Shown piece after piece: positions 1-64,000 of a DNA stretch of 64,000 bases. A program made the translations under genes and the position numbers. Under the pieces are notes generated by a model that was given only the letters and a program-made list of their open reading frames with translations, ran no database searches and had not been told where the DNA came from. The stretch spans positions 186,001 through 250,000 of the forward strand of contig NZ_JANFNH010000005.1 of NCBI RefSeq assembly GCF_024436055.1, in the 5' to 3' direction. The first letter of the stretch is position 1. Each line of letters opens with the position of its first letter. This stretch comes from Streptantibioticus rubrisoli. Lineage in GTDB: Bacteria > Actinomycetota > Actinomycetes > Streptomycetales > Streptomycetaceae.

Positions 1-1
1 G

Positions 2-295
2 AAGGTCAGCGGCGGCACCATCACCTTCCGCTACAGCGGTTCGTACACCGCGGTCGCGCTGTACGCGGCGGACTCGCTCTCGCCGTCGACGCAGCCGTCG
101 GGCATGCACCAGATCGCCTCGGCGCGCACCGAAAGCACCACCGCCCAACTCACCGCCAAGGCCCCGGTGTCGACACGGTATGTCCTCGTCTGGATCACCG
201 CCGTGCCTAACTCCCCTGCGGATTCCAGCACTTACAGTGGCGCTGGTTACAAGCAGGCCATAACGAACGTGTCGTTCAGCGGCCTGTCGTCGTAG
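2..295 (+). CDS. C-terminal end of a surface or membrane protein (partial)
   Basis: Only the last 97 codons are present; the reading frame is open from the window edge to TAG at 293-295. The fragment is rich in Ser, Thr, Tyr and Gly with alternating hydrophobic residues (around YVLVWITAVP) and reads like an extracellular beta-sandwich domain. In Streptomyces the gene immediately upstream of sigM is a membrane protein with a kinase-like part and a C-terminal extracellular beta domain, and this tail fits that, but the kinase-like part lies outside the window. The stop codon is part of the TAGGAGGAGG ribosome binding site of the next gene, so the two are probably cotranscribed. The identity comes from position and is tentative. 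Confidence 0.6.
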   Translation, partial: KVSGGTITFRYSGSYTAVALYAADSLSPSTQPSGMHQIASARTESTTAQLTAKAPVSTRYVLVWITAVPNSPADSSTYSGAGYKQAITNVSFSGLSS

Positions 296-303
296 GAGGA
301 GGC

Positions 304-999
304 ATGGCGTTGGGCGAGGGATCGCATAAGGAGGCCACCGACCCGGATCTCCTCTCCCGCCATGTCGCGGGCGATCCCGACGCCTTCGCCGAGTTGGTGC
401 GGCGCCACCGCGACCGTCTGTGGGCGGTCGCGGTGCGCACCCTCGGCGACCCCGAGGAGGCCGCGGACGCGGTGCAGGATGCCCTGGTCTCCGCCTTCCG
501 TTCGGCGCACACCTTCCGCGGCCAGTCGGCCGTCACCACCTGGCTGCACCGCATCACCGTGAACGCCTGCCTCGACCGGGCCCGCAAGGCCGCCTCCCGG
601 CGCACCGCACCGCTCGCCGACACCGAGCACCTGGAGACGCTGGTCGAGCCGCACGAGTCCGCCGAGGCCCCGGCCGAACGCGGGGAACTGCACCGCGAAC
701 TCATCCACGCCCTCGCCACGCTCCCGCCCGACCAGCGCGCCGCCCTGGTGCTGGTGGACATGCAGGGCTACCCGGTCGCCGAGGCCGCGAAGGTCCTCGA
801 CGTGCCCCCCGGCACGGTCAAAAGCAGATGTGCCCGGGGCCGCGCCCGGCTGCTTCCGCTACTCACCCACCTGCGTACGCACCACGGGGGTAGCGCGGGT
901 GCCGGTGGGGGAAGGAACCGGACGCAGGCGACATCCGTCCCAGAGACGTCAGCGAAAGATCCGAAGGACGCCGTGAAGGGCGGAGGTGGTCAACAGTGA
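304..999 (+). CDS. sigM: ECF-family RNA polymerase sigma factor (SigM-like)
   Basis: A 231-residue ECF sigma factor. Region 2 covers about residues 20-95 (LRRHRDRLW-type start, then DALVSAFRSAHTFRG and TWLHRITVNACLDRARK). Region 4 covers about 140-195 (LPPDQRAALVLVDMQGYPVAEAA, then PGTVKSRCARGRARL). The last 40 residues are a Gly/Ser-rich tail. The ATG sits 4 bases after an AGGAGG site that overlaps the previous stop. The next gene overlaps it by GTGA and encodes a zinc-binding membrane anti-sigma, the usual cognate arrangement. Position between a membrane protein gene and trxB matches S. coelicolor sigM; the name rests on this context. It probably responds to envelope or redox stress. Confidence 0.9.
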   Translation: MALGEGSHKEATDPDLLSRHVAGDPDAFAELVRRHRDRLWAVAVRTLGDPEEAADAVQDALVSAFRSAHTFRGQSAVTTWLHRITVNACLDRARKAASRRTAPLADTEHLETLVEPHESAEAPAERGELHRELIHALATLPPDQRAALVLVDMQGYPVAEAAKVLDVPPGTVKSRCARGRARLLPLLTHLRTHHGGSAGAGGGRNRTQATSVPETSAKDPKDAVKGGGGQQ

Positions 1000-1892
1000 C
1001 ATCGACGGCCAGCACGGACGACCACCCCGAAGTCTCCGAGATCTCGGCATTCGCCGAGGGCATCCTGCCCCCCGAGCGCACGGCCGCCCTCCGCGGCCAC
1101 CTCGCCGACTGCGTCCTGTGCACCGATGTGCGGGACTCCCTGGATGAGATCCGCGGTCTGCTCGGCAGCCTCCCGGGACCGTGCCGGATGCCTGCAGATG
1201 TCGCGGAGCGGATCGACGCCGCGCTCGCCGCCGAGGCATTGATCAACGCCACCACGCCGGACTCGATGCCCGCTGCCCCGCCCAACCCGGTGCGCGGAGA
1301 CGCGGTCAGCCCGGTGCGGGCGGACGCGGCCCATGTTTCACGTGAAACAGCGCGCTCGGCCCCCCGCCCCGCCGGACATGCGCACGCGTCCACCGGACCG
1401 GGGCGCTCCCGGCCGCGGTGGCGTCGGGGTCGCACCCTGCTGGCCGCCGCGAGCGCTGCCGCCGTAATTGCCCTCGGTGGACTCTTCGTGAGCTCGCTCG
1501 GCACGTCCCACAGCGGCGGACCCGCGACAACGACCACCGCTGGCGCCCAGCAGCCGGGAATGTTCTCCGGAGCGGCGCTGCCCACGAAGGTCCACGAGCT
1601 GCTGGCCAACACCGGCGCCGCTTCCCCGAAGACCGGCGGGCACGCCGAGGAGACTCCGTTCGCCACCAAGGCCGCTCCCGCGCCGTCCTGCGTGCTGCAG
1701 GCCACCGGCCGGGCCGGGACTCCACTGGCCCTCTCGCCGGGCACGTACGAGGGGCGTGCGGCATATCTGATCGTGCTGCCGCACCCGTCCGACCCCGCGA
1801 AGGTCGACGCCTATGTCGTCGACGCGTCATGCGCGAGCGCGGGATCCTCCACGCCGGGCCATGTCCTGACCGAGCAGACGTACAACCGCTGA
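996..1892 (+). CDS. Transmembrane zinc-binding anti-sigma factor
   Basis: 298 residues, with GTG overlapping the sigma stop codon. The N-terminal domain carries the ZAS signature His35-x3-Cys39-x2-Cys42 (RGHLADCVLC), expected to bind zinc and hold the ECF sigma inactive. A Pro/Arg-rich linker (about 90-145) leads to a single membrane helix (about 147-169, LLAAASAAAVIALGGLFVSS). The roughly 130-residue C-terminal domain would lie outside the cell, with two cysteines near its end (SCVLQ and DASCA) that could sense redox state. A perfect parS palindrome at 1334-1349 is embedded in the linker and read as HVSRETA, so this linker is shaped partly by a DNA-site constraint. Confident as an anti-sigma; the signal is unknown. 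Confidence 0.88.
   Translation: MTSTASTDDHPEVSEISAFAEGILPPERTAALRGHLADCVLCTDVRDSLDEIRGLLGSLPGPCRMPADVAERIDAALAAEALINATTPDSMPAAPPNPVRGDAVSPVRADAAHVSRETARSAPRPAGHAHASTGPGRSRPRWRRGRTLLAAASAAAVIALGGLFVSSLGTSHSGGPATTTTAGAQQPGMFSGAALPTKVHELLANTGAASPKTGGHAEETPFATKAAPAPSCVLQATGRAGTPLALSPGTYEGRAAYLIVLPHPSDPAKVDAYVVDASCASAGSSTPGHVLTEQTYNR
1334..1349. other. parS: parS centromere-like site 1 (inside anti-sigma gene)
   Basis: TGTTTCACGTGAAACA, a perfect 16-bp palindrome matching the Streptomyces and Bacillus parS core. It lies inside the anti-sigma coding sequence. ParB is expected to load here. Confidence 0.93.
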
Positions 1893-1976
1893 GCCCCTCC
1901 GAGCGGTCCCGCACGCTTGGCCGTGTGAACCTTCACCGCGCGGGATGACGGAGAGCGGTGACGGTCGACCTCCCCG

Positions 1977-2002
1977 GGAATGCCCGCATCGTAGGATCCG
2001 TT
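1977..2002 (+). promoter_or_regulatory. SigR-type (thiol-oxidative stress) promoter of trxBA
   Basis: GGAAT at 1977-1981, exactly 18 bases, then GTT at 2000-2002. This is the GGAAT-N18-GTT consensus of the disulphide-stress sigma factor SigR of S. coelicolor, whose known targets include trxBA. It lies 61 bases upstream of the trxB start chosen here. Confidence 0.8.
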
Positions 2003-2062
2003 AGGCGGGGTGAAGCTTCCGCAAGGGTTCCCACAGCAGTCGGCAGAGACGAGGAAGAAGCC

Positions 2063-3040
2063 GTGAGCGATGTCCGCAACGTGATCATCATCGGGTCCGG
2101 GCCGGCGGGCTACACCGCGGCCCTCTACACTGCCCGGGCCTCCTTGAAGCCGCTGGTTTTCGAGGGCTCCGTCACCGCTGGCGGTGCGCTGATGAACACC
2201 ACCGAGGTCGAGAACTTCCCCGGCTTCCGCGACGGCATCATGGGCCCGGACCTGATGGACAACATGCGGGCCCAGGCCGAGCGCTTCGGCGCCGAACTGG
2301 TGCCGGACGACGTGACGGCGGTGGACCTCACCGGCGAGATCAAGACCGTCACCGACTCGGCGGGCAACGTACACCGCGCCAAGGCGGTCATCGTGAGCAC
2401 CGGTTCGCAGCACCGGAAGCTGAACCTGCCCTCTGAGGACGAACTGTCCGGCCGTGGCGTGTCGTGGTGTGCCACGTGTGACGGCTTCTTCTTCAAGGAC
2501 CAGGACATCGCCGTGGTCGGCGGCGGTGACACGGCGATGGAGGAGGCGACCTTCCTCTCCCGGTTCGCCAAGTCCGTCACCGTCGTGCACCGCCGTGACA
2601 CTCTGCGGGCCTCCAAGGCGATGCAGGAGCGGGCGTTCGCCGACCCGAAGATCTCGTTCATCTGGGACAGCGAGGTCGCCGAGATCCACGGCGAGGGCAA
2701 GCTCTCCGGTCTTACGCTGCGCAACGTGCAGTCCGGTGAGACCGCCCAACTGCCGGTGACTGGGCTGTTCATCGCGATCGGCCATGACCCGCGCACCGAA
2801 CTGTTCAAGGGGCAGTTGGAGCTGGACGGCGACGGCTACCTCAAGGTCGACGCACCCAGCACCCGCACCAACCTGACCGGTGTGTTCGCGGCCGGTGACG
2901 TGGTCGACCACACCTACCGTCAGGCGATCACCGCGGCCGGTACCGGTTGTGCCGCCGCGCTGGACGCCGAGCGGTACCTGGCCGCCCTGAACGATGCCGA
3001 GAAGGCGGCAGAGCCGGAGAAGTCGGCCGCCGCCGTCTGA
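2063..3040 (+). CDS. trxB: Thioredoxin-disulfide reductase
   Basis: A flavoprotein that reduces thioredoxin with NADPH. The FAD-binding [10 protein letters not shown] motif is near residue 11, the redox pair Cys136-Ala-Thr-Cys139 follows, an NADPH Rossmann motif ([12 protein letters not shown]) comes next, and the C-terminal FAD motif ([10 protein letters not shown]) is near residue 275. Length 325 is normal. A longer frame opens at 1958, but the GTG at 2063 is preferred: it follows GAGGAAG, lies downstream of the SigR promoter and gives the standard N-terminus. trxA follows after 52 bases, forming a trxBA operon. Confidence 0.95.
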
Positions 3041-3092
3041 ACCGTCCCCCTGAAACCCACCCCGCACGCAGCGACACTGAGGAGAAAAAGCC

Positions 3093-3416
3093 GTGGCTCT
3101 CAAGTCCGTAACCGACGCCTCTTTCGACGAGGACGTCCTCAAGAGCGACAAGCCCGTACTGGTCGACTTCTGGGCTGAGTGGTGCGGGCCGTGCCGCCAG
3201 GTCGCTCCCTCACTGGAGGCGATCGCCGCGGAGCACGGCGACAAGCTGGAGATCGTCAAGCTCAACATCGACCAGAACCCCACCATCACCGCCAAGTACG
3301 GGGTGATGTCGATCCCGACGATGAACGTCTACAAGGGTGGTGAGGTCGTCAAGACCATCGTCGGCGCCAAGCCGAAGGCCGCGATCGAGCGCGACCTGGC
3401 CGACTTCATCGGCTGA
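3093..3416 (+). CDS. trxA: Thioredoxin
   Basis: A 107-residue thioredoxin with the active site Trp-Cys31-Gly-Pro-Cys34, the buried Asp26-type residue in VDFWAEWC, and the cis-proline loop MSIPT. It starts at GTG behind GAGGAGAAAA. It receives electrons from the TrxB encoded just upstream and passes them to cytoplasmic disulphides. Both genes probably share the SigR promoter at 1977. A strong hairpin follows the stop, ending the operon. Confidence 0.96.
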   Translation: MALKSVTDASFDEDVLKSDKPVLVDFWAEWCGPCRQVAPSLEAIAAEHGDKLEIVKLNIDQNPTITAKYGVMSIPTMNVYKGGEVVKTIVGAKPKAAIERDLADFIG

Positions 3417-3429
3417 TCATCGCCCGGCA

Positions 3430-3469
3430 CATGGAGAGGGGGCGCCCCGGTGGGCGCCCCCTCTCCATG
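3430..3469. terminator. Hairpin ending trxBA
   Basis: Perfect 18-bp arms (3430-3447 and 3452-3469) around a CGGT loop. It lies between the convergent trxA (+) and the acetyltransferase gene (-), so it can serve both. The right arm shares its last two bases with parS site 2. Confidence 0.85.
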
Positions 3470-3483
3470 TTTCACGTGAAACA
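3468..3483. other. parS: parS site 2 (intergenic)
   Basis: TGTTTCACGTGAAACA, identical to site 1, abutting the trxA terminator and 5 bases before the end of the acetyltransferase gene. It is the only intergenic copy of the five. Confidence 0.94.
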
Positions 3484-3488
3484 CGCAC

Positions 3489-4106
3489 TCACAACGGCCG
3501 CAACGCCGGTTCCTTCTGGACCGCGCCGAGCAGCCGGTCGATGGCCATCTCCACGTCTTCCTTCCAGGAGATGGTGGTCCGCAGATCCAGTCGCAGCCGT
3601 GGATAACGCGGATGGGGCCGTACCGTCTTGAAGCCCACCGCCGTCAGATGGTCCGCGGGCAGTATGCAGCCGGGCTCCTCCCACTTGGCGTCTCCGAAAG
3701 CCTCGATCGCTTTGAACCCCCGCCGTACCAGATCCTTGGCCACCGTCTGCACCAGCACTCTGCCAAGTCCCTGCCCTTGGTACCCGGGAAGCACGCGTGA
3801 GGTCATCAACTGCACGGCGTCGGGGGAGACCGGGCTGGTGGGAAACGCCAGCGACCGCGGTACGTAGGCGGGCGGGGCGTAGAGCACGAACCCGGCCGGT
3901 ACTTCGTCCACATAGGCGACCCGGCCGCAGGAGCCCCACTCCAGCAGCACGGCCGAGATCCAGGCTTCCTTCTCCAGTTCCGGCTTGCCCGCCTGCGCCG
4001 CCGCCTCACCGCTTACCGGGTCGAGTTCCCAGAAGACACAGGAGCGGCAACGCTTGGGCAGATCCGGAAGGTTGTCCAAGGTCAGCGGTACGAGCCGACG
4101 CCCCAT
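3489..4106 (-). CDS. GNAT-family N-acetyltransferase
   Basis: 205 residues. The acetyl-CoA binding motif A is visible as SRVLPGYQGQGLGRVLV (Q/RxxGxG/A type) near residue 105, followed by VQTVAKDLVRRGFKAIEAFG. A CRSCVFWEL segment near the N-terminus adds two cysteines. This gene sits between trxA and parB in Streptomyces genomes; its substrate is not known to me. It reads leftward with parB and parA and starts 4 bases after the stop of the small membrane-protein gene, so the two are probably cotranscribed. Confidence 0.88.
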   Translation of the reverse strand: MGRRLVPLTLDNLPDLPKRCRSCVFWELDPVSGEAAAQAGKPELEKEAWISAVLLEWGSCGRVAYVDEVPAGFVLYAPPAYVPRSLAFPTSPVSPDAVQLMTSRVLPGYQGQGLGRVLVQTVAKDLVRRGFKAIEAFGDAKWEEPGCILPADHLTAVGFKTVRPHPRYPRLRLDLRTTISWKEDVEMAIDRLLGAVQKEPALRPL

Positions 4107-4110
4107 GGCC

Positions 4111-4359
4111 TCAGGCCCTCATCTCTAGCGGACGGTCGGTCGCCCCCGCCGGTGTGAGCCGCCGCGCCGCCATGCGGCGGGGGGCCAGAACGTCGCCGAC
4201 AGGAGGGCCGCTGACGGCCGTACGCGCCGCGTCCAGCGCCTCGCGCTCCTTCAGCAGGCTGCCGACGAAGCCGCCCACCACCCCCAGACCCAACCCAGTG
4301 GCCACCAGAGCGGTCTTGCGCCAGTCGTGTCCCAGCAGAGTGCGGCTCACCGATCGCAT
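4111..4359 (-). CDS. Small conserved membrane protein
   Basis: 82 residues with one glycine-rich helix (ALVATGLGLGVVGGFVGSLL, about 18-38) flanked by basic residues. The helix is followed by a short charged part and an Arg-rich tail. The ATG at 4359 is preferred over the longer frame from 4458 because GAAGGGAAG lies just upstream. No catalytic motif is visible. It lies 134 bases after parB, in the same direction. Function unknown. Confidence 0.7.
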   Translation of the reverse strand: MRSVSRTLLGHDWRKTALVATGLGLGVVGGFVGSLLKEREALDAARTAVSGPPVGDVLAPRRMAARRLTPAGATDRPLEMRA

Positions 4360-4493
4360 GGGCTTCCCTTCACCGTGGAGCGCCATACCCACCCGCATCG
4401 TAACCGGGTCGCGACCTGCCCGATACCGAGGGCCCGCAAAGGGCGGGTCGCGTTCCACGGGACGCGACCCGCCCTGGCCACTGCGGGCTCAGC

Positions 4494-5621
4494 TCACTCC
4501 GAGTCGTCGTCCTCGGACTCGGCGGCCAAGCCCTGCTCAAGCACCCTGCCTTCGCCCGGGGCGATCTCCCCGAGGATGCGCTCCAGATCCTCTATTGAGG
4601 CGAACTCAACGACGATCTTTCCCTTGCGCTGCCCCAGGTCCACCTTCACCCGAGTGTCGAAGCGGTCCGACAGCCGGGAGGCGAGATCAGTGAGGGCGGG
4701 GGACAGCCGCCTACCGGCCCGTGGACCCTTGGGCTTCTTGGTGGCGCTGGGCTCGGCGCCCATCAAAGCCACGATCTCCTCGACCGAACGCACCGACAGT
4801 CCCTCGGCAACGATCCGCTGGGCCAGCCGGTCCTGCTCCTGAACATCATCCAGCGCGAGCAGCGCTCGGGCGTGCCCCGCGGACAGAACTCCTGCCGCCA
4901 CCCGTCGTTGAACGGGAGGGGACAGCTTCAACAGCCTTAGTGTGTTGGATACTTGGGAACGAGAGCGTCCGATACGATCGGCCAGCTCCTCATGGGTGCA
5001 GCTGAAGTCCTGGAGCAACTGGTCGTAGGCGGCGGCCTCTTCCAGTGGATTGAGCTGAGCCCGGTGCAGGTTCTCCAGCAGGGCGTCCAGCAGCAGCTTC
5101 TCGTCCTCAGTCGCGCGGACGATGGCGGGGATGCGCTCAAGCCCCGCCTCGCGGCATGCCCGCCAGCGGCGCTCGCCCATGATCAGCTCATGGCGCTGAG
5201 GACCCGTCTGGCGCACCACAACCGGCTGGAGGAGGCCGACCTCCTTGATGGAGGTGACCAGTTCGGCCAGCGCGTCCTCGTCGAAGACCTCACGCGGCTG
5301 CCGTGGGTTCGGCGAGATGGAGTCGATCGGCAACTCGGCGAAGTGTGCTCCGGCCACCCCGGAGGGCGCGACCTCGGTGGCAGCGGCCTCGGTTTCACGT
5401 GAAACAGGAAGGTCGGCCACCGCTGGCGTCTCTCGCGTCCCGCGGTCCGCCAGCCCCGCGACCTTGGCCGCCGCGACACCGCGCTCCGGCGCGAGCACCG
5501 GCACCGCGGACGGGGAGGTGACCGCGGCCCCCACGGTGGGACTGGCCTTGTCGGATCCCGTCGGTGCGGCGGGAATCAGCGCACCGAGCCCCCGCCCCAA
5601 CCCTCTGCGTCGCTCGCTCAC
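4494..5621 (-). CDS. parB: Chromosome partitioning protein ParB
   Basis: 375 residues. After a long Ala/Pro/Val-rich N-terminal tail (about 1-95) comes the ParB/Srx N-domain with NPRQPR near residue 104 and the CTP-binding GERRWRA motif. The helix-turn-helix that reads parS ([21 protein letters not shown]) follows near residues 205-235, and a C-terminal dimerisation domain ends the protein. The GTG start overlaps the parA stop by 4 bases, so translation is coupled. ParB is a CTP-dependent clamp that loads at parS and spreads. The gene contains its own parS site (5391-5406), raising the possibility of ParB binding over its own gene. Confidence 0.96.
5391..5406. other. parS: parS site 3 (inside parB)
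   Basis: GGTTTCACGTGAAACA. It carries G instead of T at the outermost 5' base but keeps the 14-bp core, which in Streptomyces is the usual variation. It lies in the part encoding the flexible N-terminal tail. Confidence 0.92.
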
Positions 5622-6865
5622 TTGATCCCCTCCGACATGCTGTGCTGACCGTACTCACTGTTCTGGGGCGCCATATGCGCGTGCCGCCCGTCGTACTCGA
5701 CGCCCATCCCAACGCCGCGGAGCGCCATTTCCCTGGCGGCCTCAAGGTAGGACAGCGCCCCACTGGAGCCAGGGTCATAGGTGAGTACCGTCTGGCCGTA
5801 GCTGGGCGCCTCGGAGATGCGGACCGAGCGCGGAATGCTGGTGCGCAGCACCTCCTTGCCGAAGTGGCTGCGTACCTCCTCGGCGACCTGGGCGGCGAGC
5901 CGGGTGCGGCCGTCGTACATGGTCAACAGGATGGTGGACACATGCAGTTTCGGGTTGAGATGCCCGCGTACCAGGTCCACGTTCCGTAGCAACTGGCCGA
6001 GGCCTTCCAGGGCGTAGTACTCGCACTGGATGGGGATCAGCACTTCAGCGCCCGCGACCAGGGCGTTGACCGTCAGCAGACCCAGTGAGGGCGGGCAGTC
6101 GATGAGAATGTAGTCCAACGGCTGTTCGTAGGACTCGATGGCGCGTTGGAGACGGCTCTCCCGGGCCACCAGCGAAACCAGTTCGATCTCGGCACCGGCC
6201 AGGTCGATCGTGGCGGGCGCACAGAACAGCCCCTCGACATCCGGGACCGGCTGTACAACCTCGGAGAGCGCCCGACCCTCCACCAGAACGTCATAGATGG
6301 AGGGGACTTCGGCATGGTGGTCGATGCCCAGTGCCGTGGAGGCGTTGCCCTGTGGGTCCAGATCCACCACCAGAACCCGCCCGCCGTGCAGGGCGAGTGA
6401 GGCGGCGAGGTTGACCGTTGTGGTGGTTTTGCCCACCCCGCCCTTCTGGTTCGCGACCACGATCACTCTGGTCTGCTCCGGCCGGGGAAGCCCCTCACCG
6501 GCCCTTCCCAGCGCCTCCACCGCCAGTTGGGCGGCCCGGCCGATCGGGGTGTCGTCCATGGGGGGCAGCGTTTCACGTGAAACACCGTCCCCTGTCGATT
6601 CACTTCGGGGGCCGGGGACCGGATCGGTCATCGGTCCCGCGGCATTGGCGTCGGACCGCAAGGACTCACTCTCCTCGACTGCAGGCTCGCGATGCACAGA
6701 GCCTGCCATGTTTTCCGGGTCGTGAACCAGTGAGGCCTGTTCTCCTGTGGATGAATCTGTGGATGAGCCCCCCGCATGGTGGGGCTTACGTGTGCGCGCC
6801 TCGGCCGCCGCGCGGCCACGGCTGAGGATTCCTGGCAGCAGTGAGCGACGTTTCACGTGAAACAC
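5618..6865 (-). CDS. parA: Chromosome partitioning ATPase ParA
   Basis: Walker-type partition ATPase with the deviant P-loop [12 protein letters not shown], a switch I region ([13 protein letters not shown]) and [13 protein letters not shown]. As drawn it starts at GTG 6865 (415 residues), and that GTG lies inside parS site 5. The conserved core begins near Met103 (ATG at 6559, [11 protein letters not shown]), and a 313-residue product from there is possible. The intervening 100 residues are acidic, Ser/Gly-rich and unlike a folded domain, and contain another parS. ParA drives origin segregation with ParB and in Streptomyces polymerises in the sporulating hypha. The start is uncertain; the function is not. 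Confidence 0.93.
6569..6584. other. parS: parS site 4 (inside parA)
   Basis: CGTTTCACGTGAAACA with an intact 14-bp core, 10 bases upstream of the alternative ParA start at 6559. Confidence 0.92.
6849..6864. other. parS: parS site 5 (over the parA start codon)
   Basis: CGTTTCACGTGAAACA. Together with the next base, its complement encodes the first residues of the long ParA frame (MFHVKR), so ParB bound here would cover the translation start and possibly the promoter. Confidence 0.92.
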
Positions 6866-6945
6866 GATGCACAGGCGGGTGTCTGTTTAGTCCACGACAC
6901 TCCGAAATATGTAGTTTTGGCCGTTTGTATGGAGCACAGCGGCTG

Positions 6946-7677
6946 TCAGCGGCGCCGTCGAGCGCCCTTCACCGGACGGTTCGCCCGAGCCGCCTTCGCC
7001 CTACGGGTCGCGGCGCGCACCCCACCAGGACTCTCGCCGACCACTACCCGGACCACGGTGGACGGCGGATCCACCAACCCCACACCCGCCTGCACCACGG
7101 AGGTCTCGACCGCGCCGAGCTTGCTGAGAGCGGCACGCGCGGCCTTCAGCTCCTCCTCCGCGGTGTCGCCCTTGATCGCCAGCATCTCGCCGTGCGGCCG
7201 CAGCAGCGGAAGCCCCCACCCCGCAAGCCGGTCCAGTGGCGCCACCGCCCGAGCGGTGACCACGTCCACCGGTGGAAGGTGGCCGATCATCTCCTCGGCC
7301 CGCCCCCGTACCACCGAGACGTTGTCCAGCCCCAGCAGCATCACGACCTCCTCCAGGAAGGTCGTCCGCCGCAGCAGCGGTTCCAGCAGTGTGATCCGCA
7401 GATCCGGCCGCGCCAGCGCCAGGGGAATCCCCGGCAGCCCGGCGCCCGAGCCCACGTCGCACACGGACACGCCCTGCGGGACCACATCGGAGAGCACAGC
7501 GCAGTTCAGCAGATGCCGTTCCCACAGCCGAGGAACCTCACGCGGGCCGATCAGCCCTCGGCGCACCCCGGCATCGGCGAGCAGTTCCGCGTACCGCACG
7601 GCGTCGGCGAACCGGTCACCGAAAATCGTGTGCGCCTGCTGGGGCGCGGGGGGAAGCTCTGCGGCTGCCTCCGTCAC
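6946..7677 (-). CDS. rsmG: 16S rRNA (guanine-527-N7)-methyltransferase RsmG
   Basis: 243 residues, formerly called GidB. The SAM-binding motif is [17 protein letters not shown] near residue 70, preceded by the family signature ([15 protein letters not shown]) and followed by [10 protein letters not shown]. The C-terminal 30 residues are Arg/Lys-rich, longer than in Bacillus but usual in actinomycetes. It methylates G527 of 16S rRNA; loss gives low-level streptomycin resistance in this family. It sits between jag and parA, separated from jag by a large inverted repeat. Confidence 0.95.
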
Positions 7678-7750
7678 GGGGCCGTCCCTTCAGTTCCACG
7701 GTGCCCGGACCGCGGCGCGGTCAGGGCCCGACTAGCAGACTGACAAGTGT

Positions 7751-7803
7751 CGGCCCCGCCTGCGTCCGCGCCCGGGGTGCTCCCGGACCCACAGGCGGGG
7801 CCG
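7751..7803. terminator. Large inverted repeat between jag and rsmG
   Basis: Perfect 12-bp arms (7751-7762 and 7792-7803). A second nested stem (7764-7768 with 7784-7788) lies in the 29-base loop. It follows the jag stop on the minus strand and probably attenuates or terminates the rpmH-to-jag transcript before rsmG. Confidence 0.65.
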
Positions 7804-7824
7804 TCCAACAAGGTGTGTACAGCA

Positions 7825-8334
7825 TCAAGCCGGGAGGACGACCACCCGGCGCTGGGGCTCCTCACCCTCAGACTCACTGCGCAGCCCGGCCGCCGCCACC
7901 GCGTCGTGCACGACCTTGCGCTCGAAAGGAGTCATCGGCCGCAGCTTGACCGGCTCACCGCTGCCCTTGGCCTCCTCGGCCGCCTTGGCACCCAGCTCGG
8001 TGAGCTCCGCGCGCTTGCGGGCCCGGAAACCACCGATGTCGAGCATCAGGCGGCTGCGGTCACCGGTCTCCCGGTGCACCGCCAGCCGGGTCAGCTCCTG
8101 CAGCGCCTCCAGCACCTCACCGTCCCGGCCGACCAGCTTCTGCAGGTCACGACTGGCCGAGTCACCGACGATCGAGACGGCCGCGCGGTCGCCCTCGACG
8201 TCCATGTCGATGTCACCGTCCAGATCGGCGATGTCCAGCAGGCCCTCAAGGTAATCGGCGGCGATCTCCCCTTCCTGCTCAAGGCGGGTCAGGGCGTCCT
8301 CGCCCTCGACGACGGGGGTGTTGCCTTCCGTCAC
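7825..8334 (-). CDS. jag: Jag/KhpB-like RNA-binding protein (SpoIIIJ-associated)
   Basis: 169 residues. A KH domain (about 30-105, with DRAAVSIVGDSASRDLQKLVGRDGEVLEALQ) is followed by an R3H domain (about 105-165, RKRAELTELG then MTPFERKVVHDAVA). A longer frame begins at 8364, but the GTG at 8334 has AGGAG seven bases upstream and gives the usual MTEGN-type start. The family binds RNA and is linked to elongation and membrane biogenesis; the gene almost always follows yidC, as here, in the same leftward operon. Confidence 0.9.
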   Translation of the reverse strand: MTEGNTPVVEGEDALTRLEQEGEIAADYLEGLLDIADLDGDIDMDVEGDRAAVSIVGDSASRDLQKLVGRDGEVLEALQELTRLAVHRETGDRSRLMLDIGGFRARKRAELTELGAKAAEEAKGSGEPVKLRPMTPFERKVVHDAVAAAGLRSESEGEEPQRRVVVLPA

Positions 8335-8400
8335 GGATGGACTCCTATCCATTTGCGCTTCCATTTGCGCTGCGCTCGCTGGGCGCGGATTCTTCCGGCG

Positions 8401-9504
8401 CTACTTCTTCGACGGGTGCTTGGACCGCTGCTGGCCCTTGCGCTGGGCGCCCTTGGACTGGCCGCCCTTGGCGGAGCCACCGGACGCCTTGGCGTCCTCC
8501 GGCTCCTTGTCCAGCTTCGGCGCGGCATCGGACCCCGTGTCGCTCTTCGCCGAACCGACGGCCGCGGCATGGGCGGAACCCGACTGCCGCTGGGCCTTGG
8601 TCTGCCGCTTGGGCTGCTGACGCTTGACCGGCTGACCGCTCTCGGCGGCACGGACGGCGGCCTTCGGCTCCTCGACGAGCTTGCCCTTGGCCTGCAGCCG
8701 CGCCTGGCGCTCCTTGTAGGCGAGGCTGCCCGGGGTGGGGTTGCGGCGGATGACGAACATCTGCTGGCCCATGGTCCACACGTTCGTGGTCAACCAGTAC
8801 ACCAGGACACCGACGGGGAAGTTGATGCCGAAGACGGCGAACATCACCGGGAAGACGTACATCAGCATCTTCTGCTGCTGCATGAACGGCGTCTTCACCG
8901 TCATGTCGACGTTCTTGGTCATCAGCTGGCGCTGCGTGTAGAACTGCGACGCCGACATCAGGACGATCATGATGACCGTGACGATTCGCACATCGGTCGC
9001 TGAGGCGCCGAGCGAGGCGATCTTGCTGGCGCTGTCGGTGAACTTCACCGACAGCGGGGCGCCGAAGATGTGCGCGTGCCGGGCGCTGTCCAGCAGCGAC
9101 TTGTGGATGACGCCGACCTGGTGGCCGCTGGCGATGTTGTGCAGCACGCCGTACAGCGACATGAAGAAGGGCGACTGTACGAGGATGGGAAGGCAGCTGG
9201 AGAGCGGGTTGGTACCCGACTCCTTGTACAGCTTCATCATCTCTTCGGACTGGCGCTGCTTGTCGTGCTTGTAGCGCTCCTGGATCGCCTTCATCTTCGG
9301 CTGGAGCACCTGCATGTTCCGCGTCGCCTTGATCTGCTTGACGAACAGCGGGATCAGGCAGATCCGGATCAGCACAACCAGCGAGACGATGGACAGACCC
9401 CACGCCCAACCGCTGTCAGGCTTGAAGATCAGGCTGTAGAACGTGTGGAACTGGACGATGATCCACGAAACAGCGGTATAGAGGGGACTCAGGATCGTTC
9501 CCAC
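8401..9504 (-). CDS. yidC: Membrane protein insertase YidC/Oxa1
   Basis: 367 residues. Hydrophobic helices include about 35-55 ([20 protein letters not shown]), 102-122 and two helices near 180-245. The conserved arginine in IRICLIPL would face the hydrophilic insertion groove. The C-terminal 90 residues form a charged Lys/Gln/Ala tail typical of actinobacterial YidC, thought to contact ribosomes. GTG start; the yidD stop is 3 bases upstream, so the genes are coupled. It inserts and folds inner-membrane proteins alone or with SecYEG. Confidence 0.95.
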
Positions 9505-9507
9505 AGA

Positions 9508-9837
9508 TCAGGCTCCTTGGGCAGTGGGCTGTGTCTCGGTCGCCCTGTTGGGTTCGGCGGCGGGGTGCCCGCCGGGGTCTTTCCGTAGCGCCTCGCGCAG
9601 TCGAGCGTGCCACGGCGGTCGCTTGCGCGGCGGAACATGGTCCACACCGCCCAGGGACCACGGGTTGCAGCGCAGGACGCGCCACGCGGTCAGGGCCGTG
9701 CCCTTGACCGCGCCGTGCACGGCAATGGCCTCGTACCCGTAGTGGGAACAGGAGGGGTAGTACTTGCAGACCGGCCCGAGCAGCGGGCTGATCGTCCACT
9801 GGTACAGCTTGATGAGCCACATCAACGGATATTTCAT
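9508..9837 (-). CDS. yidD: Membrane protein insertion efficiency factor YidD
   Basis: 109 residues with the family block [20 protein letters not shown] then [15 protein letters not shown], including the paired cysteines. The basic, Pro-rich C-terminus beyond residue 75 extends the usual 70-80-residue protein. Its start overlaps the rnpA stop by 4 bases. It lies in the universal rpmH-rnpA-yidD-yidC order. Confidence 0.94.
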
Positions 9838-10211
9838 CGCACGCCCCTCCCCCCCAGTAGCCGCCGTAGTGCGGCGTCCAGGTCGCGGGCCAGGGAAGCG
9901 TGATCCGCGGCGCCGGCGCCGGGCAGCGCCCGTACAACCACCAGGCTACCTGCGGGAAGCTCGGACAGGCGTTCGCGAACCAGGTGCCGCAGTCGGCGCT
10001 TGACCCGGTTCCGTTCGACCGCACCGCCCACGGCCTTGCTCACGACGAAACCCGCACGCGCCGGGGGAACACTCCCCCCCGTAGCGTGCGGGTCCGTAAT
10101 CTCGCTGTCTCGCAGGTGCACGACGAGCAGTGGGCGTCCGGCTCGGCGCCCCCGTCGTACCGCTGTCGCGAAGTCCTGGCGCCGCCTCAGCCGGTTCTCG
10201 GTGGGCAGCAC
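9834..10211 (-). CDS. rnpA: Ribonuclease P protein component
   Basis: 125 residues from the GTG at 10211 ([14 protein letters not shown]). The longer frame from 10289 runs back through rpmH and is rejected. The RNR signature is visible as [19 protein letters not shown]. RnpA assists the RNA subunit in removing tRNA 5' leaders. It starts 16 bases after the rpmH stop. A 12-residue insert ([12 protein letters not shown]) is specific to the actinomycete type. Confidence 0.94.
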
Positions 10212-10227
10212 GGCATGACCCGTGCGA

Positions 10228-10365
10228 TCAGGCGGACAGGCGCGCGCGACCCTTGCTGCGGCGCGACGCGAGGATGGCGCGCCCGGCACGGGTGCGCATG
10301 CGCAGCCGGAAGCCGTGGGTCTTCGCGCGGCGGCGGTTGTTCGGCTGGAAGGTGCGCTTGCTCAC
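10228..10365 (-). CDS. rpmH: 50S ribosomal protein L34
   Basis: A 45-codon gene read directly from the minus strand: GTG start at 10365, TGA at 10228-10230. The product begins [15 protein letters not shown] and ends KGRARLSA, the invariant L34 pattern of Arg/Lys-rich residues with [10 protein letters not shown] in the middle. It is the first gene of the leftward rpmH-rnpA-yidD-yidC-jag operon and is divergent from dnaA. Confidence 0.97.
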
Positions 10366-10848
10366 TCGGGGACTCCAGGAATGCTTGGTGTCTCGTCCGC
10401 TTTGTCCGAGACGTGTGTGGGGCGTCGCTTGGCTGTCACCGTGCGCCCACGAAGCTCGCGATACGCCTTGGGTGTAACCGCTTATCCAGTCACCTGAAGT
10501 GATCTGTGCCCTTCGTCAGGCAGGCGGCAGCAGCCATCGACAACTCGACCTGGTTACGGTACGCGCGGCTACGCCATTCGGTCAAACCAGCTCCGCCAGG
10601 CGGCCGACGCGCCGACCCCGACCCACTGAAGCACGGCCCGCTGACACATGGCACATTTGTACACACCCTGTGGACAACGACTTGAACCACAGACGGGGCG
10701 CTGACTACCGTGGCTGGACTCAGGGATCTCCGCCGAACCAACCCGACATACTTCCCGCACTTCCCGAGAACCACACCTTCGTGGGACACGTCGGCGCCCT
10801 CTCGATTCCACCGAGCGAGCCCACCCACCGAGCGAGAGAGCGTGCACT
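10366..10848. other. rpmH-dnaA divergent intergenic region
   Basis: 483 bases without a gene. It holds the promoters for rpmH (leftward) and dnaA (rightward) and two facing DnaA boxes listed separately. A candidate dnaA promoter is TTGAAC (10682-10687), 18 bases, TACCGT (10706-10711), leaving a leader of roughly 130 bases. I see no other gene or RNA. Confidence 0.7.
10657..10677. promoter_or_regulatory. Two facing DnaA boxes upstream of dnaA
   Basis: TTGTACACA at 10657-10665 and TGTGGACAA (reverse) at 10669-10677, 3 bases apart, ending 4 bases before the candidate -35 element. A pair of DnaA boxes in the dnaA promoter is known to mediate autorepression in Streptomyces. Confidence 0.8.
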
Positions 10849-12630
10849 GTGGCTGATGTAACTGCCGATCTAGCCGCAGTGTGGCCTCGGGTGCTCGAGC
10901 AGCTCCTCGCCGAGGGCCAGGGCGTCGAGGCCAAGGACCAGCGCTGGCTCAAGGTGTGCCAGGCGCTGGCGCTGGTGGCCGACACCGCGCTACTGGCCGC
11001 GCCCAACGAGTACGCCAAGGGCGTACTGGAGGGCCGCCTGCTGCCGTTGATCACCGAGGGCCTCAGCCGCGAGTTCGGCCGCCCGATCCGCATCGCGATC
11101 ACCGTCGACGCCAGCACGGACTCGGCGGCCCCGCAGGCCCCGCAGACCCCGCCCGCTCAGACCGCGCCCGGCAACCCGGCGCCGTACGCCGAGCAGCGCG
11201 GGCAGTGGGACGAGTACGGGCGCCCCGGCGGCGACGGCCCGATGATCCGCCGCGCCTACCCCGACTACCCCACCGGCCACGAGCCCACCGGCGGTTGGCC
11301 GCGCCCGGCCGCAGTGAGCGGCCCCGACGCGTACGGCCACGCGCAGGGCCACGGTCGCCCCCAGGACGACGGTCACTCCCGCACCGAGAACTGGCAGCAG
11401 CACGGCGGCTTCGCCGAGCGCGACCCGTACCCCCCGGTCCCGCAGCGGGACTACGGCCAGCAGCAGCCCGGCTACCAGCAGCGGCAGCCCACCGAGCGAC
11501 CCGTCGGCGGCCGCCCGCAGGACCCGCTGCCCGCCCCGCCCAGCGGCGCCCCCGGACCGCTCGCCGCCCAGCCGGCGCCCGCCACCGGACCCGGTGAGCC
11601 GACGGCCCGGCTGAACCCCAAGTACCTCTTCGACACCTTCGTCATCGGCGCCTCCAACCGCTTCGCGCACGCCGCGGCGGTCGCGGTCGCCGAAGCCCCG
11701 GCCAAGGCGTACAACCCGTTGTTCATCTACGGCGAGTCCGGCCTGGGCAAGACCCATCTGCTGCACGCGATCGGGCACTACGCCCGCAGCCTCTACCCGG
11801 GCACCCGGGTGCGGTACGTCAGCTCCGAGGAGTTCACCAACGAGTTCATCAACTCCATCCGCGACGGCAAGGGCGACGCGTTCCGCAAGCGCTACCGCGA
11901 GATGGACATCCTGCTGGTCGACGACATCCAGTTCCTGGCGAGCAAGGAGTCGACGCAGGAGGAGTTCTTCCACACCTTCAACACCCTGCACAACGCCAAC
12001 AAGCAGATCGTGCTGTCCTCCGACCGGCCGCCCAAGCAGCTGGTGACCCTGGAGGACCGGCTGCGCAACCGCTTCGAGTGGGGACTGATCACCGACGTCC
12101 AGCCGCCCGAGCTGGAGACGCGGATCGCGATCCTGCGCAAGAAGGCGGTCCAGGAACAGCTCAACGCCCCTCCGGAAGTGCTGGAGTTCATCGCCTCCCG
12201 GATCTCGCGCAACATCCGCGAGTTGGAGGGCGCGCTGATCCGGGTGACGGCGTTCGCCAGCCTCAACCGGCAGCCGGTGGACCTGCAGTTGACCGAGATC
12301 GTCCTCAAGGACCTGATCCCGGGCGGGGAGGACGTGGTTCCGGAGATCACCGGGAACGCGATCATGGCGGAGACGGCCGCCTACTTCGGGCTGACCGTCG
12401 AGGACCTGTGCGGCTCGTCGCGCAGCCGGGTCCTGGTCACCGCACGGCAGATCGCCATGTACCTGTGCCGGGAGCTAACTGACCTGTCGCTGCCGAAGAT
12501 TGGCGCGCTGTTCGGCGGGCGCGACCACACCACGGTGATGCACGCGGACCGCAAGATCCGGGCGCTGATGGCGGAACGGCGGTCCATCTTCAACCAGGTG
12601 ACCGAGCTGACCAACCGCATCAAGTCCTGA
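10849..12630 (+). CDS. dnaA: Chromosomal replication initiator protein DnaA
   Basis: 593 residues. Domain I covers about 1-85 ([14 protein letters not shown]). Domain II is an unusually long Pro/Gln/Tyr/Gly-rich linker, about 85-250, as is normal for Streptomyces. The AAA+ domain carries Walker [12 protein letters not shown] (about 294-304) and Walker [12 protein letters not shown] (about 350). Domain IV (about 500-593) has the DnaA-box-binding helix-turn-helix ending [18 protein letters not shown] start after GCGAGAGAG. It binds the boxes in the adjoining oriC to open the duplex. Confidence 0.97.
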
Positions 12631-12654
12631 GCACACAACGCGGATTCACCGCTG

Positions 12655-12682
12655 GCGCCCTGGAAGTTCACTTCCAGGGCGC
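12655..12682. terminator. dnaA terminator
   Basis: Perfect 12-bp arms (12655-12666 and 12671-12682) with a TTCA loop, followed by TTCTTGTTGTTC. It is placed 24 bases after the dnaA stop, at the left edge of oriC, and would keep dnaA transcription out of the origin. Confidence 0.9.
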
Positions 12683-13443
12683 TTCTTGTTGTTCGAATCC
12701 TTTGCTCGGTATGGCAGTACTCCACAGGTTCGGGGCGATTCGGCTGTCCACAGGCTGGGGAGTACGAAGTTGTCCCAACCGCCTCCACAGGCAAGCCTGT
12801 AGAAGGTTCATCCTCCCAGGTCAACCGCGTGTGGAATTGTGGCTAACCACCTTCCACAGGTTGTGGACAACGCCCTGTTCCGCAAGGACCGTTGGCGGTT
12901 GTCCACCGCTCGCCCACAGGCTGTGGCGAGTTATGAACAGCTTCTCCCGGCTTCTCCACACCTCTGTCCACTGTTCGGCAAGGAAACGGGGACGGTCGCC
13001 GGATGGAGTGAAAGGCGTCACACCAGGTCCACTGGTTGGGCTGGGGAGAACGTGGGTATTCCTGGGGACGACACTGGGGAGAACCGGGGCCACCCTGTGC
13101 ATCGCGTGTGCACAACTTCCGGCCGTCCACAGAAGCGGCCGGTTGTCCACGGGCGCCATCCCCAGCCGCGGTGGACAAAAAAGCCGCGCTGACCTGCACT
13201 GGAACCGGTTATCCACGGTATCCACACCCCCTATTACTACGACCACGTAGAGATACCGGGGAAGCAAGATCGAAGTCGGGCCTGTGCACAACCTCGCCGT
13301 GCGGCGCTCGACACCGCGAAGCCCGGCTTGACCCCAAGCCGCACCTGTTGTCGGCGGTGTGCGTCAGACTGTTCTCCGGCAGACGGCCATCAGACGTAGG
13401 ACGGCCAGGCAGAGACGGCCAGCAACAGCAGGAGGCGGTTCCG
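12683..13443. other. oriC: Chromosomal replication origin oriC
   Basis: About 760 gene-free bases between dnaA and dnaN, dense in DnaA boxes on both strands. Boxes read here: 12744-12752 CTGTCCACA; 12850-12858 CCTTCCACA; 12862-12870 TGTGGACAA (perfect, reverse); 12899-12907 TTGTCCACC; 12952-12960 TTCTCCACA; 12964-12972 CTGTCCACT; 13107-13115 TGTGCACAA; 13123-13131 CCGTCCACA; 13143-13151 TTGTCCACG; 13170-13178 GGTGGACAA; 13209-13217 TTATCCACG; 13218-13226 GTATCCACA; 13283-13291 TGTGCACAA. Weaker ones lie at 12718, 12770, 12781, 12830, 12838, 12922 and 13025. An A/T-richer patch (13228-13254) may be the unwinding region. Streptomyces oriC is known to hold about 19 boxes in two groups, which this matches. 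Confidence 0.95.
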
Positions 13444-14574
13444 GTGAAGTTCCGGGTGGAACGCGACGTACTCGCGGAGGCAGTGGCCTGGGCGGCCCGC
13501 AGTCTCCCGGCCCGCCCACCGGCGCCCGTGCTCGCCGGTCTGCTGCTGAAGGCCGAGGACGGGCAGCTGAGCCTGTCGGCCTTCGACTACGAGGTCTCGG
13601 CGCGAGTCTCGGTGGAGGCGGAGATCGACGAGGAGGGCACCGTCCTGGTCTCCGGCCGACTGCTCGCCGACATCTCGCGCGCACTTCCCAACAGGCCTGT
13701 GGAAATCTCCACCGACGGGGTGCGGGTGACCGTCGTGTGCGGCAGTTCGCGATTCACACTCCACACCCTGCCTGTGGAGGAGTACCCCGCGCTGCCCGCG
13801 ATGCCGTCCGCTTCCGGCACCGTGCCCGGTGAGGTGTTCGCCGCCGCCGTCTCCCAGGTCGCCATCGCCGCCGGCCGCGACGACACGCTGCCGGTGCTGA
13901 CCGGTGTGCGGATCGAGATCGAGGGCGACACGGTCACCCTGGCCGCCACCGACCGCTACCGGTTCGCCGTCCGCGAGTTCCTGTGGAAGCCGGAGACGCC
14001 GGACCTGTCCGCGGTCGCGCTCGTCCCGGCCAAGACCCTGCTGGACACCGCCAAGGCGCTGACCAGCGGTGACACGGTGGCGCTCGCGCTGGCCGGATCC
14101 GGCGCCGGTGAGGGTCTGATCGGCTTCGAGGGCGCCGGGCGCCGTACCACCACCCGGCTGCTGGAAGGCGACCTGCCGAAGTACCGGACGCTGTTCCCGA
14201 CCGAGTTCGCGTCGGTGGCGGTCATCGAGACCGCGCCGTTCGTCGAGGCGGTCAAGCGTGTGGCGCTGGTGGCCGAGCGGAACACGCCGATCCGGCTGAA
14301 CTTCACGGACAGCGTGCTGACGCTGGAGGCGGGCTCCAGCGACGACGCACAGGCTGTGGAGCGGGTGGACGCCCAGTTGGAGGGCGACGACATCTCGATC
14401 GCCTTCAACCCGACCTTCCTGCTGGACGGCCTGAGCGCGATCGACTCCCCGGTCGCCCAGTTGTCGTTCACCACGTCGACCAAGCCCGCCCTGCTCAGCG
14501 GCAAGCCCGCGGTGGACGCGGAGGCGGTCGAGTCCTACAAGTACCTGATCATGCCCGTCCGGCTGTCGGGCTGA
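13444..14574 (+). CDS. dnaN: DNA polymerase III beta sliding clamp
   Basis: 376 residues from the GTG at 13444, which follows AGGAGGC by nine bases; the open frame from 13036 runs through oriC and is not coding. Three clamp repeats are apparent (about 1-120, 125-245, 250-376). The third ends in the conserved C-terminal YLIMPVRL strand that forms the partner-binding pocket. It tethers the polymerase to DNA. Confidence 0.97.
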   Translation: MKFRVERDVLAEAVAWAARSLPARPPAPVLAGLLLKAEDGQLSLSAFDYEVSARVSVEAEIDEEGTVLVSGRLLADISRALPNRPVEISTDGVRVTVVCGSSRFTLHTLPVEEYPALPAMPSASGTVPGEVFAAAVSQVAIAAGRDDTLPVLTGVRIEIEGDTVTLAATDRYRFAVREFLWKPETPDLSAVALVPAKTLLDTAKALTSGDTVALALAGSGAGEGLIGFEGAGRRTTTRLLEGDLPKYRTLFPTEFASVAVIETAPFVEAVKRVALVAERNTPIRLNFTDSVLTLEAGSSDDAQAVERVDAQLEGDDISIAFNPTFLLDGLSAIDSPVAQLSFTTSTKPALLSGKPAVDAEAVESYKYLIMPVRLSG

Positions 14575-14587
14575 CCCGAGAGCCGTT

Positions 14588-14631
14588 TTCCGGCCAGGCT
14601 CGGCGGCCCGGCGGGGCGGGCCTGGCCGGAA
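14588..14631. terminator. dnaN terminator
   Basis: Perfect 12-bp arms TTCCGGCCAGGC (14588-14599) and its complement (14620-14631), with a 20-base G/C-rich loop, starting 13 bases after the dnaN stop. The rest of the gap to gnd (14632-14832) shows no gene and presumably holds the gnd promoter. Confidence 0.75.
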
Positions 14632-14832
14632 CCGGGGATCCGGGGGCGCGCCATCGTCGGACCGGCGTCGCCGAACCCGCCGTACCCCGCCCAGATCCCC
14701 CCAGAAGCCCGGAACCGTGGCAGACGTCATATTCCGCCCGCACCCGGAGAACGGCGCACCGCCCCGGGCCGTCTATGGGGCCCGGGGCTAGGCTCGGGAC
14801 TAGGTCAGGCACGTCTGAACGAAGGATCTGTG

Positions 14833-15720
14833 ATGGAGCTCGGTCTCATCGGTCTCGGCAAGATGGGCGGAAACATGCGTGAGCGCATCCGCCGCGCCGG
14901 CCACACCGTCATCGGCTACGACCGCAACCCGGACCTCGCCGACGTCCCCAGCCTGAAGGCGATGGTGGACAAGCTGCAGGGCCCCCGCGTCGTGTGGGTG
15001 ATGGTTCCGGCCGGGGAGCCCACCCAGGCGACGATCGACGAACTGGCCGGTCTGCTCTCCCCCGGCGACGTGGTCGTCGACGGCGGCAACTCGCGCTGGA
15101 CGGATGACGAGAAGCACGCCAAGGAACTGGCCGAGCGCGGGATCGGCTTTGTGGACTGCGGTGTCTCCGGCGGCGTCTGGGGCCTGGAGTACGGCTACGC
15201 GCTGATGTACGGCGGCGACCCGGAGAACGTCGCCAAGGTCCAGCCGATCTTCGACGCGCTCAAGCCGGAGGGCGAGCACGGCTCGGTGCACGCGGGCAAG
15301 GTCGGCGCGGGCCACTTCGCCAAGATGGTGCACAACGGCATCGAGTACGCCATGATGCAGGCCTACGCCGAGGGTTGGGAGCTGCTGGAGGCGGTGGACT
15401 CGGTCACCGACGTCCGCGAGGTCTTCCGCTCCTGGCAGGAGGGCACGGTGATCCGCTCCTGGCTGCTCGACCTGGCCGTCAACGCGCTCGACGCGGACGA
15501 GCACCTGGACAAGCTGCGCGGCTACGCCCAGGACTCCGGTGAGGGCCGGTGGACCGTGGAGGCCGCCATCGACCACGCGGTGCCGCTGCCCGCGATCACC
15601 GCGTCGCTGTTCGCCCGCTTCGCCTCGCGCCAGGACGACTCCCCGCAGATGAAGATGATCGCCGCGCTGCGCAACCAGTTCGGCGGCCACGCGGTCGAGT
15701 CGGCCGCCGCGGACAAGTAG
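14833..15720 (+). CDS. gnd: 6-phosphogluconate dehydrogenase (decarboxylating), short form
   Basis: 295 residues, beginning [15 protein letters not shown], an NAD(P)-binding Rossmann motif. VVDGGNSRW and [20 protein letters not shown] are the substrate-binding blocks of 6-phosphogluconate dehydrogenase. At about 300 residues it belongs to the short form (often NAD-preferring) rather than the 470-residue NADP form. ATG 14833 is preferred over the GTG three bases earlier because of spacing from AAGGA. It produces ribulose 5-phosphate. It sits between dnaN and recF, the usual Streptomyces position. Confidence 0.94.
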
Positions 15721-15785
15721 TCAGCCAAGCAGGGAAACCAGCAGGAAAAGGGGAGGCCGGCGCGGACCCGCGCCACAGCAACGCG

Positions 15786-16955
15786 ATGTACGTAGCGCAC
15801 CTGTCGCTCGCCGACTTCCGCTCCTACGCCCGGGTCGAGGTCCCGCTCGACCCGGGCGTCACCGCCTTCGTGGGCCCCAACGGCCAGGGCAAGACCAACC
15901 TGGTCGAGGCGGTCGGCTATCTGGCCACCCTCGGCAGCCACCGGGTCGCCTCCGACGCGCCGTTGGTCCGGCTCGGCGCGGAGCGCGCCGTAATCCGCGC
16001 CAGCGTCGTGCACGGCGACCGCCAGCAGCTGGTCGAACTGGAGATCAACCCGGGCAAGGCCAACCGCGCCCGGATCAACCGCTCCTCGCAGGTGCGACCG
16101 CGCGATGTGCTGGGCATCGTGCGCACCGTGCTGTTCGCCCCCGAGGACCTGGCTCTGGTCAAGGGCGACCCGGGCGAACGCCGCCGTTTCCTGGACGAGT
16201 TGATCACCGCCCGCGCACCGCGGATGGCGGGCGTGCGGCAGGACTACGACCGGGTGCTCAGGCAGCGCAACACCCTGCTGAAGTCCGCCGCGCTGGCCCG
16301 GCGGCACGGCGGACGGCGGGGGGCACCTCCCGGGCGAGCGGACTCGGGCCTGGGGGCGGACATGTCGACGCTGGACGTGTGGGACCAGCACCTGGCCCGC
16401 TCCGGCGCCGAACTGCTCGCCCAGCGCCTGGACCTGATCGCCGCCCTGCTGCCGCTCGCCGACAAGGCGTACGAGCAACTGGCCCCCGGCGGCGGCCCGA
16501 TCGGCCTGGAGTACCGCAACTCGGCGGGCGAGACGGGAGCCACCACCCGCGAGGAACTGTACGAGGCGCTGCTGGCCGCCCTCGCCGATGTACGCGGCCA
16601 GGAGATCGAACGCGGCGTCACCCTCGTCGGCCCGCACCGCGACGACCTGCTGCTGAACCTGGGGCGGCTGCCCGCCAAGGGCTACGCCAGCCATGGCGAG
16701 TCCTGGTCGTACGCGCTGGCGCTGCGGCTGGCCTCGTACGACCTGCTGCGCGCGGAGGGCGGTCCGGGCGGCGAGCCGGTGCTGGTGCTCGACGACGTCT
16801 TCGCCGAGCTGGACGCCAGACGCCGCGACCGGCTCGCGGAGCTGGTCGCCCCCGGCGAGCAGGTGCTGGTGACCGCCGCGGTGGACGACGATGTGCCCAG
16901 TGTGCTGGCGGGCGCCCGCTTCACGGTGGCCGGGGGAACGGTGGAGCGGCGATGA
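15786..16955 (+). CDS. recF: DNA replication and repair protein RecF
   Basis: 389 residues, an SMC-like ATPase. Walker [10 protein letters not shown] lies at about 29-37, the ABC signature region is [21 protein letters not shown], and Walker B is [13 protein letters not shown] Gly/Arg-rich insert ([17 protein letters not shown], about residues 172-188) lengthens it over E. coli RecF. The ATG at 15786 is used; the earlier open frame lies over gnd. Its stop overlaps the start of the DUF721 gene by ATGA. It loads RecA at gaps with RecOR. Confidence 0.94.
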
Positions 16956-17509
16956 CCGAACACCCTCCAGAGAACCTCTCCCAGCAGCCCGCGCAGCAGC
17001 TCGGCGCCCCCCAGCCGTCCGGCGTCGACCTGGCCCGGGTCGCGCTGCGCGCCGCCAAGGAGCAGGCCCGCGCCCGGGGCGCCGCCGCCCAGCAGAAGAA
17101 GCAGGCCAGGCGCGGCGGACTGCGCAGCGGCGCACGCGCGGACGGCCGCGATCCGCTGCCGTTGGGGGCCGCGATCAGCCGGCTGATCACCGAACGCGGC
17201 TGGGAGGCCCCGGCCGCGGTCGGCGGGGTGATGGGCCGCTGGCCGCAGATCGTCGGCGAGGACCTGGCCCGGCACTGTGAGCCGCAGCGCTACGACGAGG
17301 AGGAGAAGGTCCTCACCGTGCGCTGCGACTCCACCGCGTGGGCCACCCAACTGCGGCTGCTGGCGCCTCAGTTGGTGGCCAGGCTCAATGCGGACCTGGG
17401 CCATGGCACCGTAAAGTTGATCAAGGTCCTGGGTCCGTCGGGCCCCGCCCGCTCGTACGGGCGGCTGCGCGCTCCGGGGAGCACCGGTCCTGGGGACACC
17501 TACGGGTGA
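16952..17509 (+). CDS. DUF721 / DciA-like protein
   Basis: 185 residues. The N-terminal half is low-complexity and basic ([18 protein letters not shown]). The DUF721 domain follows (about 65-160) with [20 protein letters not shown] and [19 protein letters not shown]. DciA is the ancestral loader of the replicative helicase in bacteria lacking DnaC. The gene sits between recF and gyrB in actinobacteria, so a part in replication initiation is likely. Translation is coupled to recF by the 4-base overlap. Confidence 0.88.
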
Positions 17510-19836
<2,327 letters not shown>

Positions 19837-19885
19837 GTCGAGTCGGCCCCTCAACTGCCCGCAGCGCGAAAGGATTTGACCAGCG

Positions 19886-22507
<2,622 letters not shown>

Positions 22508-22510
22508 ACC

Positions 22511-23149
22511 GTGAGTGGAGCCACGGGCGCTGCCGCGGGCGGCGCAGGGGCGGACGGACGGCCGGGAGCCGCCACCGAGTCCGCCCCGGTCGGTGGTGCC
22601 CGTGGCTCGGCCACCCAGGGCGCGGCGGCCGGGCGGACCGCCGCCGAGAACGACCGGGGCGTTCCGGCTCCGCCGCACCAGCCGCCGCAGGCCTACCAGC
22701 CGCCGCAGGGCGTCGCCGGGCTGCCGGTACAAGGCGGGGTGCGCAAGCCGCGCCCGGCCGCCGCCCGCACGGCGCCGCGCACCCGCAGCGCCCGGCTGCG
22801 GATCGCCAAGGCCGATCCGTGGTCGGTGATGAAGGTCAGCTTCCTGTTCTCCATCGCGCTCGGCGTGTGCACGGTCGTCGCGGTGTCCGTGCTGTGGATG
22901 GTGCTGGACGCGCTGGGAGTGTTCTCCACGGTCGGCAACACCATCACCGAGGCCACCGGGTCCGGCCAGCAGACCGGCTTCGACCTGCAGTCCTTCCTGT
23001 CGCTCTCGCACGTCGTGGAGTTCACCGCGATCATCGCGGTGATCGACGTGGTGCTGCTGACCGCGCTGGCCACACTGGGCTCGTTCCTCTACAACCTGAC
23101 GTCCGGTTTCGTGGGCGGCATCGAGTTGACCCTCGCCGAGGACGAGTGA
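22511..23149 (+). CDS. DUF3566 transmembrane protein
   Basis: 212 residues starting at GTG, 3 bases after the gyrA stop and behind GGAGGAG, so part of the gyrBA operon. The first 100 residues are Ala/Gly/Pro-rich and probably disordered. Two membrane helices follow (about 112-135, LFSIALGVCTVVAVSVLWMV, and about 175-200, VVEFTAIIAVIDVVLLTALA), ending in an acidic tail. Members of this family lie directly after gyrA in actinobacteria, and the mycobacterial neighbour has been linked to cell-wall and division functions. The molecular role is unknown. Confidence 0.85.
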   Translation: MSGATGAAAGGAGADGRPGAATESAPVGGARGSATQGAAAGRTAAENDRGVPAPPHQPPQAYQPPQGVAGLPVQGGVRKPRPAAARTAPRTRSARLRIAKADPWSVMKVSFLFSIALGVCTVVAVSVLWMVLDALGVFSTVGNTITEATGSGQQTGFDLQSFLSLSHVVEFTAIIAVIDVVLLTALATLGSFLYNLTSGFVGGIELTLAEDE

Positions 23150-23168
23150 CCGCAGCCGGTCACCGATT

Positions 23169-23197
23169 TTGGGACAGCGCCATCTGTGCGCTAATCT
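23169..23197 (+). promoter_or_regulatory. tRNA-Ile promoter
   Basis: TTGGGA (23169-23174), 17 bases, TAATCT (23192-23197), ending 13 bases before the tRNA. Spacing is ideal for the housekeeping sigma factor. Confidence 0.65.
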
Positions 23198-23210
23198 TTC
23201 GGTGCAGCGC

Positions 23211-23287
23211 GGGGCTATAGCTCAGACGGTTAGAGCGCTTCCCTGATAAGGAAGAGGCCACAGGTTCAAGTCCTGTTAGCCCCACCA
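23211..23287 (+). tRNA. tRNA-Ile (GAT)
   Basis: Cloverleaf with acceptor GGGGCTA paired to TAGCCCC (23277-23283), anticodon arm CTTCC-CTGATAA-GGAAG giving anticodon GAT, and T arm CAGGTTCAAGTCCTG. The 3' CCA (23285-23287) is encoded. Its 3' end is duplicated imperfectly at 23949-23980. Confidence 0.97.
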
Positions 23288-23294
23288 GCGCGAA
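23263..23294 (+). repeat. att-like direct repeat, left copy (tRNA-Ile 3' end)
   Basis: 32 bases from the T arm through CCA to GCGCGAA. It matches 23949-23980 at 29 of 32 positions. The repeat extends seven bases beyond CCA, as expected for an integrase core site rather than a chance tRNA match. Confidence 0.7.
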
Positions 23295-23324
23295 CGCCCT
23301 CAACGGATCACCGTTGGGGGCGTT
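23293..23324. terminator. tRNA-Ile terminator
   Basis: Arms AACGCCCTCAACGG (23293-23306) and CCGTTGGGGGCGTT (23311-23324) with one wobble position and an ATCA loop, followed by TGG rather than a T run. Confidence 0.7.
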
Positions 23325-23434
23325 TGGCATCCGTGCCTGACATCAGCCGATCGGCTTCGCCCGGGCCATCCCCGGTGGGCACGGCCCGCCTCTTCGTTCT
23401 GTGGCTGTTCAGCCGCTGAAGCCGCAGCCGAGGC

Positions 23435-23722
23435 TCAGCGCCCCGGGCATCCCTGGTCCAGCCAAATCAGGGAGACCTTGCGCCACTGCGCTGTGTTCGC
23501 TGGGTGGTTGTCCATCCAGTTCTTGAGCACCTCGCAGGGGAACGTCCTGCTGGGCTGCGTTCTGCTGGGGTGCGCCGTAGCGGCCGTGATCTTCGGGGGC
23601 GCCGACGCGCTCGCGGGCTGTGACATCGCGCCAACCGAAGCCAGCAGCAAGGGCGTGACGATGACGGCAACCACCGTCCGACGCCGGTGGGTCGAACGGC
23701 TGGGGCCAACGGAAATCGACAT
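23435..23722 (-). CDS. Small secreted protein, unknown
   Basis: 95 residues. A plausible signal peptide (basic MSISVGPSRSTHRRR, hydrophobic VVAVIVTPLLLASVG, cleavage near ASASA) is followed by a mature part of about 55 residues with two cysteines (FPCEVLKNW and LDQGCPGR) that could form one disulphide. There is no family I recognise and the ribosome binding site is weak. It is the only plausible gene between the two att-like repeats. Overlapping frames on both strands leave some doubt that it is coding. Confidence 0.45.
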   Translation of the reverse strand: MSISVGPSRSTHRRRTVVAVIVTPLLLASVGAMSQPASASAPPKITAATAHPSRTQPSRTFPCEVLKNWMDNHPANTAQWRKVSLIWLDQGCPGR

Positions 23723-23948
23723 GACGTGGCCCCTGAGGGAAGAAGCGTTCCGGTCAGGGCGCTGAGCCCGGGCGCAGCCCCTGGACTCGCACGGGTGGCG
23801 AAACGGAAGCGTCGGACCCGCTCGACTGCGCTTGTTTCTCGGGCCCGCATCGCCCGCGCCGTCCCTGGACGATCAAGCACATCAATTTCAGGCTCGCGCC
23901 GCGACAACCGGCTGTCAACGCCCGTCCGGCCCCGCCCTGTGGCTCACC
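23723..23948. other. Gene-free stretch inside the att-like repeats
   Basis: No gene, RNA or promoter is convincing here. Several frames are open but none has a ribosome binding site or a recognisable domain. It probably is decayed sequence between the two copies of the tRNA 3' end. Confidence 0.45.
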
Positions 23949-23980
23949 GGTTCAGGTCCTGGCAGCCCCACCAGCGCGAA
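23949..23980 (+). repeat. att-like direct repeat, right copy
   Basis: GGTTCAGGTCCTGGCAGCCC continuing to GCGCGAA; 29 of 32 bases match the tRNA-Ile 3' end at 23263-23294. The sequence upstream has no tRNA body, so it is a fragment. A hairpin follows (GGATACTCGA with TCGAGTGTCC, 23986-24005), resembling a tRNA terminator. Confidence 0.7.
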
Positions 23981-24131
23981 GAGGCCGGATACTCGATCGA
24001 GTGTCCGACCCCTTCTGCTTGCCGCTGGCGGGAGTTGACCCGGTCGGGCCTAGGTCACCGTTCTATATCGGCCGGTGTGTATCATCGGGCGCATCGGAGG
24101 ACTCCCAACGTAAGAAGGACGAGGTCGCGCG

Positions 24132-24272
24132 GTGAAGAAGTTTCTCCTGGTCGCACTGGCCGCCATCGGCGGGCTCCTCGTGTACCGCCAGATCCAGGCG
24201 GACCGCGCCGAGCAGGACCTGTGGACGGAGGCGACCGACTCCGTACCGGCAGGTTCCGGCACGAGCGCCTGA
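24132..24272 (+). CDS. DLW-39 family small protein
   Basis: 46 codons from GTG at 24132, behind AAGGACGAGG. The product begins MKKFLLVALAAIGGLLVYRQ, a short membrane or signal-like helix, then QADRAEQDLWTEATD with the DLW motif that names this actinobacterial family, and ends PAGSGTSA. The family is typically found near gyrA and tRNA-Ile/Ala in actinomycetes. Function unknown. A strong terminator follows. Confidence 0.88.
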   Translation: MKKFLLVALAAIGGLLVYRQIQADRAEQDLWTEATDSVPAGSGTSA

Positions 24273-24297
24273 GCCCCGTATCCATAGTCTCAGTCGG

Positions 24298-24322
24298 GCC
24301 CCGACCGCCTCGCGGTCGGGGC
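24298..24322 (+). terminator. Terminator after DLW-39 gene
   Basis: Perfect 11-bp arms GCCCCGACCGC (24298-24308) and GCGGTCGGGGC (24312-24322) with a 3-base loop, then TTCGCC. Confidence 0.8.
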
Positions 24323-24341
24323 TTCGCCATTGGGCTCACTA

Positions 24342-24370
24342 TTGAATTCGCATACGCACATCAATATCTT
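24342..24370 (+). promoter_or_regulatory. Promoter of the secreted-protein gene
   Basis: TTGAAT (24342-24347), 17 bases, TATCTT (24365-24370), in a locally A/T-rich segment 28 bases before the GTG start at 24399. Confidence 0.55.
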
Positions 24371-24398
24371 CGCGTAAGCAAAGATCGAGGGGTGGGGC

Positions 24399-25643
24399 GT
24401 GGCAAGGGACCGGCAAGGCATCCTGGCGGCGCTCGCGGTGCTGGTGGCCCTTGCGCTGCCCGGCGCGAGCGCGGCGGCGGACACCGCCCCGCAGGGCTGG
24501 GTACCGCACGGTGAGCGGATATCCGGCACGGCCAGGAGCGGTAGTGCGCCGCGGCTGACGGCCGGACACACCTACCAGGACACCCTCGCCAAGGGCGGCA
24601 CCAAGTACTACGCGATACGCCTCGACGCGCGCTCCTCCGCGTATCTGTCGGTCTTCGCCGTTCCGCCGCGCGGTAGCCGGGTCGGCTTCCTCGACGGCGT
24701 CAGCCTGAAGTTATCCGGCCGGGACGGCACGCCGTGCGACGCGTACGACGCGCGGTTCGGCGCGGACGGTGCCGTCCAGCCGGTGGGCGGCGCCGTGGTG
24801 CGCACCATCCGGCCGGACGGCGGCTGCCAGCAGGCCGGTGACTACCTGCTGTCCGTGCAGCGGGTCAACGCGGCGGCCTCCAGCGCCGAGGACTGGCCGC
24901 TGGACATCCGCTATATGTCCGAACCCCCGGTGAGCGCGGTGGAATCCGGCCCCGTACAGAGCTATACGACGGCCACACCGCCGGTCATCAACGGCTCGCC
25001 CACAGCGGTCACCGGTGCCCCCGACATGGACGGCGACACCGCCCGACTGCCCGGTAGCGGTGTCTACCAGGACCATCTGGCGCCCGGTGAAACGCACTTC
25101 TACCGGATCCCGGTCGACTGGGGCCAACGGCTCGTCGCCACCGCCGAGTTCGCCAACGCCGGTACCACCGGCAGCGGCGGCTTCTCCACCAGCGGCGTAC
25201 GTCTGGTGCTCTACAACCCGGCCCGTGGTCTGGTGAGCGACGCGACCGCCTCATACAGCGGTGCGCAGGCGGCCGTCACCGCCCAGACTCCCACCGTGGA
25301 CTACCTCAACCGGGACTCCACGGACGTGCGGGTCAACTCCGCGCCGGTGGCCGGTTGGTACTACGCGCAGCTCAGCCTCCACCCCGACGTGGCGAAGTAC
25401 ACCACCGGCGGCGTGGACGTCACCCTGCGGCTCGCCGTCACCGGCACCCGGAAGCCCGGCCCGCACTACACAGGTGACGCCACCAGCGCCGGATTCGGCG
25501 TCACCGCGGACTCGACCTCCGGCGACGACGGCGGTGCCACCCCCAACCGCATGCTGCTGGCCGTCGGCTACGGCGGCGTGGTCACCGGCACCCTGCTGGT
25601 GGCCGGACTCGCCGTATGGGCGGTACGGGCCCGCAGACGGTGA
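24399..25643 (+). CDS. Secreted, C-terminally membrane-anchored protein with two beta-type repeats
   Basis: 414 residues. Signal peptide at about 1-27 (ALAVLVALALPGASAAAD) and one C-terminal helix (about 387-407, LLAVGYGGVVTGTLLVAGLAVW) ending in RARRR, so the bulk is outside the cell. Two related blocks, TYQDTLAKGGTKYYAIRLD (about 53-71) and VYQDHLAPGETHFYRIPVD (about 224-242), suggest a duplicated beta-sandwich domain. GTG start behind GAGGGGTGGGG. It converges on a membrane Ser/Thr kinase gene, with only one base between the stops, and might be functionally linked to it. No enzymatic motif seen. Confidence 0.85.
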   Translation: MARDRQGILAALAVLVALALPGASAAADTAPQGWVPHGERISGTARSGSAPRLTAGHTYQDTLAKGGTKYYAIRLDARSSAYLSVFAVPPRGSRVGFLDGVSLKLSGRDGTPCDAYDARFGADGAVQPVGGAVVRTIRPDGGCQQAGDYLLSVQRVNAAASSAEDWPLDIRYMSEPPVSAVESGPVQSYTTATPPVINGSPTAVTGAPDMDGDTARLPGSGVYQDHLAPGETHFYRIPVDWGQRLVATAEFANAGTTGSGGFSTSGVRLVLYNPARGLVSDATASYSGAQAAVTAQTPTVDYLNRDSTDVRVNSAPVAGWYYAQLSLHPDVAKYTTGGVDVTLRLAVTGTRKPGPHYTGDATSAGFGVTADSTSGDDGGATPNRMLLAVGYGGVVTGTLLVAGLAVWAVRARRR

Positions 25644-25644
25644 G

Positions 25645-26796
25645 CTACGCCACGGCGAGCGCCCAGATGCCCACCGCGAAGCAGAGCACCGCCACCACCA
25701 GCACCGGCACCACCACCTTGGCCCGCGGTGCGGGCACCTTCCGCGCCGCCGCCGGTCGGTCCGCCACCGGCACCGAGGTGTACCGCCTGGTCGTCCCGGC
25801 CAGCGGCACGGTCGGCGAGTAGGGCGGGGTGCCGCGCACCCCGGCCCACGCCACGGGCGCGCTCAGCCCGTCGGCTCCGGTGAACTCCCCGGCGCTGTCG
25901 TCCGGTGCGGTGAGCCGGACCGGGCCGTCGGGGCCGAACCCCTCGGGCAGCGGCCCGAGTTGGTCGAACACCTCAATGGGCTCCTCGTCGATGTCCGGCT
26001 CGGGCAACAGCTCCATCGCCGCCGCCAGCGCCTTGCGCGCCCCGGTGGGGGTACGGAACCTGGCCTCCGGGTTCGGGTTCAGCAAGGTGGCGATGACCTG
26101 CCACAACGGCTCGGGCACGCCCTGCGGGGCGGCTGGCACGCCGTACTCCAGGAACCGCTCGACCAGTGCCTGGGAGTCCGGTTTGCGGCCGGTGAGCAGG
26201 AAGAGGGCGACCAGGCCGACCGCGTACAGGTCGGCGGGGAAGTCCGGTTCCGCGCCCGCCAGTTGCTCGGGGGCGAAGTAACCCGGCGTGCCGACCACGT
26301 AGTTGGTGTCGGTCAGCCGCGGCTCGCCCTTGCGCATCGCGATCCCGAAGTCGGACAGCCGCACATGCGGACGGCCCGTTCCGGTCGCCTCCAGCAGCAC
26401 GTTGGCGGGCTTGATGTCCCGGTGCACCACGCCCTCCGCGTGCACCGCGGTCAGCCCGGCCAGCAACTGGTCCAGCAGCACGCACACATACCGCGGCGGC
26501 AGCGGTCCGTAGTCCCCGACCAGGTGCGCCAGCGAACCGCCGCGCACCAGATCCATGGTGAACAGCACCTTCTCGTCGTCCGCCGCCCAACTCGCCGGGG
26601 CCAGTACGTGCGGGTGGTCGATGCGCAGCGCTTGCTCGCGTACGAAACGCAGCAGCGAGTGCGCGTCGCCCTGCTGGAGCACCTTGGCCGCCACGTATCT
26701 GCGCCGCCGCAGGTCCCAGGCGCGCCAGACCGCCCCCACCCCGCCGCGCCCGATCGGGTCGACCAGTTCGTAGCGGCCCGCGAAGACCTCACCCAT
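25645..26796 (-). CDS. Membrane-anchored Ser/Thr protein kinase without sensor domain
   Basis: 383 residues. Kinase motifs: IGRGGVGAV glycine loop (15-23), Lys38 in AAKVL, HRDIKPAN from His125, DFG at 149-151 and a GTPGYFAPEQ activation/APE segment. The Pro-rich juxtamembrane part (about 270-355) leads to a single helix at the extreme C-terminus (VVVPVLVVAVLCFAVGIWALAVA). There is no extracellular domain, so any input must come from a partner. The neighbouring extracellular protein (24399-25643) is one candidate. An XRE regulator lies 30 bases upstream in the same direction. Confidence 0.9.
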   Translation of the reverse strand: MGEVFAGRYELVDPIGRGGVGAVWRAWDLRRRRYVAAKVLQQGDAHSLLRFVREQALRIDHPHVLAPASWAADDEKVLFTMDLVRGGSLAHLVGDYGPLPPRYVCVLLDQLLAGLTAVHAEGVVHRDIKPANVLLEATGTGRPHVRLSDFGIAMRKGEPRLTDTNYVVGTPGYFAPEQLAGAEPDFPADLYAVGLVALFLLTGRKPDSQALVERFLEYGVPAAPQGVPEPLWQVIATLLNPNPEARFRTPTGARKALAAAMELLPEPDIDEEPIEVFDQLGPLPEGFGPDGPVRLTAPDDSAGEFTGADGLSAPVAWAGVRGTPPYSPTVPLAGTTRRYTSVPVADRPAAARKVPAPRAKVVVPVLVVAVLCFAVGIWALAVA

Positions 26797-26826
26797 GCCG
26801 CGCGCCCCTCAGACGTAGTGTTCGCT

Positions 26827-27378
26827 TCAGTCCTGATGCGCCTCGAAGTGCGCCACGGCGTCATCGGTGCGCCCGGCGCCGTACACACGGAGGAACTCTG
26901 CCAGTTGCGGATGGCTGTCGGCGAGGGCGCCTGCCGCGCTCAGCAACTCGTCGGCCGAGCTCAGCGACCGCAGCAGCGACTGGATCTCCCGCACCACCCG
27001 GCGCGGCGACGGCACCGCCCGCCCGCCGGTGGACTGCGTGGCGCTGCCCAGCAGCGTGGCCCCGGCCGCCTCCCGGATCTCCTCCATCCGCGCGGCCGCC
27101 TCGACGGCCGTCACCGCACCGTCCGCCACCTGCGCGGACAGCTCCCGCAACAGTTGCAGCCGCTGCACCACCGCCGGGTTGCCGATCTTGGCCCGCTGCC
27201 CGCTCATCAACTGCGACAGCATCGGCGCGGACAGCCCGAGCACCGAGGCGAGCCGGGCCTGGTTCAGCCCGAGGTCCCCGATCAGCCGCCGGAACAGATC
27301 CCCCAGCGGCTCCCCGTACCACCCCCGCTGCTGCTCCCGCGCCCGAACAGCGGCGTCCTGCGGCGACGAGGTGTCCAT
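26827..27378 (-). CDS. XRE-family DNA-binding protein
   Basis: 183 residues from the ATG at 27378, which follows CAGGAGCTGGG; the longer frame from 27510 lacks such a site and reaches the tRNA. A helix-turn-helix is visible at about 34-66 (LGLNQARLASVLGLSAPMLSQLMSGQRAKIG). The rest is helical, with a conserved-looking C-terminal segment ADSHPQLAEFLRVYGAG. It probably shares a transcript with the downstream kinase gene. A 15-bp palindrome (27473-27487) lies about 95 bases upstream and could be its operator. Confidence 0.85.
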   Translation of the reverse strand: MDTSSPQDAAVRAREQQRGWYGEPLGDLFRRLIGDLGLNQARLASVLGLSAPMLSQLMSGQRAKIGNPAVVQRLQLLRELSAQVADGAVTAVEAAARMEEIREAAGATLLGSATQSTGGRAVPSPRRVVREIQSLLRSLSSADELLSAAGALADSHPQLAEFLRVYGAGRTDDAVAHFEAHQD

Positions 27379-27472
27379 CCCAGCTCCTGTTTGCGGCTGC
27401 GAATACAGCAAAACCATCCTACGAACCCCGCCCCACCTCCGCTCCAGCCGAAACCGTGTACAAGATTCCCCC

Positions 27473-27487
27473 GGGTACCCGGTACCC
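27473..27487. promoter_or_regulatory. 15-bp palindrome between xre gene and tRNA-Ala
   Basis: GGGTACC-C-GGTACCC, perfect. It lies in the region that must hold both the leftward xre promoter and the rightward tRNA-Ala promoter. Operator function is inferred only from its symmetry and place. Confidence 0.45.
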
Positions 27488-27515
27488 TGGTCTGCGGCGT
27501 GCTCACCCACGCCGA

Positions 27516-27588
27516 GGGGCCTTAGCTCAGTTGGTAGAGCGCTGTCTTTGCATGGCAGATGTCAGGGGTTCGACTCCCCTAGGCTCCA
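27516..27588 (+). tRNA. tRNA-Ala (TGC)
   Basis: Acceptor GGGGCCT pairs with AGGCTCC (27581-27587, one G-T pair), D arm AGCTCAGTTGGTAGAGC, anticodon arm CTGTC-TTTGCAT-GGCAG giving anticodon TGC, and T arm GGGGTTCGACTCCCC. CCA is not encoded. Confidence 0.97.
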
Positions 27589-27878
27589 CTCCTAACTCGT
27601 AACGTGCGTGCTATCCCACCGCGACCGCGGTGCCGACGATGAGCGCGACCCCCACGCCTTGCCCTGACTGCCCTGGAGCTGTGTCAGGAAGCTGTTGATC
27701 AGCTGGCGGGACGGCTCCGGGCACCAGCGTTCCGATCTCTCCGATCTCTCCGATCTTCGTCGAGCCTCGTGACTCATCGGGTCACTCGTTGGGCGTACAG
27801 GCGATCGCGGCCCACACCGTGGCGGCATAACGTCGAAGGCCCCCGGTACCCGCCGGGCTCGTGCGATCGGGAGGGTGT
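27589..27878. other. Low-density region after tRNA-Ala
   Basis: No convincing gene. A perfect-to-near-perfect 9-bp tandem repeat (TCCGATCTC, TCCGATCTC, TCCGATCTT; 27731-27757) is present. Minus-strand open frames here have no ribosome binding site or recognisable domain. Confidence 0.5.
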
Positions 27879-28409
27879 GTGGGACAGCGACGGCAGCAGC
27901 GCGGCTGGTGGGCGCGGCTCCACAGCAGCTATGAGCAGGGCACAGACGAAGCCGGGGAGGGGCGCCCGCTGGCCGGTTACAGCGTGCTTCTCGGGGGCTA
28001 CGCACTCCTGGCGGCTTGCGCTGCCGCCGCAGCGGTGAGACGTGGGCCACTCCCATACCGGCCCGCCGCGAGCGATCTGGCGCTGCTGGGTGTGGCGACG
28101 TTCCGGGCCAGCCGGATACTGGCCAAGGACGCTGTGATGTCGCCGCTGAGGGCGCCCTTCACCATGTACCAGGGCACCAGCGGTCCGGGTGAGGTCGTGG
28201 AGACCCCCCGTACCGGTCCGGTACGGCACGCGGTGGGTGAGCTGCTGACCTGGCCGTTCTGCCTGACCCAGTGGCTGGCCACCATCGGTCTCGCCGGACT
28301 CGCGGCGGCTCCGCGGACAACTCGCTGGATCGCGGGCGGAATGACCGCTGTGGCCGTAGCCGACACGCTGCAACTGGGGTACGCCAGATTGCAGGAGAGC
28401 GCGGGCTGA
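27879..28409 (+). CDS. DUF1360 family membrane protein
   Basis: 176 residues if GTG 27879 is the start; a GTG at 27861 in the same frame has no ribosome binding site, while GGGAGGG lies just 3 bases before 27879, so the start is uncertain. A hydrophobic segment near residue 40 (LLGGYALLAACAAAAAV) precedes the family core DLALLGVATFRASRILAKD, SPLRAPFT, then VGELLTWPFCLTQWLATIGLAG, with a cysteine in PFC. Two or three membrane helices. The role of DUF1360 proteins is unknown. Confidence 0.8.
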   Translation: MGQRRQQRGWWARLHSSYEQGTDEAGEGRPLAGYSVLLGGYALLAACAAAAAVRRGPLPYRPAASDLALLGVATFRASRILAKDAVMSPLRAPFTMYQGTSGPGEVVETPRTGPVRHAVGELLTWPFCLTQWLATIGLAGLAAAPRTTRWIAGGMTAVAVADTLQLGYARLQESAG

Positions 28410-28494
28410 CCACGGCACCTGGCGGGCGGCAGGCCCTGCCGGTGTGTGGACGGGATGGCCGCCTCCAAAGCGTCCAAAGGTGCAGCGACCGCGG

Positions 28495-29010
28495 TCAGGA
28501 AGCCGGGAGGGCGTGCGCTACCCGCTGGAGATGCAGGCGTTCGAGAGTGGCGCCCTGGTCGCGTGCGCGGTCGAGCAGGCCGTCGAGCCGACGCTTGTCG
28601 AGACGCTCGTGGCCGTCCGCCACTTCGCGCAGCGCACGCCACCCCAATGCCTTGCCCTCGACCCCGATCCGGAGCATCTCCAGCTCCAGCAGGGAGCTGA
28701 GCGGCGAGCGACGCACCAACTGGCGGTTCCCCTTAAGACGCCCGGCCTTCTCGGCGAGCCAACCGGCGCCCGCCTTGTAGCGGCGGGGCCGCACACCGAG
28801 CGCCCTCATGATGTCCAGAAGCGATGCCCGATCCTCCGCGATCTCGGCCGCCAGCCGCCGCAGCTCCTGAGCGGTTGCCGCGTGGCGTTCTGCCTTGGCC
28901 ATCCGGCGGGCCAGTTCCGTGCCGAGCGTGGCGCCGGCCAAGTGATCGTTGAGGTAGACCCCAAGCAAACTCAACCGGTCGCTTCTCGGGTCCCGCAGAC
29001 AGGCGGTCAT
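28495..29010 (-). CDS. Helical hypothetical protein
   Basis: 171 residues starting at ATG 29010, behind GAGGAGGGCAG. Almost wholly alpha-helical, rich in Leu, Arg and Ala, with LLGVYLNDHLAGATLGTELARRMA near the N-terminus and repeated Leu/Arg heptad-like stretches (LRRLAAEIAEDRASLLDIM). No catalytic motif, membrane helix or signal peptide. I do not recognise the family. It lies in the low-density region between tRNA-Ala and the SARP gene, facing the DUF1360 gene tail to tail. Confidence 0.7.
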   Translation of the reverse strand: MTACLRDPRSDRLSLLGVYLNDHLAGATLGTELARRMAKAERHAATAQELRRLAAEIAEDRASLLDIMRALGVRPRRYKAGAGWLAEKAGRLKGNRQLVRRSPLSSLLELEMLRIGVEGKALGWRALREVADGHERLDKRRLDGLLDRARDQGATLERLHLQRVAHALPAS

Positions 29011-29013
29011 CAA

Positions 29014-29282
29014 CTGCCCTCCTCTCTCGGGCCGTCAGCGCACCGTGGGCAGATGCTGGTTCGATTACGGCGGCAGGGCTGACCTGCAACCTCAACCCAC
29101 CGAGTAGCCCCTGCCTGCGGCACTAAACACGGAACCGAACCGTGAGGACACGGCACAAACGGCTGGGTCTCCGCAAGGGGCGCTGTCCGCCTAGCCTTCG
29201 GGTACCTCTGGGGCGGTGCGCAGTGCGGCCGGACGGGGAATCGCGAACCGAACGTCTTTGACTCCGGGTGAGTAGTGGACGA
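29014..29282. other. Gene-free stretch
   Basis: Nothing firm is seen. It must hold the promoter of the leftward helical protein gene. It leads into the decayed oxidoreductase gene. Confidence 0.45.
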
Positions 29283-29562
29283 CCGGGGCAGGCCAACCAC
29301 TCCCGCGACCTCCCGACCAGGCCGCTGGTATGCGATGGCGATCGGCTGGTGGAGAGCGACTGGGACACCGCGATGGGCCGGATCGTCGCCCGCAGTACTG
29401 CACCCTCGCCGTGATCGCCCGAGCGGGGGTCGGCACCAACCATCTGGACGGCAACACCCGCCTGCGTACGGTCACCGCTGACGAGGCGCACCGAGCACCC
29501 CGCCGTCCACCTGGCGCCGCGTCCGGGCACCAATCTGGCACCTTCCGGCATGCCTCCTGACG
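29283..29562 (+). pseudogene. Decayed molybdopterin oxidoreductase gene fragment
   Basis: Three conserved blocks of a nitrate-reductase/formate-dehydrogenase-type Mo-cofactor oxidoreductase can be read in the right order but in different frames. Block 1 (29286-29396) reads GQANHSRDLPTRPLV and then LVESDWDTAMGRIVARS, followed by TGA at 29412. Block 2 (29393-29485) reads YCTLAVIARAGVGTNHLDG then NTRLRTVTA. Block 3 (29496-29562) reads VHLAPRPGTNLAPSG. In intact relatives, as I recall them, tens of residues separate these blocks, so at least two internal deletions are inferred. There is no start codon context and no catalytic C-terminal part. The gene cannot be functional. Confidence 0.75.
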
Positions 29563-29835
29563 GGCGCACACGCCCGTGGTCGGAGGGGTGCGTCGTGAGT
29601 GGTACGGCGTGCAAGACCTGCGGCGGATCACCACGGCTGATGTCGTCTTCGAGGCGAACGACTTGGGTCGGCTGATGCCTGTCCAACCGCCGGTGCATTT
29701 CGGGTTCGCTTCCGTCTCCCGCAAGCCCGTCGTCGTACAGCTCACCACGGACACCATGACGGTGTCTGGGGGCCACAGGCCCTCCGGCGTACCGCTCGAT
29801 GAGTCTGAACTCCGTCCCAAGGGACAATCACCCCC
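29563..29835. other. Region upstream of the SARP gene
   Basis: 273 bases. A forward frame reading LRRITTADVVFEANDLGRLM looks protein-like but has no start signal and runs into the SARP gene out of frame, so it may be another gene remnant. The SARP promoter should lie here; I cannot identify it. Confidence 0.4.
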
Positions 29836-32800
29836 GTGCGATTCGGGATTCTGGGGGAGACGCGGGCGCTGCGCAGGGATGGTGCGGTGGTCGCGCTGGG
29901 TGGGGCGGTGCGGCGGGCGGTGTTCGCGTTGCTGCTGCTGGACGCGGGGCGGGCCGTGCCGGTGGAGCGGCTGGTGGACGGGGTGTACGGGACGGAGCCA
30001 CCGGCGGGGGCCGTCAACGCCGTGCAGGCACAGGTGTCGCGGTTGCGTGCCGTGCTGGACGAGCCCATCGAACGCCATCCCGGCGGCTACCGGTTCGCCG
30101 TCGACCCGGACGAGGTGGATGTGCACCGCTTCGAGCGGCTGGCCGGGCTCGGGCGCGCCGCCCTCGGCGCGGGTGACCCGGTACGGGCGGCCGGGCTGCT
30201 GCGGGAGGCGCTGGCGGTGTGGCGGGGGCCCGCACTGGCCGATGTGGGTGCGGCGCCGTTCGCCGCGGGGCAGGTCGCCAGGATCGAGGAGTCGCGGCTG
30301 GCGGCCCTGGAGGACCGCGTCGCCGCCGACCTGGCGCTCGGCGCGCACCGCGAACTCGTCCCGGAACTGCGCGACTTGGTCGCCGCCAACCCGCTGCGGG
30401 AGCGGCTGCGCGCCCAGCTGATGCACGCGCTGCACGGCGCCGGGCAGGGCGCCGAGGCGCTGGCGGTGTACGAGGAGGCGCGCCGGACCCTGGCCGAGGA
30501 CCTCGGCGCCGACCCCGGGCCCGAGCTGAACCGGGCACACCTCGCGGTACTGCGCGCGGACCCGGTGCCCGACAAACCCGCACGCCATGGCCTCCCGGCC
30601 CAACTGGGCGGATTCGTGGGACGGGCCGACGAACTGGCCGCCATCGAGCGGTGGTTGGCCACCGAGCGGCTGGTCACGCTGATCGGTCCCGGAGGCGCGG
30701 GCAAGACCCGGCTGTCGGTCGAGGCGGCCGGACGGCACCCGGGCGAGGTGTGCTTCGTCGGCCTGTCCGGGGCCAGCGACGGCGCCGAAGTGCCGCAGAC
30801 GCTGCTGGGCGCACTCGGCGTGCGCGACGCGAGCCGGATGACCGGATCCCGCGACACGCGCGATCCGGTGGCGCGGCTGACGGCGGTGCTCGCCGACCGT
30901 CCCACCCTGCTGGTGCTCGACAACTGCGAGCACCTCGTCGAGGACGTCGCCTCGCTCGTCGCCCGGCTGCTCGCCGACTGCCCGGGGCTGCGGGTGCTCG
31001 CCACCAGCCGCGAGGCGCTCGGCATCACCGGCGAAGTCCTGTGCGCCGTCACGCCGTTGCCGCTGCCGCCGCCGGGGACCGACGCCCAGGTGGCGCGGGA
31101 CTTCCCCGCGGTGCGGCTGTTTCTGCAACGTGCCGCCGCCGTCCGCCCGGACGCCGTGCGGGATGGCGATCTGGCGGCGGTGCTGCGGGTCTGCGAGGCG
31201 CTCGACGGGCTGCCGCTCGCCATCGAGTTGGCCGCGGCCCGGTTGCGCTCGCTCTCCGCGGCCGACATCGCGGCCCGGCTCAGCGCACTGCCGTCCGCTC
31301 GTGACCAGCGGTTCCAACTGCTGTCCCGGGGCAGTCGTACCGCCCAGCCACGGCAGCGGACGCTGCGCGCGGTCGTCGACTGGAGCTGGCAACTGCTCAC
31401 CGAACCGGAGCGCGCCGTACTGCGCCGGGCTGCCGTCTTTGCCGGGGGCTGGACGCTGGCCGCCGCCGAGGCGGTCTGCGCGGACCCGACGGCGGGCGCC
31501 GAGGCGGGCATCGAGGCGGCCGACGTGCTCGACCTGACCGAGTCGCTGGTCGACAAGTCGCTGGTGGTGGCCGACCGGTCCGACGGCTCGGACAGCGTGC
31601 GCTACCGCATGCTGGAGACGATCCGCGCCTACTGCGCGGAACGGCTAGAAGCCGCCGGTGAGGCCGGTGCCGTACGCCGCGCGCACAGCGGGTACTTCGG
31701 CGAACTGGCCACCGCCGCCGAACCGCACCTGCGTGGTGCGCGGCAACTCCACTGGCTGGCACGGATCCGCGCCGAGCACGACAACCTGCACACCGCGCTG
31801 CGCCGCGCCGTCGCGGACGGCGACACCACCACCGCGCTGCGGTTCTTCGGCGGACTGTCCACCTACTGGGCACTGCGCGGGATGCGGTACGAGGGCGCCG
31901 CCCCGGCCCGGCAGGTGCTGGCCGCGCTCAGCCCGAACCCGCCCGCCGGGCTGGCGGAGGAGTACGCGCTGTGCGTGCTGGCGGCGGCGTCCGACGGGTC
32001 CGACGCCGAGGGCCTGGCACCGCACCTGGCCGCGGCCCGGAAGGTCGCCGGGCGCGGGGGACCGCTGCCACGGCGGTACCCCGTGCTGATGCTGCTGTGG
32101 GGGACGTACGAGGGGGTGCCGACGGGGTCGGTGCCGCTGGAGCCCGCGGAGCCGTCGGATGTGTGGTCCGGTGCGCTGATGCGGCTGGGCGCCGGTGTCC
32201 AACTGTGGCTCACGCAGGCCGAACTGGTCGGCGGCGCCGCTGAGATGGACCGCGCGCTCACTGACTTCCGTACGCTAGGCGATCGTTGGGGCATGGCGAT
32301 GGCCCTGTCGTGGCGCGCCTTTCTCGCCGCGTTCCAGGACGAACCCAGGCGTGCCATCGAGCTGTTCGACCAGGCGCTGGCGCTCAGTGCGGAGTTGGAC
32401 GCCGATCAGGAGATGGTGGAGGAGCTGGCGCTGCGTTCCGAGAGCCTGGCGCGGGTCGGCGAGTTCGAGGCGGCGGACGCCGGGTTCCGGCGGGCGGCCG
32501 AACTCGCGCGCTCCATGGGCGCGTTGGAGGCGCTCGCCGCGGCGCACCGTGGGCTGGGCGAGAGCGCATGGCTGCGGGGGGAGTACGGGGAGGCCCGCAG
32601 GCTGTGTGAACTGGCGCTGCGCGAGTGCCCGGCCGGAGGGTTCGCCGGTGAGCTGGCCCGGGCGGACACCCTCGTCGTACTGGCCAGGACGGCGGTGGCG
32701 GAGGGCGACGCGGAGACGGCGCGGGGGCACCTCGCGGAGGTGAGCGGTTCCGCGCTACGCGTACTGCCGGTGGCGGTACGGGTCGCTCAGGCGCGGGCGG

Positions 32801-33012
32801 CACTCGCGCTGCTGGACGGTGCGGCGGAGCACGCGGCGCGACTGCTGGGTGTGGTCGACGGGATGTGCGGGAGCGCCCACGAGCCCCAGCTCGCGGACGC
32901 GGCCCGCGCGTCCCTGGGCGCCCCCGCCTACGCGGCGGCCTACGCCACGGGCGCGTCCCTGGACCGCACGACGGCACTGGCGGTGCTGACGGGGGCGTCC
33001 TGGCCGCCGTAG
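29836..33012 (+). CDS. Large SARP/AfsR-type transcriptional regulator
   Basis: 1058 residues. A winged-helix DNA-binding domain (about 1-85, MRFGILGETRALRRDG, ALLLLDAGRAVPVERLVDGVYG) and a BTAD domain (about 90-235, ending LGADPGPELNRAH) make the SARP half. A STAND/NB-ARC-like ATPase follows with P-loop GPGGAGKTRL (about 285-294), Walker B TLLVLDNCEHL and the ATSREALGI sensor. The C-terminal 400 residues are TPR-like helical repeats. The layout matches AfsR-type regulators of secondary metabolism. GTG start with a weak ribosome binding site. No biosynthetic cluster is visible beside it, so its target is unknown. Confidence 0.92.
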   Translation: MRFGILGETRALRRDGAVVALGGAVRRAVFALLLLDAGRAVPVERLVDGVYGTEPPAGAVNAVQAQVSRLRAVLDEPIERHPGGYRFAVDPDEVDVHRFERLAGLGRAALGAGDPVRAAGLLREALAVWRGPALADVGAAPFAAGQVARIEESRLAALEDRVAADLALGAHRELVPELRDLVAANPLRERLRAQLMHALHGAGQGAEALAVYEEARRTLAEDLGADPGPELNRAHLAVLRADPVPDKPARHGLPAQLGGFVGRADELAAIERWLATERLVTLIGPGGAGKTRLSVEAAGRHPGEVCFVGLSGASDGAEVPQTLLGALGVRDASRMTGSRDTRDPVARLTAVLADRPTLLVLDNCEHLVEDVASLVARLLADCPGLRVLATSREALGITGEVLCAVTPLPLPPPGTDAQVARDFPAVRLFLQRAAAVRPDAVRDGDLAAVLRVCEALDGLPLAIELAAARLRSLSAADIAARLSALPSARDQRFQLLSRGSRTAQPRQRTLRAVVDWSWQLLTEPERAVLRRAAVFAGGWTLAAAEAVCADPTAGAEAGIEAADVLDLTESLVDKSLVVADRSDGSDSVRYRMLETIRAYCAERLEAAGEAGAVRRAHSGYFGELATAAEPHLRGARQLHWLARIRAEHDNLHTALRRAVADGDTTTALRFFGGLSTYWALRGMRYEGAAPARQVLAALSPNPPAGLAEEYALCVLAAASDGSDAEGLAPHLAAARKVAGRGGPLPRRYPVLMLLWGTYEGVPTGSVPLEPAEPSDVWSGALMRLGAGVQLWLTQAELVGGAAEMDRALTDFRTLGDRWGMAMALSWRAFLAAFQDEPRRAIELFDQALALSAELDADQEMVEELALRSESLARVGEFEAADAGFRRAAELARSMGALEALAAAHRGLGESAWLRGEYGEARRLCELALRECPAGGFAGELARADTLVVLARTAVAEGDAETARGHLAEVSGSALRVLPVAVRVAQARAALALLDGAAEHAARLLGVVDGMCGSAHEPQLADAARASLGAPAYAAAYATGASLDRTTALAVLTGASWPP

Positions 33013-33091
33013 CGGGGTGCGGTGGGTTCGCTGTCGCGGGGGGGTGCGGTGGGTTGGGCGGCGCCGCCCCACCGCCTCAGCCCGGGGGCTT

Positions 33092-33133
33092 GGGGCTCGC
33101 CTCCGAGAGCTCCGCCGCAGCGGCGAGCGCCCC
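33092..33133. terminator. Hairpin between SARP and DUF5324 genes
   Basis: GGGGCTCGCC (33092-33101) pairs with GGCGAGCGCCCC (33122-33133), with a two-base bulge. The two genes converge here. A 15-bp direct repeat GGGGTGCGGTGGGTT (33014-33028 and 33041-33055) lies just after the SARP stop. Confidence 0.55.
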
Positions 33134-33194
33134 CGCGGCGTGGCTCGGCGGTGCCGAGCCAACCGCAACCCGTCCGGGCCTCAGCCCTGAGCCC

Positions 33195-33923
33195 TCAGCC
33201 CGCGCCCTTGTCCTTGCTGCGCTTTTCCTCCCCCGCGGCGTCAGCCGCGTCCGTGTCCACCGCGTGCAGGGGCGCGCGGCCGGTGTCCGGGACCTCGGTG
33301 GGAGACGGCGGCTCCACCAGCCACTCAGGACTGGTCTGCCGCTTCCACCACCGCACCGCCGCGAACGTACCGCCGCCCAGCACACCGAGTGCCGCCAGCA
33401 GTTTGGCGATCCGGCCCACCCGGCACCGGCGGCTGCGCCGTCTGGCCAGCTTCTCGATGTCGGCGGCCGACACCCCGCCGCGCAGCGCGGCCAGCGCCGC
33501 GGCGCTTCGGGCGGTTGCCTCCTGTCGCACCGGCTCGGCCGCCGCGCGGGCCGCCTGGGCGGCCTGGCCGACCCGGGGCGCCGCGTAGCCCGCGGCCTTG
33601 CGGGCGGCCTTGCGCGTCTTACGGGCCGCCTTGCGCGTCTTACGGGAAGCCTTGGTGGCCGTGGCGCTCACCCCCGGCGGTACCGCCTCGATCGCCTGGG
33701 CGATACGGGGCTGGAGATGGGCGTCGTACTGGGTGCGCGCCTGCAGCGCGGCGTAGTTCGCGGCGGACGACACCTTGGGCGCCAGCCTCCGGCGCGCCTC
33801 GTCCGCGTACTGCACGGCGGTGTCCCGCGCCGTACCCGCGTACGGTGCCACCACCTCCGCCGCGTGCTGCACGCTCTCCTTGGTCGCCACGGCCGCGTTG
33901 CGCACGCTGTTCTTGCGGGTCAC
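33195..33923 (-). CDS. DUF5324 family protein
   Basis: 242 residues, GTG start. Ala-rich and helical, with repeated basic segments (KASRKTRKAARKTRKAARKAAG, about 135-155) that look like tandem KxxRK units, and a hydrophobic helix near the C-terminus (RIAKLLAALGVLGGGTFAAVRWW). An acidic tail ends it. This family is known to me only from Streptomyces and its neighbours and has no assigned function. It is divergent from the cyclophilin gene. Confidence 0.82.
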   Translation of the reverse strand: MTRKNSVRNAAVATKESVQHAAEVVAPYAGTARDTAVQYADEARRRLAPKVSSAANYAALQARTQYDAHLQPRIAQAIEAVPPGVSATATKASRKTRKAARKTRKAARKAAGYAAPRVGQAAQAARAAAEPVRQEATARSAAALAALRGGVSAADIEKLARRRSRRCRVGRIAKLLAALGVLGGGTFAAVRWWKRQTSPEWLVEPPSPTEVPDTGRAPLHAVDTDAADAAGEEKRSKDKGAG

Positions 33924-34117
33924 GAGAACCTCCTTCTCGGTGGCGTCCGGCTTATCGCCTTTCCACCCGAATAGAGATCATGCCCGCTCGCGCGCCGTAC
34001 GGCATGTACGTTCAGGCATCCGGGGCACAAGCGGCCCGTCGGGCGGTCGGGCTACTCCTTGGAAGTCCGCCCGTGCGAGGATTCGTGGTTGTCAGTGAAG
34101 TCGATGGAAGGTACGTC

Positions 34118-34651
34118 GTGGCCGAGCAGCTCTACGCCACCCTCAAGACCAATCAGGGCGACATCGCCGTCCGGCTCCTGCCGGACCACGCTCCCAAGAC
34201 CGTGAAGAACTTCGTGGAGCTCGCCGAGGGCCAGCGCGAGTGGACGCACCCGCAGACCGGCAAGAAGAGCACGGACCGCCTTTACGACGGCACGGTCTTC
34301 CACCGGGTCATCTCCGGCTTCATGATCCAGGGCGGTGACCCGCTGGGCAACGGCACCGGCGGCCCGGGGTACACCTTCGCCGACGAGTTCCACCCCGACC
34401 TGTCCTTCAACAAGCCGTACCTGCTGGCCATGGCCAACGCCGGTCCGGGCACCAACGGCTCGCAGTTCTTCATCACCGTGGCCCCGACCGCGTGGCTGAC
34501 CGGCAAGCACACCATCTTCGGCGAGGTCGCCGACGAGGCGAGCAAGAAGGTCGTGGACGCCATCGCCACCACGCAGACCAACCCGCGCACCGACCGCCCG
34601 CTCAACGACGTGGTCATCGAGCGTGTCGTGGTGGAGAAGCGCGAGGGCTGA
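34118..34651 (+). CDS. Peptidyl-prolyl cis-trans isomerase (cyclophilin A)
   Basis: 177 residues from the GTG at 34118 (after GGAAGG, product start MAEQLYATLKTNQG). The cyclophilin core is complete: FHRVISGFMIQGGDP, AMANAGPGTNGSQFFIT and WLTGKHTIFGEV. No signal peptide, so cytoplasmic. It speeds proline isomerisation in protein folding and corresponds in place to Streptomyces CypA. The long upstream open frame (from 33389) overlaps DUF5324 on the other strand and is rejected. Confidence 0.94.
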   Translation: MAEQLYATLKTNQGDIAVRLLPDHAPKTVKNFVELAEGQREWTHPQTGKKSTDRLYDGTVFHRVISGFMIQGGDPLGNGTGGPGYTFADEFHPDLSFNKPYLLAMANAGPGTNGSQFFITVAPTAWLTGKHTIFGEVADEASKKVVDAIATTQTNPRTDRPLNDVVIERVVVEKREG

Positions 34652-34681
34652 ACCAGCCACCCGGCCCGCCGGGAACCCAGA

Positions 34682-34743
34682 CGCCCCGCCCGTCCGTATT
34701 CCTCGTGATTCCTCGTAATTCACTCGTACGGACGGGCGGGGCG
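34682..34743. terminator. Large inverted repeat after cyclophilin gene
   Basis: 17-bp perfect arms (34682-34698 and 34727-34743) around a 28-base loop that itself contains the direct repeat ATTCCTCGT. Strong terminator structure without a T run. Confidence 0.75.
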
Positions 34744-34810
34744 CCGGGTTGGGCGGCCTGACGCGCGGCCGTGCGGAACCCCCGTCGGTAGAGTCGGTAG
34801 AGGGAAGAAG

Positions 34811-35662
34811 ATGACCATGGACCAGGCGGTCTGCTGCTACCGGCATCCGGACCGCGAGACGGGCGTGCGCTGCGCCCGCTGCAACCGTCCGATCTGCCCG
34901 GAGTGCATGGTCAGCGCTTCGGTCGGGTTCCAGTGCCCGGAGTGCATAAGCGCTGGCCACCAGTCGGCAGCGCGGCCGCGCACCGTCGCGGGCGGCACGG
35001 TCGTCGCCAACCCGCGGCTGGTCACCATGATCCTGATCGGGATCAACCTCGCGGTGTTCCTCGCCGTACAGGCGAACAAGACGCTGGTCGAGGACCTGGC
35101 GCTGGTCGGTGCCTGGCCACCGCCGCCGTTCCACGCCACGATCGGCGTCGCCGACGGCCAGTACTACCGGTTGCTGACCGCGGTCTTCCTGCACCAGCAG
35201 CTCATCCACATCGGCTTCAACATGCTGTCGCTGTGGTGGATCGGCCCCGGGCTGGAGGTCGCCCTCGGCCGGGCGCGCTATCTGACGCTGTACCTGCTGT
35301 CCGGGCTGGGCGGCAGCGCTTTGTCGTTCCTGGTCGCCGGGGCGGGGTCGACCTCGCTGGGCGCTTCCGGGGCGATCTTCGGGCTGCTCGGCGCGACGTT
35401 CGTGCTGATGCGGCGGCTCAACTACGATCTGCGGCCGATCGTCGCGATCATCGTGCTGAACCTGCTGTTCACCTTCGCCCAGTCGCAGACCATCGACTGG
35501 CGCGCGCACGTCGGCGGCCTGGTGACGGGCACGGTGATCGCCTACGGGATGGTGCACGCCCCGCGCCAGCGGCGAGCCCTGGTGCAGTGGGGGACGTGTG
35601 CCGCGATGGGCCTGGTGATCGTGGCCGTGGTGGCCGCCGGAGTGATCCGGATCAACGGCTGA
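34811..35662 (+). CDS. Rhomboid-family intramembrane serine protease
   Basis: 283 residues (ATG 34811; ATG 34817 is also possible). The N-terminus is a B-box-like zinc module (CCYRHPDRETGVRCARCNRP, then CPECMVS and FQCPEC). Six or seven membrane helices follow. The catalytic serine is in LGASGAIFGLLGA and the partner histidine in WRAHVGGLVTG; HIGFNMLSLWWIG is the usual loop. It cleaves membrane proteins within the bilayer; its substrate is unknown. The stop codon lies inside an 11-bp tandem repeat array. Confidence 0.93.
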   Translation: MTMDQAVCCYRHPDRETGVRCARCNRPICPECMVSASVGFQCPECISAGHQSAARPRTVAGGTVVANPRLVTMILIGINLAVFLAVQANKTLVEDLALVGAWPPPPFHATIGVADGQYYRLLTAVFLHQQLIHIGFNMLSLWWIGPGLEVALGRARYLTLYLLSGLGGSALSFLVAGAGSTSLGASGAIFGLLGATFVLMRRLNYDLRPIVAIIVLNLLFTFAQSQTIDWRAHVGGLVTGTVIAYGMVHAPRQRRALVQWGTCAAMGLVIVAVVAAGVIRING

Positions 35663-35691
35663 TCAACCGCTAATCAACCGCTGATCAACAG
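35648..35691 (+). repeat. 11-bp tandem repeat running through the rhomboid stop codon
   Basis: Units CGGATCAACGG, CTGATCAACCG, CTAATCAACCG, CTGATCAACAG. The first is within the last codons, the second contains the TGA stop, and the rest are intergenic. Confidence 0.8.
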
Positions 35692-35979
35692 TTGAGGACG
35701 ACGTTCATCGCACTTATCCACAGAGCGTGCGAGCGCCTGTGCATCGCGTGTGCGACGCCCACGTGGCCTGGCCGCATATACGTTTCACCAGCAAGATCGC
35801 GACAGGCTGGGCACTGCTTGGGCGGTGGTTCGCCGGTCACACCGGTGTCAACGGGCGAGAGGTTATCCACAGATCTTCCGACCTTTTCCCCACTGTGGAT
35901 TCCCCTGTGGATAACTCTGTGGACAGTCAGGGCGAGAGGTTGACATGGAGGCCCCGCAGGAGGGCCTCCCGCGGGACCG
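35663..35979. other. Gene-free segment carrying a DnaA-box cluster
   Basis: 317 bases between convergent rhomboid and crgA genes. Five DnaA boxes: TTATCCACA at 35714-35722 and 35863-35871 (forward, perfect), TGTGGATAA at 35906-35914 (reverse, perfect), TGTGGATTC at 35894-35902 and TGTGGACAG at 35918-35926 (reverse, one mismatch class). Four lie within 64 bases. DnaA-box clusters outside oriC that titrate DnaA are known in S. coelicolor (named H24 and D78); I cannot say whether this corresponds to one of them. Confidence 0.8.
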
Positions 35980-36237
35980 TTACTTCCACTGCGTCGAGAC
36001 GACGAACCCCGCCGCGATGAAGCCGAAGCCGACCACGATGTTCCAGTTGCCCCACGCCTCGATCGGCAGGTTCCCCGTGGTCACGTAGAAGACGACGATC
36101 CACGCCAGACCGATCAGGAACAGCGCCAGCATCAGCGGGGCGACCCAGCGTCGGCCCGTGTTCAGCTTGAACGTGGCGGTGGTCTTCTCCGGCGGCGGCG
36201 TGAAGTCGGCCTTCTTGCGGATCCGTGACTTCGGCAC
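35980..36237 (-). CDS. crgA: Cell division inhibitor CrgA
   Basis: 85 residues from GTG at 36237 (behind CAGGAGAG, product start [16 protein letters not shown]). Two membrane helices (about 35-55, [22 protein letters not shown], and 65-83, [18 protein letters not shown]) joined by [11 protein letters not shown], the standard CrgA layout. In Streptomyces CrgA inhibits FtsZ ring formation and coordinates septation. The gene is next to the pknB locus, as in other actinomycetes. Confidence 0.95.
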
Positions 36238-36374
36238 GAGGGGCTCTCCTGTCGATGCGCTGCGGGACACGCAGGGCGGATGCGGTGTGTTTCGCCAGGC
36301 GGGGAGCGTGGTGTGCCGCCCCCGGGCGTCCGTTAGCGTAGTGCTTCCGCGGGTGCGAAGGAGATAAGGGTCCC

Positions 36375-37139
36375 ATGAGCGATTCCGCCGGCGCTCCGGT
36401 GCGCCCCGGCCGACGCCCCGCACTGCCGAAGGTACTCTCCGCGGCGGTCTTCGCGCTCGCCGGTGTGCTGTTCTGGACCAGCTACGACACCGCGCACGGC
36501 AGCAACATCCGCAGCGACGACTCGCTGCTGCGCACCTCCGACCTGATCCGCGCCAAGAGCCACCAGAACGCCGACCTGGAACAGCAACTCGGCGCGCTGC
36601 GCGGCGACGTCGATGCCCTCGCCCACCGCGAGGGCATCCAGAGCCCCGCCGACCAGCGCAGGACCGACGCCCTGGAGCGCGCCGCCGGAACCAAGCCGCT
36701 GACCGGCGACGCCATCAGCGTCACCCTCAACGACGCGCCGCCCAACGCCACCGCCCGCATCCCCGGCGTCCCCGAGCCGCAGCCCAACGACCTGGTCATC
36801 CACCAACAGGACCTGCAGGCTGTGGTCAACGCCCTGTGGCGGGGCGGCGCCCAGGGCATCCAGGTGATGGACCAGCGGCTGATCTCCACCAGCGCGGTGC
36901 GCTGCGTGGGCAACACCCTGCTGCTCCAGGGCCGCGTCTACTCACCGCCGTACACGATCACCGCCGTGGGCGACCAGAACGCGCTGCGCACCGCGCTCGA
37001 CCAGGACCCGGCGATCACCAACTACCGCCAATACGTGACCGCGTACGGCCTCGGCTGGAAAGTCGAGGCGCACAACCAGGTGACTCTTCCGGGGTACTCG
37101 GGCACAGTGGACCTCCACTACGCACAGCCCATGGGATAG
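36375..37139 (+). CDS. DUF881 family protein
   Basis: 254 residues. One N-terminal membrane helix (about 19-37, [17 protein letters not shown]), a coiled-coil stretch ([21 protein letters not shown]) and the DUF881 domain with [25 protein letters not shown] and a final [12 protein letters not shown]. Single-pass, with the domain outside the cell. The family is linked by gene neighbourhood to division and sortase loci. It is divergent from crgA and starts the rightward sortase operon. Confidence 0.88.
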
Positions 37140-37170
37140 CCCCGGCACCGCCCGCCTGGAGGGGATCCGC

Positions 37171-37914
37171 GTGACGCTGACAGTACGCGGGACCGTGCGC
37201 GCCCTGAGCGAACTGTGCGTCACCGTAGGGGTGTTGATCCTGCTGCTGGTGGTCTACCTCCTCTACTGGACCGGGGTGCGCGCCAACCACGCCATGGACC
37301 GTGAGGTCAGCGCGCTCCAGGACCGCTGGGCCAGGACCCCGGTCAGCTCCGCCCGCCCGTCGCCCGCCACCACCCTCAACGGAAGGCCCGCGGCGCACGG
37401 CACCGGTTCCCCGGCGTCCGCCGCGTATCGCGAGGGGCAGCCGTTCGCGATCATGTACATCCCCCGGTTCGGCGCCGACTGGCACAAGCCGGTGCTCCAG
37501 GGCACCGGCACCGACGACCTCCAGCACGGCCTCGGCCACTACGCGGGCACCGCCCGGCTCGGTGGGCAGGGCAACTTCGCGGTGGCCGGACACCGCCGTA
37601 CCTACGGCGATCCGTTCGAGGACTTCCCCGAACTGCGTCCGGGCGACAAGGTCGTCCTCACCGACGGCGTCACCTGGTACACCTACCTGATCGACAAGCC
37701 GCCGTACCTCACGCTGCCGGACGACACCGGCGTCATCGACCCGCTGCCCGCCCCGCTGGACCGCTCCGCCACGCCGTACCCCGCACCCGGCCGCTATCTG
37801 ACCCTCACCACCTGCGACCCGCCGTGGGGGCACAGCCACCGGCTGATCGCCTGGGGCCATCTGGACGCCACCCAGCCCGTTGCACAAGGGATGCCGAGAG
37901 CTTTGCTCAGCTGA
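37171..37914 (+). CDS. Class E sortase (1)
   Basis: 247 residues. N-terminal membrane anchor (about 15-35, CVTVGVLILLLVVYLLYW), then the sortase fold with VAGHRRTYGDPF (catalytic His) and TLTTC-DPPWGHSHR, giving catalytic Cys215 and the downstream arginine. Class E enzymes of actinomycetes recognise LAXTG-type signals. It follows DUF881 after 31 bases. It lacks the long Pro-rich cytoplasmic tail of sortase 2. Confidence 0.92.
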   Translation: MTLTVRGTVRALSELCVTVGVLILLLVVYLLYWTGVRANHAMDREVSALQDRWARTPVSSARPSPATTLNGRPAAHGTGSPASAAYREGQPFAIMYIPRFGADWHKPVLQGTGTDDLQHGLGHYAGTARLGGQGNFAVAGHRRTYGDPFEDFPELRPGDKVVLTDGVTWYTYLIDKPPYLTLPDDTGVIDPLPAPLDRSATPYPAPGRYLTLTTCDPPWGHSHRLIAWGHLDATQPVAQGMPRALLS

Positions 37915-37978
37915 CCCGCAACACTCAGCCTCGCCCCTTACTCTGGTGCGGAAGTGGCCTAGAAACGGAAGGCACCGA

Positions 37979-38152
37979 ATGTACGGCTGGATCTGGCGGC
38001 ATCTGCCGGGCAACGCATGGGTGAAAGCGGTCATCTCGCTCGTGCTCGTCCTGGCGATCGTCTTCGTCCTGTTCCAGTGGGTGTTCCCCTGGGCGGAGCC
38101 GCTGCTGCCGTTCAACGACGTGACAGTGAACGGTGGAGGCAGCGCGGGCTGA
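37979..38152 (+). CDS. Small single-pass membrane protein
   Basis: 57 residues. Trp-rich N-terminus (MYGWIWRHLPGNAW), one helix (about 17-38, AVISLVLVLAIVFVLFQWVF) and a short outside tail. The stop overlaps the start of the glutaminase gene (TGATG), so the genes are cotranscribed. Similar small proteins precede pabA/trpG in Streptomyces; function unknown. Confidence 0.8.
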   Translation: MYGWIWRHLPGNAWVKAVISLVLVLAIVFVLFQWVFPWAEPLLPFNDVTVNGGGSAG

Positions 38153-38790
38153 TGAGCGCACGGATTCTCGTCGTCGACAACTACGACAGCTTCGTCTTCA
38201 ACCTCGTCCAGTACCTGTACCAACTCGGCGCCGAGTGCGAGGTGGTCCGCAACGACGAGGTGACCACGGGACACGCCCAGGACGGGTTCCACGGGGTGCT
38301 GCTCTCGCCGGGACCCGGGACGCCGGAGGAGGCCGGGATCTGCGTCGAGATGGTGCGGCACTGCGCGGCCACCGGCGTACCGCTGTTCGGTGTCTGCCTC
38401 GGCCTGCAGTCCATCGCGGTGGCCTACGGGGGCGTGGTGGACCGCGCGCCGGAGCTGCTGCACGGCAAGACCTCGCTGGTGACGCACGAGGGCCGGGGCG
38501 TCTTCACCGGCCTGCCGTCGCCGTACACCGCGACCCGCTACCACTCGCTGGCGGTGGAACGGGACACCGTGCCGCAGGAGTTGGAGATCACCGCTTGGAC
38601 CGGCACCGGAGTCATCATGGGGCTGCGCCACCGTGAACTGCCGGTCGAGGGCGTGCAGTTCCACCCCGAGTCGGTGCTCACCGAGTGGGGCCACCGCATG
38701 CTCGCCAACTGGCTCGACGTCTGCGGCGACAAGGGCGCCGTCGCGCGGTCGGCGGGGCTCGCGCCGGTGGTCGGCAAGGGCGGGGCGTGA
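38152..38790 (+). CDS. Aminodeoxychorismate/anthranilate synthase glutamine amidotransferase subunit
   Basis: 212 residues, class I glutamine amidotransferase. VDNYDSFVFNLVQYL near the start, catalytic cysteine in LFGVCLGLQSIA, and the His-Glu pair in GVQFHPESVLTEWG complete the triad. It supplies ammonia to a chorismate-using partner (PabB or TrpE). No partner is in the window, so whether it makes p-aminobenzoate or tryptophan precursors, or both, cannot be told; hence no symbol. It is embedded between sortase genes, overlapping the next by GTGA. Confidence 0.92.
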   Translation: MSARILVVDNYDSFVFNLVQYLYQLGAECEVVRNDEVTTGHAQDGFHGVLLSPGPGTPEEAGICVEMVRHCAATGVPLFGVCLGLQSIAVAYGGVVDRAPELLHGKTSLVTHEGRGVFTGLPSPYTATRYHSLAVERDTVPQELEITAWTGTGVIMGLRHRELPVEGVQFHPESVLTEWGHRMLANWLDVCGDKGAVARSAGLAPVVGKGGA

Positions 38791-40043
38791 CGACCCTACG
38801 ACCGGAGAACACGCCTGGCCTGCCTGACGGCTTCGAGGACACCGCCGAGTTCGAGGCGGCCGTCGACCAGCTCGCGGATCCGCTCACCGACCCGCTGCCG
38901 ATAGCGGGCAGCGCCCCCGCCAGGTGGCCCCGCCCCTCGTCGGCCACCCCCGGCGCGATGCCGTACCCGACGGTCGCCCCGCAGCCGCAGCCGCAACCCG
39001 CGCCGCAGGTCACCGCCCAACTCCCGCTGGTCGAGCCGCCCGGCGCCCCCCGCCGCGCCGAGCGGCCCACCCCCCGCCGCGCCGAGACGACCGCGCCGCT
39101 GCCCGTCGTACCGCCCGCGGAAGCGGACCCGGTACCCGGCGGCCGGGCCGCGCGCCGCCGTGCCGCACGCTCCGGGCACGCCGCCCAACCGCCGAGCGGC
39201 GAACCGGAGTTGCCCCCCGCGCCGGGCGGCCGGGCCGCGCGCCGCAAGGCGGCCAAGCACGGTGGCCGCGCTCCCGCGGCGGCCCCCACTCCGGCGTCCG
39301 CGCCACGGCAGCCCACCTCCCGGCTGGAGGCCAGACGCGCGGCCCGGGCCGCCAAGGACAGCCCCGGTGTGATCGCCTGCCGCGTACTGGGCGAGGTCTT
39401 CATCACCATCGGCGCGCTGATGCTGCTGTTCGTGGCGTACCAGTTGTGGTGGACCAACGTCCTGGCGCACGAGGCGTCCAACAGCGCCGCCAACAGCCTC
39501 CAGCACCAGTGGAACAGCAAGCACAGTTCCAACGACGACCGCAACCCCGGTGCCTTCTCGCCCGGTCAGGGCTTCGCGATCATCTACATCCCGAAGCTCG
39601 ACGTGGAGGCCCCGATCGCCGAGGGCACCGACAAGACCAAGATCCTCGACAAGGGCATGGTCGGCCACTACTCCGGCGCCCAGGCGACCGCGATGCCCTG
39701 GGCCAAGACCGGCAACTTCGCGCTCGCCGGGCACCGCAACACCCATGGCGAGCCGTTCCGTTACATCAACAAGCTGGTACCCGGCGACAAGGTCGTGGTG
39801 GAGACGGCGAGCACGTACTACACGTACGAGGTCACCAGCATGCTGCCGCAGACCTCGCCCGCCAACGTCGGGGTGATCCAGCCGATCCCGGTCGGCTCCG
39901 GCTTCACCCAGCCCGGCCGTTACATCACGCTCACCACCTGCACTCCCGAGTTCACCAGCAAGTACCGCTTGATCGTGTGGGGCAAGATGGTCGACGTCCG
40001 GCCACGCAGCGAAGGCAAACCGGACGCACTGCTCGGCGGATGA
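38787..40043 (+). CDS. Class E sortase (2), with long cytoplasmic N-terminus
   Basis: 418 residues. The first 200 are Pro/Ala/Arg-rich with repeats of GGRAARRKAA type (GGRAARRRAARSGHA and GGRAARRKAAKHGG) and should lie in the cytoplasm. One membrane helix (about 210-230) precedes the sortase domain, which has LAGHRNTHGEPF (His) and LTTCTPEFTSKYRL (Cys385 and Arg). The start overlaps the glutaminase stop by 4 bases. The basic repeats might contact acidic lipids or division proteins. Confidence 0.92.
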   Translation: MTTLRPENTPGLPDGFEDTAEFEAAVDQLADPLTDPLPIAGSAPARWPRPSSATPGAMPYPTVAPQPQPQPAPQVTAQLPLVEPPGAPRRAERPTPRRAETTAPLPVVPPAEADPVPGGRAARRRAARSGHAAQPPSGEPELPPAPGGRAARRKAAKHGGRAPAAAPTPASAPRQPTSRLEARRAARAAKDSPGVIACRVLGEVFITIGALMLLFVAYQLWWTNVLAHEASNSAANSLQHQWNSKHSSNDDRNPGAFSPGQGFAIIYIPKLDVEAPIAEGTDKTKILDKGMVGHYSGAQATAMPWAKTGNFALAGHRNTHGEPFRYINKLVPGDKVVVETASTYYTYEVTSMLPQTSPANVGVIQPIPVGSGFTQPGRYITLTTCTPEFTSKYRLIVWGKMVDVRPRSEGKPDALLGG

Positions 40044-40081
40044 GCGCGTACCAGCAACTCGTACAAAGAACGGGGTGACCG

Positions 40082-40831
40082 GTGGCTACCACCGAGCACG
40101 AGAACGACACCCAGGTCGCGCCCGCGACCCACCGGCGCCGACGCGGTCGCGGCCGGATCGCCGCCACCATCAGCGTCATCGGTGAACTGCTCATCACCGG
40201 CGGGCTGGTGCTCGGGCTGTTCGTCGTCTACTCGCTGTGGTGGACGAACGTCATAGCCGACCGCCAGGCGCAGCGGGAAGGCGACCGGGTCCGCCAGCAC
40301 TGGGCGCAGCAGCAGGCGGGCGGCGGCCCGCCCGGACCGCTGGACACCGCGGACGGCATCGGCTTCCTGCACGTCCCGGCGATGGGCAGGAACTTCGAGG
40401 TGCTGGTGAAGAAGGGCACCTCGGTCGACGTGCTGAACGAGGGCGTCGCCGGGTACTACACGGACCCGGTGAAGTCCGCGATGCCGTGGGACAGGACCGG
40501 CAACGTCACCCTCGCCGCCCACCGGGACGGCCACGGCGCCAAGTTCCACAACATCGACAAGATCAAGGACGGCGACGCGATCGTCTTCGAGACCAGGGAC
40601 ACCTGGTACGTCTACAAGGTCTACGACATCCTCAGCCAGACCTCGAAGTACGACGTGCACGTCATCGACCAGATCCCCAAGGAGTCCGGCAAGACCAAGC
40701 CGGGCCGCTACATCACCCTGACGACCTGCACCCCGGTCTTCACCTCCGAGTACCGCTACATCGTCTGGGGCGAACTGGTCCGCACCCAGAAGGCAGACGC
40801 CAAGCGCACGCCTCCGGCGGAGCTGGGCTGA
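40082..40831 (+). CDS. Class E sortase (3)
   Basis: 249 residues, GTG start. Basic N-terminus (HRRRRGRGRIAAT), membrane helix about 28-50, sortase domain with LAAHRDGHGAKF (His) and LTTCTPVFTSEYRY (Cys216 and Arg). It resembles sortase 2 more closely than sortase 1 (shared TPxFTSxYR end), pointing to local duplication. A set of 12-bp repeats and a strong hairpin follow. Confidence 0.92.
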   Translation: MATTEHENDTQVAPATHRRRRGRGRIAATISVIGELLITGGLVLGLFVVYSLWWTNVIADRQAQREGDRVRQHWAQQQAGGGPPGPLDTADGIGFLHVPAMGRNFEVLVKKGTSVDVLNEGVAGYYTDPVKSAMPWDRTGNVTLAAHRDGHGAKFHNIDKIKDGDAIVFETRDTWYVYKVYDILSQTSKYDVHVIDQIPKESGKTKPGRYITLTTCTPVFTSEYRYIVWGELVRTQKADAKRTPPAELG

Positions 40832-40867
40832 GCGACGGCATACGGCGACGCATACGGCGACGCATAC
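40832..40867 (+). repeat. 12-bp tandem repeats after the third sortase
   Basis: GCGACGGCATAC followed by two copies of GGCGACGCATAC, starting right after the stop codon. Confidence 0.75.
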
Positions 40868-40868
40868 G

Positions 40869-40903
40869 CAGGGGCCGCGGACGATCACCGTCCGCGGCCC
40901 CTG
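40869..40903. terminator. Bidirectional terminator between sortase and pknB
   Basis: Perfect 15-bp arms CAGGGGCCGCGGACG (40869-40883) and its complement (40889-40903) with a 5-base loop, between convergent genes. Confidence 0.85.
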
Positions 40904-40921
40904 CCGTATCGCTGCGCGGCG

Positions 40922-42916
40922 CTAGCCGAACGCTCCGCCGAAGAGGCCGCCGCCGTTGCCGCCGTTTCCGTTGCCGCCCGGGGCCTCCATGGTCTGGAGC
41001 TGGACGGCCTGGCCCTGGGTGACCTGGCTGCCCGGCTGCGGGTTGCTGCCCACCACGACGGCCTTGTCGTCACTGGGACCGGCGACCGACAGGTTCAGGT
41101 TCAGCCCGGACAGCTCCGACTGCACGTCCTTCAGCTTCTTGCCCACGATGTCCGCGGGCAGCGTCTGCGGGGTGGGCGCCTGGGCGATGGTCAAGGTGAC
41201 CGTCGAGCCGATCGGAGCCTGGTTGTCAGGGCCGGGGCTCTGGCTGATGACCGTGTTCGGCGGCTGGGTCGACTGCTGGTCCTGGACCTGGACCTTGAAG
41301 CCGATACTCTGCAACTGCGCCTGCGCGTCGGCCAGTTGCTTGTTGGTGACGTTGGGCACGGTCCTCGTCGTCGGCGCCTTGGCGACCGTCAGCGTGATCG
41401 TGGCGTTCTTGTCCGCCTTGGACCCGGCCGACGGGTTCTGGTCCAGGACCGTGCCCGGGTCCTTGCCGGAGTTGCCGTCGTCCTGCTTCTCCTGGATGTT
41501 GGTGAAGCCCTTGGACTGCAGGTCCTGCTGGGCGTCATTGAAGGACTTACCGGTCTCGTCGGGCACGTCGATCGGCTGGGCGCCCTTGGACAGCACGACG
41601 GTGATCGTCTGGTTCCTGGTGACCGATGCGCCCGCCGCCGGATTCTGGGTGCACACCTGCCCCTTGTCGTACTTGGGGCAGTACTCCTCGCCGCCCCTGA
41701 CCACCTTCAGCCCGACGTTGCTGGCGGAGGTCTGGGCGTCCTGCAGGGACTGGCCGCGCAGGTCGGGCGCGGAGAGGCTGCCTGTGTTGCCGCTGCTCGA
41801 GAACAGCGACTTGCCGATGAAGATCGCGCCGATCAGCACCAGGATGCCCGCGAAGACCAGCAGCACCGTGGAGGTGCGGGACTTCTTCTGGCGGCGCCGT
41901 CCGGGCCGGTCGTCGTAACCGCCGCCGTAGCCGTCGTCGTCGCTCAGCGGCGGCATCATCGACGTCTTGGGGCCACCGTCCTGCGGCGGCAGCGCGGTGG
42001 TCGGCGCGCCGTCGCTGTACGAGCCGCCGCCGTAGCCGTAACCGGCCGCGCCCATCGCGGCGGTGGCGGCGACCGGCTGGCCGTCGAGGTACGCCTCGAT
42101 ATCGGCCCGCATCTCGTCGGCGCTCTGGTAGCGGTAGTCGGGGTCCTTGGTCAGCGCCTTGAGGACGATGGCGTCCATCTCCGGCGTGACCTCGGGGTCG
42201 AACGCGCTCGGCGGCTGCGGGTCCTCCCGCACGTGCTGGTAGGCGACGGCCACCGGGGAGTCGCCGACGAACGGCGGCCGCACGGTGAGCAGCTCGTAGA
42301 GCAGACAGCCGGTGGAGTACAGGTCGGAGCGCGCGTCCACGGTCTCGCCCTTGGCCTGCTCGGGCGAGAGGTACTGCGCGGTGCCGATGACCGCCGCGGT
42401 CTGCGTCATGGTCATGCCGGAGTCGCCCATGGCCCGGGCGATGCCGAAGTCCATCACCTTGACCTGGCCGGTGCGGGTGAGCATCACGTTCGCGGGCTTG
42501 ATGTCCCGGTGCACGATGCCGTTGCGGTGCGAGTACTCCAGCGCCTGGAGGATCCCGACCGTCATCTCCAGCGAGCGCTCCGGCAGCAGCTTGCGCCCGC
42601 TGTGCAGCAGCTCACGGAGCGTCGAGCCGTCCACGTACTCCATGACGATGTACGGGATCGAGACACCGTCGACGTAGTCCTCGCCGGTGTCGTAGACCGC
42701 GACGATCGCCGGATGGTTGAGCGAGGCGGCCGACTGGGCCTCCCGGCGGAACCGGGCCTGGAACGACGGATCACGGGCGAGGTCCGCCCGCAGCGTCTTC
42801 ACAGCCACCGTGCGGCCAAGGCGGGAGTCATGGGCGAGGTAGACCTCGGCCATGCCACCACGGCCGAGCACCGAGCCCAGCTCGTACCGGCCGCCGAGGC
42901 GACGCGGCTCATCCAT
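40922..42916 (-). CDS. pknB: PASTA-domain Ser/Thr protein kinase
   Basis: 664 residues. Kinase domain about 10-275 with LGRGGMAEV, catalytic Lys in AVKTLR, HRDIKPANV and DFGIARA, plus a TMTQTAAVIGT activation loop likely to be autophosphorylated. Pro/Tyr/Gly-rich juxtamembrane segment, one helix (about 352-372, STVLLVFAGILVLIGAIFIG), then four extracellular PASTA repeats (about 385-655) and a Gly/Asn tail. PASTA repeats bind muropeptides or lipid II. Last gene of the leftward FHA-PstP-RodA-PBP-PknB locus, with a 153-base gap after pbpA. Confidence 0.95.
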   Translation of the reverse strand: MDEPRRLGGRYELGSVLGRGGMAEVYLAHDSRLGRTVAVKTLRADLARDPSFQARFRREAQSAASLNHPAIVAVYDTGEDYVDGVSIPYIVMEYVDGSTLRELLHSGRKLLPERSLEMTVGILQALEYSHRNGIVHRDIKPANVMLTRTGQVKVMDFGIARAMGDSGMTMTQTAAVIGTAQYLSPEQAKGETVDARSDLYSTGCLLYELLTVRPPFVGDSPVAVAYQHVREDPQPPSAFDPEVTPEMDAIVLKALTKDPDYRYQSADEMRADIEAYLDGQPVAATAAMGAAGYGYGGGSYSDGAPTTALPPQDGGPKTSMMPPLSDDDGYGGGYDDRPGRRRQKKSRTSTVLLVFAGILVLIGAIFIGKSLFSSSGNTGSLSAPDLRGQSLQDAQTSASNVGLKVVRGGEEYCPKYDKGQVCTQNPAAGASVTRNQTITVVLSKGAQPIDVPDETGKSFNDAQQDLQSKGFTNIQEKQDDGNSGKDPGTVLDQNPSAGSKADKNATITLTVAKAPTTRTVPNVTNKQLADAQAQLQSIGFKVQVQDQQSTQPPNTVISQSPGPDNQAPIGSTVTLTIAQAPTPQTLPADIVGKKLKDVQSELSGLNLNLSVAGPSDDKAVVVGSNPQPGSQVTQGQAVQLQTMEAPGGNGNGGNGGGLFGGAFG

Positions 42917-43069
42917 AGTCTTCCAGCCTCTCCCTTATCGGCTGCGTGCTGCTCGGGCTTACGGTACCGGCCATGCCGAGGCGATCCTGGCCCTCACCGC
43001 AACCTGATACACGACTGGTACCGCGACGTGCGGAAACACAGCTAGCCCGGTAGCTGGACGTGACCGGAG

Positions 43070-44527
43070 TCACTTGTTCAGGACGGCCTCCATCACGCTC
43101 TTGGCGATCGGCGCGGCCAGACCGCCACCGGAGATGTCGTCCCGGTTGGCGTTGCCGTCCTCGACCACCACGGCGACCGCGATCGGGGAGCCCTGCGCCG
43201 TCTTGGCGTAGGAGATGAACCAGGCGTACGGCAGCCCGCTGTTGTTGATGCCGTGCTGCGCGGTACCGGTCTTACCGCCGACGGTCACGCCGTCGATCTT
43301 GGCCATGGTGCCGGTGCCGTCCTGGACCACGGTCTCCATCATCTGCTGGAGCTTCTGCGCGGTCGCCGGCGACATCGCCTGGCTGAACACCTTCGGCTGG
43401 GTCTGCTCGATCACGTTCAGGTTCGGCGCGCGCAGCTGGTCGACCATGTACGGCTGCATCAGCTTGCCGTCGTTGGCCACCGCGGCGGCGACCATCGCCA
43501 TCTGCAGCGGGGTGGCGGCGGTGTCGAACTGGCCGATGGACGACAGCGCGGTCTGCGGCTTGTCCATCGAGGTCGGGAAGTTGCTGGCCACGGCACGCAC
43601 CGGGGTGTCGATGGTCTGGTCGAAGCCGAACTTCTTCGCCTGCGCCAGCATCTTGTCCTTGCCCAGGTCCGCGCCGATCTTGCCGAAGACCGTGTTGCAC
43701 GAGTACTGCAGCGCCACCCGCAGCGTGGCGTTCTGGCAGGGGATGTTCCCCTCGTTCTTCAGCTGGGTGGTGGTGTTCGGCAGCGTGTACGGCAGCGGCG
43801 AGCTCGTCGGCTGGTCGATGCTGGAGTACAGGCCGTTCTCCATCGCCGCGGCCGCGGTCACCACCTTGAAGGTGGAGCCCGGCGGGTAGGTCTGCCGCAG
43901 CGCCTTGTCGATCATGACGCTGTCGGGGTCGTTGGGCTTGAGGTTCGTCCAGTTCTGCTTGTCCTGGTTGGACATCCCGGCGATGCTGCCCGGGTCGTAG
44001 GACGGGGTGCTGACCAGCGCCAGGATCTTGCCGGTCTGCGGGTCGATGGCGGCGACCGCGCCCTTCTTGTCGCCGAGCCCCTTGTACGCGGCGGCCTGCG
44101 CCTTGGCGTTGAGCGTGGTGACCACGTCGCCGCCCTGCTGCTTCTTGCCGGTGAGCATGTCGACCGTGCGGTTGAAGAACAGCCGGTCGTCCTGGCCGGT
44201 GAGGATCTTGTCCTCGATGCTCTCCAGCGCGTTCGAGCCGAACGCCTGCGAGGCGAAGCCGGTCACCGGCGCCCACATCGGGCCGTCGGTGTAGGTGCGC
44301 TTGTACTTGAAGTCACTGCCGCTGACCGTGGTGGAACCGGTTATCGGCTTGCCGTCCACGATGATGTCGCCGCGCGGCTGCGCGTACTCCTGCATCATCA
44401 CGCGGCGGTTGTACTTGTTGTTCTTGAGCGAGTCGGCCTGCACGAACTGCACCCAGTTGTCCCGGAGCAGCAGCGCGAAGACCAGCAGGCCGCAGAAGAT
44501 CGCGACCCTGCGCAGGGGCTTGTTCAC
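43070..44527 (-). CDS. pbpA: Penicillin-binding protein 2-type transpeptidase
   Basis: 485 residues. One N-terminal helix (about 7-22) with a PBP dimerisation-like region (MMQEYAQPRGDI). The transpeptidase domain has catalytic Ser218 in SxxK form (GSTFK), the SxN motif in LQYSCNTVFG and the KTGTAQ box. It cross-links peptidoglycan and works with the adjacent RodA; GTG overlaps the rodA stop by 4 bases. Confidence 0.94.
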   Translation of the reverse strand: MNKPLRRVAIFCGLLVFALLLRDNWVQFVQADSLKNNKYNRRVMMQEYAQPRGDIIVDGKPITGSTTVSGSDFKYKRTYTDGPMWAPVTGFASQAFGSNALESIEDKILTGQDDRLFFNRTVDMLTGKKQQGGDVVTTLNAKAQAAAYKGLGDKKGAVAAIDPQTGKILALVSTPSYDPGSIAGMSNQDKQNWTNLKPNDPDSVMIDKALRQTYPPGSTFKVVTAAAAMENGLYSSIDQPTSSPLPYTLPNTTTQLKNEGNIPCQNATLRVALQYSCNTVFGKIGADLGKDKMLAQAKKFGFDQTIDTPVRAVASNFPTSMDKPQTALSSIGQFDTAATPLQMAMVAAAVANDGKLMQPYMVDQLRAPNLNVIEQTQPKVFSQAMSPATAQKLQQMMETVVQDGTGTMAKIDGVTVGGKTGTAQHGINNSGLPYAWFISYAKTAQGSPIAVAVVVEDGNANRDDISGGGLAAPIAKSVMEAVLNK

Positions 44528-45924
44528 AGTCGGACCACCTGGGTCGGCTCGGCGTCGGGGGACGGGGCGGGCGCGGGCGCTGGGCGGCGCGCGGTGTGGC
44601 TGATCCGCAGCAGGATCGCGACCAGCGCCCAGTTGGCGACCACGGAGGAACCGCCCTGGGCCAGGAACGGCATGGTCATACCGGTCAGCGGGATGAGGCC
44701 GGTGACCCCGCCCGCGACCACGAACACCTGGAGCGCCATGGCACTGGCCAGCCCGATCGCCAGCAGCTTGCCGAACGGATCACGGGCGGCCAGCGCGGTG
44801 CGCGCTCCGCGCTCGATGAGCAGACCGTACAGCAGGAGCACCGCCATCAGCCCGGACAGCCCCAGTTCCTCGCCGACGGTGGCCAGGATGTAGTCGCTCT
44901 TCACGCCGATGCCGCCGATCAGCCGGGAGAACCCCTGGCCGAGCCCGGACCCCAGCACTCCGCCGGAGCCGAAGGACCACAGCACCTGCGCGGCCTCGGA
45001 GGCACCGTGCTGGGCGATGCCCGCGAACGGGTCGAGCCAGTTGTGGATGCGGACCTTGACGTGCCCCGAGGTCATGCCGACCACGGCGGCGCCGCCGGAC
45101 GCCAGCAGCAACCCGAAGATCACCCAGCTGGTCCGCTCGGTGGCGACGTACAGCATCACCACGAACAGCCCGAAGTACAGCAGCGTGGAGCCCAGGTCGT
45201 CCTCGAGGACAAGGATCATCATGCTCAGCGCCCAGATGGCCAGGATCGGGCCGAGGTCCCGGCCGCGCGGCCAGTACAGGCCCATGAACCGGCGGCTGGC
45301 CAGGGCGAGCGCGTCCCGCTTGACCATGAGGTAGCCCGCGAAGAACACCGCCAGGATGATCTTCGCGAACTCCCCGGGCTGGATCGATCCCACGCCGGGG
45401 ACAACGATCCACAGCTTGGAGCCGTTCACCGCCGGGAAGAACACCGGGGCGACCAGCAGCACCAGTGCCACCGCGCCCGAGATGTAGGTGTAGCGCTGCA
45501 GGATGCGGTGGTCCTTCAGCAGCACCAGGATGCCGATGAAGACCGCCACCGCCAGCGCCGACCACATCAGCTGGCCCGGCGCCTTGGGACCGCCCAGCGC
45601 CTTGGTGGTGACCGCGGGCTCCAGGTCCAGCCGGTAGATGAAGACCAGACCGAGCCCGTTGAGCAAGGTGGCGATCGGCAGCATCAACGGGTCCGCGTAC
45701 GGCGCGAACCTGCGCACCATCAGGTGCGCCACCGCGGCCAGCAGTCCGAGCCCGAGCCCATAGCCGAGTATTCCGCCGGGAACCGAACCGTCCTTGGCCA
45801 GGCCGACGTTGGCGTACGCCAGCACTGGGATCGCCACGGCGAACAGCAGCAGCACCAGTTCGGTGTTGCGACGGTTCGGCGCCCCGACCGAGGAGATCGT
45901 GGTGGTGTTGGTGACAGTGCTCAC
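44524..45924 (-). CDS. rodA: SEDS peptidoglycan glycosyltransferase (RodA/FtsW type)
   Basis: 466 residues and about ten to twelve membrane helices. SEDS hallmarks include the PGVGSIQPGEFAKIILAVF and EDDLGSTLLYFG loops and GLIPLTGMTMPFLAQGGSS. It polymerises lipid II together with the coupled PBP. Whether it acts in elongation or division cannot be settled from sequence; rodA is the usual label at this locus. Confidence 0.92.
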   Translation of the reverse strand: MSTVTNTTTISSVGAPNRRNTELVLLLFAVAIPVLAYANVGLAKDGSVPGGILGYGLGLGLLAAVAHLMVRRFAPYADPLMLPIATLLNGLGLVFIYRLDLEPAVTTKALGGPKAPGQLMWSALAVAVFIGILVLLKDHRILQRYTYISGAVALVLLVAPVFFPAVNGSKLWIVVPGVGSIQPGEFAKIILAVFFAGYLMVKRDALALASRRFMGLYWPRGRDLGPILAIWALSMMILVLEDDLGSTLLYFGLFVVMLYVATERTSWVIFGLLLASGGAAVVGMTSGHVKVRIHNWLDPFAGIAQHGASEAAQVLWSFGSGGVLGSGLGQGFSRLIGGIGVKSDYILATVGEELGLSGLMAVLLLYGLLIERGARTALAARDPFGKLLAIGLASAMALQVFVVAGGVTGLIPLTGMTMPFLAQGGSSVVANWALVAILLRISHTARRPAPAPAPSPDAEPTQVVRL

Positions 45925-45943
45925 GGCAGGCCGGCCCCTCCTG

Positions 45944-47518
45944 CTACTGCGTCCCGTTGTCGCACTGCTTGGCCAGGTTCTGGTCTTCCACCGAGAGCGT
46001 TGGGCCGGGCGACGGAGCGGACTGGGTGGTCTGCGACGTCTTTGTCGTGGTGTTGGTCGTGTTGTGCGGCAGATCCGGGGAGTGGCTGGGGCTGGCGCTG
46101 GGCGCGCCGCCGGGCTTGCCCTCCGGGTTGCCGGAGGCGCCGCTGGCGGGCTTGGACTTGGCGTCGGCCACCGCCTTGCAGATCGTCGCCTGCTTCTGCA
46201 GGTCGTCCGCCTTCTGCGTGGCCTGTGCCAGATTGTCGGTGGCGATCGTGCTCTGCACCTGGGTGCGCTGGTAGCTCGGCAGGTACTTGAGTTCGATCTG
46301 CGGGTAGTCCTGGTGGACCTTGGACAGGTTCATCCCCAGCAGGTTCTGGCTGATGCCCTGGTAAACGGCCACGTGGTCGCCGTTGGCGCCCACGTAGTAC
46401 TGGCTCTGGGTCCACTGGTAGCCGCCGTAGACACCACCGCCGATCAGCGCGAGCACCACCACGGTGATGGCCGAGCGCTTGAGCCACTTGCGCTTGCGCT
46501 TCGGCTTGGCGTGCCCCTCGGCGGCCGTCTCGTCGTACGGCCCGAAGCTGCCCATCGGCGGCGCGGCCAGCGGCTCACCGCTGTCCGGCGGGCCGAACGC
46601 GCCTTCGGGAGCCGGGGACTGCTGCGGTACGGAACGGCCGAGCTCGGCGGCTCGGCCGGCCGGGGTCTGCAGATGACTGGGGTCGTGCAGCGCGTGCTGG
46701 TTCTCCGCGACCGCGCCGACCACCACCGGGCTCTCGTTGAACTGCCCGCCGAGGCTGTCGCCGTCCTCCACGTCCAGGACGTCCGCCACGATGCAGGTGA
46801 TGTTGTCCGGGCCGCCGCCGCGCAGCGCGAGCTGGATCAGCTCCTGCACGGTCTCGTACGGACCCTGGTAGCTGGCGAGCGTCTCCTCCAGCGTCTGGTG
46901 GCTGACCACCCCGGACAGACCGTCGGAGCAGATGAGATACCGGTCACCCGCGCGCACCTCGCGGATCGACAGGTCGGGCTCGACCTGGCCGCGCCCGTCC
47001 AGCGCGCGCATCAGCAGCGAACGCTGCGGGTGCGTACCGGCCTCCTCCTCGGTGATCCGGCCCTCGTCGACCAGCCGCTGCACCCAGGTGTGGTCCTGGG
47101 TGATCTGGGTGAGCACACCGTCCCGCAGCAGATAGCCGCGCGAGTCGCCGACGTGCACCAGACCGAGCCGCTGGCCGGTCCACAGCATCGCGGTCAGCGT
47201 GCAGCCCATGCCCTCCAGCTGCGGGTCCTCCTCGACCATCACCCGCAGCTGGTCGTTGGCGCGCTGCACGGCGGAGCCGAGCGAGGTGAGGATGTCCGAG
47301 CCGGGGATGTCGTCGTCGAGCGAGACGAGGGTGGAGATCACCTCGGAGCTGGCGACCTCACCGGCCGCCTGGCCACCCATGCCGTCGGCGATGGCGAGCA
47401 GCCGCGGACCGGCGTAGCCGGAGTCCTCGTTGCCCTCCCGGATCATGCCCTTGTGGGATCCGGCGGCGAAGCGCAGGGACAGGCTCATGCGCACCTCGCC
47501 GGTCGGCTCGGGGTACAT
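45944..47518 (-). CDS. pstP: PP2C-type Ser/Thr protein phosphatase
   Basis: 524 residues from the ATG at 47518 (MYPEPTGEVRMSLSL); a further in-frame GTG at 47533 and ATG at 47488 are alternatives. PP2C motifs: REGNEDSGYAGPRLLAIADGMGG with metal-binding aspartates, HVGDSRGYLL, ICSDGLSGVV and GGGPDNITCIVADV. One helix at about 335-355 (ITVVVLALIGGGVYGGYQW), then a Ser/Thr/Pro-rich outside domain. It reverses phosphorylation by PknB. 19 bases before rodA. Confidence 0.93.
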   Translation of the reverse strand: MYPEPTGEVRMSLSLRFAAGSHKGMIREGNEDSGYAGPRLLAIADGMGGQAAGEVASSEVISTLVSLDDDIPGSDILTSLGSAVQRANDQLRVMVEEDPQLEGMGCTLTAMLWTGQRLGLVHVGDSRGYLLRDGVLTQITQDHTWVQRLVDEGRITEEEAGTHPQRSLLMRALDGRGQVEPDLSIREVRAGDRYLICSDGLSGVVSHQTLEETLASYQGPYETVQELIQLALRGGGPDNITCIVADVLDVEDGDSLGGQFNESPVVVGAVAENQHALHDPSHLQTPAGRAAELGRSVPQQSPAPEGAFGPPDSGEPLAAPPMGSFGPYDETAAEGHAKPKRKRKWLKRSAITVVVLALIGGGVYGGYQWTQSQYYVGANGDHVAVYQGISQNLLGMNLSKVHQDYPQIELKYLPSYQRTQVQSTIATDNLAQATQKADDLQKQATICKAVADAKSKPASGASGNPEGKPGGAPSASPSHSPDLPHNTTNTTTKTSQTTQSAPSPGPTLSVEDQNLAKQCDNGTQ

Positions 47519-47590
47519 CCGCAACGTCCCCACCCTCCGTTGATGAGCCTGCCGAGGCCACCCTGCCTCATTCGCTCGCCCATTGCGCGA

Positions 47591-48103
47591 CTACTTCCGC
47601 AGCTCGATGACGGTCTTGCCGATGCGGATCGGGGCACCGAGCGGGACCGGCGTCGGTGTGGTGAGCCGCGTGCGGTCCAGATAGGTGCCGTTGGTGGATC
47701 CGAGGTCCTCGACGATCCACTGACCATCGCGGTCCGGGTAGATCCTGGCATGCCGGGAGGACGCGTAGTCGTCGTCGAGCACGATCGTCGAGTCATGCGC
47801 CCGACCGAGGGTGATCGTCTGACCCTGCAGTGCGACCGTCGTACCCGTAAGCGACCCTTCCGAGACCACCAGTTTGGTGGGCGCGCCGCGCCGCTGGCGG
47901 TTGCCCCGGCCCTGCTGGGCCTGCGGCTGCTGCTGGCGCTGCTGCGGCGGCCGCTGCTCCGCGCCCGCGGTACGGCGGGTGCCGCGCTGGGTGACCTTGG
48001 TGCCGAACAGATCACTACGGATGACCTGTACGGCCACGATGACGAACAGCCACAGCACGGCGAGGAAACCCAACCGCATGACCGTCAGGGTCAGCTCTGA
48101 CAT
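47591..48103 (-). CDS. fhaB: FHA-domain membrane protein (FhaB/FipA-like)
   Basis: 170 residues. N-terminal membrane helix (about 8-28, LGFLAVLWLFVIVAVQVI), Gln/Arg-rich linker, FHA domain at about 85-165 with ITLGRAHDSTIVLDDDYASSRHARI and the phospho-threonine-contact GSTNGTYLD. It docks onto PknB-phosphorylated partners. Preceding fhaA and following pstP are in the same operon. Confidence 0.93.
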   Translation of the reverse strand: MSELTLTVMRLGFLAVLWLFVIVAVQVIRSDLFGTKVTQRGTRRTAGAEQRPPQQRQQQPQAQQGRGNRQRRGAPTKLVVSEGSLTGTTVALQGQTITLGRAHDSTIVLDDDYASSRHARIYPDRDGQWIVEDLGSTNGTYLDRTRLTTPTPVPLGAPIRIGKTVIELRK

Positions 48104-48113
48104 TCTCCCCGCT

Positions 48114-48974
48114 TCACCCTTCGGCTTGCCGGTACACGATGGTGGTGCTGCCCACGACGATGCGTGAGCCGTCGCGGAGCGTAGCGCGTTGGGTGTGCTG
48201 CCCGTCCACCACGATTCCGTTGGTCGACCCCAGGTCCTGGATCACGGACGGCGTGCCGACCCGGATCTCACAGTGCCTGCGGGACACTCCAGGATCGTCG
48301 ATCCGCACGTCCGCCTCCGTGCTGCGGCCGAGCACCATGGTCGGCCGGGAGATCTGGTGGCGGTTGCCGTTGATCTCGATCCAGCGCCGGGTGCTCGCGG
48401 AGGGGTCGCCGGTGCCGGGCAGCCTGGTGACCGGGGCCACACCGGGGCGTCCGGCGCCGGGCGGGCTGGACGGCATCGGCGGCGCACCGGCGGGCGGCGC
48501 CGGAGGGAAGCCGTAACCGCCCGGACGCTGCGGGGGCTGGCCCGCCTGCGTCGGTCCGCCGAACTGCCCTCGGGGCTCGGCGCCGTGCGGCTGGGACTCG
48601 CTGGAGGCGAGGGTGCGGCTGCGCACCCGGTACAGGCCGGTGTCGAGGTCGTCGGCCTTCTCCAAGTGGACCTTGATCGGTCCCATGAAGGTGTAGCGCT
48701 GCTGCTTGGCGTAGTCCCGGACCATGCCGGAGAGCTCCTCGCCGAGCTGCGTCGCGTACGGGCTGAGCCGCTCGTAGTCCGGGGTGCTCAGCTCCACGAT
48801 GAAGTCGTTGGGGACGACCGTGCGCTCGCGGTTCCAGATGGTCGCGTTGTTGTCGCACTCCCGCTGGAGCGCGCCCGCGATCTCGACGGGCTGGACCTCG
48901 GACTTGAACACCTTGGCGAAGGTGCCGTTGACGAGGCCTTCGAGACGCTGCTCAAAGCGCTTCAGTACTCCCAC
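48114..48974 (-). CDS. fhaA: FHA-domain protein with N-terminal DUF3662 (FhaA)
   Basis: 286 residues. DUF3662 domain about 1-125 (MGVLKRFEQRLEGLVNGTF, VVPNDFIVELS), a Pro/Gly-rich linker, and a C-terminal FHA domain (about 205-286) with VLGRSTEADVRIDDPGVSRRHCEI and GSTNGIVVDG. GTG start behind GGAGGT. First gene of the leftward cell-wall kinase locus; in mycobacteria FhaA binds phosphorylated MviN/MurJ-type proteins. Confidence 0.94.
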   Translation of the reverse strand: MGVLKRFEQRLEGLVNGTFAKVFKSEVQPVEIAGALQRECDNNATIWNRERTVVPNDFIVELSTPDYERLSPYATQLGEELSGMVRDYAKQQRYTFMGPIKVHLEKADDLDTGLYRVRSRTLASSESQPHGAEPRGQFGGPTQAGQPPQRPGGYGFPPAPPAGAPPMPSSPPGAGRPGVAPVTRLPGTGDPSASTRRWIEINGNRHQISRPTMVLGRSTEADVRIDDPGVSRRHCEIRVGTPSVIQDLGSTNGIVVDGQHTQRATLRDGSRIVVGSTTIVYRQAEG

Positions 48975-49400
48975 GGGGCACCTCCCTCCTCGACGTTCTC
49001 ATGCGTTGACGTGTCTGCGTTGTCGTACTGCTTACTGATCGTATCCACGCGGCTGGGAAACGGGTGGTTCCCCTCGGCTACCGACTACAACAGTGTCGAC
49101 CCTCACAGAGTTCCCCGACCCCTGGTGGGGCCGCCTTCGGGTGCGCTCCGCCCGGTCCGCCGCACCGCACGCCGGTGGCTTCACGGGGATGCTTCACAGG
49201 GATGGTAGATGCGCCCCGGGCCAGTGTCCCGCAAGTACCGAGGGTTCCCCTCTCCCGGGGCCGGGGAACGGATGTGAACGCACCCTCCGGCACGTGCTAG
49301 TGTTCTGCATGTCGGAAGGCGCTCCACACGGCCCCGGAAGACCGGTCCAGCGGACCGGACACCCCGGAGAGTGTGGCAGAATCAACTGACAACACCCAAT
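48975..49400. promoter_or_regulatory. Intergenic region between fhaA and tRNA-Leu
   Basis: 426 gene-free bases. It must carry the leftward promoter of the fhaA operon (the A/T-richer part around 49000-49050) and the rightward tRNA-Leu promoter. TAGTGT at 49298-49303 is a possible -10 for the latter, with only a weak -35 (TGTGAA, 49273) at 19-base spacing. Open frames here lack start signals. Confidence 0.5.
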
Positions 49401-49484
49401 GCGCGGGTGGCGGAATAGGCAGACGCGCTGGATTCAGGTTCCAGTGCCCGCAAGGGCGTGGGGGTTCAACTCCCCCCTCGCGCA
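49401..49484 (+). tRNA. tRNA-Leu (CAG)
   Basis: Class II tRNA with a long variable arm (GTGCCCGCAAGGGCGT). Acceptor GCGCGGG pairs with CTCGCGC (49477-49483), anticodon arm CTGGA-TTCAGGT-TCCAG gives anticodon CAG, T arm GGGGGTTCAACTCCCCC. CCA is not encoded. Confidence 0.97.
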
Positions 49485-49490
49485 CAGATC

Positions 49491-49528
49491 AGAACCCCTG
49501 GTTCGGAGAGATCCGGACCAGGGGTTCT
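49491..49528. terminator. tRNA-Leu terminator
   Basis: AGAACCCCTGGTTCGG (49491-49506) pairs with CCGGACCAGGGGTTCT (49513-49528) with one G-T pair, followed by TCGTTGT. Confidence 0.85.
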
Positions 49529-49615
49529 TCGTTGTGCGGGGGGTGGACGCGGCGATGGGCCTGCGGTGCGCTCCGCGGAACGCGCCCGCCGGACACCTTT
49601 GCGGTCCCCTCGCGC

Positions 49616-50119
49616 TCAGTGGTCCTTCTGCTTGTGGTGGTGATGGGCCGGGGACGGCGGGTGTTCGTGGCTGGCCTTGTGGGCGGCGACCCAGGAGGCG
49701 TTGTCCTGCCAGGCGTAGAGCTCCTTGCCCTTCAGGACGGCGTTGTACGTGCCGCCGCAGGTGGCCTGGGACTGGTGGTCGGTGCCCTTGGGGAACCAGG
49801 ACGCCTTCAGGTGGGCGCGGACGTGGGTGCCGCCCGGCTTGCAGCCGTGGGGGAGCTTGGGCTCGGGGAGGGTGGCCTTCAGTAGCCGGTCGCCGCCGGT
49901 CGTGGACATCCGGTAGTGGACGGAGGTCGCGGTGTCCGGCAGCCAGCGCGGCATCGAGGCGCGGTCCGACTTGGCCGCCCGGCCACTGTCGTACGAGGCC
50001 TGCTGCACATGCCGTCCCCTGAACCAGTCGACGGCGCCGGGGCCGCCGACGACCGCCAGGCTGCCGAGGCCGACGGCACCGATGGTGACGGCCGTTACAA
50101 GGCTCGCCTTGGGAGGCAT
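49616..50119 (-). CDS. Membrane-anchored or secreted hypothetical protein
   Basis: 167 residues from ATG 50119 (behind AAAGGA). The N-terminal helix (LVTAVTIGAVGLGSLAVVGG, about 6-26) is a signal anchor or uncleaved signal. The outside part has two cysteines (GCKPGG and ATCGGTYNAV), likely paired, and ends in a His/Lys-rich tail (HHHHKQKDH) that could bind metal. No family recognised. It faces tRNA-Leu. Confidence 0.78.
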   Translation of the reverse strand: MPPKASLVTAVTIGAVGLGSLAVVGGPGAVDWFRGRHVQQASYDSGRAAKSDRASMPRWLPDTATSVHYRMSTTGGDRLLKATLPEPKLPHGCKPGGTHVRAHLKASWFPKGTDHQSQATCGGTYNAVLKGKELYAWQDNASWVAAHKASHEHPPSPAHHHHKQKDH

Positions 50120-50382
50120 GCGGGGTCCTTTCGCGGTCCACGGAAGCGTCTTGGTCACCTCCAGCCTTCCCGCTTCCTGACCGGAATGCGTCCACCTGTG
50201 GTGCAAACGGGGTGTACGCCTTCTGGTTGACCGCGGGCCCGGCGTACCGCCGCAGGTCTGAGGAGATCACCTCCCGAAGGAGGGGTGGTGGCCGGGAACG
50301 CCTTGCCGGGCGCGCCCGTTGAGGCTACAGGGCAAAGCAGTCGTCAAGTGGCGTGGCCCGCGCCGGAATGCGCAGGAGATCC

Positions 50383-50958
50383 ATGGGCGTCAGCCTCAGC
50401 AAGGGCGGCAACATCTCGCTGACCAAGGAGGCCCCGGGCCTGGGCGCGGTCACCGTCGGACTGGGTTGGGACGTACGCACCACCACGGGCAGCGACTTCG
50501 ACCTCGATGCCAGCGCGCTGCTGCTGGACGCCACCGGGAAGGTGCCGTCCAACGGGCACTTCGTGTTCTTCAACAATCTCAAGAGCGTGGACGGTTCGGT
50601 CGAGCACGCCGGTGACAACCTCACCGGTGAGGGCGAGGGCGACGACGAGTCGGTCAGGGTGAACCTGTCGGCCGTCTCCCCCGAGATCGAGCGGATCGTC
50701 TTCCCGGTCTCGATCTACGACGGCGAGGCGCGCGCCCAGAACTTCGGCCAGGTCCGCAACGCGTTCATCCGGGTGGTCAACCAGGCCGACGGCAGGGAGC
50801 TGGCCCGTTTCGACCTGACCGAGGACGCCTCGACCGAAACCGCCATGGTCTTCGGCGAGTTGTACCGGGTCGGCGCCGACTGGAAGTTCCGCGCCATCGG
50901 CCAGGGCTACGCCTCCGGGCTCGCCGGAATAGCCAGCGACTACGGCGTCCAGCTGTAA
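50383..50958 (+). CDS. TerD-family protein
   Basis: 191 residues, beginning MGVSLSKGGNISLTKEAPGL. The calcium-site motifs GSDFDLDASALLLD and the later HAGDNLTGEGEGDDESV are those of TerD/CABP proteins, followed by VFPVSIYDGEARAQNFGQVRNAFIRVVN. ATG behind CAGGAG. TerD proteins of Streptomyces bind calcium and affect differentiation and stress tolerance; tellurite resistance is not implied by one stand-alone copy. No ter partner genes are nearby. Confidence 0.94.
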   Translation: MGVSLSKGGNISLTKEAPGLGAVTVGLGWDVRTTTGSDFDLDASALLLDATGKVPSNGHFVFFNNLKSVDGSVEHAGDNLTGEGEGDDESVRVNLSAVSPEIERIVFPVSIYDGEARAQNFGQVRNAFIRVVNQADGRELARFDLTEDASTETAMVFGELYRVGADWKFRAIGQGYASGLAGIASDYGVQL

Positions 50959-51030
50959 CCCGCGGAAAAACGTGAACGGGGTCGGCCGCCCCGCGACGGG
51001 AACGGCCGACCCGCGTTGTGTCCCGGCGGC

Positions 51031-51678
51031 TCAGGCGGCCAGGCGGCTGGCCAGCGCCTTGGCCTTGGTGGCCGCGTCCTCGTGCGCCTTGGCCTTGGAC
51101 GCGTCGGCCAGCTCGATCAGGTCGGCCATCGCCGGGTTGGTACGGGCGAGCGTCAGCTCCGGCACGATGAACTCGACGTCGAGGCCGAGCCCGCCGCCCA
51201 GCACCTTCTCCAGGTAGGTCTGGACGAACTCGAAGCCCTCCCGCGGCGTGCCGGGCGCGTAGGAGCCGCCGCGGCTGGCCACCACGACCACCGGGGTTCC
51301 GGCGGCGGACGGCTTCTCGCCCGCGGTGCGGCCCATGATGATCACCTGGTCCAGCCAGGCCTTCAGGGTCGACGGAATCGTGAAGTTGTACATCGGCGCG
51401 CCGATGAGGATGGCGTCGGCCTCCTCCAGCTCGGCGGCGAGCTGGTCGCGCAGCACGAAGGCGGCGGACTGCTCGGCGGTGCGCTGGTCGGGCGCGGTGA
51501 AACCGGCGAGAGCGGCGTCCAGTTCCAGGTGCGGCAGCGGCTCGGCCGCCAGGTCGCGGTAGATGACCTTGCCGTCCGGGTGCTGGGCCTCCCACTCCTT
51601 GCGGAAAGTGGCGGTGACGTCGCGGGATGCCGAGCCCTGCGGGTACAGGGACGAGTCAAGGTGCAGCAGGGTGGCCAT
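51031..51678 (-). CDS. azoR: FMN-dependent NADH-azoreductase / quinone reductase
   Basis: 215 residues with a flavodoxin-like fold: LHLDSSLYPQGSASR at the N-terminus for the FMN phosphate, and the flavin-contact GAPMYNFTIPSTLKAWLD motif near residue 95. AzoR-type enzymes reduce quinones and azo dyes with NADH. It is divergent from an HxlR regulator, 104 bases away, the usual pairing for redox-controlled oxidoreductases. Confidence 0.92.
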   Translation of the reverse strand: MATLLHLDSSLYPQGSASRDVTATFRKEWEAQHPDGKVIYRDLAAEPLPHLELDAALAGFTAPDQRTAEQSAAFVLRDQLAAELEEADAILIGAPMYNFTIPSTLKAWLDQVIIMGRTAGEKPSAAGTPVVVVASRGGSYAPGTPREGFEFVQTYLEKVLGGGLGLDVEFIVPELTLARTNPAMADLIELADASKAKAHEDAATKAKALASRLAA

Positions 51679-51782
51679 GGGAGTGCCTCCAACAAGGATG
51701 TTGAAATCCGTACGTCCACTATAGATAGCACACCTACTTACTAAATTGCAGCCCCTAAGCTGGCGGGGGGTACGATGAGGCC
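51679..51782. promoter_or_regulatory. azoR-hxlR divergent promoter region
   Basis: 104 bases, A/T-rich at 51718-51748 (TATAGATAGCACACC, TTACTAAATTG). Short inverted arms CAACA-AGGA-TGTTG lie at 51690-51703 near the azoR start. HxlR binding is expected here, but I cannot define the operator. Confidence 0.5.
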
Positions 51783-52142
51783 ATGGCGGTCTCCCGGGAA
51801 TGCAGTGCGATCGACCAGGGCATCACGCGGGTGTTCACGCTGCTCGGCAAGCGGTGGACCGGCCTGATCATCGCCGTGCTGATGAGCAACGGCCGTTCGT
51901 ACTTCGCTGAGCTGCGCCGGGCCATCCCCGGGATCAGCGAGCGGATGCTCTCGGACCGGCTGACCGAACTCGCCGGTGCCGGACTGCTGGTGCGCGAGGT
52001 GGACGAGGGCCCGCCGCTGCGGGTGAGCTACCAACTCACGCCCGCGGGCGACGCGTTGGCCCCCGCGATGAACGAACTCGCCGACTGGGCCGCCAAGCAC
52101 ATGCCGGAAGCCCCGCCCTGCCCCCGCGGCCCCGCCGCCTAA
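51783..52142 (+). CDS. HxlR-family transcriptional regulator
   Basis: 119 residues. Winged-helix fold with LLGKRWTGLIIAVLMSNGRSYFAELRRAIPGISERMLSDRL as the recognition part and a wing (VSYQLTPAGDAL). A cysteine near the N-terminus (Cys7 in SRECSAID) is positioned like the redox-sensing cysteine of YodB/HypR-type members, and a second lies at the C-terminus. It probably represses azoR until quinones or disulphide stress modify Cys7. Confidence 0.9.
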   Translation: MAVSRECSAIDQGITRVFTLLGKRWTGLIIAVLMSNGRSYFAELRRAIPGISERMLSDRLTELAGAGLLVREVDEGPPLRVSYQLTPAGDALAPAMNELADWAAKHMPEAPPCPRGPAA

Positions 52143-52281
52143 CGGCTCTGGGGCCGCCCCGGGATGTCGCCCTGAAGGAGCGCGGGGCTGTGTTCATGTG
52201 CGGCTCCGCCGCGTGGGCGCGACCAGCCACGACGATGCCGCAGCCGACCGACGGCAGATCGCCGCACTCCCAGCGGAGCGC

Positions 52282-52722
52282 CTAGCTTCGAGGGCGCGTC
52301 GAGGCGCGCCCGTAGCGGACCAGGTACTCCGCGAACCGCGCCAGATCCTGCTCTGACCAGTCGGCGAGGCGTTCCTGGAACGCCGCACGCCGACTGGCCG
52401 CCACCGAGGCGAGCGTCTCGTACCCCAGCGGTGTGGGATGCAGCACCTGGACCCGCTGGTCGTCCGGGTCGGGGCGGCGTTCCACGAAGCCCAGCTTCTC
52501 CAGCGCCGCCACCTGCCTGCTGACCGTGGACTTGTCCAGCATGTAGTGCGCCGCCAGATCGGTCGCCCGGCATCCCCGCTGGTCAGCGAGGTGTGCCAGC
52601 AGGGTGAAGGAGACCAGCGAGAGCTGGGGGTGCGTGCGCGCGGCCGTCGCCCGGGCGCGCCGCGCGAAGGCGGTCAGTTCGCGTTGGATCGTCTCGACGG
52701 ATTGGTCCCGGCTGGACGGCAT
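52282..52722 (-). CDS. MarR-family transcriptional regulator
   Basis: 146 residues from ATG 52722, behind AGAGGAGAACC. The winged helix contains CRATDLAAHYMLDKSTVSRQVAALEKLGFVERRPDPDDQRVQVL, the classic MarR DNA-binding part. It is divergent from a membrane protein gene, and a perfect 15-bp palindrome lies between them (52743-52757). It most likely represses both genes and is released by a small ligand. Confidence 0.92.
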   Translation of the reverse strand: MPSSRDQSVETIQRELTAFARRARATAARTHPQLSLVSFTLLAHLADQRGCRATDLAAHYMLDKSTVSRQVAALEKLGFVERRPDPDDQRVQVLHPTPLGYETLASVAASRRAAFQERLADWSEQDLARFAEYLVRYGRASTRPRS

Positions 52723-52742
52723 GGTGGTTCTCCTCTCGGATG

Positions 52743-52757
52743 GTTGTATAGTACAAC
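52743..52757. promoter_or_regulatory. MarR operator palindrome
   Basis: GTTGTA-TAG-TACAAC, perfect, 20 bases upstream of the MarR start and 47 before the membrane protein start. A half-site-like GTTGTA occurs again at 52768-52773. Confidence 0.75.
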
Positions 52758-52804
52758 GTGACTGCAGTTGTAAAAGCCAACCAGCTTCCTCGGGAGGCCC
52801 GCCG

Positions 52805-53860
52805 ATGACCGGGAAGACACCGCCTGGCGCGATCCGCCATGTCCTCACCCACCTGCTCACCCCGCTGCTGATGTGCGTCGGCATGGGCCTCGGCTACCTC
52901 GGCGCGTTCGGCGATCCGGCCCCGCACCATCTGCCGGTCGCCGTCGTCGGGCAGGCGCCCGCACGACTGGTGATGGCCCAGACCCTGCAGGACAGGGCGG
53001 GTGACGCGCTCGACGTGCGCACGGTGCCGTCCCGTGAGGACGCGGTGCGGCTGCTGAAGGACCGGCAGATCTACGGCGCGTACGTAACCGACCGCGCCGC
53101 ACCGGAGCTGCTGGTCGCCTCGGCCGGATCGGACACCAACGCCACGGCCGCCGAGAAGGTCTTCACCCCCATCGCCGCCCGGCAGGGCGTGCCGCTGAAC
53201 GTCACCGACGTGGTGCCGCCCGCACCGCACGACCCCACAGGGCAGGGGCTGTTCTTCCTGCTGGTCGCGGTGAGCATCGGCTCGTACGCCTCGGTCGCGG
53301 TGATCGGCGGGGCGGGCGCGGTGCTGCCGATGCGGACACGGGCGCTGCTGGCCGCCGGAATGTCGCTGGTGGTGAGCGCGGTGGGCGCGCTGTTCGCCGG
53401 TCCGGTCTTCCGCATCGTCGACCACGGGCTGCCGGGCGTGTGGGGGCTGATCTGGCTGTACTCGGCGGGGATCCTGCTGATCGGTACCGGTCTGCACACC
53501 TTCCTCAGGCGGTGGACCACGCTGGGGGTGATGGTGCTGTTCGTCATGCTGAACTTCACCAGCTCGGGTGGCGTCTTCCGGCCCGAGCTGCAGAACGGGT
53601 TCTTCGGTGCGCTGCACGCCTTCTGGAACGGAGCCGGGTTCATCGAGGGCGCCCGCGACCTGGTCTACTTCCGCAGCCACGGTCTGGGCGGCGGCGTCCT
53701 GGTCCTGGCCGTATGGCTGGCCGTGGGCGTGGTGGCGGTGACGGCGGCGGCCCTCACCGAACGCCGTCACGCGGCGGCCGAGGCCGTACCGGTGGCCCGG
53801 GCAGTCGAAAGGGAAGAAGCGGAGGAAGCGGAGGAAATGGAACAGGCCGTAGCGGTCTGA
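52805..53860 (+). CDS. ABC-2/YhgE-like membrane protein
   Basis: 351 residues, ATG behind GGGAGG. An N-terminal helix (about 18-38), an outside domain of about 130 residues (VAVVGQAPARLV, VRLLKDRQIYGAYVTD) and then five or so helices (from about 140) match the layout of YhgE/Pip-type and ABC-2 permease-like proteins. The C-terminus is very acidic (EEAEEAEEMEQ). No ATPase gene accompanies it. Regulation by the divergent MarR suggests export or stress function; the substrate is unknown. Confidence 0.8.
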   Translation: MTGKTPPGAIRHVLTHLLTPLLMCVGMGLGYLGAFGDPAPHHLPVAVVGQAPARLVMAQTLQDRAGDALDVRTVPSREDAVRLLKDRQIYGAYVTDRAAPELLVASAGSDTNATAAEKVFTPIAARQGVPLNVTDVVPPAPHDPTGQGLFFLLVAVSIGSYASVAVIGGAGAVLPMRTRALLAAGMSLVVSAVGALFAGPVFRIVDHGLPGVWGLIWLYSAGILLIGTGLHTFLRRWTTLGVMVLFVMLNFTSSGGVFRPELQNGFFGALHAFWNGAGFIEGARDLVYFRSHGLGGGVLVLAVWLAVGVVAVTAAALTERRHAAAEAVPVARAVEREEAEEAEEMEQAVAV

Positions 53861-53881
53861 GGGAGCCTAACGCCGCCCGAA

Positions 53882-56371
53882 CTACTCCTGGGGCAGCGGG
53901 AGTTCGAACCACACCACCTTTCCCACCGCCTTGCGGCTCGTCCCCCAGCGGTGGGAGAGATTGCTGACCAGGGCGAGCCCCCGCCCGTCCTCGTCGTCCT
54001 CGTCCGCGCGCCGCAACTGCGGCAGGTTGTGGTCGTCGTCGCTGACCTCGACCAGCAGTTTGCCCACCCGCATCAGCCGAAGCTGCACCTCATGGCTGGC
54101 CACCCGCAGCGCGTTGGTCACCAGCTCGCTCACCAACAACTCGGCCAGGTCGCCGAGTTGGCCGATCCCCCAGTCGGCGAGCTGCTTGCGGGTGAACGCC
54201 CGCGCCGTACGCACCTGCGAGTGGTCGAGCCGCAGCCGCAGCTCGGCGACGTCCTGCGGCGGGATGCCCTCGAACCGCGCGACGAGCAGCGCCACGTCGT
54301 CGCCGCGCTCCTCGTAGTGCACCTGGCTGAGGATCTGGTTGCAGACGTCCTCCGGTGTCTGCTGCGGTTCGATGACGTTGGCGCACAGCGCGGCCAGCCC
54401 GGCGTCTATACCCTGCCCGCGCACCTCGACCAGGCCGTCGGTGCACAGCACCAGCCAACTCCCGTCCGGCACCGGGATCTCCACCGTCTCGAACGGCACC
54501 CCGCCCACGCCGATGGGTGCGCCCTCGGGGATCCGCAGCGGTTCGCTGCGCCCGTCGTGCCGGGCCAGCACCGGCGGGATGTGGCCCGCGTTGGCCACCG
54601 ACAGCGTGCGGTGGATCGGGTCGTAGACCGCGTAGACACAGGTGGCCAGATGGTCCGTGGTGCCGAGCCGGTGCGCCAGGTTGTCCAGGTGGCGCAGCAG
54701 TTGCGCGGGCGGCAGGTCGAGCGCGGCCATGGTCTGTACGGCGGTGCGGAACTGACCCATCACCGCGGCGCTCAGCAGGCCGTGCCCCATGACGTCGCCG
54801 ACCACCAACGCGACCCGGCCGCCCGGGAGTTGGATGGCGTCGAACCAGTCGCCGCCGACCTGCGCCTGGCGGTCCCCCGGCCGGTAGTGGTGGGCGATCC
54901 GCACCCCGGGGATGCGCGGCGGACTGCTCGGCAGCATGCTGCGCTGCAAGGTGGCGGCGGCGCGCGACTCCAGCCGGTGCAGCCGCGCGTTGTCCAGGTG
55001 CACGGCGCCGCGCGCCGCGAACTCCACCGCGGTCGCGGCGTCCTTGACGTCGAACGGACGCCGGTCCGGATCCCGTACGAACCGCATCTGGCCCAGCACC
55101 ACACCGCGCGCGACCAGCGGGGTGACCAGCACCGAGCGCCCGGCGAGCAGATCGCCGAGGGCCGGAGCGCCCAGGTCCGCGGCCACGTCCTCGGCCAGTG
55201 CCGGATCGACCACCGGGAGCAGCAGTGGCTCGGCCAGCCCGGTCGCCTGCCCGCCCGGCCCGGCGGGCAGCGTGAACAACTCGCCCTCGGGCACCACGGA
55301 ATCCCAGGACACACCGGAGCAGTCGCCGGACACCGCGAGCCTGCGCACGGTGACCGTCCGCTCCTTGCGCCCGGGTGACGAGCCGTCCCGCGGGGCGTCG
55401 GAGAAGAGGTGGTCGACGACGAGCACACTGGCGAAGTCGGCGAACCGCGGTACCGCGACCGCACACAACTCGGCTGCCGTGGTGTCGGGTTCGAGGGTGG
55501 TGCCGACCCGTGCGCCGGTCTCCCGGAGCAGTGCGAGCTGCTGGTCGAGCAGCCCGCCGGGCGCGGGCGGCGGAAAGCCCGGCGGCGGTACCGGGGTCAG
55601 GGGCGGTCTTCTGCGGGCGCTGTGCCGTGGCGCCGCGGGGAGTTCGGCGCGGCGCCGGGCGGGCACGGTGGTCTCACCACGGCGGCGTGGCGGCCGGACC
55701 GCCTCGTACGGGAGGACGGCAAGCGGTGCGCTGCCCTCGATCTGCAGTGCGGGGGCGCCGAGTTGGGCGATCCGCCGGGTGATCCGCTCCAGCCGCCCGG
55801 GGCTGACCCGGGGCAGTACGTCGGCGAGCCGCGTGATCAGCCGGGGCTCGGCGTCCGCGTCGGGCGCGTTGGGCGCGGAGCCGAACCGGGGGCTGAGCCG
55901 GACGCCGTCCGCCCCGGCCGCCGCGTCGAGCACGTACGGCAGCATGCGGTCGCCGATGGCCAGCCGCAGGGCGCCGGAGCGCAGCGGTTTGGCGTGCGCT
56001 GCCAGGACGAGCAGACCGCGGTCGGCCGGTTCGGCCATCCGGTACGACCACCACAGTGTGTCGCGCACCGCGCCGGAGTGGTCGGTCACCGGGAACGCGC
56101 CGCACCAGCGCGGCCGGGTGAGGCCGTCCAGCAGCTCGACGGCGTCCCGCTCACCGGACGCGGGCGGCTCGGCGGGCGCGGGCAGCAGGCCCCTGGCACG
56201 GTGACCGAAGACAGCCTCCCAACGGTGGCCGAACAACTCCTCGGCGCCCCGGTTCCAGTAGGAGACGTCCCCGTCGGCGTCGACGCAGACCACGGCGAGC
56301 CGTAGCAGGGCGGCGATTCCGTCGGGCGGCGGACGTCTGTCGTGGGACTGCTCGCCGAGCGGCTTGATCAT
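53882..56371 (-). CDS. PAS-GAF-SpoIIE phosphatase with C-terminal ATPase domain
   Basis: 829 residues from ATG 56371; the frame also has a GTG at 56488, but neither has a good ribosome binding site. PAS domain about 10-85 (LAVVCVDADGDVSYWNRGAEELFG). A Pro/Arg linker precedes a GAF domain (about 270-440). The PP2C/SpoIIE phosphatase (about 455-680) has GGDWFDAIQLPGGRVALVVGDVMGHG and CTDGLVEVRG. A GHKL/HATPase domain (about 690-829) has ELLVSELVTNALRVA and DEDGRGLALVSNL, as in RsbW anti-sigma kinases. Such proteins control anti-anti-sigma partner switching. No sigma or anti-sigma antagonist is adjacent. Confidence 0.93.
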   Translation of the reverse strand: MIKPLGEQSHDRRPPPDGIAALLRLAVVCVDADGDVSYWNRGAEELFGHRWEAVFGHRARGLLPAPAEPPASGERDAVELLDGLTRPRWCGAFPVTDHSGAVRDTLWWSYRMAEPADRGLLVLAAHAKPLRSGALRLAIGDRMLPYVLDAAAGADGVRLSPRFGSAPNAPDADAEPRLITRLADVLPRVSPGRLERITRRIAQLGAPALQIEGSAPLAVLPYEAVRPPRRRGETTVPARRRAELPAAPRHSARRRPPLTPVPPPGFPPPAPGGLLDQQLALLRETGARVGTTLEPDTTAAELCAVAVPRFADFASVLVVDHLFSDAPRDGSSPGRKERTVTVRRLAVSGDCSGVSWDSVVPEGELFTLPAGPGGQATGLAEPLLLPVVDPALAEDVAADLGAPALGDLLAGRSVLVTPLVARGVVLGQMRFVRDPDRRPFDVKDAATAVEFAARGAVHLDNARLHRLESRAAATLQRSMLPSSPPRIPGVRIAHHYRPGDRQAQVGGDWFDAIQLPGGRVALVVGDVMGHGLLSAAVMGQFRTAVQTMAALDLPPAQLLRHLDNLAHRLGTTDHLATCVYAVYDPIHRTLSVANAGHIPPVLARHDGRSEPLRIPEGAPIGVGGVPFETVEIPVPDGSWLVLCTDGLVEVRGQGIDAGLAALCANVIEPQQTPEDVCNQILSQVHYEERGDDVALLVARFEGIPPQDVAELRLRLDHSQVRTARAFTRKQLADWGIGQLGDLAELLVSELVTNALRVASHEVQLRLMRVGKLLVEVSDDDHNLPQLRRADEDDEDGRGLALVSNLSHRWGTSRKAVGKVVWFELPLPQE

Positions 56372-56668
56372 CTTGTCCAACGTCGTGCACCCGGGGTCGT
56401 GGCGGGAGGCGGCCGCAAGGAGCGGCGTCTGATGACAAGGCAAGCATGAAACGTCACAGGAGTTTGGGAAAATACCGAGTTTGGCCACCCGTGGTGGGAG
56501 GAAACGCTACGGCGCCCGACGGCATCGCTTCGCGGCCCGGCCGACGGTTCGCGGGCGCGGTCTGGCGACCCGGATGCCGCTGGGGGTGTGGCACCGCCGA
56601 CCCGCGTCGTGCGGCCGCTCGGGCCGCTCGGGGAACGGTCGGCGCGCGGCTCCTCGTAGGCTGGGCGG

Positions 56669-57466
56669 GTGATGAACCCGGAGGGCGTACAGCCAGAGCA
56701 GCAGGGCGCGGAGGACCGTCTGGAGAAGGCGGTGCGGGCCGCGGAGCAGGCGCTGATCGAGTTCGAGATCGCGGTGGAGACCTTCCGGGTCGAGGTGGAG
56801 AACTTCTCCCGGCTGCACCACCAGCGGCTCGGCCCGATGTACACCCGGCTCGACGAGCTGGACGCGCTGATCGCCGAGGCGGTCGCCGCGCACACCGGCG
56901 AGCGCGAGGACATCGCGCGGGCCTGGGAGGCCCGCGCCCTGGTGATGCCCATGCCGGGCATCGAGGAGCTGTTCGAGGGGCTGCTGGGCTCCGACGGCGT
57001 ACGGCCGGTGGACGACCCGCAGGCGCCGCGCCGGGTCCGGCCGGGCGAGGAGGCCCGCCGCCTCTACCGCGAGCTGGTCCGCCAGGCCCACCCTGACCTG
57101 GCCCAGGACGAGGCGGAGCAGAAGCGGCGGGGCGACTTCATCGCCCGGGTGAACGAGGCCTACAGCTACGGGGACGAGGCCGCGCTGCGCGCCCTCGCCG
57201 AGGAGTGGGCGGCCGGGCCACCGGCGGAGCGGCCCGCACCCAGCAAGGCGGAGGAGCTGTACGCACGGCTTGAGTGGCTGGCGGAGCGCAAGGAGGCGCT
57301 CGCGGCGCTCGCCGCGGAACTGGGGTCCAGCGCGATCGGCCAGATGATGAAGATGGCCCCCGAGGACCCGGACGGGCTGCTCAACGAGATCGCCGAGCAA
57401 CTGCTCGCCCAGGTCGCGGAGCGCGAGCGGCGCCTTGAGGAACTGCTGCGTCCGGCCGCCGACTGA
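56669..57466 (+). CDS. J-domain-containing protein
   Basis: 265 residues (two adjacent ATG codons at 56669 and 56672). An N-terminal coiled coil (about 15-90, EQALIEFEIAVETFRVEVENF) is followed by a DnaJ-like J domain with EARRLYRELVRQAHPDLAQDEAEQKRR, including the HPD tripeptide, and FIARVNEAYSYGDE. A second coiled coil closes the protein. It should stimulate an Hsp70 (DnaK), but lacks the DnaJ zinc and client domains. Found as a stand-alone gene, divergent from the phosphatase. Confidence 0.85.
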   Translation: MMNPEGVQPEQQGAEDRLEKAVRAAEQALIEFEIAVETFRVEVENFSRLHHQRLGPMYTRLDELDALIAEAVAAHTGEREDIARAWEARALVMPMPGIEELFEGLLGSDGVRPVDDPQAPRRVRPGEEARRLYRELVRQAHPDLAQDEAEQKRRGDFIARVNEAYSYGDEAALRALAEEWAAGPPAERPAPSKAEELYARLEWLAERKEALAALAAELGSSAIGQMMKMAPEDPDGLLNEIAEQLLAQVAERERRLEELLRPAAD

Positions 57467-57528
57467 CGCGGTCCGACGAGATACGTTGGAGCGGGACCGA
57501 CCCCGAGGACCCCGAGAAAGGCTCACCC

Positions 57529-57861
57529 ATGAACTTCGCCCCGCTGCCCGCCGTGCAGGCCGCCGCCGTGCCGTCCGACGGGTTCCTGCTCGATGTCCGT
57601 GAGGATGACGAGTGGGCGGCCGGGCACGCCGAGCAGGCGGTGCACATTCCGATGAGCGAGCTGGTCGCCCGGATCGGCGAGGTGCCGGTGGACCGGCGGG
57701 TGCATGTGGTGTGCCGGGTCGGCGGGCGCTCCGCGCAGGTCGCCCAGTACCTCATCGCCCAGGGCCTGGACGCGGTCAACGTGGACGGCGGCATGCTGGC
57801 CTGGGAGCGGGCGGGCCGCCCCCTGACCACCGACCACGGCGGTCCCGCGGTGGTCGCCTGA
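57529..57861 (+). CDS. Rhodanese-like sulfurtransferase
   Basis: 110 residues, a single rhodanese domain. LLDVREDDEWAAGHAEQAVHIPM is the CH2-like block and the active loop is VVCRVGGRSAQ with catalytic Cys. ATG 62 bases after the J-domain gene. It transfers sulfane sulfur to thiol acceptors; the acceptor is unknown. Confidence 0.92.
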   Translation: MNFAPLPAVQAAAVPSDGFLLDVREDDEWAAGHAEQAVHIPMSELVARIGEVPVDRRVHVVCRVGGRSAQVAQYLIAQGLDAVNVDGGMLAWERAGRPLTTDHGGPAVVA

Positions 57862-58010
57862 CGGTGGTCGCCTGGGTGGTCCGGGCGGGCGCGGGCGGCT
57901 AGCGGCGTTGAACTTCCCGCACCGCGACGGCGCCCCGCGCAACGGCGGAGCCCGGCGGTCTCGAACCAGTCGCGAGTGGCGCGGAGCAGCGGCCAGACGC
58001 CGCCTCCCTC
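57862..58010. other. Short gene-free gap
   Basis: 149 bases between convergent rhodanese and acyl-CoA dehydrogenase genes. No clear terminator hairpin was found. Confidence 0.5.
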
Positions 58011-59141
58011 TCACCCCGCGTGTGCGGCGAGCAACGCCCCAAGCCGCTCCTCATGGGCCGCCGCGGGGCCGAGCGCCAGCTCAAGCGTCTTGGCCCAGGC
58101 GTGGTACCGGTGCAACGCGTAGTCCGTGTCGGCGCCGAAGCCGCCGTGCAGATGCTGTGCGGTCTGCACCACCCGGCGCATGCCCTCCGAGGCCCAGATC
58201 TTGGCGACCGACACATCGGCGGTGACCGGCAGCGGGCCCGCGGTGCCGGTGCTCAACCGCCAGGCGGCCTGCCAGAGGGTGACCTCCATCGCACGGGTGT
58301 CGATGTAGCGGTCCGCGGCCTGGACGGCAACCGCCTGGAAGGTGGCGAGCGGATGCCCGAACTGCTCGCGCTTGCTGGTGTACTCACTGGTCATGGCGAT
58401 CACCTGGGTGGCCAGCCCGAGCGCCAGCGCACAGGTGCCGGTGGCCAGCAGATCGCGCAGCCACTCCCAGGCCCCGGCAGCGGTCACCATGTCACCGACC
58501 GGAATCCGCACCGCGTCCAGCCGCAGCCGAGCGCACCGCTCACCGTTGGTGGACACCTGGTCGTCCAGGGCCACCCCCTCGTGCGCCCGGGGCACCACGG
58601 CGATCACCGTACGGTCGGCGCTGGTACGGGCCGGGACCAGTAGCCGATCGGCCTGCTGCGCCCAGGGCACGGCCGTCTGCACCCCGTCCAGCAGCCATGC
58701 GCCGTTCGACTCCCGTGCGGTCACGGCGGCTTCGGCCGGTTCATGCCCGGTACGGCCGCTGGCGGCGACGGTGAGCACGGTCTCGCCGCGCCCGATGGCG
58801 GGCAGCAGCCGCGTCGTCAACTCGCCCTCGCCATAGGCCTGGACCGCCAGCGCGGCCGCGCAGGTCTCCAGCAGCGGGACGCGGGCCAGTACCCGCCCGG
58901 CCTCGCGCAGCACCAGGCACAGCGCGATCGGGTCCAGCCCGGCACCGCCGTGCTCGGGGTCGAGCACCAGGCCCAGCAGATCGGCGTCGGCGAGCCGGTG
59001 CCACAGCGTACGGTCGAAGTCGGCGGCGACCGCGCCCGGCGTCAGCGACGGACTGGGTACCGCGTCGGGCGCAACCGAAGAGAAGACCGCGCGCGCCGCC
59101 TCCACGGCGGCCTGCTGCTCCTCGCTGAAGCTGAAGTCCAC
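58011..59141 (-). CDS. Acyl-CoA dehydrogenase
   Basis: 376 residues from the GTG at 59141 (after GGGAGGG, product start MDFSFSEEQQ). N-terminal helical domain with LGLVLDPEHGGAGLD, a middle beta domain, and C-terminal helices with FGHPLATFQAVAVQAADRYI and LHGGFGADTDYALHRY. The catalytic glutamate could not be assigned safely. A perfect KstR-like palindrome lies 49 bases upstream, pointing to regulation with sterol or lipid catabolism. It oxidises an acyl-CoA with FAD; whether it works alone or as half of a heteromeric pair is unknown. Confidence 0.9.
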   Translation of the reverse strand: MDFSFSEEQQAAVEAARAVFSSVAPDAVPSPSLTPGAVAADFDRTLWHRLADADLLGLVLDPEHGGAGLDPIALCLVLREAGRVLARVPLLETCAAALAVQAYGEGELTTRLLPAIGRGETVLTVAASGRTGHEPAEAAVTARESNGAWLLDGVQTAVPWAQQADRLLVPARTSADRTVIAVVPRAHEGVALDDQVSTNGERCARLRLDAVRIPVGDMVTAAGAWEWLRDLLATGTCALALGLATQVIAMTSEYTSKREQFGHPLATFQAVAVQAADRYIDTRAMEVTLWQAAWRLSTGTAGPLPVTADVSVAKIWASEGMRRVVQTAQHLHGGFGADTDYALHRYHAWAKTLELALGPAAAHEERLGALLAAHAG

Positions 59142-59189
59142 TGCTCGTCCCTCCCGCCACCGCATCCACTTGCTGACTGGGCGTCAGGT

Positions 59190-59203
59190 TAGAACAGGTT
59201 CTA
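59190..59203. promoter_or_regulatory. KstR-like operator upstream of acyl-CoA dehydrogenase
   Basis: TAGAACAGGTTCTA, a perfect 14-bp palindrome apart from the central AG. It fits the TnnAACnnGTTnnA motif of the actinobacterial sterol-catabolism repressor KstR. It lies 49 bases before the GTG start, where a repressor would cover the promoter. Confidence 0.7.
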
Positions 59204-59259
59204 CGAACTGAACAGGCCGCTGGCGCCGTGGAGTTGGCGCCCGCAGGCAGGCTGGCCCT

Positions 59260-60360
59260 TTACGCGTCGAAGTCCACCGCAACGCGCTCGGTGACCGGAT
59301 GCGACTGGCAGGCCAGCACATACCCGGCCGCCAACTCATCGGGCTCCAAGGCGAAGTTGCGGTCCATCCGCACCTCACCCTCGACCAACCGCACCCTGCA
59401 CGTACCGCACACCCCTCCCTTGCACGCATACGGCGCGTCCGCGCGGTTGCGCAGCACCGTCTCCAGCACCGACTCCCCCTCCCGCGCGGGCCAGCTCCCG
59501 GCGCGCCCGTCCAACGTCGCGCTGACCGTGGCGCCGGTGGCGTCTCCAGCTCGGGCGGGGGCCTTCGCCGAGCCCTCGTCCACGTGGAAGATCTCCTGGT
59601 GGATCCGCGCCCGCTCCACCCCGAGGGCCCGCAACGCCCGCTCGGCATCCTCGACCAGCCCGTACGGCCCGCACAGGAACCAGCCGTCCACGCTCTGCGG
59701 CCGCAGCAGCGCGGGCAGCAGCCCGGTCAGCCGCTCCTGGTCGAGACGGCCCGAGGGCAGCCCCGCCTGCTGCTCCTCCCGGGAGAGCACATGGACGAGC
59801 TGGAGCCGGTCCGGATAGCGGTCCTTGAGGTCGGCCACCTCCTCCAGGAACATCGTCGAGGCCGCGGTCCGGTCGCTGCGTATCAGGCAGAAACGCGCCT
59901 CGGGCTGCCGCTGAAGGACCGTCGCGACGATCGACAGCACCGGGGTGATGCCACTGCCGCCCACGATGGCCGCGTAGTGCCCGGGACCGGACAGCGGCAG
60001 CGCGTGCCCGAACCGCCCGGCGGGGGTCATCACCTCCAGCGTCTCGCCCGCCAGCAACTCCTTGAGCGCGTACGTGGAGAACTCGCCGCCTTCCACCAGC
60101 CGCACCGCGACCCGCAGCCGCCGCGGTCCCTCCGACCCGGGAGCCGGTGCCGGATCGCATACCGAGTAAGTGCGGCGTATCTCCCCGCCGTTGGCGTACC
60201 GCCGCAGCGCGATGTGCTGGCCCGGTGCGAACCGGTAGGCGTCACGCAGCTCGGCGGGCACCTCGAAGGTGAGCGCCACCGCGTCCTCGGTGAGCCGCTC
60301 GACGTCCGCCACCCGCAGCGGATGGAACGCACCGTGCCGAGCGACCGAACCGGCCACCAT
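59260..60360 (-). CDS. paaE: Phenylacetyl-CoA epoxidase reductase subunit PaaE
   Basis: 366 residues. Ferredoxin-reductase FAD domain (FAPGQHIALRRY, RRTYSVCDP), NAD domain (GSGITPVLSIV, CGPYGLVEDAE) and a C-terminal plant-type [2Fe-2S] domain with YACKGGVCGTCRVRLVEG and a final LACQSHP. It passes NADPH electrons to the PaaAC di-iron oxygenase. ATG overlaps the PaaD stop by one base. Last gene of the leftward paa operon. Confidence 0.95.
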   Translation of the reverse strand: MVAGSVARHGAFHPLRVADVERLTEDAVALTFEVPAELRDAYRFAPGQHIALRRYANGGEIRRTYSVCDPAPAPGSEGPRRLRVAVRLVEGGEFSTYALKELLAGETLEVMTPAGRFGHALPLSGPGHYAAIVGGSGITPVLSIVATVLQRQPEARFCLIRSDRTAASTMFLEEVADLKDRYPDRLQLVHVLSREEQQAGLPSGRLDQERLTGLLPALLRPQSVDGWFLCGPYGLVEDAERALRALGVERARIHQEIFHVDEGSAKAPARAGDATGATVSATLDGRAGSWPAREGESVLETVLRNRADAPYACKGGVCGTCRVRLVEGEVRMDRNFALEPDELAAGYVLACQSHPVTERVAVDFDA

Positions 60361-60851
60361 CAGAACTCCTTGAAGTGGTCGAAGGGTTCACCGCACGACT
60401 CGCACCGCCGCAGTGCCTTGCAGGCCGTGGACGAGAAGCGGTTCAGCAGCGTGGTGTCCAGCGAGCCGCAGTGCGGACAGCGCACCGACAGCGTCAGCGG
60501 CACCGGCCCGCCCGCCGTGGTCGGCCGGGGCGGCGCTATGCCGAACTCCGCCAGTTTGCGCCGCCCTTCGGCGCTGATCGCGTCGCTGCTCCACGGCGGC
60601 GACAGCACGGTCCGTACCGACACCTCTGCCATGCCCTGCGCCTTGAGCCGCTCGGTGATGTCGGCCGCCATCGCCTCCACCGCCGGGCAGCCGGTGTAGG
60701 TCGGGGTCAGCTCGACCTCCACCCGGCCCGGGCCGGTGACCCTCAGCCCGCGCAGCACGCCCAGTTCGTCCAAGGTGAGCACCGGCAGTTCGGGGTCGGG
60801 GACGCTGCCCGCGATCCGCCGTAGCTCGTCCTCCAGCACCGTGGTCACCAT
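60360..60851 (-). CDS. paaD: Phenylacetyl-CoA epoxidase assembly protein PaaD
   Basis: 163 residues. DUF59/MIP18-like domain with VPDPELPVLTLDELGVLRGL and TYTGCPAVEAMAADI, then a C-terminal zinc-ribbon-like part with CPHCGS and RCESCGEPF. The family serves iron-sulphur or metal-site maturation of the epoxidase. ATG 60851 overlaps the paaC end by 7 bases; the upstream open frame belongs to antisense of paaC and is discarded. Confidence 0.94.
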   Translation of the reverse strand: MVTTVLEDELRRIAGSVPDPELPVLTLDELGVLRGLRVTGPGRVEVELTPTYTGCPAVEAMAADITERLKAQGMAEVSVRTVLSPPWSSDAISAEGRRKLAEFGIAPPRPTTAGGPVPLTLSVRCPHCGSLDTTLLNRFSSTACKALRRCESCGEPFDHFKEF

Positions 60852-61567
60852 GACGCCCCCGGGTGCGCGCGGTGCAGATGCTGCATCTCGGCGAGCATCC
60901 GGCCGAACGGCTCGGTGTGTATCCCCTGCCGTCCGGCACCGGCCGCCCACGGGGTGTGGTCCGGCCCGTCCGGCATGGTCAAGGTCGCCTGTCGTATGAC
61001 GCCGCCGACCACGTCCAGCCAGCGGTCGCGCAGGGCGGCGGGGTCCACCGGCAGCCCCTCCACCGGTGTGAACAGCTCGCCGGTGTACCGCCACAGGGCG
61101 TTGAGCGCGTCCTGCATCCGGGTCCGGCTCTCCGGTGTGCCGTCGCCGAGCCTGAGCGTCCACTGCACCGCGTGGTCCTGGTGGTAGGCCACCTCCTTGA
61201 CCGCCCTCGCGGCCAGCGCCGCGAGTTCGCCGTCGGCCGCGGCCAATTCGCCGTACAGCAGGCCCTGGTAGCAGGAGAAGTAGAGCTGGCGGGCGATGGT
61301 GGCGGCGAAGTCACCGTTCGTCTGCTCCACCAACTGCACGTTGAGAAAGGCGCGTTCCTCCCGGCGGTAGGCCAACTCGTCCTCGTCGCCCACCATCGAG
61401 TACAGGAAGCGGGCCTGGCCCAGCAGATCCAGCGCTATGTTGGCGAGCGCCACCTCCTCCTCCAGCACCGGCGCGTGCCCGATCCACTCACCCAGCCGGT
61501 GGGAGAGCACCAGCGCGTCATCGGCGAGTGACAGGGCGGCCGTGGTCGGTACGGTCGTGGTGGTCAC
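60845..61567 (-). CDS. paaC: Phenylacetyl-CoA epoxidase structural subunit PaaC
   Basis: 240 residues from GTG 61567. Helical ferritin-like fold with LGEWIGHAPVLEEEVALANIALDLLGQ and EVAYHQDHAVQWTLRLGDGT. PaaC pairs with PaaA as the structural partner. The start overlaps the paaB stop by GTGA. Confidence 0.95.
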   Translation of the reverse strand: MTTTTVPTTAALSLADDALVLSHRLGEWIGHAPVLEEEVALANIALDLLGQARFLYSMVGDEDELAYRREERAFLNVQLVEQTNGDFAATIARQLYFSCYQGLLYGELAAADGELAALAARAVKEVAYHQDHAVQWTLRLGDGTPESRTRMQDALNALWRYTGELFTPVEGLPVDPAALRDRWLDVVGGVIRQATLTMPDGPDHTPWAAGAGRQGIHTEPFGRMLAEMQHLHRAHPGASW

Positions 61568-61853
61568 AGGTGCTTCACCCCCTCCGGGATCGTGTAGAAG
61601 GTCGGGTGGCGGTACGTCTTGTCGGCGGCCGGTTCGAAGAACGGGTCCTTCTCGTCCGGAGACGAGGCGGTGATCGCGGCGGCGGGCACCACCCAGATCG
61701 ACACGCCCTCGCCGCGCCGGGTGAACAGGTCGCGGGCGTTGCGCAGCGCCATGGTGGCGTCCGGGGCGTGCAGGCTGCCCGCGTGGCTGTGGCTCAGCCC
61801 GCGCTTGCTGCGCACGAAGACCTCCCACAGCGGCCAGTCGGTGTTCTGCGTGC

Positions 61854-61857
<4 letters not shown>
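61564..61857 (-). CDS. paaB: Phenylacetyl-CoA epoxidase subunit PaaB
   Basis: 97 residues with the family signature [44 protein letters not shown]. PaaB bridges the PaaAC heterodimers. It overlaps paaA by ATGA at its start and paaC by GTGA at its end. Confidence 0.96.
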
Positions 61858-62843
<986 letters not shown>

Positions 62844-62865
62844 TCCAGAAGCCTCCCTGCTCCCG

Positions 62866-62879
62866 ACCGACCGTTCGGT
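62866..62879. promoter_or_regulatory. PaaR-like operator upstream of paaA
   Basis: ACCGACCGTTCGGT, an imperfect dyad (one central mismatch pair) of the TetR-family PaaR type, 23 bases before the paaA start. The cognate regulator gene is not in the window. Confidence 0.65.
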
Positions 62880-63056
62880 TCAATGGTGGATCCGGCGACG
62901 TAGGGTGTCAAGGCTGATCCAGGGCTGTGGAAAAGCCCCACCCCGGGGCCGCACCGCCCTGTGGAAAACCTCTACGGCCTGTCCTCCCGGCGGCGGCATG
63001 AGTACCGTTCCGGTGCGAACGGCCGGAACGAAGAGACCGACGAGACGGGGAACGAC

Positions 63057-63836
63057 ATGGAGCCACCCGAGGACAGGGCGGCGGACGAGAAAGCGGCGAG
63101 CAGCCCACCCGACACCGTGGGCACCCCGGCCTCCGGCGCCGCCGGAACCGCCCCGGCCGACACGGGTGGCGCGGACGGCGCGGCGGGGACCGAGGAAGCC
63201 GCCGACGAACTGGGCGGAATATCCCGCCTGTCGGTGCCCTCGCGGATCGTGGTCGCCCTCGCCGTGGCGGCCGTCACCGTGGGCGCCGCCGTCCACCTCG
63301 CGATGGTCTTCCTGCACGTAGCCCCGACGAACACCGTCTCCCAGAAGTACGCCCGGACGATCGGCGACTACGTCTATCCGGAGTTCGAACAGAACTGGAA
63401 GCTGTTCGCGCCCAACCCGCTCCAGGAGAACAGCGACGTCCAGGCGCGCGCCGAAGTGCGCAAACCGGACGGCACCACCGCCACCACCGGCTGGGTCGAC
63501 CTGACCGCGATGGACATCGCGCGGATACTCCACAACCCGATCCCCAGCCACACCGAGCAGAACGAACTGCGCCGCGCCTGGTCCTTCTACACCGACACGC
63601 ACGACGACCAGAACCGCTCCAACGGGCTGCGCGGTGATCTCGCCCAGTCCTACGTCCTGCGGATCGTGGCGCACCGCTTCGGCCCGCACCTCAACGGCGG
63701 CGACGTCCAGCGCATCCAGGTGCGCTCGGCGACCACGGCGGTGGGCGCCCCGCCGTGGAGCACGGAGAAGATCGACACCCGGACCTACTACCGCACCCTT
63801 CCGTGGTGGGCCGTAAGCCCCGAGGACTTCGCGTGA
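63057..63836 (+). CDS. DUF5819 family membrane protein
   Basis: 259 residues from ATG 63057. Acidic, Ala/Gly/Pro-rich N-terminus, one membrane helix (about 62-84, IVVALAVAAVTVGAAVHLAMVFL), then an outside domain with YVYPEFEQNWKLFAPNPLQEN and WVDLTAMD. The WxLFAPNP segment is the hallmark of DUF5819. It overlaps the next gene by GTGA; DUF5819 and HTTM proteins commonly occur as such a pair. Confidence 0.88.
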   Translation: MEPPEDRAADEKAASSPPDTVGTPASGAAGTAPADTGGADGAAGTEEAADELGGISRLSVPSRIVVALAVAAVTVGAAVHLAMVFLHVAPTNTVSQKYARTIGDYVYPEFEQNWKLFAPNPLQENSDVQARAEVRKPDGTTATTGWVDLTAMDIARILHNPIPSHTEQNELRRAWSFYTDTHDDQNRSNGLRGDLAQSYVLRIVAHRFGPHLNGGDVQRIQVRSATTAVGAPPWSTEKIDTRTYYRTLPWWAVSPEDFA

Positions 63837-64000
63837 CCGACCAGCCCACCGCCACCCCCCGCTCCGCCACCGGCCCCGCCGCGCCGGTCCCCTCGCCGTT
63901 CGTCGGACTGCTGCGCGGCGTCGACCGCGCGGTCGCCCGTGGCCTGGCCAGGATCACCGGCAGCGCCGTCGCGCCCTACCAGTCCGCGGTCATCCGCATC
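63833..64000 (+). CDS. HTTM-domain (gamma-carboxylase-like) membrane protein, N-terminal fragment
   Basis: 56 codons to the window end. GTG overlaps the previous stop. The product begins MTDQPTATPRSATG, Pro-rich, then FVGLLRGVDRAVARGLARIT, a helix typical of the start of HTTM proteins. The rest is outside the window, so the assignment depends on the DUF5819 partner. Confidence 0.6.
   Translation, partial: MTDQPTATPRSATGPAAPVPSPFVGLLRGVDRAVARGLARITGSAVAPYQSAVIRI

What the first reader, a model, noticed from the sequence alone, without database searches (positions are those of the whole stretch)
35648..35926. DnaA-box cluster outside oriC next to a tandem repeat
Five DnaA boxes, three of them perfect TTATCCACA, sit in a gene-free 317-bp segment 22 kb from oriC. 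The oriC here favours TTGTCCACA-type boxes, so this cluster uses the other high-affinity variant. An 11-bp tandem repeat (35648-35691) flanks it and runs through the rhomboid stop codon. Known S. coelicolor clusters titrate DnaA; an array with repeats may do the same or recruit more proteins.
Basis: partly seen in the sequence, partly recalled or inferred. Interest (0 to 1): 0.65.

Follow-up and report, generated by a model that had tools for sequence, protein, structure and literature searches.

The report
Ancient DnaA-binding control site beside crgA
A cluster of binding sites for the replication-starting protein DnaA, 22 kb from the replication origin, is not a local oddity: the same layout sits behind the gene crgA in most of the actinobacterial lineages sampled, including mycobacteria, where others have shown that DnaA binds it and that mutations there change cell length and drug tolerance.

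Summary
Three perfect TTATCCACA boxes, the only ones in the window (0.07 expected), plus weaker boxes, fill the 317-bp gap between the convergent rhomboid and crgA genes. The 11-bp tandem repeat is real but unrelated: close relatives with the same boxes lack it. Exact DnaA boxes number 296 in 146 crgA-downstream stretches, against 0-5 in control stretches. A fixed layout recurs: palindrome ATnACACnnGTGTnAT, a weak box, a middle box, and a strong inverted box exactly 23 bp from the first (40 of 47 loci, 27 lineages, some outside the class). The palindrome is almost unique per genome. In Streptomycetaceae the layout is flipped and extended with 12-bp-spaced boxes. The mycobacterial version matches the Rv0010c-Rv0011c site that Hicks et al. 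2020 showed to bind DnaA in vitro and in M. smegmatis; its mutations phenocopy dnaA mutations, and they saw no counterpart in other species. Best reading: an origin-proximal DnaA regulatory element, analogous to datA/DARS and the S. coelicolor clusters, probably with a second, unidentified protein on the palindrome. Titration versus DARS-like reactivation is undecided.

The parts
35663..35979 (.). 317-bp gap between convergent rhomboid and crgA that carries the element
35714..35722 (+). DnaA box E, TTATCCACA, distal box near the rhomboid stop
   Evidence: exact match; kept as TTATCCACA or TTGTCCACA in most Streptomycetaceae examined
35736..35743 (+). conserved CCTGTGCA, in many relatives part of a weak TTGTGCACA box
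   Evidence: conserved block in the 27-sequence alignment
35781..35799 (+). conserved block CGTTTCACCAGCAAGATCG, unknown role
   Evidence: partly conserved across Streptomycetaceae
35836..35851 (.). palindrome P, GTCACACCGGTGTCAA; consensus ATnACACnnGTGTnAT; presumed site of a second protein
   Evidence: score 9-12 of 12 next to the boxes in about 30 families against about 8 in shuffles; almost unique per genome; fixed distance to boxes
35863..35871 (+). DnaA box D, TTATCCACA
   Evidence: exact match; near-invariant in Streptomycetaceae, starts 27 bp from the P start in 16 loci
35884..35892 (+). weak DnaA box C, TTTTCCCCA (core box 1)
   Evidence: read from sequence; CCCCA form recurs across lineages
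35894..35902 (-). weak DnaA box B', GAATCCACA, facing C; extra 12-bp unit in this lineage
   Evidence: 12-bp period found by TRF at 35893-35923
35906..35914 (-). DnaA box B, TTATCCACA
   Evidence: exact match; near-invariant
35918..35926 (-). DnaA box A, CTGTCCACA (TTGTCCACA in many relatives)
   Evidence: TTGTCCACA-3 bp-TTATCCACA-TGTGGATAA pattern in 51 of 150 Streptomycetaceae genomes, one per genome
35650..35689 (+). 11-bp tandem repeat through the rhomboid stop codon; not part of the element
   Evidence: present here, absent in L086 and L087
35980..36240 (-). crgA, cell-division protein; the element follows its 3' end
   Evidence: PF06781 E 9e-29
34811..35662 (+). rhomboid-family membrane protease gene, convergent neighbour
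   Evidence: PF01694 E 8e-35

Best explanation
An old, origin-proximal cis-element on which DnaA assembles to adjust how much active DnaA is available for oriC. Shown here by comparison: a fixed arrangement of a palindrome, a weak box, a middle box and a strong inverted box, extended in Streptomycetaceae by 12-bp-spaced boxes, kept behind crgA in most lineages of the class Actinomycetes and in several lineages outside it. Shown by others in mycobacteria: DnaA binds the orthologous site, and its mutation phenocopies dnaA mutations. Inferred: because it lies near oriC it is duplicated early and then captures or modifies DnaA, limiting or retiming the next initiation; a second, unidentified dimeric protein on the palindrome probably cooperates, as IHF and Fis do at datA and DARS2.
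For: Exact boxes: 296 in 146 crgA-downstream 250-bp stretches against 3, 0, 3 and 5 in four controls; head-to-tail 12/13-bp pairs 95 against 0, 0, 0, 1; facing 10/11-bp pairs 76 against 0. Markov resampling expects 0.02 and 0.00 where 96 and 72 of 140 are seen. Box 1 to box 3 is 23 bp in 40 of 47 loci from 27 lineages. The layout also occurs in other classes of the phylum. P is almost unique per genome. The element stays with crgA where rhomboid is not adjacent, and crgA lies 12-45 kb from dnaA in most complete genomes checked. Orthologous site: Hicks 2020, PMC7738170, a top-five DnaA site by IDAP-seq in Mtb and ChIP-seq in M. smegmatis, confirmed by EMSA; its palindrome is 65 bp from the Rv0010c start, 67 bp in the Mycobacterium-like loci here. 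Convergent genes, no promoter-like or terminator-like hit, no Rfam match.
Against: No binding, footprint or replication-timing data exist for this organism. A few families lack the element (e.g. f5, f24, f29, f34, f40, f41 and genus g19), so it is dispensable. P is not found in family f17. Module orientation relative to crgA differs between Streptomycetaceae and most other families. Mtb dnaA variants showed no change in initiation rate, so a replication effect is not established even there.
Confidence: 0.75

Rival explanations
1. Passive titration only: the boxes are a sponge of high-affinity sites that doubles soon after initiation and lowers free DnaA; layout and palindrome are incidental.
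For: Three perfect boxes near oriC; S. coelicolor and B. subtilis clusters near oriC repress untimely initiation (cited in PMC4585315 and PMC5742627); DnaA boxes concentrate near oriC in E. coli (PMC12371093).
Against: A sponge needs neither exact spacing nor weak boxes, yet box1-box3 spacing is 23 bp in 40 of 47 loci and box 1 keeps the weak CCCCA form in 15 of 27 lineages. Most families have only 2-3 boxes, few against genome-wide sites.
Confidence: 0.3
2. DARS-like reactivating site: opposed boxes hold ADP-DnaA head to head, helped by the palindrome-binding protein, and promote nucleotide exchange, raising ATP-DnaA.
For: In 27 of 47 loci the topology is one (+) box followed by two (-) boxes 12/13 bp apart, as in the E. 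coli DARS1 core measured here, I(+)-14-II(-)-12-III(-); PMC5742627 describes box I as opposite to II and III. Mtb site mutants phenocopy dnaA alleles whose length phenotype the authors compare with hypomorphs.
Against: The opposed-box spacing is 10/11 bp, not 14; in 20 of 47 loci the middle box points the other way; no DARS2 core of the 14/12 geometry was found in my scan; the phenocopy is also compatible with excess DnaA.
Confidence: 0.3
3. Transcriptional device: DnaA acts as a roadblock or terminator between the convergent genes, or regulates a transcript there.
For: Position between convergent 3' ends; opposed boxes; an 8-bp perfect inverted repeat GGAGGCCC/GGGCCTCC at 35947-35969 near the crgA stop (read directly).
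Against: In Mycobacterium-like genomes the next gene is co-directional, and Rv0010c and Rv0011c expression did not change in dnaA mutants; no promoter-like or terminator-like hits; the module persists with different neighbours.
Confidence: 0.12
4. Chance cluster or sequence-composition artefact.
For: None beyond the small number of boxes in one genome.
Confidence: 0.005

Closest known systems
Rv0010c-Rv0011c DnaA interaction site of mycobacteria (Hicks et al. 2020, PMC7738170)
   Same: Directly behind crgA (Rv0011c); palindrome of two DnaA-like boxes followed by a strong box; near oriC; the same layout in Mycobacterium-like genomes here.
   Different: Here the next gene is a convergent rhomboid rather than co-directional Rv0010c; the module is flipped and carries more, stronger boxes including a distal one 140 bp away. 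The authors noted no obvious correspondence in other species.
S. coelicolor non-oriC DnaA-box clusters (Smulczyk-Krawczyszyn et al. 2006)
   Same: High-affinity clusters near oriC in Streptomycetaceae; crgA is SCO3854 on cosmid H69 (from memory), so this is probably the H69 cluster. A cluster between serS and pheA of this genome (G000:C7) is probably D78 (from memory).
   Different: The paper is not held, so identity could not be checked. As I recall, deletion phenotypes were reported for D78, not for H69.
E. coli DARS1 core
   Same: One box opposed to two boxes 12 bp apart; works with partner proteins at DARS2.
   Different: Opposed-box spacing 14 bp against 10/11 here; IHF and Fis sites not recognised; no biochemical data.
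E. coli datA
   Same: Non-coding DnaA-box cluster that limits initiation.
   Different: Essential datA boxes 2, 3 and 7 all point one way; here they are opposed.

Membership tests
Origin-proximal DnaA-box cluster outside oriC | several high-affinity boxes outside oriC, beyond chance | tested here: met
Origin-proximal DnaA-box cluster outside oriC | close to oriC | tested here: met
   22.6 kb here; 12-45 kb in most complete genomes, up to about 170 kb in a few
Origin-proximal DnaA-box cluster outside oriC | bound by DnaA | not testable with these tools
   bound at the mycobacterial orthologue (PMC7738170)
Origin-proximal DnaA-box cluster outside oriC | deletion alters initiation frequency | not testable with these tools
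   experiment needed
Mycobacterial Rv0010c-Rv0011c DnaA site | directly 3' of crgA | tested here: met
Mycobacterial Rv0010c-Rv0011c DnaA site | palindrome of two DnaA-like boxes, then a strong box | tested here: met
   window C/B' pair then B; Mycobacterium-like loci TCATCCCCA-T-TGGGGATAG then TGTGGATAA, 67 bp from the next ATG
DARS core | box I opposed to boxes II and III | tested here: met
   window C(+), B'(-), B(-); 27 of 47 loci elsewhere
DARS core | E. coli spacing 14 and 12 bp | tested here: not met
   10/11 and 12/13 bp
DARS core | promotes ADP release from DnaA | not testable with these tools
   biochemistry needed
datA | essential boxes in one direction | tested here: not met
   boxes C, D, E (+) and A, B (-)
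secondary origin | AT-rich unwinding element | tested here: not met
   GC 54-66% across the gap, no AT-rich stretch

The most novel reading that the evidence does not exclude
A DnaA-control element spread through most of the phylum, in which a dedicated palindrome-binding protein and DnaA form one complex beside crgA. The same palindrome type recurs upstream of whiB, so one factor may couple replication initiation to the division programme. This would be the actinobacterial counterpart of datA/DARS and would explain the cryptic M. tuberculosis site.
Probability: 0.4. Interest if true: 0.88.

Novelty: new variant of a known kind. Interest (0 to 1): 0.72.

Why it matters
How actinobacteria restrain DnaA after initiation is poorly known. 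A non-coding element kept with fixed geometry across most sampled lineages of the class and beyond it should matter to their cell cycle. It ties an unexplained M. tuberculosis locus under selection in patients to a Streptomyces cluster of the titration type, and makes both testable in harmless laboratory species. The almost unique palindrome gives a handle for finding a new DnaA partner.

Tried and rejected
Tandem repeat as part of the element: rejected, absent in close relatives. RNA element: no Rfam match up to E 1. Promoter or intrinsic terminator: none found. Secondary origin: no AT-rich stretch. Known binder of P: HigA2 of Mtb binds an oligo from this region at micromolar levels and the authors place its site at the DnaA site (PMC11205783), but it is unlikely to be phylum-wide; WhiA (GACAC), BldD (TnAC-N5-GTnA) and MtrA (direct repeats), all recalled from memory, do not fit all lineages. 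P is absent from the serS-pheA cluster. DARS2-like 14/12 geometry was not found by my scan of the mutH-ygdR region. The key 2006 S. coelicolor paper is not in the library. Paper searches for crgA with DnaA boxes, or for actinobacterial DnaA sites with crgA, gave nothing.

Full report
Observation. The gap between rhomboid (34811-35662 +) and crgA (35980-36240 -) is 317 bp. It holds all three exact TTATCCACA boxes of the window; shuffles give 0.07, and the genome has 34 in 7.26 Mb. Boxes on the + strand are E 35714, D 35863 and weak C 35884. On the - strand they are B' 35894 (weak), B 35906 and A 35918. B', B and A form a 12-bp head-to-tail array, also seen by TRF, and C and B' face each other 10 bp apart. 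The 11-bp repeat at 35650-35689 is real. Two close relatives with 92% identical rhomboid end in the same coding sequence and keep box E but lack the repeat, so it is a local duplication.

Conservation in the family. Every Streptomycetaceae crgA locus examined carries boxes in this gap. A strict three-box pattern occurs in 51 of 150 genomes, never more than once each; of the 30 matches fetched as loci, all lie in the crgA-rhomboid gap. In a 27-sequence alignment the best-conserved columns are boxes B, D and E, the sequence between B and D, palindrome P, a block near 35781-35799 and CCTGTGCA beside E. The number of 12-bp-spaced boxes varies, up to five in L124.

Conservation beyond. CrgA loci were taken from about 40 families of the class. 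Within 250 bp of the crgA stop, 126 of 146 loci have an exact box, with 296 boxes in all; four control stretches of the same loci have 3, 0, 3 and 5 boxes. Pairs with 12/13-bp head-to-tail or 10/11-bp facing spacing occur in 96 and 72 of 140 loci against 0.02 and 0.00 in Markov resampling. Loci from other classes show the same P, box, facing box, box order. In 47 loci from 27 lineages outside Streptomycetaceae, box 1 starts 15-17 bp after the start of P and box 3 lies 23 bp further in 40 of them. Box 1 is usually weak (TCATCCCCA type) and box 3 strong. The middle box points either way (27 and 20 loci). A minority of families lack the element.

The palindrome. P (ATnACACnnGTGTnAT) was found by reading the aligned gaps. 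It scores 9-12 of 12 in about 30 families against about 8 in shuffles. In several 4-7.5 Mb genomes its only exact copy is at crgA. TTGACRCCGGTGTGAC occurs once each in 14 of 61 Streptomycetaceae genomes, and in those whose crgA position is known it lies beside crgA. In this genome the looser core has five places. In Streptomycetaceae the module is reversed relative to crgA; P to D is 27 bp in place of 16, about one helical turn more.

Link to experiment. Hicks et al. 2020 (PMC7738170) found DnaA bound at five main places in Mtb and M. smegmatis, one being Rv0010c-Rv0011c, the gap behind crgA. Convergent clinical mutations fall in a palindrome of two DnaA-like boxes 65 bp before Rv0010c. Reconstructed SNPs give longer cells and low-level isoniazid tolerance, like dnaA variants. 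Mycobacterium-like genomes here have P, TCATCCCCA-T-TGGGGATAG and TGTGGATAA in that gap, 67 bp before the next ATG. That the site in this window is its counterpart rests on shared position behind crgA and shared layout. The authors saw no obvious correspondence in other species; the comparison here supplies one.

Mechanism. The position is near oriC in the complete genomes checked (12-45 kb in most, up to about 170 kb). Fixed spacing and a conserved weak box argue for an ordered DnaA complex rather than a passive sponge. Topology resembles DARS1, measured here as I(+)-14-II(-)-12-III(-), more than datA, whose essential boxes all point one way (PMC5742627). The 14-bp spacing is not matched, so it is not filed as a DARS. 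The direction of the effect on DnaA is undecided: the cited S. coelicolor work supports repression, the Mtb phenocopy could be either. DnaA binding in this organism, the P-binding protein and the effect on initiation are inferred.

Status. Non-oriC DnaA clusters are known, and this one is probably the S. coelicolor H69 cluster (memory; paper not held). The spread through the phylum, the fixed composite layout and the palindrome were not found in the literature available here, which is open-access only.

Noticed in passing
L300, L301, L302; upstream of whiB in L303-L327: P-like palindromes lie upstream of the whiB2/whmD-type gene in many actinobacteria (best score 10-12 of 12 in about 18 of 25 genomes; shuffles usually peak at 9-10), so the unknown P-binder may regulate whiB too.
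   Followed up: partly
G000:C7:26889-27218 (L271:2390-2718): A second non-oriC cluster in this genome: three exact and three near DnaA boxes between serS and pheA, without P; probably the counterpart of S. coelicolor D78.
   Followed up: partly
G000:C87:8141-8164 (L273) and G000:C58:25243-25284 (L272): Two further pairs of exact TTATCCACA boxes, one just after lpqB and one just upstream of a D-aminopeptidase gene.
   Followed up: no
window 10657-10677: Facing boxes TTGTACACA and TTGTCCACA about 170 bp before the dnaA ORF, consistent with DnaA autoregulation.
   Followed up: no
window 62926-62968: Two TTTTCCACA boxes 34 bp apart on the same strand.
   Followed up: no
L216-L220 and other Streptomyces loci, crgA-rhomboid gap: In Streptomyces the middle of the gap holds a CCCCCTG...CAGGGGG inverted repeat in place of the TGATCTTGC block.
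   Followed up: no
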